NCBI RefSeq assembly: GCF_003185805.1 | Contig: NZ_QHJY01000028.1 | Location: 1 to 36,230, forward strand | Length of the DNA: 36,230 nt | Source of the DNA: Caulobacter sp. D5 | GTDB taxonomy: Bacteria > Pseudomonadota > Alphaproteobacteria > Caulobacterales > Caulobacteraceae | Direction: 5' to 3' | Shown here: in pieces, positions 1 to 36,230 of the stretch | Layout of the letters: each line of letters opens with the position of its first letter | How positions within the stretch are numbered: position 1 is the stretch's first letter | Program-made: the position numbers and the translations under genes | The notes under the pieces: generated by a model | What the model was told of the DNA's origin: nothing | What the model saw: only the letters and a program-made list of their open reading frames with translations | Database searches by the model: none

Positions 1-33
1 CCTCATCCTCCCACGCCTGCGGCGCGGGCCCCT

Positions 34-54
34 CCTTCTCCCTATGGGAGAAGG
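34..54. repeat. Short hairpin repeat beside the GGDEF-EAL gene
   Basis: Perfect 9-bp inverted repeat, CCTTCTCCC and GGGAGAAGG, around a 3-base loop. Similar CTCTCCC/GGGAGA hairpins occur at 10137-10158 and 20164-20184, always just after a coding region. It has no T-run, so it looks more like a dispersed intergenic hairpin than a classical terminator. It sits downstream of the minus-strand gene that ends at 83. Confidence 0.55.
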
Positions 55-82
55 TGAGAAGCGTGCATCCCTGTGGGTAACT

Positions 83-2161
83 TCAGAGCGAAAACCCGTC
101 CACGAAGCCCGGCACCTTCTCGGGCGGCATCGGGCGGCTGAAGTGGTAGCCCTGCACCTGGTCGCAGCCATAGGTCGCCAGGGCTTCCAGCTGGGCCAGG
201 TCCTCGACGCCCTCGGCCACCACCTTCATGCCCATCGACGAACCGAGCGTGATCACCGCCTTCACGATCGCCGCGTCCTCGGCGTTCTGGACGAAGCCCT
301 TGTCGATCTTCAGCCGGTCGATCGGGAACTGACGCAGGTTGGCGAGGCTGGCGTAGCCGGTGCCGAAGTCGTCCAGGGCGATCATCACCCCGGCCGCGTG
401 CAGCTTGCGCACCGTGTCGCTGACCACATCGGACGCCCAACCCATGTAGACGTGCTCGGTGACCTCGATGGTCAGGCGGTCGCACGGCACGCCCCAGCGG
501 GCCAGGCGCTCCTGCACTTCTTCGGCCAGACGGCCCGAGCGGAACTGGGCGGCCGAGATGTTGACCGCCACCCGGCCGAACTCGATCCCAGCGTCCAGCC
601 AGGCCCGCATCTGCTTCAGCGCCGTCTCGAAGGCCACGTCGCCCAGCTTCAGGGAGAGATCCTGGTCCTCGAAGGCCGGCATGAAGCGGTCGGGCGTGAG
701 GATGCCCTGCTCGGGGTGGGCCCAGCGCATCAGCGCCTCGAAGCCGGCCACGCTGCCGCTCTCCAGGTCGATCACCGGCTGGTAGTAGAGGATGAACTCG
801 TCGGCCTCGATCGCCGCGCGCACGTCGCGCAGCAGCTCCAGCCGCTGCTCCAGGGCCGAGCGCATCGACGGGTCGAACAGGATCGAGCGGTTGCGGCCCT
901 CGTCCTTGGCCCGATAGAGGGCGATGTCGGCGTTCTTGAAGATGTGGCTGGGGTCGGCGTCGGGGTCGCCGTGCAGGGCCGCGCCGATGCTGGCGCTGAC
1001 CGAGAAGCTGCGGCCGGCGTGCTGGATCGGCTGGCGCAGCAGCTCCTGCAGGGCCTTGATCGGCCGCAGCATGTCGCCCTCGCCGTGCAGGCCGCGCAGG
1101 ATCACCGCGAACTCGTCGCCGCCCAGGCGCGCCACCGTGTCGCCGGCCCGGAAAGCGTGGCGCAGCACGTCGGCCAGCCGCCGCAGCAGGGCGTCGCCGG
1201 CGTCGTGGCCCAGGGTGTCGTTGATATCCTTGAAGTGATCGACGTCGATCATGATCAGGCCGAAGATCTCGCCGGCCATCTCCGAGGCGTCGACCGCCTC
1301 CTGGAACTTGCGCTGGAAATAGGCCCGGTTGGGCAGGCTGGTCAGCGGATCGCGGAAGGCCAGGTTCTCGACGGCCTCGGTCTGCCGACGGCGGTCGGTG
1401 ATGTCCTTGAACAGGTTGACCAGCCGCTCGGGCTTGCCGTCGCCGCCCACGAAGCGCTTGCCGACCGAGCGCACCCAGGTCTCGACGCCGTCGTCGCGAT
1501 TGAGCCGGAACTCGAACACCGCCGCCTCGCCGTCGCGGCGGGCGCGCATGATCTGGGCCATGCGCTCGCGGTCCTCCTCGTGCACGATCTCCAGCGGATC
1601 GGCATCGAACAGGCACCACCTCTCCAGCTCGGGGCAGGTGCCCGAGACGTAGACCTCGCCGGTCTTCAGGTCGACCTCGCGCACCATCAGGTCGTCGAGC
1701 TCGAGCGCCAACTTCAGCCGCTGCTCGTTGCGCTCGGCCCGCAGCGCGGTCTGGGCGTAGCCGGTGACGTCGCGGGCGGTGACGATGACGGCGAAGATGA
1801 TCCCCTCGTCGCTGCGGCAGGCGGCGAACTCGCTGCGCCAGATCCGCTGGGCGCCCTCCACCACCTGGGCCCGATAGCGCGAGAACGGCTCGCCGGACGC
1901 CAGGCAGCGCTCCAGGCTCTCGACGTCCTCCAGGTTCATCAGGCAGCGGGCGAAGGGCTCGCCCGGCGCCAGACTCGGGGTCAGGTCCTCGTCGCGCCAT
2001 TCGGCGCTGACGGCGGCCAGCCGGCCCGAGCGATCGATCAGCGCGGCCGCGAACGGCGCATGCGCGACGAAGGCCTCGAACGAGGCCATTCGAAGCCGCA
2101 GCTGCGCGTTGATGTCCTCCGCCGTCGCCGGCGAAGCGGTCTTCAGGGCCATGCTGGTCAT
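83..2161 (-). CDS. PAS-GGDEF-EAL cyclic-di-GMP signalling protein
   Basis: 692-residue cytoplasmic protein that probably makes and/or degrades cyclic-di-GMP. An N-terminal sensory region of about 260 residues has one or two PAS-like segments; the second ends in a PAC-like stretch (ETWVRS, VNLFKDITDRR, residues 227-258). The GGDEF domain follows, with intact GGDEF at 347-351. An RxxD inhibitory-site motif (RAGD, 338-341) lies five residues before it, so product inhibition is possible. The EAL domain starts with EAL at 475-477 and keeps NISAAQF, IEVTEH, DDFGTGYASL, KIDKGF, AEGVE and QGYHF, the metal and catalytic motifs of active phosphodiesterases. Both halves therefore look catalytically complete. 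No membrane segment or signal peptide is visible. A second ATG three codons in (2152) is an equally possible start. The ligand sensed cannot be inferred. Confidence 0.93.
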   Translation of the reverse strand: MTSMALKTASPATAEDINAQLRLRMASFEAFVAHAPFAAALIDRSGRLAAVSAEWRDEDLTPSLAPGEPFARCLMNLEDVESLERCLASGEPFSRYRAQVVEGAQRIWRSEFAACRSDEGIIFAVIVTARDVTGYAQTALRAERNEQRLKLALELDDLMVREVDLKTGEVYVSGTCPELERWCLFDADPLEIVHEEDRERMAQIMRARRDGEAAVFEFRLNRDDGVETWVRSVGKRFVGGDGKPERLVNLFKDITDRRRQTEAVENLAFRDPLTSLPNRAYFQRKFQEAVDASEMAGEIFGLIMIDVDHFKDINDTLGHDAGDALLRRLADVLRHAFRAGDTVARLGGDEFAVILRGLHGEGDMLRPIKALQELLRQPIQHAGRSFSVSASIGAALHGDPDADPSHIFKNADIALYRAKDEGRNRSILFDPSMRSALEQRLELLRDVRAAIEADEFILYYQPVIDLESGSVAGFEALMRWAHPEQGILTPDRFMPAFEDQDLSLKLGDVAFETALKQMRAWLDAGIEFGRVAVNISAAQFRSGRLAEEVQERLARWGVPCDRLTIEVTEHVYMGWASDVVSDTVRKLHAAGVMIALDDFGTGYASLANLRQFPIDRLKIDKGFVQNAEDAAIVKAVITLGSSMGMKVVAEGVEDLAQLEALATYGCDQVQGYHFSRPMPPEKVPGFVDGFSL

Positions 2162-2434
2162 TCTGGTGTCGGCTTCCCGACGTTGTTGTGCGGCGTATCC
2201 TCAACTACACAGTGAAACGCCTTCCATAAGAATTGGTATCTTTCGACGAACCTCGTTCTTCATGGTCGGAAGCCCGACAAAGCGTGCCCAAAGCGCCGCT
2301 CGCGGGCGCCCGTCTGTCGGCGTCGTCAGAAATCCTGGCCCCGCCGCGCACCGCGCCGCATTGACATTCACGCCCGTCGCTCCGAAAACGCGGCCGCGTT
2401 ACGTCCGTCCGTCCCAGAAAGCCGCCAAGTTCCG

Positions 2435-2776
2435 ATGACCTACATCGTCACCGACGCCTGCATCCGCTGCAAGTTCATGGACTGCGTCGAGGTGTGCCCG
2501 GTGGATTGCTTCTACGAGGGCGAGAACACCCTCGTGATCAATCCGGACGAATGCATCGACTGCGGCGTCTGCGAGCCGGAATGCCCGGTCGACGCCATCA
2601 AGCCGGACACCGAGGACGACGCCGACGGCAAGTGGCTGCGGATCAACTCCGACTACGCCAAGGTCTGGCCGAACATCACCGTCAAGGGCGAGCCGCCGGC
2701 CGACCGCGCCGACTTCGAGCGCGAGACCGGCAAGTTCGAGAAGTACTTCAGCGAAAAGCCCGGCAAGGGCTCCTGA
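2435..2776 (+). CDS. fdxA: Ferredoxin FdxA (7Fe-8S type)
   Basis: 113-residue soluble electron carrier. The N-terminus has the first cysteine cluster ([17 protein letters not shown], residues 9-25) and the second ([16 protein letters not shown], about 40-55), the usual arrangement for one 3Fe-4S and one 4Fe-4S cluster. The C-terminal half (KVWPNIT onward) is the extension typical of alphaproteobacterial FdxA. It lies directly upstream of cdnL on the same strand, a neighbourhood common in this group, but a hairpin at 2820-2839 and 316 bp separate them. Upstream, TTGACA at 2361-2366 could be a -35 element; the matching -10 is weak. No strong ribosome binding site is visible before the ATG. Its redox partner is not shown by the sequence. 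Confidence 0.95.
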
Positions 2777-3092
2777 TCCAGGGCTGAATCCCCGTTTCCA
2801 CGGCCGGTTTACAGCCGTCGCGACCCCATGCCGGGTCGCAAGCCTTTCATGAGGCTGAATTTTATGCTATTGTCGCTTCCGACGTGACGGATGCGCCCTC
2901 GCACCCGCATGTCTGGTGGAAGACGACAGCCGTTCAACGGCTCGCCCGATCGAAGGCGAAGGGTGACTTAAGAGACACTCCAAATCCTGATCCGACTTGG
3001 CCCCGCCTCTCCGACGGACGGGTTGCTATCGCTTTTTGGGATGCTTGGAAACGGCGTTTTGGGCGCGAGCCCAATTTTATGAGGACGAACGA
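2777..3092 (+). other. Intergenic region and probable leader of cdnL
   Basis: 316 bp between fdxA and cdnL. It contains the hairpin at 2820-2839 and a locally AT-richer stretch at about 2850-2875 that may hold a promoter. From 2884 an open frame of 70 codons starts with GTG and ends at 3096, overlapping the cdnL ATG by four bases. Its third codon positions lack the strong GC bias of the neighbouring genes, so I read it as a transcribed leader rather than a gene. The composition of 2940-3090 is clearly less GC-rich than the flanking genes. Confidence 0.5.
2820..2839 (+). terminator. Possible terminator after fdxA
   Basis: GCGACCC and GGGTCGC form a 7-bp stem around a 6-base loop, 44 bp after the fdxA stop. 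It is followed only by a mixed pyrimidine run (CCTTTC), so intrinsic termination would be weak. Confidence 0.4.
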
Positions 3093-3599
3093 ATGAGCAA
3101 GAGCGGTCTGGAATTCTCGGTCGGCGATCACGTCGTCTACCCCGCCCACGGCGTGGGGACGATCCAGGGCATCGAGACCCAGGAAGTGGCCGGGATGTCG
3201 CTCGAAGTCTACGTCATCACCTTCGACCACGAAAAGATGACCCTGCGCGTCCCGACCAAGAAGGCTAAGGCCGCCGGCCTGCGCCCGCTGGCCGAAGGCG
3301 ACGTCGTCAATCAGGCCCTGACCACCCTGAAGGGCCGCGCCCGCGTGAAGCGCACCATGTGGTCGCGTCGCGCCCAGGAATACGAAGCCAAGATCAACTC
3401 GGGCGACCTGGTGTCGATCGCCGAGGTGGTCCGCGACCTGCACCGCGCCGAAAACCAGCCGGAACAGTCCTATTCGGAGCGTCAGCTCTATGAATCGGCC
3501 CTGGACCGCATGGCCCGCGAAGTCGCCGCCATCGAGCGTATCGACCGCGAAGCCGCCATCGGCATCCTGACCAAGTCGCTGGTCAAGACCGCCGCCTGA
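3093..3599 (+). CDS. cdnL: CdnL, CarD-family RNA polymerase-binding regulator
   Basis: 168-residue protein of the CarD_CdnL_TRCF family. These proteins bind the RNA polymerase beta subunit and stabilise open complexes at growth-related promoters such as rRNA promoters. The N-terminal RNA-polymerase interaction domain begins FSVGDHVVYPAHGVGTI (residues 8-24). The C-terminal helical DNA-contacting domain carries the conserved tryptophan in RTMWSRRAQEY (Trp90). The last two residues are Ala-Ala; in Caulobacter crescentus CdnL such an end is recognised by the ClpXP protease, so regulated turnover is likely here too. The ATG at 3093 was chosen because the domain begins a few residues later and GAGG lies just upstream. 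An upstream in-frame extension to 2997 has no family counterpart. A strong terminator follows 32 bp after the stop, so the gene is probably the last in its transcript. Confidence 0.95.
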   Translation: MSKSGLEFSVGDHVVYPAHGVGTIQGIETQEVAGMSLEVYVITFDHEKMTLRVPTKKAKAAGLRPLAEGDVVNQALTTLKGRARVKRTMWSRRAQEYEAKINSGDLVSIAEVVRDLHRAENQPEQSYSERQLYESALDRMAREVAAIERIDREAAIGILTKSLVKTAA

Positions 3600-3631
3600 G
3601 GCCCCGGCCTCAACGACGACGTCTTCGAAGA

Positions 3632-3658
3632 CGCCCCCGGTTCACCGGGGGCGTTTTT
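3632..3658 (+). terminator. Rho-independent terminator of cdnL
   Basis: A perfect 9-bp stem, CGCCCCCGG with CCGGGGGCG, encloses a TTCA tetraloop and runs directly into five T residues. This is the clearest intrinsic terminator in the window. Confidence 0.92.
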
Positions 3659-3675
3659 CGTTGCAGGATGGGGTC

Positions 3676-4092
3676 ATGGCCGCCGAACCCAAGACCCGTC
3701 CGACGGACGCCAGCGTCGACGACTTCCTGGCCGCCTCCCCCGAGGCCCGCCGGGCCGACGCGCAGGCCGTCCGCGCCCTGCTGGCCGAGGTCGCCGGCGC
3801 CCCGGCGGTGATGTGGGGGCCTTCGATCGTCGGCTTCGGGTCCTACTCGACCGGCGGCGCCAAGCCGATGGACTGGCCGCTGCTCGGCTTCTCGCCGCGC
3901 AAGACCGAGCTGGTGCTCTATTTCGCCTCGGACTTCCCCGAACGCGAGGCCCTGCTGGCGAAGCTGGGCAAGCACCGCTCGGCCGTCTCCTGCGTCTACA
4001 TCAAACGGCTGGCGGATGTGGACCTGGAGGTCGTCCGCGCCCTGGCCGAAGCCTCGGCCGCCTGGACGCGGAGCGGCCACACCGCCTGCTGA
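3676..4092 (+). CDS. DUF1801 (YdhG-like) domain protein
   Basis: 138-residue soluble protein with the DUF1801 signature. Residues 10-30 give VDDFLAASPEARRADAQAV, followed by a segment like VMWGPSIVGFGSYS, a short strand GFSPRKTELVLYF, and LLAKLGKHRSAVSCVYIKRL-DVDLEVV toward the C-terminus. The fold is a YdhG-like alpha/beta structure; biochemical function is unknown for the family. An in-frame TTG lies 15 bases upstream, but the ATG at 3676 follows the terminator and starts the family sequence. It is expressed independently of cdnL and is convergent with the PepSY gene, whose end lies only 5 bp away. No signal peptide or membrane helix is present. Confidence 0.8.
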   Translation: MAAEPKTRPTDASVDDFLAASPEARRADAQAVRALLAEVAGAPAVMWGPSIVGFGSYSTGGAKPMDWPLLGFSPRKTELVLYFASDFPEREALLAKLGKHRSAVSCVYIKRLADVDLEVVRALAEASAAWTRSGHTAC

Positions 4093-4096
4093 TCCC

Positions 4097-5422
4097 TCAG
4101 GCCGGCTTCCTGCGCAGCACCCGCGCCCGGCGCTTCTTCAGCCAGATCACCACGCCCGTGACGCTCAGCGCGGCCACGACCAGGCCGGTCAGCGAGATCA
4201 GGATGCGGCCCGGCAGACCCAGGATCCGGCCCGAGTGCAGCGGGAACTGGGCCTGGACGAAGATGTCCGCGGCCGTGCCCTTCCAGGGCAGGCGCTCACC
4301 CAGATAGCGGCCGTCGGCGCCGTCGTAATAGAGGTAGGGCGGACCCACGCCGCCGGCCCCGTGGTCGTCGCCCACCTTGTGGAAGGCCACGCCGTAGACG
4401 CCGTAGTGCGGCGAGTAGAACGCCCCGCCCACCGGGGCGGTGAAGCCGCGCGCGGCCGCGTCCGTCCTGGCCTTCGCGATGATCGCCTCATAGGTCTGCT
4501 TGGGCAGGATCGGGTTGTCGTGGCTGGTCGGCACGCGGGTGTCGAACGGGGTCGGCGAGACCTTCGAGATCTTCGACATCACCGGATAGAACACCTCGCT
4601 GTAGAGGTTCAGCGAAAAGGCCGTGAAGGCCACCACGAACAACACGCCCCACGGCCACAGGCCGAAGGCCCGGTGGATGTCGAAATTGATCCGGTAGGCG
4701 CTGGCCTTGGTCTTGATCTGCCAGGCCGGCTTCCAGCGGCTCCAGAAGCTCTTGGCGGGCTTGCGGCCATTGGTCGGGCTGGCCGGCAGGGTCAGGTAGA
4801 AGCCGACGAAGCAGTCCAGCGTCCACAGCACCGCGACCCCGCCCAGCAGCCAGACGCCCCAGCGGTCGATGCCCCAGAACTCGGGAATGTGCAGGGTGTA
4901 GTGCAGGATGTAGAGGAACGAGACGAAAGTCTCGGTGGTGATCGGCCACACCGCGCCCCACTCGCGCCGGCCCTGCTCGACGCCGGTCGCCGGGTCGATG
5001 AACACCTGGTTGTAGCCCAGCTCGTAGTGCTTGCCGGTCTTGGGGTCCTGACGGGCGTCGACGCCGATGGCCAGGGTCTCGCCCGGCTCGGCCACGAGCG
5101 GGAAGTAGGAGACGATCACCCGGGGATCGCGCGCCTCGACCTGCTTGACGATGTCCAGCGTCGGCAGGGCCGGACCGTCGGTCCGGGCGTGCATCAGGTG
5201 CGGGTTGAGGATGTCGTCCAGCTCGTGGTCCCACGAGATCACCGCGCCGGTGACGCCCGAGATGAACAGGAAGCCGGCGATGAACAGGCCCACCCAGCGG
5301 TGGACGAAGGTCAGGGTCGGCCGCACGGCCGCGCGCACGGCCTTGGCCACCGAGGCCGCGGGCGGCTGCGGGACCGGCGTGACGTCCGGCGCGTAAGGTG
5401 TTTCCAGATTGCGCGCGTCCAT
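4097..5422 (-). CDS. PepSY-associated membrane protein, iron-uptake type
   Basis: 441-residue inner-membrane protein of the PepSY_TM (PiuB-like) family, often encoded with siderophore receptors and thought to help reduce or release iron in the periplasm. A first helix near residue 45 (VHRWVGLFIAGFLFISGVTG) carries the conserved His-Arg-Trp. A periplasmic segment, two central helices around IHRAFGLWPWGVLFVVAFTA and a last helix (ISLTGLVVAALSVTGVVIW) before a basic tail complete the fold. A longer frame starts at 5455, but the ATG at 5422 has GGGAGG four bases upstream and is preferred. It follows the siderophore receptor on the same strand, with 118 bp and a hairpin between them, so the pair probably forms one iron-regulated unit. 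The reductase role is inferred from family and context only. Confidence 0.88.
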   Translation of the reverse strand: MDARNLETPYAPDVTPVPQPPAASVAKAVRAAVRPTLTFVHRWVGLFIAGFLFISGVTGAVISWDHELDDILNPHLMHARTDGPALPTLDIVKQVEARDPRVIVSYFPLVAEPGETLAIGVDARQDPKTGKHYELGYNQVFIDPATGVEQGRREWGAVWPITTETFVSFLYILHYTLHIPEFWGIDRWGVWLLGGVAVLWTLDCFVGFYLTLPASPTNGRKPAKSFWSRWKPAWQIKTKASAYRINFDIHRAFGLWPWGVLFVVAFTAFSLNLYSEVFYPVMSKISKVSPTPFDTRVPTSHDNPILPKQTYEAIIAKARTDAAARGFTAPVGGAFYSPHYGVYGVAFHKVGDDHGAGGVGPPYLYYDGADGRYLGERLPWKGTAADIFVQAQFPLHSGRILGLPGRILISLTGLVVAALSVTGVVIWLKKRRARVLRRKPA

Positions 5423-5490
5423 CCGGCCTCCCGGAGCCCTTCGGTTCCGCGCCATGCGAGGCGGCTGAAAGGCTCGAAAACAAACATCAA

Positions 5491-5524
5491 GGGCGTGGCG
5501 ACCGTCGAACCGGCCGCCACGCCC
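5491..5524 (-). terminator. Hairpin between receptor and PepSY gene
   Basis: A 9-bp perfect stem, GGGCGTGGC with GCCACGCCC, encloses a 16-base loop, 16 bp past the receptor stop on the minus strand. It is followed by TTGATGTTTG, not a pure T-run. It may act as a partial terminator that lowers expression of the PepSY gene, or may protect the receptor mRNA. Confidence 0.5.
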
Positions 5525-5540
5525 CTCTTAATAACGATTA

Positions 5541-7634
5541 TTAGAAGCGATAGTCCAGGCGAACCGACACGCTGCGGGGCGCTGCGTAGTAGGCCTGCCC
5601 CCACATCAGGCTGTTGAGGTACTTCTCGTCGCCGACGTTCTTGAGGTTCAGCGTGCCGCGGATGCGGTCGGTGACGTCGACGCCCGCCATCAGATCGACC
5701 ACCGCATAGGCGTCCTGGGTGACGTCGGCGGCGTCGGTGGTGATCTCGTCCTGCCAGCGCACGGCGGCGCCGAGCTTGAGGTTGCGCAGCGACGGCACGC
5801 TGTAGGTGGTCGAAGCCTTCAGCGTCTTGCGCGGCAGGAAGACCCGGGCGTCGGCGCCGGTCGCCGTGTCCTCGATCTCCAGCGACGTCCAGCCGGCGCC
5901 GATGCGCCAGTTGTCGGTGATCCGGCCGCTGGCCTCGATCTCATAGCCCTTGGACTCGGTGTCCTGGGCCGAATAGTAGCTCTTGCCGTCGTCGAAATAG
6001 CCGGCCCAGGCGGCCAGGCCCTTCTGCACGGCCTTGAACACCGAGCCGGTCACGTACAGGCGGCCGTCGAACCACTCGCTCTTGACCCCGGCCTCGTAGC
6101 TCTTGCCGTGCACGGCGGCGAGCTTGGCGCGGGTGGAGTCGACCTCCGACTGCGGATTGAAGATGTCGGTGTAGCTAGCGTAGAGCGAGACGTTCTTGTT
6201 CAGGTCGTAGACCGCGCCGAGATACGGGCTGACCTTGCTTTCGTCGCGGGCCATGTCGGCGCCGTACGAGAAGCCGTAGGCCTTCAGCTTCAGGGCGTTG
6301 AAGCCGGTCACCAGCTTCAGCTTGTCGGTCACGCTCAGGTGGGCGCCGGCGTAGAAGCGGGCCAGCTTGGTGGTCTCGTTGGCCGCCAGATAGGCGCCCG
6401 GATAGGTCGGCTCGGCCGGCTGGGTCGAGCCCCAGCTCGTGACCGACGAATAGACGATCGAGTCGCTCGAGAAGTCCTCGTACTCGTGGCCTTCCGAACG
6501 CGACACCTGGCCGCCGACCACCAGCTGGTGCTCGCGGCCGAAGGCCTGGAACGGACCCGAGGCGTAGGCGTCCAGGGTGTAGCTCTCATAGATCGACGGA
6601 TAGACGCCGCTCATGCCGTAGACGCCCAGGCCCGTCGTCGGATCGATGCCGTCCTCGCCGGTGTAGGCGTAGAGCAGCTTGGCGTGCTCCTCGAAGCGCT
6701 TGGCCGTGGCGATCGCCTTCAGGCGCCAGCCGTTGTCGAGCCGGTGCTCGACCTCGGCGAAGGCGGTCTGGTCGCGAACGTCCCAATAGGTCCAGTCGGC
6801 CGAGGTCGAGGACGAGACGTCGTAGTTGATCAAGGACCCGTCGCTGTAGGTCAGCGGCAGGGCGCCCCACAGCACGCCCGAAGCCCGGTTGTCCTGCATC
6901 GACCAGCCGAAGGTGGCCGTGGTGTTAGGGGTGGCGTCCCAGGCCAGCAGGGCCGCGTAGACGTTCCGGTTGACCTTGTAGTGGTCGAGATAGGAGTCGC
7001 GGTCCTCGTTGGCGTAGATCAGCCGGCCGCGCAGCGTGCCGCTCTCGTTCAGCGGGCCCGAGACGTCGGCCTCGAGGCGCTTGGAGTCCCACGAGCCGTA
7101 CTGCAGGGCGCCGCTCGCCTGGAATTCGGCGGTCGGGCGCTTGCGCACGTAGTTGACGGTGGCCGACGGGTTGCCGGTGCCGGTCATCATGCTGTTGGCG
7201 CCGCGCACCACTTCGACGCGGTCGAACAGCACGGTGTCGAGTTCGCCGAACTGGATGCCCCAGATCAGCGGCAGCCCCACGCCGTCGACCTGGAAGTTGG
7301 TGATGTCGAAGCCGCGCGAGTTGTAATAGGTGCGGTCGGTCTCGACCTTCTCGACGTTGACGCCCGTGGTCAGGGCCAGAACGTCGTTGATGTTGGTCAG
7401 GGCGAAGTCGTGGATCGTCGCGCCGTCGATGATGGTCACCGACTGCGGCGTCTCGCGCAGGCTCATGTCCAGGCCCGTCACCGCCGAGGTGCGGGTCTTG
7501 GCGCCGGTCACCACCACGCCGTCCAGGTTGTCGGCCGCGCCGTCGGCGGCCGGGGCCTCGGCCGCGTGGGCGGCGGCCAGCAGGGCCGGGCTCATGGCCG
7601 CGGCGAGGAGGAAGGCGCGAAGGGATCGGGACAT
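5541..7634 (-). CDS. TonB-dependent siderophore receptor
   Basis: 697-residue outer-membrane receptor, probably for a ferric siderophore. A Sec signal peptide (MSRSLRAFLL to AHA, cleavage near residue 24) is followed by a TonB box (DGVVVTG, 38-44). The plug domain has LRETPQSVTIIDG, YNSRGFDITNFQVDGVGLP and FDRVEVVRGANSMMTGTGNPSATVNYVRKRPT, the motif set of the FpvA/FhuE/FoxA siderophore receptor family. The 22-strand barrel ends in RLDYRF, the terminal phenylalanine used for barrel assembly. A longer frame begins at 7700, but the signal peptide starts at 7634. The PepSY gene follows on the same strand and a candidate Fur box lies upstream at 7711-7729, so iron-repressed expression is likely. 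The specific siderophore cannot be read from the sequence. Confidence 0.93.
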   Translation of the reverse strand: MSRSLRAFLLAAAMSPALLAAAHAAEAPAADGAADNLDGVVVTGAKTRTSAVTGLDMSLRETPQSVTIIDGATIHDFALTNINDVLALTTGVNVEKVETDRTYYNSRGFDITNFQVDGVGLPLIWGIQFGELDTVLFDRVEVVRGANSMMTGTGNPSATVNYVRKRPTAEFQASGALQYGSWDSKRLEADVSGPLNESGTLRGRLIYANEDRDSYLDHYKVNRNVYAALLAWDATPNTTATFGWSMQDNRASGVLWGALPLTYSDGSLINYDVSSSTSADWTYWDVRDQTAFAEVEHRLDNGWRLKAIATAKRFEEHAKLLYAYTGEDGIDPTTGLGVYGMSGVYPSIYESYTLDAYASGPFQAFGREHQLVVGGQVSRSEGHEYEDFSSDSIVYSSVTSWGSTQPAEPTYPGAYLAANETTKLARFYAGAHLSVTDKLKLVTGFNALKLKAYGFSYGADMARDESKVSPYLGAVYDLNKNVSLYASYTDIFNPQSEVDSTRAKLAAVHGKSYEAGVKSEWFDGRLYVTGSVFKAVQKGLAAWAGYFDDGKSYYSAQDTESKGYEIEASGRITDNWRIGAGWTSLEIEDTATGADARVFLPRKTLKASTTYSVPSLRNLKLGAAVRWQDEITTDAADVTQDAYAVVDLMAGVDVTDRIRGTLNLKNVGDEKYLNSLMWGQAYYAAPRSVSVRLDYRF

Positions 7635-7710
7635 CTGGGGCGCTCGTGCAATCAAGAATAAGTCGCAAGAGCGCATAGGCGCCGGGCCCAGAGCTGTCAA
7701 ACCTCAGGAT

Positions 7711-7729
7711 GCAATGGATTCGCATTTGC
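7711..7729 (-). promoter_or_regulatory. Candidate Fur box
   Basis: The imperfect palindrome GCAATGGATTCGCATTTGC lies 77 bp upstream of the receptor start. By hand it matches 10 of 19 positions of the classical Fur consensus (GATAATGATAATCATTATC), including both outer ends and the CATT core. The gene context (siderophore receptor plus PepSY) supports it, but the match is modest. Confidence 0.42.
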
Positions 7730-7773
7730 GTTCAGGCTGCGTCCTTTCGGCCACGGCGCGCGTCGGTAGAGCT

Positions 7774-7788
7774 TGGTTAGCGCTAACA
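7774..7788 (+). promoter_or_regulatory. LacI/XylR-type operator upstream of the GH74 gene
   Basis: TGGTTAGCGCTAACA contains a perfect 12-bp palindrome (GTTAGCGCTAAC, 7776-7787) centred on the CG step typical of LacI-family operators. It closely resembles the sites described for the Caulobacter crescentus xylose repressor XylR. It lies 70 bp before the GH74 start codon, so repression of the xyloglucanase in the absence of xylose or a related sugar is likely. Confidence 0.75.
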
Positions 7789-7858
7789 ATTGTGGCTGGC
7801 GAAACGGCCTCGGCTCATGCGAGATCACGGGAAAACTACACTTCGCATTAGGGTCGCC

Positions 7859-10132
7859 ATGTCGTTCACTTCAGCCCCGAGCCGCCGCGAAACCCTCCTG
7901 GGCCTGCTTCTCGGAACGGCGATGACAGCGCTGCCTTTTGGCGCTGCGGCCCATGCGGCGACGCGCGCCCTACCCTATCGCTGGCGCAACGTGCGGGTCG
8001 GCGGCGGCGGCTTCGTGCCCAGCGTGGTGTTCAGCCCGGTCGAGAAGGGCCTGGCCTATCTGCGCTCCGACATGGGCGGAGCCTATCGCTGGCAGGCCTC
8101 GGAAAGCCGCTGGATCCCGCTGCTCGACGACCAGGCCCAGGGCAGCTGGCAGGGCGTCGAGAGCGTCGCGCCCGATCCCGTTGATGCGAACCTCGTCTAC
8201 CTGGCCTGCGGCATGGGCCGACCCGATCCGGCCGCCATCCTGCGCTCGGAGAACCGCGGGACCGACTGGACCGTGGTCCCCGTTCCCTTCCGCATGGGCG
8301 GCAACGAGGACGGCCGCGGCCTGGGCGAGCGCCTGGCCATCGATCCCAACGACACCCGCACCCTCTTCTTCGCCTCGCGCCACGACGGCCTGCAGGTCAG
8401 CCGCGACCGCGGCGCGACCTGGGGCAAGTCCGCCAGCTTCCCGCTGCCGGGCCTGGGCCTCAACGCCCACCCCGCCCCCACGCACGGCGGCCTGTCGTTC
8501 GTGATCTTCGATCCCCGCAGCGGCCAGCCGGGCCAGGGCAGCCGGACGATCTTCGTCGGCGTCGCCGATCCGTCCGAGCACCACCTGTGGCGCAGCGACG
8601 ACGGCGGCCAGAGCTGGAAGCCCATCCCCGCCCCGCACGCCTATCTGGCCTGCAAGGCGGCGCTCGACGGCCAGGGCCGGCTCTACGTCACCTATTCCAG
8701 CGGTATCGGCCCGTCGAACGTGGCCGACGGCGCGGTCTGGCGGCTCGACACGGCGACCAACGCCTGGACCGAGGTCACCCCCGCCAAGCCGCAGGCCCAG
8801 CGCGGCGGCGGCTTCATGGGCGTCGCGGTCGATGGAAGCGGCGCGGTCGCCGTCACCAGCCTCAACCGCTGGAATCCGCACGACACCCTGTGGCGCTCCA
8901 CCGACCACGGCGCGACCTGGACCGACCTCTATGCCGACGCCCGCCGCGACGTGACCACCACGCCCTTCCTGCACTGGGGCGAGCCCGAGGCGGATTTCGG
9001 CTGGTGGATGGCGGGCCTGGCCATCGATCCGTTCGATCCCGACTTCGCCTGCTACACCACCGGCGCGACCATCTACGCCACCCGCGAGTTCACCGAGGCC
9101 GCCGCCGGCCGCCCGACCACCTGGTTCCCGTGGGTCGAGGGCATCGAGCAGACAGCGATCATCACCCTGGCCAGCCTGCCAGAGGGCCCGCAGCTGCTCA
9201 GCGGCTTTGGCGACATCTCCGGCTTCGTGCACGACGACCTGGCCGTCTCGCCGACCGACCAGTTCACCACCCCGGTGTTCGGCAACACCAACTTCATCGA
9301 CTACGCGGGCCGCAAGCCCTCGGTCGTCGTCCGTAGCGGCACGCCGCACCAGCGCCACGGCGGCCCGACCCTGGCCTGGTCCGGCGACCACGGGCGGACC
9401 TGGGCGCCGATGACCGCCCCGCGCATTCCGAACGCGCCGCCGCCGCCCGGCCAGGGCCGTCGCGGACCCGACCCGCACGACGACGCCGCCATCGTCGTCA
9501 ACGCCGACGGCTCGGTGTTCATGGTCATGACCGCCCAGGTCCAGATCACCCGCGACCGCGGCGCGACCTGGCAAGCCAGCAAGGGCCTGCCGGCCTGGGT
9601 CCGCCCCGTGCCCGACCGCGTCGATCCCAGGCGCTTCACCGCCCTCGACCTTTCGACCGGCAAGCGCTTCCTCAGCACCGACTCCGGCGTCAGCTTCGTC
9701 GAGGCGCCGGTGCGCGGCCTGCCCGCCGACCTCTCGGCCGACCAGGTGACCTGGCGCGAGATCCCCTGGCCGCTGAAGGCCGTTCCCGGCCAGGCCGGTC
9801 ACCTGTGGCTGGTCTCGACCCAGGGCCTCTTCCGCTCCACCGACGGCGGCGCCCGCTTCACCCGGATCGACGGCGGCGTGCAGGTCGACCAGCTCGACCT
9901 CGGCGCCCCGCCGCCCGGCAAGCCCTGGCCCGCCCTCTTCGCCATCGGTCGCAAGGACGGGGTGAAGGCCATCTGGCGCTCGGACGACGAGGGCGGGAGC
10001 TGGGCCCGCGTCAACGACCCCCGCCACGAATACGGCCGCCGCTTCCGCTGCCTGGCGGCCGACATGCGGGTCTATGGCCGTGTCTATGTGGGCACGGACG
10101 GGCGCGGGATCGTCTACGGAGAGCCGTCCTAG
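7859..10132 (+). CDS. Secreted GH74 xyloglucanase
   Basis: 757-residue secreted enzyme of glycoside hydrolase family 74, which cleaves the beta-1,4-glucan backbone of xyloglucan. The N-terminus has a twin-arginine-like signal (SRRETLLGLLLG, residues 8-19), with cleavage near residue 33. The tandem seven-bladed propellers are marked by Asp-box/BNR repeats such as SRDRGATWG, SDDGGQSWK, STDHGATWT, SGDHGRTWA, TRDRGATWQ and STDGGARF. Both catalytic aspartates are recognisable: Asp71 in RSDMGGAYRW and Asp452 in GFGDISGFVHDDL. Family knowledge assigns these as base and acid. Length fits a GH74 catalytic domain without a carbohydrate-binding module. The start at 7859 is used because it opens the signal peptide; an upstream in-frame ATG (7790) would overlap the operator. 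Endo or exo mode cannot be told by eye. Confidence 0.92.
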   Translation: MSFTSAPSRRETLLGLLLGTAMTALPFGAAAHAATRALPYRWRNVRVGGGGFVPSVVFSPVEKGLAYLRSDMGGAYRWQASESRWIPLLDDQAQGSWQGVESVAPDPVDANLVYLACGMGRPDPAAILRSENRGTDWTVVPVPFRMGGNEDGRGLGERLAIDPNDTRTLFFASRHDGLQVSRDRGATWGKSASFPLPGLGLNAHPAPTHGGLSFVIFDPRSGQPGQGSRTIFVGVADPSEHHLWRSDDGGQSWKPIPAPHAYLACKAALDGQGRLYVTYSSGIGPSNVADGAVWRLDTATNAWTEVTPAKPQAQRGGGFMGVAVDGSGAVAVTSLNRWNPHDTLWRSTDHGATWTDLYADARRDVTTTPFLHWGEPEADFGWWMAGLAIDPFDPDFACYTTGATIYATREFTEAAAGRPTTWFPWVEGIEQTAIITLASLPEGPQLLSGFGDISGFVHDDLAVSPTDQFTTPVFGNTNFIDYAGRKPSVVVRSGTPHQRHGGPTLAWSGDHGRTWAPMTAPRIPNAPPPPGQGRRGPDPHDDAAIVVNADGSVFMVMTAQVQITRDRGATWQASKGLPAWVRPVPDRVDPRRFTALDLSTGKRFLSTDSGVSFVEAPVRGLPADLSADQVTWREIPWPLKAVPGQAGHLWLVSTQGLFRSTDGGARFTRIDGGVQVDQLDLGAPPPGKPWPALFAIGRKDGVKAIWRSDDEGGSWARVNDPRHEYGRRFRCLAADMRVYGRVYVGTDGRGIVYGEPS

Positions 10133-10136
10133 AGAA

Positions 10137-10158
10137 ACCTCTCCCTCCGGGAGAAGGT
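10137..10158. repeat. Hairpin repeat between convergent genes
   Basis: ACCTCTCCC-TCC-GGGAGAAGGT is an imperfect hairpin in the 32 bp between the GH74 stop and the convergent hydrolase stop. It belongs to the same short CTCTCCC/GGGAGA family as the copies at 34-54 and 20164-20184, and may act as a two-way transcription barrier. Confidence 0.5.
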
Positions 10159-10164
10159 ACGAGG

Positions 10165-11094
10165 TTAGCGCCCCACCCGCTGCGTGACCCAAGCCTCCAC
10201 CGCCTGCGTGTAGGCCCCCGGCTGGCCCAGCGTGCGGTTGACGTCGGCGTGGCTGAGGTCCTGCGGCAGCACCGGCATGGCCTGGCCGGCCTTCTCCACC
10301 TGCGCCTGGAACGCCCTGGCGTCGTCGCAGGGCTTGTCGGGGCGCTTCGTGGAGCAGACCACCAGCATCGGCACGGCCGCCGGCGTCCACTGGTCCATCG
10401 GCGAGACCCTGGCCCAGCCGGCCGGATCGCTGCCGAACGCCTCGTCGTAGAAACCCGGGTGGCGGCCGTCCATCACCGACGAGACCTTCATCGCCGCCGA
10501 GTCCAGCACCACCGTGCCGGCCCAGGACTTGCCGACCATCTCGGGCTTGGACGACAGGAGGGCCACGATGTGCGCCCCGGCCGAGTGGCCCATCAGCACG
10601 ATCCGCCGGTCGCTGGCGCCCCACTCGGCGGCATGGTCTTGCACTTGCCGCAGGGCCAGCGCCACGTCCTGCGCCTGCTCGTAGGCCATCGCCTCGGGCA
10701 GCAGGCGGTAGTTGACGCTGACGAACACGTAGCCCTTGGGCAGCCAGTATTTCAGCTTGTTCTCGATCGAGCCGACATTGGCCTTGTCGCCGATCTTCCA
10801 CGCCCCGCCATGGACCATGACGATCACCGGCGCATCCCGCGCCCCGGGCGGAATGTAGATGTCGATCGCCTGGCCCTTGGCCGTTCCATAGGTCTCGGTG
10901 AGCTTGCGGGCGCCCGGCGCGATGGCCTGCAGGTCGACCGGCCGCTCTTCCTCCGCACGCCTTTCCTGCATGCGCTGGGCGATACGCTCGCGCATGTGGT
11001 TGCGCAGCGGCTGGGCCTCGCCGGCGAGCACGCCCATGCTCAGGGCGCCGATCACGGCGGCGGTAAGGATCTTGCGGGTCATGGCGGCAAACAT
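10165..11094 (-). CDS. Secreted alpha/beta hydrolase (esterase-type)
   Basis: 309-residue alpha/beta-fold hydrolase related to carboxylesterases and kynurenine-formamidase-like enzymes. The first ~28 residues form a signal peptide (basic MTRK, hydrophobic ILTAAVIGALSMGVLA). A charged linker follows (MRERIAQRMQERRAEEER, 34-51). The oxyanion-hole motif HGGAW is at 95-99, the nucleophile elbow GHSAGA has Ser171, and the histidine is probably His282 in LSHADVN. Substrate is unknown. It faces the GH74 xyloglucanase tail to tail, so it might remove acetyl or acyl groups from plant polysaccharide; that is inference from position only. Starts at 11094 and 11082 (MTRKIL) are both possible, since neither has a strong ribosome binding site; 11082 gives the more compact signal peptide. 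Confidence 0.85.
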   Translation of the reverse strand: MFAAMTRKILTAAVIGALSMGVLAGEAQPLRNHMRERIAQRMQERRAEEERPVDLQAIAPGARKLTETYGTAKGQAIDIYIPPGARDAPVIVMVHGGAWKIGDKANVGSIENKLKYWLPKGYVFVSVNYRLLPEAMAYEQAQDVALALRQVQDHAAEWGASDRRIVLMGHSAGAHIVALLSSKPEMVGKSWAGTVVLDSAAMKVSSVMDGRHPGFYDEAFGSDPAGWARVSPMDQWTPAAVPMLVVCSTKRPDKPCDDARAFQAQVEKAGQAMPVLPQDLSHADVNRTLGQPGAYTQAVEAWVTQRVGR

Positions 11095-11128
11095 CGGCTC
11101 GCCCGAGCGCGGCTTTTTCGGGGCGGCG

Positions 11129-11488
11129 TCAGGCCGCGTGGCCGAACCCGTGCACGGCGTCGCGCAGGTGACCGAAATTGATCGGCTTGGCCAGCACGGT
11201 GACGTCTTCGAAGCCTTTGCGCGGCAGGGCGCCGTAGCCGGTGGCGAAGACGAAGGGCACGCCCTTGGCCCGCAGCGCCTCGGCCACGGGAAACACCATC
11301 TCGCCGCCGATATTGATGTCGAGCACGGCGCCGTCGAGGCTGGGCTTGTCGTCGTCGAGATAGGCCAGGGCCTCGCCCACGGCCCCGAACGAGCCGGAGA
11401 CCTCGCAGCCGAGATCCGTCAGCAGGTCCTCGACCATCATGGCCACCAGGGCCTCGTCCTCGACGATCATGATCCGCCGCCCGTTCAT
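11129..11488 (-). CDS. Single-domain response regulator receiver
   Basis: 119-residue receiver domain with no output domain. The acidic pocket EDE (10-12), phosphoacceptor Asp57 in GAVLDINIGGE, the switch Thr in FATGYG and the lysine in LAKPI are all present. Receivers with the FATGYG segment typically pair with HWE or HisKA_2 kinases. The ATG overlaps the stop of the upstream HWE kinase by four bases (ATGA), so the two are translationally coupled and are almost certainly cognate partners. With no output domain it probably acts by protein contact or as a phosphate sink. The output pathway is unknown. Confidence 0.9.
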   Translation of the reverse strand: MNGRRIMIVEDEALVAMMVEDLLTDLGCEVSGSFGAVGEALAYLDDDKPSLDGAVLDINIGGEMVFPVAEALRAKGVPFVFATGYGALPRKGFEDVTVLAKPINFGHLRDAVHGFGHAA

Positions 11489-12636
11489 GCCGCCGCCAGC
11501 CTTTGCGACAGCGGAGCGCGGAAGGTGAAGACCAGGCCTTCGGGGGCGAAGTCCAGCAGCGCCGAACCGCCCAGATCGCGCGACAGGCCGCGCCGGATCA
11601 GCCGCGAGCCGAAACCCTCGCCGCCGGGCGCCGGCGCCACGACGGTCGGGCCGCCGCGCTCGCGCCATTCCAGGGCGAAGGTCGGGTGCAGTCCGCCCGC
11701 GTCCTCGACGCGCCAGGAGACGAACACCTTGCCCTCGGGGGCCGACAGCGCCCCGTACTTGGCCGCGTTGACGATCAGTTCGTGCAGGGTCATGTGCACG
11801 GCCACCGCCGCCTCGGGCGTGATCTCGATCGGCGGCCCCTCGACGACGAAACGGCCGTCCTCCAGCCCGCCGAACGGGCGCATGGCGGCGGCCAGGATCT
11901 CGCGCAGGTGGGCCTTGCCCCAGGCCTGCTTGGTCAGCAGCTCGTGGGCCTGCGACAGGGCCAGCAGGCGCGACTCGAACGACTCGTTGAACGCCGCCGG
12001 CGAGGTCGCCGTGCGCAGGGTCTGGCTGGCGATCGACTGCACCGAGGCCAGGGTGTTCTTCACCCGGTGGTCCAGCTCGCGCATCAGGAAGGTGCGCCGC
12101 TCCAGCTCCTTGTTGAGCGAGGCGTGCAGGCGGCCGCTCTCCAGGGCCGCGGCCGTGGCCCGGGCCATGACCTGCAGCTTGGCGACGATCTCCGGCGGCG
12201 GGGTATGTTCCTTGGCCCAGTAGGCGCCCAGGGCCGCGATCGGGTCGCGGGTGCGCACCGGCGTCATCACCAGGCTTTTGACGAAGGTCGGCCGGTAGGC
12301 GTCGTGCGGGATCCGGTCGTCCTTGTAGATGTCGGGGATCACCACCGTCTGGCGGTTCAGCATCGCCCAGCCCGAGATGCAGGCGGTCAGCGGAAAGCGC
12401 TTGCCCTTCCACAGCGGGCCGATGGCGTCTTCGTCCAGGTACCAGCAGCAGTCGTTGTCGCGCAGCACGAAGGCCACGCCGTCGGCGCCGGAGATCCGGC
12501 GCGCGGACGAGCGGACCACGGCGGCCACCTCGTCGATCGTGCGCGTCGCCGACAGCTCCTCGATCGTCTCGACCAGAGTCAGCAGCGCAGAATCGTCTTC
12601 ACCGCCCGACAAGTCGTGTTCGGCCATGTCCAGCAT
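11485..12636 (-). CDS. GAF-domain HWE-family sensor histidine kinase
   Basis: 383-residue soluble sensor kinase. Residues about 16-165 form a GAF domain (TIDEVAAVVRSSARRISGADGVAFVLRD and following). The HWE kinase core follows: H-box LDHRVKNTLASVQSI with phosphoacceptor His190, N-box HELIVNAAKYGAL with the diagnostic His285 and Asn290, and the WxE motif (LEWRERGG, Trp324 and Glu326). The glycine loop GGEGFGSRLI closes the ATP lid. No membrane segment is visible, so the stimulus is cytoplasmic or diffusible; the two adjacent cysteines (NDCCWYL, 63-64) in the GAF domain could be redox- or ligand-active. A second ATG lies three codons in (12627). It forms an operon with the overlapping receiver gene. 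Confidence 0.92.
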   Translation of the reverse strand: MLDMAEHDLSGGEDDSALLTLVETIEELSATRTIDEVAAVVRSSARRISGADGVAFVLRDNDCCWYLDEDAIGPLWKGKRFPLTACISGWAMLNRQTVVIPDIYKDDRIPHDAYRPTFVKSLVMTPVRTRDPIAALGAYWAKEHTPPPEIVAKLQVMARATAAALESGRLHASLNKELERRTFLMRELDHRVKNTLASVQSIASQTLRTATSPAAFNESFESRLLALSQAHELLTKQAWGKAHLREILAAAMRPFGGLEDGRFVVEGPPIEITPEAAVAVHMTLHELIVNAAKYGALSAPEGKVFVSWRVEDAGGLHPTFALEWRERGGPTVVAPAPGGEGFGSRLIRRGLSRDLGGSALLDFAPEGLVFTFRAPLSQRLAAA

Positions 12637-12792
12637 AAGGATTTGACGCTCGCGGGGCTACTTGCGCCCAAACCTAGCACGCGTCGGGGGGACAACAACA
12701 AGAGGCGTGGCGCCGCACATGATTACTCCCGGTTGCCGGGAAGGTTAACAGAGTCCTTTCGCTGACCGACAGCCGAGGGAGATCAAGGCTTT

Positions 12793-12802
12793 GTAGCGCT
12801 AC
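12793..12802. promoter_or_regulatory. Orphan LacI-type palindrome
   Basis: A perfect 10-bp palindrome GTAGCGCTAC (context TTTGTAGCGCTACCG) has the AGCGCT core of LacI-family operators. It lies in the 287-bp gap between the HWE kinase (start 12636, reading away) and the tRNA at 12924. The gap contains no other feature I can support. Which gene the site controls is unclear. Confidence 0.45.
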
Positions 12803-12923
12803 CGTTTGCGCTTGCGGCCGCCGACGCGCGCTCTACTTGCGACAATCAGCCGCGCCGTCGCCTCGCCCGGGCTTCGCACCCGCCGCAACATGCGCTATGC
12901 ACCCGGTCCGCGCCATGCCGCAC

Positions 12924-13000
12924 GGTCCAGTAGCTCAGCAGGATAGAGCAGCGCTTTCCTAAAGCGAAGGTCGGGGGTTCGAGTCCCTCCTGGACCGCCA
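12924..13000 (+). tRNA. tRNA-Arg (anticodon CCT)
   Basis: 77-nt tRNA with encoded CCA. The acceptor arms GGTCCAG and CTGGACC pair perfectly, the D-arm is GCTC/GAGC, and the anticodon loop TTCCTAA gives CCT (decoding AGG). The T-arm is GGGGG-TTCGAGT-CCCTC, followed by discriminator G and CCA. The outermost anticodon-stem pair is a G-A mismatch; the other four pair. No integrase or direct repeat indicating an inserted element is seen after the 3' end. Confidence 0.96.
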
Positions 13001-13259
13001 CCCCCCTTGTCGCTCCGCCCTGAGATTTCACGGGCGCAGGTGGTCAGGCCGCGAGTCGTCCCGCGCGGCGCGAATACGTGGCGTTCATGAAACATGCGGC
13101 GACAATGCGGCGGATTTCGCGGCCGCCGCCGCGTCGCGCCACGCGCCGAGCAGTGGCTCCACACCAGCGCTCAAGTTCCTAATTTTCAACGGAAAAATTC
13201 TCGTCGAACTGTGGCGACGGCACTCTGAAACGCGCCCTTTCGGCCACAGCTCTCGTCAC

Positions 13260-13274
13260 ATTGATAATATCAAT
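13260..13274. promoter_or_regulatory. AT-rich palindrome, possible operator
   Basis: ATTGATAATATCAAT is a 15-bp perfect palindrome around a central A. Such an AT-rich symmetric site is improbable by chance in DNA of this GC content and lies 256 bp before the large receptor. The binding protein is not known. Confidence 0.4.
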
Positions 13275-13306
13275 TCTTGCCAAAATATCTCCGGTATGTA
13301 ATGAAG

Positions 13307-13354
13307 TGGTCATGCCACATAGTGGAACTGGCCCGAACATATTGGGACTGGCCA
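13307..13354 (+). promoter_or_regulatory. Tandem TGG-N5-CC elements before the receptor
   Basis: Three related elements follow each other: TGGTCATGCCA (13307-13317, within GTGGTCATGCCAC), TGGAACTGGCC (13323-13333) and TGGGACTGGCC (13343-13353). The last two differ by one base and start exactly 20 bp apart, about two helical turns. The third lies within ATATTGGGACTGGCCAAGTT, whose half-sites ATATTGG and CCAA resemble the GntR-type inverted repeat at 21828-21842, with one extra base in the spacer. They are probably binding sites of a FadR-type regulator. Confidence 0.45.
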
Positions 13355-13529
13355 AGTTCACCCACTAGGGCTGGGGAGAGGGAACAATGGCTTTCAGACC
13401 AAGGGCGGGACCGCCCTAGGCCGGCCCGGTCGCGTGCAGGCGTGACCGCAGGGGGCATGAACGGACTTGCAAAGTCCGGCGAGGGCTGAGGGGCCCTCGA
13501 CCAAATAAAATACATCGGGAGGAAATCTA

Positions 13530-16500
13530 ATGGAGCGCCTAAGCGCGCGCGGCCAAATGGCCGCTGCTGTGTCCGTCATTGCCTTGAGCGCGGCTATCGC
13601 GCCGCAGATCGCCGGGGCGCAGGAAGTCATCAAGACCGCGTCTCCGGTCGCCGCGCCGCGGGAAGAACCTACGCAGGTCGAGACCATCGTCGTCGGCGCC
13701 CGCGCCTCGCAGCAATCGTCGATCGCGCGCAAGAAGCGCAGCGTCACCGCTCAGGACTCCATCGTCGCCGACGACGTCGGCTCCTTCCCCGATGGCAACG
13801 TCAACGAAGCCATGTCGCGCATCGCCGGCGTCGCCATCGAGCGTAACGGCTGGGGCGAAGGCGACGGCGTGGTCGTCCGCGGCAACGGCGCCGACCTGAC
13901 CCGCGTGGAACTGGACGGCATGGGCGTGGCCGCCTCGGGCGCCAACCTGGCCGTGGGCGGCGGCGACGGCCGCAGCGCCGACCTGCGCGAATTCCCCGCC
14001 GAGATGATCAAGAGCCTGGACGTCATCAAGGGCCAGACGGCCGACATGACCCCGGGCGGCCTGGGCGCCACGATCCAGATCCAGACCCGCACGGGCCTCG
14101 ACTTCAAGAAGCCCTACATCTCGGTGCGCGGCGCGGCCTCGGGCAACACCCTGTCGCAGAAGGCCTCGCCGGAAATCGGCATCGTCGCCTCGCGCAAGTT
14201 CCTCGACGACCGCCTCGGGGTCATCGCCAACATCAGCTACAGCAAGCGCCTGAACGACAGCCACTCGCTGAACAACGGCGGCTCGAACAACGCTCAGGGC
14301 TACACGCGCTTCGCCGACTTCGACAACTCGCCGGACAAGACCTTCACCTACAACCCGGCCACCGCCAACGGCACGGGCGCCACCGACCCGATCGGTTCGT
14401 GGGCCCTGACCGGCGGCGGTTTCTGGAACGCCCCCACCCCGGTCGACGTGCTGACCAAGTCGGCAGCGGCCAAGACCAAGGCCGAGTGTCTGGCCGCCTT
14501 CCCGCTGCTGAACGACGCCCAGCTGGGCACGATCGTCGCCGGCTCGAACGGCGCCAACCGCCTGGCGGCCCAGCAGGCCCAGATCAACTCGCAGATCAGC
14601 TGCCTCAACCAGTGGAACGACTACACGCCCAACCTGGTGCGCGACCAGAACTGGTCGCAGTACGAAGAGCGCCTGTCGTGGGACATCCGCCTGGACTACC
14701 GCGTCAACGACGACCTGACGATCTTCGCCAAGTACCAGGTCTCCAACCGTGACCAGCTGGAAGAGAACCGCCAGCGCACCCGCGGCGGCATCGCCACCCT
14801 GTACGGGGCCTCGACCGGCCAGACGACGACCTCGCTGACCACCAACACCTTCTATCCGGCCGGCACGCCCAACGTGCTGAGCGCCGTCAACGGCGGCGGC
14901 TACTACATCTACATGCCGGGCCTGCCGACCAGCGCCTTCACGATCGACACCACGCCGGGCACGGCGGTCACCAACAACGCCTTCCCGCTGTACGGCGTGG
15001 CGGCCAACATCGTGCCGGGCTCGATCCAGGTCGACGGCAACCACCACCTGACCCAGTTCGACATCACCAACGCCGGGGTCAATATCGACCACATCAACAA
15101 CCAGCAGGACTGGCACACCAAGTACTGGTCGGGCGGCGCCAAGTACGAGCATGGCCCGATCACGGCCGACCTGACCTACGGCCACAACGAGAGCAAGTAC
15201 AGCCGCCAGGACATCCGCCTGACGCGCTCCTACAACTACGGCAACGCGACGATGCGCGTGCTGGAGAACGGCATCTGGACGATCGACACGCCGGCCTCGT
15301 ACGACGAGACCAACATGTCGAACTTCGTGCAGATGCTGAACCCCACGGCGGTCGGCATGCCGTCGTACAGCAACGCCTATCGCCTGTCGTTCACGCCGCG
15401 CCTCGTCGAAAGCGCCGAGGATCAGGTCAAGTTCGACCTGACCTACCTGCCGGACATGCCGCTGTTCACCCGATTCAAGGTGGGCGCCCTGTACCGCAAC
15501 GCCACAGCCGACTCCTGGGGCAACGGCGGCTACTCGCCCACCACCGGCGTCTTCGTGCCGACCCTGACCCTGCGCAGCGACGTGCGGGCCTGCCAGAACG
15601 TGGCGACCACCACCGCGGCCAACGCCTGCGTCTACGGCTACACGCCCAACCCGACCACGGGCCTGAACTTCCTGTACGGCATCGAGACCCTGACCCAGGC
15701 GCAGCTGATCTCGATCTACCAGAACTCGCTGGAAGAGAACTCGGGCCCGTTCATGAAGGGCTACGAGGGCACTTCGGGCCTGGAGCTGTGGGACAGCATC
15801 GACGTGCCGAAGGCCTATTCGCAGCTGGCCAGCGCGGCCAACTACAACCTGGGCTGCATCAAGTCGTGCACGGCCAGCGACGGCAAGGTCTACGACCAGC
15901 CCTTCAACGCCACCGAAGAGACCATGAGCTCGTGGTACTGGATGGCCGACCTGGCGTACGACCTGCCGTTCGGCATGGAGCTGAAGGGCAATCTGGGCAG
16001 CCGGATGTTCAAGACCGAGGTCGCCGGCTCGGGCTACGTCACGCTGAACTACACGCTGAAGAACAGCAACTTCAACCCGGCCGACCCGACCAACGTGCTG
16101 GGCGTCAGCACCGGCGCGATCACCAAGCAGGTGACCCTCAACAAGTCCTACACGGGCTGGCTGCCGTCGTACAACGCCGTCCTCTGGCCCGTCCCGGACA
16201 AGGTCGCGCTGCGCTACAGCTGGGCCAAGACCATCGCCCCACCGGCCATGAAGTACCTGTGGCCGGGCGGCTCGTGCACCTATGACGAACGCCGCCTCGA
16301 CGTCATCGAGACCGACGGCTCGTCGCAGGACATGAGCTGCGGCACCTTCGGCAATGCGGACCTGAAGCCCTACCAGGCGACCAAGAACAACACCTCGCTC
16401 GAGTGGTATCCCAACAAGGACACCTCGTTCAGCCTCGCCTACTACCGCCAGAAGGTCCGGGTCGGCGGCGCCATCGCCGTGCCGCTGAAGAACAACCGCA

Positions 16501-17162
16501 CGATCTTCGACGGCAGCGACACGGTGGTGCCCGGCACCGACCGCCAGCTGTCCGAAGTCGACTTCGCCATGACCACCTACCAGAACGGTCCGGGCTACGT
16601 GCAGTCGGGCTGGGAGTTCGTCGCCAAGACCGCCTTCACCTTCCTGCCCTGGAAGTTCAGCAAGACCGGGATGGACTTCAACGTCTCGACCACCAAGTCG
16701 AACAACTCGGTCACCTACATGGACCCGCTGACCGGCGAGGCGCTCGACCCGATCGGCCAGTCCAAGTACTTCGCCAACCTGGTGTTCTGGTACGACGACG
16801 GCGTCACCAAGGCCCGCATCGCCTATCAGACCCGCGACCGGGTGCTCTCGTGCATCTCGCCGTGCGGCAACACCAGCGCCTCGCCGGTGCGTAACGCGCC
16901 GAACACCAACATCGGCAACTTCGTCGGCTTCCCGTACAATCCGAGCGAGCCCTTCTACTCGGAGAAGTACGAGTACCTCGACGCTAAGATCTCGCGTCGC
17001 CTGAACCGCAACTTCGAGATCTACGCCGAAGCCCGCAACATGCTGAACGCCGCCCGCCTGTCGGTCGGTTCGGACGACCGCGGCTTCGACGGCAAGCCCA
17101 ACCCGTGGTCGGTGTCCTACGGCGGCGCCCGCGTCGCGGTGGGCTTCACCTACCGCAACTAA
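13530..17162 (+). CDS. Large TonB-dependent receptor of the Caulobacter/Xanthomonas carbohydrate type
   Basis: 1210-residue outer-membrane receptor that imports a substrate using TonB energy. The signal peptide is cleaved near AGA-QE (residue 30). A TonB-box-like ETIVVGA lies at 51-57. The plug has DDVGSFPDGNVNEAMSRIAGV, VVVRGNGADLTRVELDGMGV and FPAEMIKSLDVIKGQTADMTPGGLGATIQIQTR. The 'FPDGNVNEAMSRIAGV' style of plug and the great length are those of the receptor subfamily expanded in Caulobacter and Xanthomonas and often tied to plant carbohydrates. The barrel ends VGFTYRN, with Asn rather than the usual terminal aromatic residue. GH59 and gntR genes follow on the same strand, so the receptor probably brings in the galactoside that the GH59 enzyme acts on. 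GGGAGGAA precedes the ATG. Confidence 0.92.
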   Translation: MERLSARGQMAAAVSVIALSAAIAPQIAGAQEVIKTASPVAAPREEPTQVETIVVGARASQQSSIARKKRSVTAQDSIVADDVGSFPDGNVNEAMSRIAGVAIERNGWGEGDGVVVRGNGADLTRVELDGMGVAASGANLAVGGGDGRSADLREFPAEMIKSLDVIKGQTADMTPGGLGATIQIQTRTGLDFKKPYISVRGAASGNTLSQKASPEIGIVASRKFLDDRLGVIANISYSKRLNDSHSLNNGGSNNAQGYTRFADFDNSPDKTFTYNPATANGTGATDPIGSWALTGGGFWNAPTPVDVLTKSAAAKTKAECLAAFPLLNDAQLGTIVAGSNGANRLAAQQAQINSQISCLNQWNDYTPNLVRDQNWSQYEERLSWDIRLDYRVNDDLTIFAKYQVSNRDQLEENRQRTRGGIATLYGASTGQTTTSLTTNTFYPAGTPNVLSAVNGGGYYIYMPGLPTSAFTIDTTPGTAVTNNAFPLYGVAANIVPGSIQVDGNHHLTQFDITNAGVNIDHINNQQDWHTKYWSGGAKYEHGPITADLTYGHNESKYSRQDIRLTRSYNYGNATMRVLENGIWTIDTPASYDETNMSNFVQMLNPTAVGMPSYSNAYRLSFTPRLVESAEDQVKFDLTYLPDMPLFTRFKVGALYRNATADSWGNGGYSPTTGVFVPTLTLRSDVRACQNVATTTAANACVYGYTPNPTTGLNFLYGIETLTQAQLISIYQNSLEENSGPFMKGYEGTSGLELWDSIDVPKAYSQLASAANYNLGCIKSCTASDGKVYDQPFNATEETMSSWYWMADLAYDLPFGMELKGNLGSRMFKTEVAGSGYVTLNYTLKNSNFNPADPTNVLGVSTGAITKQVTLNKSYTGWLPSYNAVLWPVPDKVALRYSWAKTIAPPAMKYLWPGGSCTYDERRLDVIETDGSSQDMSCGTFGNADLKPYQATKNNTSLEWYPNKDTSFSLAYYRQKVRVGGAIAVPLKNNRTIFDGSDTVVPGTDRQLSEVDFAMTTYQNGPGYVQSGWEFVAKTAFTFLPWKFSKTGMDFNVSTTKSNNSVTYMDPLTGEALDPIGQSKYFANLVFWYDDGVTKARIAYQTRDRVLSCISPCGNTSASPVRNAPNTNIGNFVGFPYNPSEPFYSEKYEYLDAKISRRLNRNFEIYAEARNMLNAARLSVGSDDRGFDGKPNPWSVSYGGARVAVGFTYRN

Positions 17163-17170
17163 GCCTGCCT

Positions 17171-17198
17171 TCCGCCCCGGCGTCCGCGCCGGGGCGGA
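17171..17198 (+). repeat. Strong hairpin between receptor and GH59 genes
   Basis: TCCGCCCCGGCG and CGCCGGGGCGGA form a perfect 12-bp GC-rich stem with a TCCG loop, 8 bp after the receptor stop. There is no T-run, so full termination is unlikely. In a receptor-enzyme operon such a structure could stabilise the receptor message or attenuate the genes after it. Confidence 0.6.
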
Positions 17199-17267
17199 GC
17201 CCTCCGGGCCCCCTTTGCTTGTACCTGCGACCGGCCCCCGCCGGTCCGCGACCGACAGGGCTCACCG

Positions 17268-19442
17268 ATGGCGATCTGGAAGTCTCGCGGGCCCCGCCCG
17301 CCGTCCGGCCGACCGGACCTCCCGCGCCGCCTGCACCTGCTGGGCGCGACCTCGATCCTCTGCCACGTCTTCGCCGGCCGCGCCCTCGCCGCGCCCGCCC
17401 AGCATGTGATCACCCTGCGCGGCGACGCCGGCGGCCCGCGCTTCGACGGGATCGGCGTGGTCAATGGCGGCGGCGCCACCTCGGTGCTGCTGAAGGACTA
17501 TCCCGAGCCCCAGCGCGGCCAGATCCTCGACCTGCTCTACAAGTCGAAATTCGGCGCCTCGGTCAGCGCCCTGCTGGTCGAGATCCCTGGCGACGGCAAT
17601 TCCACCCAAGGCTCGATGCCCAGCCACATGCATGCCCGCGGCGACCTCAGCTACGAGCGCGGCTACACGTGGTGGATCCTGCGCGAGGCCAAGAAGCGCA
17701 ACCCCGCCCTGAGCCTCGACGGCGCGGCCTGGAGCGCGCCCGGCTGGCTGGGCGACGGCCGGTTCTGGTCGGCCGACACCATCGACTACTACATCAAGTG
17801 GCTGGAGGGGCTGCGGTCGGCCCACGGCCTGGAGATGGACGCCATCGGCTGCCGCAACGAGAAGGGCGCCGACTATCCGTTCGTGAAGGCCTTCCGCCAG
17901 GCCCTGAACCAGCGCGGCTTCGCCAAGGTCAGGCTGCACGCCTTCGACAACTGGCCCAAGGACAAGCTCGACTTCGTCGCCGACATGGCCGCCGACCCGC
18001 AGCTGCGCGACGCCATCGACGTCATCGGCGCCCACGTCTTCTACGCCAACGGCCACGCCTCGGCCGAGGTGCAGGCCATGGCCAAAGCGATGGGCAAGCC
18101 GATCTGGAACACCGAGGACCACGTCTATCTCAAGGGCTTCGACTGCACGATCGGCATCGTCCGCGCCTTCAACCACAACTTCGTCCTCAGCGGCGCGACC
18201 AAGGTGGTCAACTGGTACGACATCGCCGGCGTCTATCCGATCGAGCCCTATCCGGAAGACCCCGCCGCCGTCCTCGCCCACCAGCCGTGGAGCGGCCACT
18301 ACAAGGTGCGCGAGGCCCTGTGGGGCTACGCCCACTACGGCCAGTTCAGCCAGGTCGGCTGGACCTATCTCGCCGGCGGCAGCGGCATGCTGCCCAGGGG
18401 CGGCTCCTACGTGACGCTGAAGTCGCCGGGCGAGGACTGGAGCCTGATCGTCGAGACCAAGGACGCGCAGGGTCCGCAGACGCTGCGCATCGCCGTCGGC
18501 GGCGGGCTTTCCGACAAGCCCCTGTGCGTCTGGCGCAGCGACGCGGCCGAGCAGTTCGTGCGCCAGGGCGACCTCGCCGTCGAGGACGGCGCCGTGACGA
18601 TCACCCTGACCCCGAACGCCATCTATTCGCTGTCGACCACGCGCGGCCAGCGCAAGGGATCGTTCGAGGCCACGCCGCCGCCGGCCCGCTTTCCGTTCCC
18701 CTATCGCGAGACCTTCGCCGGCTACGCCCGGCCCGCCGCGCACGGCTGGCTGCCGCGCTACACCGCCGACATCGCCGGCGCCTTCGAGCTGGCCGACCGG
18801 CCGGACGGCAGGGCCGGCCGCTGCCTGCGCCAGGTCGTGCCGATCCCCACCATCTCCTGGGCGCCGGACTGGCGGCCCTACACCGTCCTCGGCGACGCCG
18901 ACTGGAGCGACTACGAGATCTCGGCCACCATCTGGCTGAACCCCGGCGACACCGCCGCCGTCATGGGCCGGATCAACCATGTCGGCACGGGCTACGGCTT
19001 CGTCCCCAAGGGCTATTTCCTGGAACTGGCCCACGACGGCCGCTGCCGGCTCATAGCCATCCGCGGCAAGAAGGATCCCAAGAAGGCCGTGGGCGACGCC
19101 GAGCAGCAGGCCCTGATCAAGGCCGGCAGGTTCGAGGGCGAGGGCGGCGAGCTGGTGCTGGGCGACACCGTCCTGGCCGGCGCCGGACCGGGCCGTTGGC
19201 TGCGGCTGGCCCTGCGGTTCCAGGGCGCGCGCATCACGGGCCTGGTCAACGACGCCCCGGTGCTGACCGCCGAGAACAGCCTCTACCCCGCCGGCATGGC
19301 GGGCCTGCTGGCCGGCGCCGAGAAGACCCGCCTCTCCACGCCCTGGTTCGACGACCTGACCGTCAAGGCGGTGGGCGGGCCGACGCCGCGGCCGTCCCTG
19401 CCCTCGCCCCGCCAAACACCCATCTATGGAGCCCGCTCGTGA
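17268..19442 (+). CDS. GH59 galactocerebrosidase-like beta-galactosidase
   Basis: 724-residue secreted enzyme resembling glycoside hydrolase family 59, best known from animal galactosylceramidase (GALC). A long basic leader with a twin-arginine-like LPRRLHLLG (18-26) and hydrophobic stretch suggests export, cleavage near residue 41. From residue 59 the protein follows GALC in order: FDGIG, GGGATS, YPEP, KFGAS, PSHMH, RGY-WW, EAKKRNP, PGWLG, DAIG-RNE, DVIGAH, EDH, PWSGHY and GGSYV. Glu198 (in CRNEKG) and Glu283 (in NTEDH) fit acid/base and nucleophile. The C-terminal ~240 residues match the GALC lectin-like domain (ISWAPDW, DYEISATIWL), so all three GALC domains seem present. The substrate is probably a beta-galactoside; whether polysaccharide, arabinogalactan or galactolipid is not shown. 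It lies 105 bp after the receptor and overlaps gntR by four bases. Confidence 0.88.
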   Translation: MAIWKSRGPRPPSGRPDLPRRLHLLGATSILCHVFAGRALAAPAQHVITLRGDAGGPRFDGIGVVNGGGATSVLLKDYPEPQRGQILDLLYKSKFGASVSALLVEIPGDGNSTQGSMPSHMHARGDLSYERGYTWWILREAKKRNPALSLDGAAWSAPGWLGDGRFWSADTIDYYIKWLEGLRSAHGLEMDAIGCRNEKGADYPFVKAFRQALNQRGFAKVRLHAFDNWPKDKLDFVADMAADPQLRDAIDVIGAHVFYANGHASAEVQAMAKAMGKPIWNTEDHVYLKGFDCTIGIVRAFNHNFVLSGATKVVNWYDIAGVYPIEPYPEDPAAVLAHQPWSGHYKVREALWGYAHYGQFSQVGWTYLAGGSGMLPRGGSYVTLKSPGEDWSLIVETKDAQGPQTLRIAVGGGLSDKPLCVWRSDAAEQFVRQGDLAVEDGAVTITLTPNAIYSLSTTRGQRKGSFEATPPPARFPFPYRETFAGYARPAAHGWLPRYTADIAGAFELADRPDGRAGRCLRQVVPIPTISWAPDWRPYTVLGDADWSDYEISATIWLNPGDTAAVMGRINHVGTGYGFVPKGYFLELAHDGRCRLIAIRGKKDPKKAVGDAEQQALIKAGRFEGEGGELVLGDTVLAGAGPGRWLRLALRFQGARITGLVNDAPVLTAENSLYPAGMAGLLAGAEKTRLSTPWFDDLTVKAVGGPTPRPSLPSPRQTPIYGARS

Positions 19443-20161
19443 CGCGTTCGCTGACCACGGCGGGAACCCTCAGCCAGACCCTGGCCAACGACCTGGGCCA
19501 GCTGATCGTCACCGGCGCCTTCGCCGTCCGGGCCTTCCCCACCGAGACCGAGATCTGCGATCGCTACCAGACCTCCCGCACCGTCGTGCGCGAGGCGGTG
19601 AAGATGCTGATCGCCAAGGGCCTGGTGGCCAGCCGCGCGCGGCGCGGCACCACGGTCAACGCCGAGGACGACTGGAACCTGCTGGACCCCGACATCCTGT
19701 CATGGATCCGCACACGGAAGTTCTCGCTGGACCTCTTGATCGAGTTCACCCAGCTGCGGCTCAGCGTCGAGCCCATGGCTGCAGCTTTGGCCGCCCGCGA
19801 GGCCGACGCCCGCCGACGGGCCGGGATCGAGCAGGCCCTGGCCCGCATGGCCGCCGCCGAGCAGGGCGACGAGGATCCGCTGACGGCCGACATCGCCTTC
19901 CACGTGGCCGTGCTGGAGGCCAGCGGCAACCGCTTCCACCGCCACATGCGCGACGTCATCGAGGCGGCCCTGCGCTTCGGCGCCCAGCGGCCGGGGATCG
20001 AGCAGCAGGCCGACCAGCACCTGCCCGCCCACGCCCGCATCGCCGACGCCATCCTCGCCCGCCGCCCCGCCGACGCCGAAGCGGCCATGCGCGACCTGCT
20101 GCTGCGGATCCTGGAGCCGCTGGACCTGACGCGGATGCAGCGCCGGCGGCCCACGGCCTGA
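19439..20161 (+). CDS. FadR-family GntR regulator of the GH59 operon
   Basis: 240-residue regulator. The N-terminal winged helix-turn-helix (about 8-75) has LSQTLANDLGQLIVTGAF, FPTETEICDRYQTSRTVVREAVKMLIAKGLV and a wing RARRGTTVN, all typical of GntR proteins. The C-terminal helical FCD domain (about 90-230) contains FTQLRLSVEPMAAALAA, DIAFHVAVLEASGN and HARIADAI, with the aspartate and histidines that bind metal and effector in FCD regulators. The start is GTG, overlapping the GH59 stop in GTGA, so it is translationally coupled. It probably controls its own receptor-GH59 operon in response to a sugar acid or released sugar. FCD regulators such as DgoR and UxuR respond to galactonate or uronates, but the effector here is unknown. 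Confidence 0.88.
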   Translation: MTRSLTTAGTLSQTLANDLGQLIVTGAFAVRAFPTETEICDRYQTSRTVVREAVKMLIAKGLVASRARRGTTVNAEDDWNLLDPDILSWIRTRKFSLDLLIEFTQLRLSVEPMAAALAAREADARRRAGIEQALARMAAAEQGDEDPLTADIAFHVAVLEASGNRFHRHMRDVIEAALRFGAQRPGIEQQADQHLPAHARIADAILARRPADAEAAMRDLLLRILEPLDLTRMQRRRPTA

Positions 20162-20163
20162 AA

Positions 20164-20220
20164 CCCTCTCTCTGCGAGAGAGGGAGGGGTCCGCCGCGAA
20201 GCGGTGGGAGGGTGAGAGGT
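20164..20220 (+). repeat. Hairpin repeat, first copy
   Basis: CCCTCTCTC-TGC-GAGAGAGGG hairpin (20164-20184), continuing to a GGGAGGGTGAGAGGTT tail. The same tail recurs in inverted orientation at 20469-20505, so the two copies bracket the gap. Confidence 0.65.
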
Positions 20221-20245
20221 TTCACCGCTGGCCGCCTTGCCCATG

Positions 20246-20272
20246 AAAAAGGCCGCCCCTTTCGAGACGGCC
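20246..20272 (-). terminator. Minus-strand terminator downstream of manD
   Basis: Read on the minus strand, GGCCGTCTC-GAAA-GGGGCGGCC forms a 9-bp stem (two G-T pairs) with a GAAA loop and then TTTTT. On the plus strand two of these pairs become C-A mismatches, so the structure is strand-specific. It lies 240 bp after the manD stop and probably ends that transcript. Confidence 0.7.
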
Positions 20273-20468
20273 CTCGTCCTCAAATTCCCGCCTTCCTCGC
20301 CCTCGTGGCGAGCATCCATGGCCGAGCCAGGCTCGGCGTGTTTAGCAAGAACGCCGCCAGCGTGGTCGCCCGCTGGTCGACGATCTCGGCGGCGGGACCC
20401 TGGACCCTCGGCACAAGGCCTAGGGAGGCGGCTTTGACTAGGTCCGCGCCTCATTCGAAGAGAGTGTA

Positions 20469-20505
20469 ACCTCTCACCCTCCCTCTCTCGAAGAGAGAGG
20501 GGTCC
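20469..20505 (-). repeat. Hairpin repeat, inverted second copy
   Basis: CCCTCTCTC-GAA-GAGAGAGGG hairpin with the ACCTCTCACCCT tail, the reverse complement of the element at 20164-20220. It starts 6 bp after the manD stop. Confidence 0.65.
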
Positions 20506-20510
20506 AAGGA

Positions 20511-21791
20511 TCACCAGTTCCACATCGTCCCGTCTTCCAGGCGCGCCACCGGCAGCTGGCGCGGCTCGTAGGGGTACTTGGCCGCCAGGGCCTCGTCGAT
20601 GTCGACGCCGTGGCCGGGGGTGTCGCCGACGTAGAGCAGGCCCTTGTCGAAGCGGTAGTCGTGCGGGAACACCGCGTCGGTCTCGGGCGAGTGGCGCATG
20701 TATTCCTGGATGCCGAAGTTGGGAACCCAGGTGTCGAAGTGCAGCGCCGCGCCCATGGTCACCGGCGACAGGTCGGTGGCCCCGTGGCAGCCGGTGCGCA
20801 CCTGCCACAGCGAGGCGAAGTCGGCGATGCGGCGCAGGTGGGTCAGGCCGCCGGCCCCGACGATGGTGGTGCGGATGTAGTCGATCAGCTGTTCCTGGAT
20901 CAGGTCCTTGGCGTCCCAGATCGTGTTGAACACCTCGCCCACGGCCAGCGGCGTGGTGGTGTGCTGGCGGATCAGGCGGAAGGCCTCCTGGTTCTCGGCC
21001 GGGGTGGAGTCTTCCAGCCAGAAGAGGTCGTAGGGCTCCAGGCTCTTGCCCAGCTGGGCCGCCTCGCGCGGGGTCATCCGGTGGTGGCCGTCGTGCAGCA
21101 GGGCCACGTCGAAGCCGTGCTCCTTGCGCAGCGCCTCGAACAGGGTCGGCAGGTAGCGCAGGTACTTGCGGGTGTCCCAGGTGGTCTCGGTCGGCAGGGT
21201 GGCGTCGGCCGGCTCGTAGTACATGTCGCCGCGACCCACGCCGTAGGCCAGGTCCAGCCCCGGCACGCCCGACTGGGCGCGCACGGCCTTGTAGCCGGCG
21301 TCGATATAGCGGCCGACGGCCTCGACGGTGTCTTCCAGGTCGCTGCCGTTGGCGTGGCCGTAGACCAGCACGCCGTCGCGCGAACGCCCGCCCAGCAGGT
21401 CGTACAGCGGCGCGCCAAGCGCCTTGGCCTTGATGTCCCACAGGGCCACGTCGACGGCGGCGATGGCGCGCATCGTCACTGGGCCGCGACGCCAGTAGGC
21501 CCCGCGATAGAGATATTGCCAGATGTCCTCGATGCGGCGCGCGTCGCGGCCGATCAGCACCGGGATCACGTGGTCTTCCAGATAGGAAACCACCGCCTTC
21601 TCGCGCCCGTTCAGGGTGGCGTCGCCGATGCCGTAGACGCCCTGGTCGGTCTCGATCTTCAGGGTGACGAAGTTGCGGCCGGGCGAGGTGACGATCACCC
21701 GCGCCGCCGTAATTCGCAGCGGCGGCAGACCGGCTGCCTTGAACGGCTGGGTTTGACTAGTATGCACGTCGAGATTCCCGTGGTCTTCCAT
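20511..21791 (-). CDS. manD: Mannonate dehydratase, enolase superfamily (ManD type)
   Basis: Dehydrates D-mannonate to 2-keto-3-deoxygluconate in hexuronate catabolism; soluble and Mg-dependent. The capping domain opens with [20 protein letters not shown]. Barrel residues fit ManD: Asp234 and His236 (LLHDGHHR), Glu260 (WLEDSTP) and Glu286 (VGEVFNT) as ligands and catalyst, with Arg171 and Tyr183 at the positions of the characterised enzyme plus 24. The end LEDGTMWNW is the family signature. The 426-residue frame is about 24 residues longer than described ManD proteins. There is no start codon at the usual point, so a short N-terminal extension seems real; a GTG at codon 9 could start a 418-residue form. 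It is divergent from a FadR-type regulator across a 65-bp gap with an inverted repeat. Some ManD-fold proteins have low activity or act on gluconate. Confidence 0.9.
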
Positions 21792-21827
21792 GGGAGTTCA
21801 ATAGTCCCAGCGGTTCGGCCTGTCCAT

Positions 21828-21842
21828 ATTGGCCTGACCAAT
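21828..21842. promoter_or_regulatory. GntR-type operator between manD and gntR
   Basis: ATTGG-CCTGA-CCAAT is an inverted repeat with perfect 5-bp arms in the 65-bp gap between the divergent genes, 14 bp before the regulator's ATG. ExuR/UxuR-type regulators use similar TTGG...CCAA sites. It shares 13 of 15 positions with the site at 23403-23417. Autoregulation plus control of manD is likely. Confidence 0.75.
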
Positions 21843-21856
21843 TTATAAGGTCGCTT

Positions 21857-22600
21857 ATGTCCACCAAGGTCGAAGGCCGTCTCTACGAACGCGTCGCCCG
21901 CGATCTGGCCGGCCAGATCGCCGAGGGCCGTTATGCCGTCGGCCAGCGCCTGCCGTCCGAGCGCGACCTGGCCCAGACCTATTCGGTGTCGCGCCCGACC
22001 ATCCGCGAAGCCATCATCGCGCTGGAGCTGGACGGGCTGGTCGAGGTGCGGCTGGGATCGGGCGTCTACGTCAAGGCCCAGCTTCCCGCCCAGGGCCAGG
22101 CCGGCGACACCGACATCGGCCCGTTCGAGCTGCTGGAGGCCCGCCGCGCCATCGAGGCCGAGGCCTGCGCCATGGCCGCCAAGCGTATCGACGACGAGGC
22201 CCTCGACGAGCTCGACCGCCTGGTGATCGAGATGCAGGCCGAGAACGCCCGCGACGTCGATCGCGCCGAGGACGCCGACCGCCGCTTCCACATGCTGATC
22301 GCCGCCTCGACCCAGAACAGCGCCATGATCGCCGCCGTCGAGATGCTGTGGGAGGCCCGCGCCCGCTCGCCCCAGACCAAGCTGATGGGCCAGAAGGCCC
22401 ACGCCGCCGGGGTGATCCCGCGCATCGACGAGCACACGGCCATCGTCACCGCCCTGCGCGCCGGCTCTTCGGAAGACGCCCGCGACGCCATGCGCCGCCA
22501 CCTCACGCGCGTGCTCAACTCGCTGCTGGCGGCGACCGAGGTGCAGGAGCTGGAAGAGGCCAAGGCCCGCATCGCCGCCACCCGCGACCGCTACACCTGA
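21857..22600 (+). CDS. FadR-family GntR regulator, UxuR/ExuR-like
   Basis: 247-residue regulator. The winged helix-turn-helix (5-75) has YERVARDLAGQIAEGRYAVGQRLPSERDLA, SVSRPTIREAIIALELDGLVEVRLGSGVYV, a textbook GntR domain. The FCD domain follows (FELLEARRAIEAEACAMAA, DRRFHMLIAASTQN, IDEHTAIVTAL), keeping the Asp and His residues of metal-binding FCD proteins. It is divergent from mannonate dehydratase, and the shared operator at 21828-21842 overlaps its promoter region. With the UxuR-like site and a uronate-pathway enzyme as neighbour, hexuronate catabolism control is the likeliest role; the effector is inferred, not shown. AAGG lies shortly before the ATG. Confidence 0.9.
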   Translation: MSTKVEGRLYERVARDLAGQIAEGRYAVGQRLPSERDLAQTYSVSRPTIREAIIALELDGLVEVRLGSGVYVKAQLPAQGQAGDTDIGPFELLEARRAIEAEACAMAAKRIDDEALDELDRLVIEMQAENARDVDRAEDADRRFHMLIAASTQNSAMIAAVEMLWEARARSPQTKLMGQKAHAAGVIPRIDEHTAIVTALRAGSSEDARDAMRRHLTRVLNSLLAATEVQELEEAKARIAATRDRYT

Positions 22601-22645
22601 GGCCACGGGCGTCGCCCGCCCCCTTCCCCCGGCCCGTCCCGCGCC

Positions 22646-22671
22646 GGAACTATTCTCCGGCAGGGTTCGTT
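22646..22671 (+). promoter_or_regulatory. EcfG/SigT-type general stress promoter
   Basis: GGAAC (22646-22650), a 17-base spacer and CGTT (22668-22671) match the alphaproteobacterial general-stress sigma factor consensus GGAAC-N16/17-CGTT exactly. It lies 62 bp before the 26-residue membrane protein and is not explained by other features. Confidence 0.72.
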
Positions 22672-22733
22672 CAGCGAGCAATCGAGGCCGTCACGAAGCG
22701 GCCCTGTTCACTGTTCGAAGGGATGAAGACGCG

Positions 22734-22814
22734 ATGCGATCGATCCTTCTGATGCTCCTCGGCGTACCCCTGCCGATCATCCTGCTGCTCGCCTTCTGCA
22801 CGCATCACTTCTGA
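22734..22814 (+). CDS. 26-residue single-helix membrane protein
   Basis: A tiny frame, ATG to TGA, encodes a basic N-terminus (MRS), a hydrophobic stretch of about 19 residues broken by two prolines (GVPLPI), and a polar end FCTHHF. This is one transmembrane helix with a short histidine-containing tail. It is the first frame after the EcfG-like promoter and lies 19 bp before the next membrane-protein gene, so the two probably form a stress operon. Small hydrophobic proteins of this size are common among general-stress targets, but I cannot assign a function. A start two codons before a weak GGGATGAAG is used; GGG-AUGAAG 10 bp upstream is only a modest ribosome binding site. Confidence 0.6.
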   Translation: MRSILLMLLGVPLPIILLLAFCTHHF

Positions 22815-22833
22815 GCCGGCGGGAGCAGATCGG

Positions 22834-23379
22834 ATGTCGGACCTCGTCCCCGAAGAGCACCAATCCGCCGTCAGCTGGGACGCCGTCCTGGCCGGCGCCG
22901 CGGCGACCGTGGCCCTGCTGTTCGTGCTGGTGTCGCTGGGCGCCGGCCTTGGCCTGAAGATGGCCCCGCGCTGGCCGACCGGGCTGACCGCGGCCGACTT
23001 CACGCCGACCATCGGCGCGGTCTTCGTCGCCTGCCAGGTCGTGGCCAGCATGCTCGGCGGCTACCTGGCCGGGCGGCTGCGGACCAAGTGGCTGCACGTC
23101 CATGACCACGAGGTGCATTTCCGCGACACCGCCCACGGCCTGCTGGCCTGGGCGACCAGCGTCGTGGCCCTGCTGCTGCTCGGCGCCCTGACCGCCTCGC
23201 CGCCGGTGAGCCCGCCCGACACCCTGGCCCCGGCCGAGGTGATGCGGGCCGGCCAGATCGCCGCGCAGATCTCGCTGTTCCTGGGTATCGGCGCCCTGAC
23301 CAGCGCCTTCGCCGCCAGCGTCGCCGCCGCGATCGGCGGCCTGCGACGCGACGACATGCACCGGCTGCACCGCGCCTGA
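22834..23379 (+). CDS. Four-helix membrane protein of unknown function
   Basis: 181-residue inner-membrane protein with four hydrophobic helices at about 17-41, 58-80, 99-121 and 140-169. The first helix opens with VSWDAVLAGAAAT, a pattern seen in small membrane proteins of rhizobial and caulobacterial genomes. A histidine-rich cytoplasmic or periplasmic loop (WLHVHDHEVHFRD, 86-98) lies between helices two and three, and the C-terminus is basic with HRLHR. The histidines could bind metal or heme, but nothing proves it. A GGGAG ribosome binding site precedes the ATG. It follows the 26-residue frame and likely shares the EcfG-type promoter, suggesting a stress-related envelope role. Confidence 0.72.
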   Translation: MSDLVPEEHQSAVSWDAVLAGAAATVALLFVLVSLGAGLGLKMAPRWPTGLTAADFTPTIGAVFVACQVVASMLGGYLAGRLRTKWLHVHDHEVHFRDTAHGLLAWATSVVALLLLGALTASPPVSPPDTLAPAEVMRAGQIAAQISLFLGIGALTSAFAASVAAAIGGLRRDDMHRLHRA

Positions 23380-23400
23380 CGGAGCGATGCAGCCCGCGGA

Positions 23401-23419
23401 CAATTGGCCATACCAATTG
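23401..23419. promoter_or_regulatory. GntR-type operator before the deacetylase
   Basis: CAATTGG-CCATA-CCAATTG has perfect 7-bp arms around a 5-base spacer, 82 bp before the deacetylase start. The inner 15 bases match the manD/gntR operator at 13 of 15 positions, which suggests the same regulator binds both. Confidence 0.75.
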
Positions 23420-23501
23420 CGAGCGAAACGCCCCGACGCCCTGGCCAAGGCCGCTTTCGACCTGTTAGGGACGGAGCCCAGGACAGTCCGGGGGAAGCTT
23501 C

Positions 23502-24461
23502 ATGACGCCCAGCCGCCGCCAGATCGCGGGCAAGATCGCCACCGCCTTGCCGCTGCTGCTGGCCCTGGTCGCCGGCCCCGCCCTCGCCGCTCCGCCAAAG
23601 CCGCTTCCTGAACGCTTCGACGTCGCCGTCACGGTCGACGACCTGCCCGACCACGGCGCCCTGCCGCCGGGCATGACCCGGCTGTCGATCACCCGGGACC
23701 ACATGGCCCTGTTCAAGGCCCACGGCGTGGTCGAGGCCTTCGGCTTCGTCAACGGCGCCAACGCCGACGATCCCGACAGCAACGCCGCGCTGGACGCCTG
23801 GCGCGCCGCCGGCCATCCGCTGGGCAACCACACCGCCACCCACCTCAACATCGACAGGGCCGCCAGCCTCGAGGCCTGGATCGCCGACCTGCAAGCCGGC
23901 GAGCCGGCCGTGACCTCGCGGATGCAGGGTCAGGATTGGCGGTATCTGAGGTTTCCCAACCTTTCGACCGGCGCGACGCGCGAGCGCCACGACGGCGCGG
24001 CGGCCTGGCTGAAGGCCCACGGCTACAGGATCGCCCACGTCAGCGTCTCGTTCGACGACTGGGCCTATACCGACGCCTACGCCCGCTGCGCCGCCAAGGG
24101 CGACACGGCCGCGATCAAGCTGATGGAAGACCAGTATCTCAAGGGCGTCGATGACGCCCTGGTGCGGATGCGGGCCGTCTCGCTGAAGGTCTATGGCCGG
24201 GTGATCCCGCAGGTGCTGCTGACCCATGTCGGCGGCTGGTCGGCGCGGATGCTGCCCCAGGTGCTCGACCGCCTCGACGCGGCCGGCGCCCACTACGTGA
24301 CTTTGGCAGCGGCCCAGAAGGACCCGGCCTACGCCCAGGCCGAGCAATGGCTCGGCGGCGACGGCATCATGGAGCGCACGGCCCGCAACACCGGCGTCGA
24401 CCTGTCGGCCCTGCCGCCGGCGCTGAGCAAGCCGGTGGATCCGCAGGGGCTGTGTCGTTGA
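23502..24461 (+). CDS. Secreted NodB-type polysaccharide deacetylase
   Basis: 319-residue exported protein of carbohydrate esterase family 4 type (NodB homology), which removes N- or O-acetyl groups from polysaccharides using a divalent metal. The signal peptide runs to about residue 29 (SRRQIAGK then a leucine-rich stretch ending ALA) and has a twin-arginine-like pair. The TVDD motif (Asp46, Asp47) and GNHTATH with His110 and His114 are the catalytic and metal residues of motifs 1 and 2. Motif 3 is RYLRFPNLSTG and later LLTHVG. GGGGAAGC precedes the ATG. The GntR-type inverted repeat upstream links it to the mannonate dehydratase region. Substrate unknown: acetylated pectin, xylan or peptidoglycan are possible. 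Confidence 0.85.
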   Translation: MTPSRRQIAGKIATALPLLLALVAGPALAAPPKPLPERFDVAVTVDDLPDHGALPPGMTRLSITRDHMALFKAHGVVEAFGFVNGANADDPDSNAALDAWRAAGHPLGNHTATHLNIDRAASLEAWIADLQAGEPAVTSRMQGQDWRYLRFPNLSTGATRERHDGAAAWLKAHGYRIAHVSVSFDDWAYTDAYARCAAKGDTAAIKLMEDQYLKGVDDALVRMRAVSLKVYGRVIPQVLLTHVGGWSARMLPQVLDRLDAAGAHYVTLAAAQKDPAYAQAEQWLGGDGIMERTARNTGVDLSALPPALSKPVDPQGLCR

Positions 24462-24523
24462 GAGCGTCCTAAGGCGGATGGCGGAGCGACAGGCCCGGCC
24501 CGGCCTGCCGCTCCGCTCTCCAG

Positions 24524-24662
24524 ATCGTCATCCCGGCCGCAGCGTAGCGAAGAGCCGGGACCCAGGAGTCGCCGCATTGCGCCGGCCACCGCGAAGAAGC
24601 CTCGACGACAGTGCGGCCGCCCCTGGGTCCCGGATAAGCGCTGCGCGCTTTCCGGGATGACG
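24524..24662. repeat. Long nested hairpin repeat, copy 1
   Basis: About 139 bp with outer arms ATCGTCATCCCGG and CCGGGATGACG and inner arms CCGGGACCCAGG and CCTGGGTCCCGG, giving a cruciform with small side hairpins (AGCGCTGCGCGCTT). Three more copies occur in this window. It is a dispersed intergenic palindromic element; nothing codes for a transposase. Confidence 0.85.
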
Positions 24663-24694
24663 GGCTGAAAGTTATGGGTCGAAGAGCTGGGCGC

Positions 24695-26275
24695 TTACGC
24701 GATCAGCTCATAGGCCGGCAGGGTCAGGAACTCCTCCAGACCGTCCTCCAGCACCATGCGGGTGAAGAGGTGGGCGGCTTCCTCCAGCTTGGGCGAGCCG
24801 TGCTCGCGGCGCAGGTCGCCCATCTCCTGGGTGAACAGGCCGATGAACAGCTCCGAGGTCAGCACGCGGCCGTCGTCGAGTTCGGCGGCCAGGCGCACCC
24901 ACTGCCACAGCTGGGTGCGGCAGATCTCGGCGGTCGCCGCATCTTCCATCAGGTTGTAGAGCGGCACCGCGCCCCGGCCTTCCAGCCAGGCCTGGGTGTA
25001 GCGGACGCCGACGCGGATGGCCTCGCGCACGCCGGTCTCGGTGCGGGCGCCGCCGTGCAGCTCCAGCATCTGGCCCTGCGTGATCTCCAGGCCCTCCAGC
25101 GTCTTGTCGAGCTGGTTGGGGGCCGGCATCAGGCGGTCGAAGACCTCCATGGCCACCGGCACGAGATCAGGGTGGGCGACCCAGGTGCCGTCGTGGCCGG
25201 CCCCGGCCTCGCGTTCCTTGTCGGCGCGCACCTTGGCGAAGGCGGCCTGGTTGGCGGCCTCGTCGCCCTTGACCGGGATCTGGGCGGCCATGCCCCCCAT
25301 CGCGAAAGCGCCGCGGCGGTGGCAGGTCTGGATCAGCTTCAGCGAATAGGCGCCCAGGAACGCCTTGCCCATGACCATGGCCGAGCGGTCCGGGGTCAGG
25401 AACTCGGGCCGGCGGCCCAGGCGCTTGATGAACGAGAAGATGTAGTCCCAGCGCCCGCAGTTGAGGCCGACGATGTGGTCCTTCAGCTCGAACAGGATCT
25501 CGTCCATCTCGAAGGCGGCCGGGATCGTCTCGATCAGCACCGTGGCCTTGAAGGTCCCGACCGGCAGGCCCAGGGCCTCCTGGGCGCGGACGAACACCTC
25601 GTTCCACAGCCGCGCCTCGAGATGGCTCTCCAGCTTGGGCAGGTAGAAGTACGGACCCGAGCCCTTTTCGATCGCGGCGTGGGCGTTGTGGAAGACATAG
25701 AGGCCGAAGTCGAACAGCGCGCCGGCGACAGGCGCGCCGTCGACTTCGAGGTGGCGTTCGGGAAGGTGCCAGCCGCGCGGCCGGACCTTCAGGACGGCCG
25801 GGTTGGCTCCCAGCGCATAGCTTTTTCCGGACTTCGGATCGACGTGGTCCAAGACGCCGTTCCAGCGGTCCTTCAGGTTGACCTGACCCTCGACGACATT
25901 GGCCCAGGTGGGGGCCGTGGCGTCTTCGAAGTCGGCCATGAACACCTTGGCCCCGCAGTTGAGGGCGTTGATGATCATCTTGCGGTCGACCGGACCGGTG
26001 ATCTCGACGCGGCGGTCCTGGAGGTCGGCCGGGATCGGCGCGACGGTCCAGTCGGCGGCGCGGACATGCGAGGTCTCGGCCAGGAAATCGGGCAGCTCGC
26101 CGGCGTCGAACCGGACCTGACGGGCCTCGCGCGCGGCCAGCAGGGCGCGGCGGCGGGCGTCGAAGCGGCGGTGCAGGTCGGCCACGAAGGCCACGGCCTC
26201 GGGGGTGAGGATCTCTACCGCGCGACCCTCGATCGGACCGAGGATCTGGACGTTGGCGGCGATGTCGAGGGGCAT
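24695..26275 (-). CDS. aceB: Malate synthase A
   Basis: 526-residue soluble enzyme joining glyoxylate and acetyl-CoA into malate, second step of the glyoxylate shunt. Recognisable blocks are FMADFEDATAPTW near residue 115, GANPAVLKVRPRGWHLPERHL, GPYFYLPKLESHLEARLWNEVF, ATVLIETIPAAFEMDEIL (catalytic region), GLNCGRWDYIFSFIK, GTWVAHPDLVPVA and the C-terminal YELIA. Length is normal for the isoform A type. It is the last gene of the aceA-(76 aa)-aceB cluster; a long hairpin repeat (26343-26494) sits in the 278 bp before it, so its level may be uncoupled from aceA. A GGAA motif precedes the ATG. Confidence 0.97.
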   Translation of the reverse strand: MPLDIAANVQILGPIEGRAVEILTPEAVAFVADLHRRFDARRRALLAAREARQVRFDAGELPDFLAETSHVRAADWTVAPIPADLQDRRVEITGPVDRKMIINALNCGAKVFMADFEDATAPTWANVVEGQVNLKDRWNGVLDHVDPKSGKSYALGANPAVLKVRPRGWHLPERHLEVDGAPVAGALFDFGLYVFHNAHAAIEKGSGPYFYLPKLESHLEARLWNEVFVRAQEALGLPVGTFKATVLIETIPAAFEMDEILFELKDHIVGLNCGRWDYIFSFIKRLGRRPEFLTPDRSAMVMGKAFLGAYSLKLIQTCHRRGAFAMGGMAAQIPVKGDEAANQAAFAKVRADKEREAGAGHDGTWVAHPDLVPVAMEVFDRLMPAPNQLDKTLEGLEITQGQMLELHGGARTETGVREAIRVGVRYTQAWLEGRGAVPLYNLMEDAATAEICRTQLWQWVRLAAELDDGRVLTSELFIGLFTQEMGDLRREHGSPKLEEAAHLFTRMVLEDGLEEFLTLPAYELIA

Positions 26276-26342
26276 GGCGTGTTCCGTGGTGTGGTGACGC
26301 GGACTTTGGAAGGTTTATCGGATGCTTTCTATGCACCCAATG

Positions 26343-26494
26343 ATCGTCATCCCGGCCGCACGCCCGCGAAGGCGGGCGGAAGAGCCGGGACCCAGGGGCA
26401 GCCGCATTGCACCGGCCACCGCGAAGAAGCCTCGATGACGATGCGCCGGCCCCTGGGTCCCGGATAAGCGCTGCGCGCTTTCCGGGATGACGAT
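26343..26494. repeat. Long nested hairpin repeat, copy 2
   Basis: 152 bp with outer arms ATCGTCATCCCGG and CCGGGATGACGAT and inner arms CCGGGACCCAGGGG and CCCCTGGGTCCCGG. The inner stretch is nearly identical to copy 1. It lies inside the glyoxylate cluster, between the 76-residue gene and aceB. Confidence 0.88.
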
Positions 26495-26553
26495 TTGAGC
26501 GAGCGGGTGAGGGAGGAAGCAGGCGCCTCCCTCCCCGCTACGCATCGAGCGTC

Positions 26554-26784
26554 TTACGCGCTCTTTTCAGTGGCCCGGATGGTCGGGACGATCTGGTCGC
26601 CCCAGTTGCCCGAGCCGTCGTGGTGGCGCGAGGTGCGCACCAGTTCGACCGAGTAGCCGGCCTCGATGGCGCGGCGGACGGCTTCGTTGAGGCGGTGCGA
26701 GGCCTCGGCGAGACGGTCCACGGCGCGGTCCTGGGCCGTCGAATCCGGCATGGCGGCGGGAGCGAATTGCGTGACGTTGGTCAT
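26554..26784 (-). CDS. 76-residue protein within the glyoxylate operon
   Basis: Small soluble protein I do not recognise by family. The first ~20 residues are low in structure (MTNVTQFAPAAMPDST). A charged helical segment with regular alanine/leucine spacing follows (RAVDRLAEASHRLNEAVRRAIEAGYSVELVRTSRH). The tail is DGSGNWGDQIVPTIRA. GGAGAAACGTC before the ATG is a strong ribosome binding site and codon use matches its neighbours, so it is translated. It lies 53 bp after aceA on the same strand, so it is probably made with isocitrate lyase. A role in regulating or stabilising the shunt enzymes is possible but only inferred from position. Confidence 0.75.
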   Translation of the reverse strand: MTNVTQFAPAAMPDSTAQDRAVDRLAEASHRLNEAVRRAIEAGYSVELVRTSRHHDGSGNWGDQIVPTIRATEKSA

Positions 26785-26837
26785 GACGTTTCTCCTCAGT
26801 TCGGGCTTTGGGGGACGGGAAGGTTTGAAGTTCGCCG

Positions 26838-28451
26838 CTATTCGGCGGCGAACTGGTTCATGGTGTTGGCGCCGCCGCCGGCCTTCAGGGCGCGCTCGCC
26901 GGCGACCATCTCCTTGAAGCTGTCGCCGAGGTCCGAGCCGACCTCGTGCTGGTGCTTCACGGCCGACACGCCGCGGCGGATTTCCTCGCGCTGCACCGTG
27001 TTGACGTAGGCCCGCATGCGGCCCTCGCCGAAGTAGCCGCGCGACAGCTCGTCCATGCTCTTGGCGGTCAGGTGGAAGGTCGGCAGGGTGATCAGGTTGT
27101 GGAACACCCCGGCGCGGGCGGCGATATCGACCTGGAAGCGCGCCAGGCGCTCGTCGGTCTCACGACCCAGGTCGGTGTCGTCCAGGTCGGCCGACATCAG
27201 GGCCGCGCCTTCCGGATAGCTGTCCGCATGGATCTTGCCCTCGGCGATCCACTGGTCGCGCACCTGCTTGCGCAGATTGAGCGTCCAGTTGAACGACGGC
27301 GAGTTGTTGTAGGTCAGCTTGGCGTTCGGCACGGCCTTGCGGACCTCGGCCACCATCGAGGCGATCTCGTCGACATTGGGGGTGTCGGTCTCGATCCACA
27401 GCAGGTCGGCGCCGCCCTGGGTCAGCGAAGCGATGCAGTCCTCGATGACGCGCGCCCGGCCGGTGCCGTCCTGGAAGGCGAACAGGCCGTTGGGCATGCG
27501 CACCGGCTTCTGGAACTCGCCGTCGCGGTACAGGGCCAGCTCGCCCGGCTGGATCGGGTTTTCCGGCGTGATCGCCTCGGTCTTCAGCCACTTGATGTAG
27601 TCCGAAGCCAGGTCGCCCGGCTCCTGGCTGACCGGGATCTTCTGGGTCAGGCCAGCGCCCAGGCTGTCGGTGCGGGCGACGATGACGCCCTCGTCGACGC
27701 CCAGTTCCTCGAAGGCCAGGCGGCAGGCGCGCAGCTTCTCGATGAAGTCTTCGCGCGGCACGGTGACCTTGCCGTCCTGGTGGCCGCACTGCTTGGCGTC
27801 GGAGACCTGGTTCTCGATCTGCAGGCAGCAGGCGCCGGCCTTGATCATCTCCTTGGCCAGCAGGTAGGTGGCGTTCTCGTTGCCGAAGCCGGCGTCGATG
27901 TCGGCGATGATCGGAACGACGTGGGTCTCAAAGCCGTCGATGGCCTTGATCGCGGCCTGCTCGGCGACCTGGTCGCCGGCCTTGCGGGCGGCGGTCAGGG
28001 CCTTGAACAGGTCGTTGATGGCCACTTCGTCGGCCTGGCGCAGCGAGACGTAGATCTCTTCGATCAGATCGACGACCGAGGTCTTCTCGTGCATCGACTG
28101 GTCCGGCAGGTGGCCGAAGCGGTTGCGAAGACCCGCGACCATCCAGCCCGACAGGTAGACATAGGCGCCCTTGGTGGCGCCGCGCAGGCGCTTGACCGAC
28201 TTGATCATCTGCTGGGCGTGGAAGCCCGACCAGCAGCCCAGCGACTGGGTGAACTGGCTGCTGTCGGCGTCATAGGCGGCCATGTCGGCGCGCATGACGG
28301 TCGCCATGTCGCGGGCGATGTCCAGGTGGGTCGAATAGGTGTTCTGGAGCTTCAGCTGGATGAGGTCGGCGATGGCGACGCCGCCCGGCGTCAGGCCCTG
28401 CGGGTAGCGGGCGAGGAGGTCCTGGCGGTGCTCGGCGTAGGTCTTGCGCAT
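26838..28451 (-). CDS. aceA: Isocitrate lyase, long KQCGH subtype
   Basis: 537-residue soluble enzyme cleaving isocitrate to glyoxylate and succinate. The catalytic loop reads KQCGHQDGKVTV with Cys222; the usual short bacterial enzyme has KKCGH, whereas the long Pseudomonas-aeruginosa-type subgroup has KQCGH, so this belongs to the latter. Other blocks are GCWSGFHAQQMI, IIADIDAGFGNENATYLLAKEMI, ARTDSLGAGLTQKIP, LLWIETDTPNVDEI and LTYNNSPSFNW. It is divergent from the short-chain fatty acyl regulator gene, which probably controls it. GGGGAAGT lies before the ATG. Downstream follow the 76-residue gene and aceB. Confidence 0.97.
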   Translation of the reverse strand: MRKTYAEHRQDLLARYPQGLTPGGVAIADLIQLKLQNTYSTHLDIARDMATVMRADMAAYDADSSQFTQSLGCWSGFHAQQMIKSVKRLRGATKGAYVYLSGWMVAGLRNRFGHLPDQSMHEKTSVVDLIEEIYVSLRQADEVAINDLFKALTAARKAGDQVAEQAAIKAIDGFETHVVPIIADIDAGFGNENATYLLAKEMIKAGACCLQIENQVSDAKQCGHQDGKVTVPREDFIEKLRACRLAFEELGVDEGVIVARTDSLGAGLTQKIPVSQEPGDLASDYIKWLKTEAITPENPIQPGELALYRDGEFQKPVRMPNGLFAFQDGTGRARVIEDCIASLTQGGADLLWIETDTPNVDEIASMVAEVRKAVPNAKLTYNNSPSFNWTLNLRKQVRDQWIAEGKIHADSYPEGAALMSADLDDTDLGRETDERLARFQVDIAARAGVFHNLITLPTFHLTAKSMDELSRGYFGEGRMRAYVNTVQREEIRRGVSAVKHQHEVGSDLGDSFKEMVAGERALKAGGGANTMNQFAAE

Positions 28452-28557
28452 GGTCGTCGTACTTCCCCATCGGGGCCCGCTGATTGGGAGGCGGGCGTGA
28501 TTTCGTCTTGGGGAGCTAACGCGGCGGGGCTGATACGGTCGAACCTATTGAAGACGA

Positions 28558-28606
28558 TTTGTCACGAATTGACTTTGTGTAATTTGTAAATCCATGACAA
28601 CGTGAC
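28558..28606. promoter_or_regulatory. Probable ScfR/RamB-like binding region
   Basis: This AT-rich part of the 159-bp aceA/scfR gap carries three TTTGT repeats (28558, 28574, 28583). The last is TTTGTAAA within ATTTGTAAAT, close to the TTTGCAAA core bound by RamB-type relatives. An inverted repeat GTCACG (28561) and CGTGAC (28601) brackets it. Autoregulation and control of aceA would follow. Confidence 0.5.
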
Positions 28607-28610
28607 ATTC

Positions 28611-30035
28611 ATGGTCACGACGACGGACAAGAAGCTTTTCCTGGGCGGCCGGCTCAAGCGCCTGCGGCGCGACATCGGCGTCACCCAGGCCCGCATGGCC
28701 GAGGAACTGGGCGTCTCGCCCAGCTATCTGAACCTGCTCGAGCGCAACCAGCGGCCGGTCACCGCCCAGATGCTGCTGCGCCTGGCCGAGGCCTACGATC
28801 TGGATCTGCGCACCCTGTCGGCCGACGATCCCGGCGGCGGCGCGGGGCTGGAAGAGGTGCTGGCCGACAAGATGTTCGCCGACCTCGGCATCGGCCGCCA
28901 CGAGGCCGCCGAGGTGGCCGAGCTGTCGCCGGGCCTGGCCGAGGCCGTGGCCCGCCTCTACCGCGCCTATCTCGATCGCGGCCGGATGATCGACCTGGGC
29001 GCCTTCGAGCGACCGGACGGAACGCCGGCAGTGTCGTCCTCGCCCACCGACTGGGTGCGCGACCTCGTGGGCTCGCAGCGCAACCACTTCGCCGAGCTGG
29101 AAACGGCGGCCGAGGCCATTGTCGCCGCGCTCGACGCCGACCCGCAGGACCTGGGCCCCGCCGTGCGCGAACGGCTGCTGGAACGGTTCGGCATCCAGGT
29201 GCGGGTCATGCCGGTCGAGGTGATGGCCGGCTCGCTGCGCCGCTACGACCACCACCGCAAGCGGCTGATGGTGTCGGAGACCCTGGCCCCGGCCAGCCGC
29301 ATCTTCGCCATGTGCTACCAGCTGGGCCTGATGGAGGCGCCGGACGCCCTCACCCGCCTGGCCGACCGCTTCGCCGCGCCCGATCGCGCCACGCGCCAGC
29401 TGCTGAAGGTGTTCCTCGACAACTACCTCGCCGCAGCGATCATGATGCCCTACGAGCCGTTCCACGCGGCCATGGAGGCCACCGGCTACGACATCGAGCG
29501 GGCCCGTTCGCGGTTCGGCGTCAGCTACGAGCAGGCCGCCCAGCGGCTGACCACGCTCAGCCGGCCCGGCGCCCGGGGCGTGCCGTTCTTCATGATGCGG
29601 CTGGACGCGGCGGGCAACATCTCCAAGCGCTTCGCCGCCGGCCCCTTCCCGTTCTCGCGCTTCGGCGGCGCCTGCCCGCGCTGGAACGTGCACGACAGCT
29701 TCAAGACCCCCGGCCGCATCGTCACCCAGGTGATCGAGACCCCCGACGGCGCCCGCTACTTCACCCTGTCGCGCACCGTGCGGCGGGTGTCGGGACTGCA
29801 GGCGGGTCTGGAGGACGAACTGGTCATCGGTCTGGGCTGCGAGCTGAAATACGCGGCCAAGCTGGTCTACGCCCGGGGCCTCGACATCGCCTCGCCCGTC
29901 ACCGTCGAGATCGGCCCCTCCTGCCGCATCTGCGAACGCCCCGCCTGCCCGCAGCGCGCGGCCGCGCCGATCAACCGGACGCTGCTGGTGGAAGAGGCGT
30001 CCAAGTCGGTGACCCCGTTCCCGTTCGCGCGTTGA
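28611..30035 (+). CDS. Short-chain fatty acyl transcriptional regulator (XRE + degenerate IrrE-like)
   Basis: 474-residue regulator of the ScfR/MccR/RamB family, which controls glyoxylate or propionate metabolism genes. The N-terminal helix-turn-helix spans about 8-62 (RLKRLRRDIGVTQARMAEELGVSPSYLNLLERNQRPVTA region). The centre resembles the IrrE/ImmA peptidase fold but has no HExxH zinc motif: where it should be there is ASRIFAMCYQLGLMEA. It is therefore a ligand-sensing, not proteolytic, domain. The C-terminal DUF2083-like part ends with a cysteine group (SCRICERPACPQRAA). A GTG three codons upstream (28602) is an alternative start; no strong ribosome binding site favours either. It is divergent from isocitrate lyase, the expected target. 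Confidence 0.87.
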   Translation: MVTTTDKKLFLGGRLKRLRRDIGVTQARMAEELGVSPSYLNLLERNQRPVTAQMLLRLAEAYDLDLRTLSADDPGGGAGLEEVLADKMFADLGIGRHEAAEVAELSPGLAEAVARLYRAYLDRGRMIDLGAFERPDGTPAVSSSPTDWVRDLVGSQRNHFAELETAAEAIVAALDADPQDLGPAVRERLLERFGIQVRVMPVEVMAGSLRRYDHHRKRLMVSETLAPASRIFAMCYQLGLMEAPDALTRLADRFAAPDRATRQLLKVFLDNYLAAAIMMPYEPFHAAMEATGYDIERARSRFGVSYEQAAQRLTTLSRPGARGVPFFMMRLDAAGNISKRFAAGPFPFSRFGGACPRWNVHDSFKTPGRIVTQVIETPDGARYFTLSRTVRRVSGLQAGLEDELVIGLGCELKYAAKLVYARGLDIASPVTVEIGPSCRICERPACPQRAAAPINRTLLVEEASKSVTPFPFAR

Positions 30036-30045
30036 GCAAGAGCAG

Positions 30046-30163
30046 AACCCCTCGATGGGGGAGGGGCAGGGGTGGGGGTGGCTACGGCGGTTGAGGCCAC
30101 GCACGGCCGCCAGCTCAGCAGGTCACCCCCATCCCCGACCCTTCCCCCATCAAGGGGGAAGGG
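30046..30163. repeat. Inverted hairpin repeats between convergent genes
   Basis: AACCCCTCGATGGGGGAGGGG followed by CAGGGGTGGGGGTG (30046-30080) is mirrored by CACCCCCATCCCCGACCC and CTTCCCCCATCAAGGGGGAAGG (30124-30163). The pair can form a long stem and lies between two converging genes, where it may block read-through both ways. Confidence 0.65.
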
Positions 30164-30170
30164 AGAAGGC

Positions 30171-30725
30171 CTACCGCGGCATCGTCGTCGCCTGCCGGCG
30201 CACCACATGGCACCGCGTCGCCCCGAATTTCGTGGCGCAGAAGCCCGTCTCGTCCGAGCCCGGGCGGATCACCGCCCAGCGGTCGCGATCGCACTGATGC
30301 CACTGCTCGCGGAACGCCCCGCGGTCGTCATAGGCGAACACCGGCGTATCGCCGTCGGTGTAGAACCGCGTCATGCCGGTGAAGCCGCCGAAGCTGGTCT
30401 TGCCGTTGACCACGCCGCAGACCCGGCCACCGCGCATCATCCAGACCCCGCCCAGTTCCAGGTCCCGAGACTGCTTCAGCCGCGCCACCAGGGCCGGACG
30501 CACCACCGACCAGCGCTGAGCCGCCTGCGCCCGCGCCGGTTCCAGCGCCTCGCCCCGGGCCGGCGGCAGCGCGCCCATGGCCCGCTCGAAGCGGATGAAG
30601 TCGAAGACGGCGTAGGCCAGGGCGGCCAGAAGCGACACGGCCAGCGCCGCGCCGAGGATGCGCCAGGCCAGGACGGCGCGCTTGCGGCCCGCATTGGCGT
30701 CGGGGACGGGCAGGACGAACGACAC
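30171..30725 (-). CDS. One-helix membrane protein of unknown function
   Basis: 184-residue protein starting with GTG; AAGGAGAG upstream is a strong ribosome binding site. A basic segment (GRKR, 13-16) precedes one hydrophobic helix (about 20-43), so most of the protein should lie in the periplasm. The exported part has the motif GRVCGVVNGKTSFGGFTGMTRFY and four cysteines (VCG, QCD, FCA, RCH) that could form disulfides. The VCGxVN-phenylalanine-glycine pattern occurs in other small exported proteins of unknown role. It stands alone between convergent scfR and a repeat element; no pathway is suggested. Confidence 0.75.
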   Translation of the reverse strand: MSFVLPVPDANAGRKRAVLAWRILGAALAVSLLAALAYAVFDFIRFERAMGALPPARGEALEPARAQAAQRWSVVRPALVARLKQSRDLELGGVWMMRGGRVCGVVNGKTSFGGFTGMTRFYTDGDTPVFAYDDRGAFREQWHQCDRDRWAVIRPGSDETGFCATKFGATRCHVVRRQATTMPR

Positions 30726-30794
30726 GGGCGAGCTCTCCTTGAGGGCAAGGAAAGATTACACATGTAGTTTTATTCTATGCAACCCCGCATTTTG

Positions 30795-30943
30795 ATCGTC
30801 ATCCCGGCCGGAGCGCGAAGCGCGCAGAGCCGGGACCCAGGGGCCGCCGCACAGCGTGGGCTAGCGAAGAAAGCGGCGAACCCAAGCTCGGCACCCAGTC
30901 CCCTGGGTCCCGGATAAGCCCTGCGGGCTTTCCGGGATGACGA
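30795..30943. repeat. Long nested hairpin repeat, copy 3
   Basis: 149 bp with arms ATCGTCATCCCGG and CCGGGATGACGA, inner arms CCGGGACCCAGGGG and CCCCTGGGTCCCGG, and a diverged middle. It lies between the minus-strand one-helix protein's promoter region and the end of the M56 gene. Confidence 0.85.
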
Positions 30944-30976
30944 GGAGTTGGGAGAGCAAGAAGGGGCGCAAGCCCC

Positions 30977-31885
30977 CTACTGCGCCAACGCCTCGACATG
31001 ACGGCTCAGCGGCGGCGGGGTGACGCCGTCGACGAACACGCGGGCTTCGCCGCCCGGCACGCGGAAGGGCGGCACGTCCAGGCCGCGCGGGGTCAGGGTC
31101 CAGACCGCCAGGATGGTCACCGCCGTCAGGGCGGCGATGGTGACGGTCAGCCCCTCGGCGGCGACAGGACCCGGCCCGGCCAGCACCCGCACGCGGGCGA
31201 CCAGCGGGTGGCGGCCGAAGGCGCAGGCCAGGGGCGAGGCGGCCGTGCAGGCATGGGCCTTCATCAGGGTCTCGGCGTAGCGCTTGCGGGCCTTGGGCGT
31301 CAGGGCCACGACGTCGGCGTCGCAGGCGATCTCCTGGTCCAGGCGAGCGATGGCCGCGCCCAGGTGGACGAAGGGGTTCAGCCAGCCCAGCACCTGGCAG
31401 GCGGTGATGATCAGGTTGCCGCGCGGGTCGCCGCGCCGCATGTGGGCGCGCTCGTGGGCCAGGACCAGCTCGCGCTCGGCCGCGTCGAACCGCTTGGCGA
31501 AGTCGTGGGGGATGACCAGGCGCGGACAGAAGACGCCCATCACCGCCGGCCCCTCCAGCCCGGCGCGGGCGCGGGCGCGAAAGGCGCGCTCGGCCAGGGC
31601 GATCAGGCCGGCCAGGCCGACGACCCCGACGACCCACACCGTCAGCATGGCCACGGCCAGCAGGCGCTCGGGCGGCTGGGCCGCCGCGCCCGCCTTCAGC
31701 GCTTCCGACAGGCTGGGGAAGATGCTGACCAGGGCCGCGACCGGCGCCAGGCGCCACAGCTTGTAGACCGCCTCGGGGCCGACCAGGCGGCGCACCGGAA
31801 CCCGCAGCGCCAGGACCAGCAGCACCCCGGCGGCGGCCGCGAACTGCACCCGCAGCAGGGTCAGGGCCAGCAGATCAACCAGCAT
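30977..31885 (-). CDS. BlaR1/MecR1-like M56 membrane metallopeptidase
   Basis: 302-residue integral membrane protein. Hydrophobic helices lie near 5-28, 45-60, 76-98 and 222-240. The zinc motif HERAH is at 144-148 and the third ligand is probably Glu185 in DQEIACDAD, as in peptidase family M56. It lacks the C-terminal penicillin-binding sensor domain of true BlaR1; the short C-terminal end (PPFRVPGGEARVFVDGV) has no known fold. The start overlaps the end of the BlaI-like gene by 11 bp, so the two are co-translated. By analogy, the peptidase cleaves the repressor when an envelope signal is sensed. The signal need not be a beta-lactam. Confidence 0.88.
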   Translation of the reverse strand: MLVDLLALTLLRVQFAAAAGVLLVLALRVPVRRLVGPEAVYKLWRLAPVAALVSIFPSLSEALKAGAAAQPPERLLAVAMLTVWVVGVVGLAGLIALAERAFRARARAGLEGPAVMGVFCPRLVIPHDFAKRFDAAERELVLAHERAHMRRGDPRGNLIITACQVLGWLNPFVHLGAAIARLDQEIACDADVVALTPKARKRYAETLMKAHACTAASPLACAFGRHPLVARVRVLAGPGPVAAEGLTVTIAALTAVTILAVWTLTPRGLDVPPFRVPGGEARVFVDGVTPPPLSRHVEALAQ

Positions 31886-32243
31886 CGTCCAGCTCCGCGA
31901 TCAGCTGTTTCAGCTGCTTGACCTCGTCGGGCGACAGCGAGCGGTGCTTGGCGAAATGCGCGACCAGGGGCGTCAGCCGGCCGTCGAACAACCGGTCGAG
32001 CAGCCCCTGGCTCTCGCTCTGCAGATACTCGGCCCGGCTGACGATCGGCACATAGCGCACGCGGCCGTCGATGCGGCGCGACTCGATGGCCTTGCGCTTG
32101 AGCAGGCGGTTGATCAGCGTCTTGACCGTGGCCTCGCCCCAGCTCTGCGGGGCGGCGACGGCCTCGAGGATCTCCTCGACGGTCAGAGGGCTCTGGGTCC
32201 AGAGCGCCTCCATGACGTGGCTTTCGGCTTGGGTGATGCTCAT
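31875..32243 (-). CDS. BlaI/MecI-family repressor
   Basis: 122-residue winged helix-turn-helix repressor (Penicillinase_R family). SITQAESHVMEALWTQSPLTVEEIL, then GEATVKTLINRLLKRKAIESRRIDGRVRYVPIVSRAEY is the complete DNA-binding domain. The C-terminal helical half dimerises (LLDRLFDGRLTPLVAHFAKHRSL). It is followed by, and overlaps, the M56 peptidase gene, the standard sensor-protease/repressor pair. The palindrome TTACGCCCGTAA lies 30 bp upstream of its ATG and is the likely operator. No beta-lactamase or other resistance gene is adjacent, so the target beyond its own operon is unknown; glnE is the divergent neighbour. Confidence 0.92.
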   Translation of the reverse strand: MSITQAESHVMEALWTQSPLTVEEILEAVAAPQSWGEATVKTLINRLLKRKAIESRRIDGRVRYVPIVSRAEYLQSESQGLLDRLFDGRLTPLVAHFAKHRSLSPDEVKQLKQLIAELDDAG

Positions 32244-32272
32244 GACGGCCCGCTACTCTGTTGCGGGAATGA

Positions 32273-32284
32273 TTACGCCCGTAA
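32273..32284. promoter_or_regulatory. Candidate BlaI-type operator
   Basis: TTACG-CC-CGTAA is a 12-bp inverted repeat with perfect 5-bp arms in the 96-bp gap between the divergent BlaI-like gene and glnE. BlaI/MecI sites have TACA/TGTA-type arms of similar spacing, so autoregulation is likely; an effect on glnE is possible. Confidence 0.6.
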
Positions 32285-32339
32285 ATGACATCGTCAAGCG
32301 ATGCTTGGCGCTCGGGACCGGGCGGGTAAGAGTGCGGCC

Positions 32340-35228
32340 ATGACTCGCCCCCTCGCTCCCCTACTCGACCGCCTCGCCCCCTGCGGCCCGATCGTCGATC
32401 CAAAGGCCGCCGAGCGGGCCCACGAGGGGATCGCCCGCCGGGCCGGCGAGCAAATGGCGAGCATCGACGCCGCCTGGCCGGCCCTGGCCCCGGTGTTCGC
32501 CGCCAGCCCTTACCTCGCGGGTCTCGCCCGTCGCGACGGCGCGCGCCTGCCGCTGATCCTGGAGAGCGATCCGCAGGCCCGGCTGTCGGACATACTGGCC
32601 GCCGCCGAAGCCGTCGCCGCCGAGCCCGACTTCGAGACCGCCCGAAAAACCCTCCGTGAGCTGAAGGCCGACCTGCACCTGCTGACGGCCCTCGCCGACC
32701 TCGGCGGCGTCTGGGATCTCGACGCGGTGACCGGCGCCCTCACCCGCTTCGCCGACGCCAGTCTGCACGCGGCCCTGGCCCAGGCCGCCCGGGTCGAGGT
32801 GGCGCGCGGCGCCCTCACCCATGTCGGAGACGGCGAGGACGGCCCGATCCCGGGCCTCTTCTGCATCGCCATGGGCAAGCACGGCGCCCATGAGCTGAAC
32901 TATTCCAGCGACATCGACTTTTCGATCTTCTACGCGCCCGAGGCCCTGCCGGTCAGCGAGGGGACCGAACCTCAAGGCGTCGCCGTGCGCCTGACCCAGC
33001 ACCTGGGCCGGATGCTGGCCGAGCGCACCGCCGACGGCTACGTCTTCCGCATCGACCTGCGCCTGCGCCCCGACCCGTCCTCGACCCCGCCGGCCATGCC
33101 GATCGACGCGGCCTTGGACTACTACGAGAGCGTCGGCCAGAACTGGGAGCGGGCGGCCCACATCAAGGCCCGGATCGCGGCCGGCGACATCGCGCGCGGC
33201 GAGGCCTTCCTGGACGAGCTGCAGCCCTTCATCTGGCGGCGCAATCTCGACTTCGCCGCCATCGCCGACATCCATTCGATCAAGCGCCAGATCCACGCCT
33301 ACAAGGTGGACGAGCGTCTGGAGGCCAAGGGCGCCGACCTGAAGCTCGGCCGCGGCGGCATCCGCGAGATCGAATTCTTCGTCCAGACCCAGCAGCTGAT
33401 CCTGGGCGGCCGCCACCCGGACCTGCGCAGCCCCCGCACCCTGGACGCGCTCTCCGCCCTGCGCGACGCCGGCCACGTGACGCCGGAGGACTGCGCCTAT
33501 CTGACCGCCGCCTATCACGACCTGCGGGCCCTGGAGCACCGGGCCCAGATGATCGCCGGCGACCAGACCCACAAGCTGCCGGAGTCCGACGCCGACCGGA
33601 AGAAGGTCGCCGCCCTCTGGAACCACGGCAATCTGCGCAGCTTCGACGCCGCCGTCGGCAAGATGCTGAAGGGCGTCAACCAGCGCTACGGCGCCCTGTT
33701 CAAGGGCGAGGAGGAGCTGTCGTCGCGCTTCGGCAGCCTGGTCTTCACCGGCGTCGAGGACGACCCGGAAACCCTGGCCACCCTCAAGCGCATGGGCTTC
33801 TCGGCCCCTGATCGGGTGGCCGCCACCATCCGCGGCTGGCACCACGGCCATATCGCCGCCACCCGCACCGAGCGCAGCCGTGAGCTGTTCACGCGCCTGG
33901 CCCCCCGCCTGCTGGACGCGGCCAACGCCACGGGCGCGCCGGACGCGGCCTTCAACCGCTTCGCCGACTTCTTCGCCTCGCTGAGTTCCGGCGTGCAGAT
34001 CCAGTCGCTGTTCCTGGCCCAGCCGCGCCTGTTCGAGCTGGTGGTGCAGGTCATGGCCTTCGCCCCGCGCCTGGCCACGACGCTCGCCCGCCGGCCGACG
34101 GCGCTGGACGCCCTGCTGGATCCGGCCTTCTTCGGCCCGATGGAGGTTCCCGCCGACATCCCGTGGGATCCAGCCGAGTTCGAGCCGTCGATGGACGCGG
34201 CCCGGCGCCTCTTCCGCGACCAGTCGTTCCGGATCGGGGTGCGGGTGATGAGCGGCACGGCCGACGCCCGCGACGTGGGCCGGGCCTTCGCCGACCTGGG
34301 CGACCTGATCGTCGGCGGCCTGGCGCCGGCCGCCCTGGCCGAGGTCGAGCGGCTGGGCGGCGCCTTCCCCGGCCAGGTGGCCGTGGTCGCCCTGGGCAAG
34401 GCCGGCTCGCGCGAGATGACAGCCAAGTCCGACCTCGACCTGATGACGCTGTACGCGGCCGACGAACCAGCTGCGATGTCGGAGGTGAAGGGCTGGAGCG
34501 CCGACGTTTTCTACGCCCGCTTCACCCAGCGCCTGACCTCGGCCCTGTCGGCGCCGACCGCCGAGGGCACGCTCTACGAGGTGGACCTCAAGCTGCGCCC
34601 CTCGGGCAGCAAGGGGCCGGTGGCCGTCAGCTTCACCGCCTTCGAGGACTATTACGAGCGCGAGTCCGAGACCTGGGAGCTCCTGGCCCTGACCCGCGCC
34701 CGGGTGATCTGGGCCAGCTCGCCGGACTTCAAGGCCCGGGCCGAGGGCGCGATCGAGGCGGCCCTGCGCCGGCCGCGCGACGTGGCCAAGACGGCCGCCG
34801 ACGTGCTCGACATGCGCGACCTGATGGAGCGCGAGCGGCCGGGCAAGGGACCGTGGGACCTCAAGCTGGAGCCCGGCGGCCTGGTCGACATCGAATTCAT
34901 CGCCCAGTTCCTGCAACTGGCCCACGGACCAGACGGCGGCCCTCTGGCGCAGAACACCGGCGAGGCCCTGTCGGCCCTGATCGCGGCGGGCCTGGGCGAC
35001 AAGGCCTCGCTCAACGCGGCCCTGTCGGCTTGGCGGCTGGAGCAGGACCTGTCGCAGCTGATCAAGGTGGCGCTGGAGGACGGCGGCGATCCGGAGAACG
35101 AGCCCAAGGCCTTCAGGGCGCTGCTGGCGCGGGCGGGCCACGTGACCCAGTTCCGCTCGCTGAAGGCCAAGCTGCTGAAGGCCAAGGCCGAGGCGCGGGC
35201 GGCGTTCGAGGCGGTCGTGAAGGCTTAG
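32340..35228 (+). CDS. glnE: Bifunctional glutamine synthetase adenylyltransferase/deadenylylase
   Basis: 962-residue cytoplasmic enzyme that adds and removes AMP on glutamine synthetase in response to PII and glutamine. Both nucleotidyltransferase domains are present. The N-terminal deadenylylase domain has GKHGAHELNYSSDIDF (179-194), with metal-binding Asp191 and Asp193. The C-terminal adenylyltransferase domain has LGKAGSREMTAKSDLDL (685-701), with Asp698 and Asp700. The GRGGIREIEFFVQ and EPGGLVDIEFIAQF segments mark the paired GlnD_UR_UTase domains. Size is normal for the family. An upstream in-frame ATG at 32301 would add 13 residues, but 32340 starts the conserved protein. It appears to be a single-gene unit; a repeat element follows 27 bp after the stop. 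Confidence 0.97.
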   Translation: MTRPLAPLLDRLAPCGPIVDPKAAERAHEGIARRAGEQMASIDAAWPALAPVFAASPYLAGLARRDGARLPLILESDPQARLSDILAAAEAVAAEPDFETARKTLRELKADLHLLTALADLGGVWDLDAVTGALTRFADASLHAALAQAARVEVARGALTHVGDGEDGPIPGLFCIAMGKHGAHELNYSSDIDFSIFYAPEALPVSEGTEPQGVAVRLTQHLGRMLAERTADGYVFRIDLRLRPDPSSTPPAMPIDAALDYYESVGQNWERAAHIKARIAAGDIARGEAFLDELQPFIWRRNLDFAAIADIHSIKRQIHAYKVDERLEAKGADLKLGRGGIREIEFFVQTQQLILGGRHPDLRSPRTLDALSALRDAGHVTPEDCAYLTAAYHDLRALEHRAQMIAGDQTHKLPESDADRKKVAALWNHGNLRSFDAAVGKMLKGVNQRYGALFKGEEELSSRFGSLVFTGVEDDPETLATLKRMGFSAPDRVAATIRGWHHGHIAATRTERSRELFTRLAPRLLDAANATGAPDAAFNRFADFFASLSSGVQIQSLFLAQPRLFELVVQVMAFAPRLATTLARRPTALDALLDPAFFGPMEVPADIPWDPAEFEPSMDAARRLFRDQSFRIGVRVMSGTADARDVGRAFADLGDLIVGGLAPAALAEVERLGGAFPGQVAVVALGKAGSREMTAKSDLDLMTLYAADEPAAMSEVKGWSADVFYARFTQRLTSALSAPTAEGTLYEVDLKLRPSGSKGPVAVSFTAFEDYYERESETWELLALTRARVIWASSPDFKARAEGAIEAALRRPRDVAKTAADVLDMRDLMERERPGKGPWDLKLEPGGLVDIEFIAQFLQLAHGPDGGPLAQNTGEALSALIAAGLGDKASLNAALSAWRLEQDLSQLIKVALEDGGDPENEPKAFRALLARAGHVTQFRSLKAKLLKAKAEARAAFEAVVKA

Positions 35229-35255
35229 AGCGAAAGGCCTTCAAAGACCAAATTC

Positions 35256-35372
35256 ATCGTCATCCCGGCCGCAGCGCAGCGGAGAGCCGGGACCCAGGGG
35301 CGGCCGCAGTGCAGTGGCCCCTGGGTCCCGGGTCTGCGGTCCGCTTCGCGGCCCTACGCCCGGGATGACGAT
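35256..35372. repeat. Long nested hairpin repeat, copy 4
   Basis: 117 bp with outer arms ATCGTCATCCCGG and CCGGGATGACGAT and inner arms CCGGGACCCAGGGG and CCCCTGGGTCCCGG, with a shorter middle than copies 1-3 and a GGTCTGCGGTCCGCTTCGCGG side region. It separates convergent glnE and the 125-residue gene. Confidence 0.85.
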
Positions 35373-35389
35373 CTAATTTCCGGTCGGCT

Positions 35390-35767
35390 CTAGTACGCCG
35401 GCTCGGGCTGTTTCGCGTCGCCCTTCACGAGGGCCAGATAGGCCTCGTCGGTGGTGAAGGGGATCTCCTTCACGTCGATCAGCACGCTCTTGTTGGAGCC
35501 GACGATCAGGATCTTGGGCAGGTAGAAGCCCTTGAACGTGTTCTGCACGGCGTAGGGCGTCGCGCCCGGGGCCAGGGGGCCGGTCCAGCCCATGACCTCG
35601 ATGGCCAGGCCGCCGACGAACTCGTTGTCGCGGACCAGCTGGATGCCGCTGGTGTAGTTCGGCGCCGCGCCCTGGACCTTGACGCTGAAGAAGCCCGGCG
35701 TGCGCAGGCCGGTCCAGACGTAGGTCGCCTCGGCGGTGTCGAAAGGTTCGGGACCATAGAAACCCAT
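35390..35767 (-). CDS. 125-residue protein of unknown function
   Basis: Soluble protein without signal peptide or membrane helix that I cannot place in a family. The N-terminus (MGFYGPEPFDTAEATYVWTG) and strands such as FFSVKVQG, GIQLVRDN, GGLAIEVMGWTG and KSVLIDVKEIPF suggest an all-beta fold. GGAGACACGTG just before the ATG at 35767 is a strong ribosome binding site; the frame continues upstream to 35851, but that extension has arginine-rich, non-conserved-looking sequence. Codon use matches the neighbours. It is divergent from msrP across a 215-bp gap. No function is suggested. Confidence 0.72.
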   Translation of the reverse strand: MGFYGPEPFDTAEATYVWTGLRTPGFFSVKVQGAAPNYTSGIQLVRDNEFVGGLAIEVMGWTGPLAPGATPYAVQNTFKGFYLPKILIVGSNKSVLIDVKEIPFTTDEAYLALVKGDAKQPEPAY

Positions 35768-35929
35768 CACGTGTCTCCTCTGGTTGTTGATCGCCTCGCT
35801 GGGCGACGCCCGATCGATACGCGCCACGGGAAACACAATCTGTGCGCGCATTCACAATGATAACTAGCTTAAGCTGCACCGCAGCGACCTTCGCGCGAAA
35901 CGGTCGTGAAAAAGGCGCGCGGCCTCGTA

Positions 35930-35955
35930 AACCTTGGCCTCGTCCCATACGTATC
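35930..35955 (+). promoter_or_regulatory. Candidate ECF-sigma promoter of msrP
   Basis: AACC (35930-35933, within GTAAACC), a 16-base spacer and CGTATC (35950-35955) resemble the AAC -35 and CGT -10 elements of extracytoplasmic-function sigma promoters. It lies 27 bp before the msrP start. An envelope-oxidation-responsive sigma factor would suit the gene, but the match is judged by eye. Confidence 0.42.
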
Positions 35956-35982
35956 TTCCAGGCCAAGCCCGGAGACCCCGCG

Positions 35983-36230
35983 ATGCTGATCCGCCACCGC
36001 CCCGACCTGACCGAGAACGACGTCACCGACCGGGGCCTCTATCTGCGACGGCGGGAGTTCATCGCCGGCGCGGCCGGGCTTGGGCTGGCCGGCCTGGGCG
36101 GAGCGGCGGCCGCCGCGCCCCTGGCCTTCACCAAGGGCTTCTCGACCCAGGAAAAACCGACGCCGAAGGACGACGTCACCAGCTACAACAACTTCTACGA
36201 ATTCGGGGTCGACAAGTCCGACCCGGCCGA
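35983..36230 (+). CDS. msrP: Methionine-sulfoxide reductase catalytic subunit MsrP, 5' part
   Basis: The first 82 codons of a periplasmic molybdopterin enzyme that repairs oxidised methionines in exported proteins; it works with the heme membrane subunit MsrQ. The N-terminus [18 protein letters not shown] is followed by a Tat signal peptide ([16 protein letters not shown], about 22-37). The mature part begins with [15 protein letters not shown], a hallmark of MsrP (YedY). The rest, including the molybdenum-ligand cysteine, lies past the window end, so activity cannot be judged. The ATG at 35983 is the only reasonable start before the Tat motif. An ECF-like promoter lies just upstream. Confidence 0.9.

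Follow-up and report, generated by a model that had tools for sequence, protein, structure and literature searches.

A full-length GH59 protein of Caulobacter sp. D5 and the probable role of bacterial GH59 in removing galactose from plant cell-wall sugars

The analyses presented here identify a gene in Caulobacter sp. D5 as coding for a full-length, genuine GH59 protein of the bacterial branch of this family. It lies in a window of 36,230 nucleotides (the whole stretch of DNA analysed; contig NZ_QHJY01000028.1, positions 1 to 36,230). We consider it likely that the protein is a periplasmic retaining exo-beta-galactosidase and that its substrate is the galactose-tipped side chain of an oligosaccharide that comes from plant cell-wall hemicellulose or pectin and reaches the enzyme via TonB-dependent receptors (TBDRs). 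The family, the fold, both glutamates, the galactose pocket and the plant-polysaccharide company of many relatives were computed. Galactocerebrosidase (GALC) of the same family is the human lysosomal enzyme lost in Krabbe disease. Bacterial GH59 is a widespread, already known family of which the window gene is an ordinary member and, judged from their gene company, bacterial GH59 proteins probably take galactose off plant cell-wall sugars, not lipids.

Results

The gene (positions 17268-19442, forward strand, as are all window features below unless stated otherwise) has 724 open codons with a coding-like third-position GC of 0.95, and its assignment as a GALC-like GH59 protein of 724 residues is based on the frame, Pfam, PDB sequence matches and a predicted structure. 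The catalytic TIM-barrel domain PF02057 (17442-18344) is matched by residues 59-359 over the complete profile (1-294 of 294; 294.2 bits, cut-off 27, E 1.4e-87). The matched part of the middle beta-sandwich domain PF17387 (18372-18467) scores 27.1 bits, just below the cut-off of 28, and the predicted structure has strands at residues 380-456 in this region. The C-terminal lectin-like domain (18774-19370) is matched at residues 503-595 by PF21708, the GALC lectin domain (38.6 bits, cut-off 27, E 1.4e-9), and strands of the model reach residue 701. In phmmer searches of PDB sequences (E up to 1) two distinct matches were obtained, both to mouse galactocerebrosidase (E about 3e-85, query residues 52-577). 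The AlphaFold model, built from an input alignment of 41 sequences, has a mean pLDDT of 87.2 and a pTM of 0.87; it aligns to GALC over its whole length, and the top three Foldseek matches are all GALC (689-692 columns, 31% identity, TMt 0.88-0.89, lectin domain included). In total, these data bear out the initial annotation, which had proposed likeness to animal GALC across all three domains including the lectin-like end.

Other clan GH-A families were considered as well. GH30 enzymes, which belong to this clan and carry a beta-sandwich, share the barrel and the sandwich with the window model and follow GALC in Foldseek at a TMt of at most 0.80 among the 50 matches listed, but these matches are partial (about 440-490 columns in the non-modular ones). 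Assignment to GH30 was rejected: all PDB sequence matches at E up to 1 are to GALC, and Foldseek places GALC above GH30. The initial annotation had named a better score to another clan GH-A family and a missing lectin-like domain as outcomes that would refute it, and neither was observed. Among the Pfam and NCBIfam profiles, no GH family other than GH59 scored above its cut-off with the window protein, and the match to the NCBIfam model of the endo-1,6-beta-glucanase BT3312 reached 11.9 bits, far under its cut-off of 700.

The N-terminus (17268-17393; PRRLHLLGA...ALAA), read by eye, resembles an export signal, probably of the Tat type, with a tentatively placed cleavage site, in agreement with the earlier suggestion that the protein is exported. 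The same motif as in the window protein is found in the N-termini of its four nearest relatives (L034-L037), which contain SRRRHLLAAGSLL.

In GALC, E258 is the nucleophile and E182 the acid/base, and galactose-like ligands are held via G48, T93, W135, S261, R380 and N181; W524, a lectin-domain residue, lies near the ligand (PMC4445328). Eight of these nine published pocket residues are retained in the window protein (G48 as G68, T93 as T113, W135 as W155, N181 as N197, E182 as E198, E258 as E283, R380 as R407 and W524 as W531), the exception being S261, which corresponds to V286. The respective codons lie at 17859-17861 for Glu198, at 18114-18116 for Glu283 and at 18858-18860 for Trp531. In an alignment of 84 bacterial sequences (the 81 loci of the neighbour survey described below together with L006, L009 and L011), both glutamates as well as G68, T113, W155, N197 and W531 are each present in all 84; at the counterpart of GALC R380, where the alignment is loose, Arg is found in 38 of the 84 only. 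Glu198 and Glu283 align with the catalytic residues of GALC, as their initial designation as catalytic-type glutamates had implied. Three residues at most four positions from the catalytic glutamates (G200, H285 and Y287) and four in a later loop (H224, F226, W229 and K233) are among those that are fixed in at least 82 of the 84 bacterial sequences and differ in mouse. From the aligned sequences we infer that the enzyme would still bind galactose, with a leaving group other than ceramide.

Overall, the window protein shares with mouse GALC (3zr5, 4ccc) the three-domain fold (689 columns), both glutamates, eight of nine pocket residues and the lectin-domain Trp, and differs in its bacterial-fixed residues near the catalytic ones, in its identity of 31%, in the very long branch that leads to GALC, in its bacterial export signal and in the polysaccharide-enzyme neighbours of its relatives. 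That the gene is decaying or inactive is highly improbable: a 121-codon GH59 remnant in genome G586 shows that loss does happen in the genus, but the window frame is intact, its composition is of the coding type, and the glutamates and eight pocket residues are kept.

By one scan of a genome collection covering 84,980 species, 149 GH59 loci were confirmed. The 80 of these that were compared further span five phyla, are alike over the whole length and are 50-79% identical to the window protein; carriers include Caulobacter, Asticcacaulis, sphingomonads, Massilia, Duganella, Verrucomicrobia, Acidobacteria, Actinomycetota and many rumen Bacteroidota. Full-length matches are present in 11 of 199 genomes of the family of the window organism and in 8 of 75 genomes of its genus, its own genome included in both counts, together with one fragment in the genus; partial PF02057 matches in the family survey (profile about 3-150 or 20-220, E 3e-4 to 6e-11) were left uncounted as presumably GH30-like on the basis of their partial coverage. 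Caulobacter vibrioides T5M6 (L064) has a full-length GH59. A PF02057 match was also observed in the Caulobacter vibrioides control. In two Actinomycetota loci the GH59 frames carry extra parts (L055:8621-12034 and L084:8543-13318), and in the former, for which the start codon was assumed, about 460 residues before the GH59 part match no Pfam family. The description of GH59 as best known from animals therefore needs qualification, given that the family is common in bacteria (149 loci) and had already been annotated in print (PMC6556953, PMC4765114, PMC8151561, PMC8143103); a family list for Chryseolinea also includes it (PMC12735889). Among the literature searched, which covered few subscription journals, we found no characterised bacterial GH59 and no activity data. 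In a tree made by a quick method, the deep forks of which are not relied on, the GALC branch has 7.64 changes per column vs a median end branch of 0.21.

The gene company of GH59 was surveyed in 81 loci (80 of the 149 confirmed ones and the window) using 17 seed groups and BLAST at E 1e-10; the survey includes related bacteria, whose loci are not independent observations, and some contigs are short. A GH27/36 alpha-galactosidase is present in 23 of the 81 loci, and in 14 it lies within 700 bp of GH59 vs 4.4 expected from random placement in the same flanks; these 14 comprise 11 Bacteroidota, two Verrucomicrobia and one Sphingomonas. A GH26 mannanase is present in 14 of the 81 loci, all of them Bacteroidota (14 of 41 loci of this phylum), and in nine loci it is fused to GH59 (L103, L104, L107, L111, L113, L099, L090, L100 and L102); the fused domains were checked by Pfam in two of these, GH59 being C-terminal in L103 and N-terminal in L100. 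Partners in the GH26 setting are a GlcNAc-2-epimerase type protein (8 of the 81 loci), GH130 (7) and the acetyl xylan esterase AXE1 (6), although GH130 and epimerase genes share loci with GH59 and yet are never within 700 bp of it (0 of 7 and 0 of 8). GH130, GlcNAc-2-epimerase-type enzymes and acetyl xylan esterases are usual tools for beta-mannan. GH130, epimerase and esterase also occur in the glucomannan locus of S. copri (PMC12704710). The rumen Bacteroidota fusions and mannan-type loci (L103, L111, L113, L090, L100 and others) have the same GH59 domain as the window protein (53-57% identity) and are set apart from the window by a fused mannanase together with GH130, epimerase and other transporters, all of them absent beside the window gene.

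Two further settings can be distinguished, one xylan-like with GH115, GH98, GH51 and GH43 and one pectin-like with GH28 and GH2. GH115 occurs in 8 of the 81 loci (6 near GH59 vs 0.9 expected) and GH28 likewise in 8 (5 near GH59 vs 0.7 expected and one further fused); other families are GH43 (8 loci), GH2 (7), GH51 (6), GH35 (5) and GH98 (3). In three Bacteroidota loci (L069, L085 and L088) GH98 lies within 700 bp of GH59 and GH115 is present in the same locus, which suggests complex xylan side chains. No searched family was found in 32 of the 81 loci, partly on account of early contig ends; three Massilia/Telluria loci without any searched family (L083, L087 and L097) have a common set of other genes instead.

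The stretches around GH59 in the four nearest relatives (L034-L037; 77-79% identical to the window GH59) all contain GH35, and three of them (L034, L036 and L037) contain a galactonate-dehydratase-like gene, an SDR dehydrogenase and a GntR regulator. In L036, which was checked by profile, a sugar transporter and a galactonate dehydratase (NF010624, 559.8 bits, cut-off 311) were identified, and the two fit oxidative galactose catabolism. In L034, GH27 is located one gene downstream of GH59. Short, weak GH27 matches lie just 3' of GH59 on the contigs of L036 and L037 (G086 C23:118063-118329 and G146 C11:172552-172716); L034 has a longer GH27 at this place, and the short matches are possibly decayed alpha-galactosidase genes.

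The gene company bears on whether the bacterial proteins might hydrolyse galactolipids or galactosylceramide as in animals, which the GALC-like fold and the nearly identical galactose pocket could suggest and which is, in our view, very unlikely. The recurrent neighbours of GH59 are polysaccharide enzymes, at least seven residues are fixed in bacteria in a form unlike mouse, and the GALC branch is exceptionally long compared with the median. GALC is described as acting together with a lipid-presenting saposin (PMC5764952), of which we know no bacterial counterpart. L137 has a GDSL lipase/acylhydrolase gene at a distance of two genes from GH59, and GDSL is the sole lipase-named family among the annotated neighbours, found near GH59 in this locus and near a paralogous receptor in L135; a galactolipid role was rejected on this basis. 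The GDSL superfamily includes carbohydrate esterases too, and from their gene company we take the GDSL proteins of L137 and L135 to be putative members of this kind. Of the two substrates initially suggested, a galactose-bearing polysaccharide is thus the better half and plant galactolipid the part that we abandon.

In the window, GH59 is preceded by a TBDR of 1210 residues (13530-17162; TIGR01782, 366.6 bits, cut-off 310) at a distance of 105 bp and followed by a GntR/FCD regulator of 240 residues (19439-20161), the GTG start of which at 19439 overlaps the GH59 stop by four bases, all as initially described. Further downstream are the D-mannonate dehydratase ManD of uronate catabolism (20511-21791, reverse strand; NF043051, 730 bits, cut-off 550) and a second GntR/FCD regulator (21857-22600) that is ExuR/UxuR-like and scores below the equivalog cut-off. 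These two genes are divergent (20511-22600), and ManD shares 97-98% identity with its counterparts in G071 and G586, far more than is seen for GH59 (62% in G071) or for the receptor (78% and 84%). A polysaccharide-deacetylase-like protein is encoded at 23502-24461; counterparts of it are found close to the receptor or to GH59 in L127, L130, L131, L133, L136, L137 and L143, and the gene adjoins GH2 in L131 and the GDSL gene in L137. Of the neighbours found in L034-L037, only the GntR regulator and the dehydratase have counterparts in the window, the latter in the distantly related ManD, and the GH27/36 seeds gave no match in the window.

The initial annotation regarded receptor and GH59 as parts of one operon for uptake and cleavage of a beta-galactoside. 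That TBDR, GH59 and GntR form one dedicated uptake-and-cleavage unit is suggested by their common strand and their spacing (105 bp and -4 bp), by GntR relatives that flank GH59 in L034 and L036 too (41-53% identity) and by the proximity of receptor and GH59 in G197; still, we regard it as doubtful. Orthologues of the receptor were found in 14 copies in 12 other genomes of the genus, and in the stretches compared GH59 is near one of these (L137, genome G197), on the opposite strand and about 1 kb apart; the stretches L134 and L138 are shortened by the ends of their contigs. G586 is the nearest relative, and here the receptor (84% identical) and GntR (92%) are 134 bp apart with no GH59 between them, and the spacer matches the bases preceding the start of the window GH59. 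The GH59 remnant of G586 lies elsewhere (L128:8506-8890, reverse strand, 121 codons, 85% identical), and its homology extends weakly for 18 bases beyond the GH59 stop into the start of the window GntR gene; this extension would fit loss of GH59 in G586 rather than insertion of GH59 into an older TBDR-GntR pair. The remnant abuts a receptor-like frame, with conjugation-like (trb) genes further along, both as read by eye. With GH59 near one of 14 receptor copies and absent between the pair in G586, receptor and enzyme constitute a loose pair and not a conserved unit. Accordingly, of the operon the co-orientation and spacing stand while the adjacency does not extend to other copies, and of the proposed uptake and cleavage the beta-galactoside target class is retained, whereas the receptor does not regularly accompany GH59.

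In L135, a paralogous receptor is followed by GntR, GDSL, GH78, GH27 and GH28 genes, showing that this receptor group keeps company with plant-pectin enzymes. The GH78, GH27 and GH28 genes of L135, together with the GH28, GH2 and GH115 genes that sphingomonads and Verrucomicrobia carry close to GH59 and the adjoining ManD and ExuR-like regulator in the window, would also be compatible with beta-1,4/1,3-galactan or arabinogalactan as the substrate instead of hemicellulose side chains. We consider this unlikely, as the endo-galactanase family GH53 was found in none of the annotated neighbour proteins and the commonest partners are alpha-galactosidase and GH26.

The genome of the window organism is 99.95% complete in 587 contigs. 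It carries GH27 on other contigs, lacks GH26, the one mannanase family searched for, and has no galactonate dehydratase above cut-off; therefore, a mannan reading is stronger for the branch than for the window gene. Among the 75 genomes of the genus, GH27 is present in 8 of 8 with full-length GH59 vs 23 of 67 others (Fisher p 0.0005) and GH26 in 3 of 8 vs 5 of 67 (p 0.035), p values that ignore relatedness and genome size and were set aside as weak.

Discussion

Combining the structural comparison with the gene company, we suggest how a periplasmic exo-beta-galactosidase of this type might function. The export route, cell location, activity, linkage, delivery by the window receptor and regulation are the parts of this model that we infer. 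The protein would be exported to the periplasm, probably in folded form by the Tat route. A plant oligosaccharide, derived from hemicellulose or pectin, would enter the periplasm through TonB-dependent receptors, with the window's own receptor possibly delivering the substrate. There, a two-step retaining mechanism as in GALC would operate, with Glu283 as the nucleophile at the anomeric carbon and Glu198 as acid/base, and a single terminal beta-D-galactose would be released. The freed galactose would then be catabolised and the GntR protein may sense a product.

For the linkage we offer a tentative proposal, to which we give somewhat less than even weight: bacterial GH59 may be a beta-1,2-galactosidase for short side chains in which a beta-galactose caps an alpha-linked sugar, i.e. 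the beta-Gal-(1,2)-alpha-Gal of beta-galactoglucomannan and possibly the beta-Gal-(1,2)-Xyl of xyloglucan. In eudicot primary walls, beta-galactoglucomannan is a glucomannan with beta-Gal-(1,2)-alpha-Gal on mannose, and the capped oligosaccharides have been reported to resist alpha-galactosidase until treated with beta-galactosidase (PMC9614514, PMC10735049). This order of work on capped side chains suits a beta-galactosidase found in company with alpha-galactosidase and mannanase: GH59 would act before the adjoining alpha-galactosidase, and in the GH26-GH59 fusions a single protein would cleave both the backbone and the cap. The main text of a 2025 study of glucomannan use by Segatella copri does not include GH59 (PMC12704710). 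Given the xylan and pectin settings, more than one kind of galactose-tipped side chain may be served by the same enzyme class.

A comparable arrangement is described for the cellulosomal protein GH59-1238 of Ruminiclostridium cellulolyticum (Ccel_1238), a bacterial GH59 beside the alpha-galactosidase GH27-1237, for which setting the authors suggested galacto(gluco)mannan (PMC6556953). Ccel_1238 differs in having a CBM6 and a dockerin and in its annotation as a putative alpha-galactosidase, and is likened to the window protein by its description and not by sequence (PMC6556953).

The main outcome of this analysis is a testable proposal for the substrate of the bacterial branch, while the operon appears less meaningful than it first seemed. 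In this respect the GH59 branch, which is large and alike over its whole length, matters more than the window gene. If the proposal is true, bacterial GH59 members would be tools for beta-galactoglucomannan, and this plant polymer, which was described in 2022, would gain a bacterial enzyme that acts on it. If galactose of beta-galactoglucomannan is indeed released, a family known from a lysosomal disease would have a broad bacterial branch that acts on plant walls.
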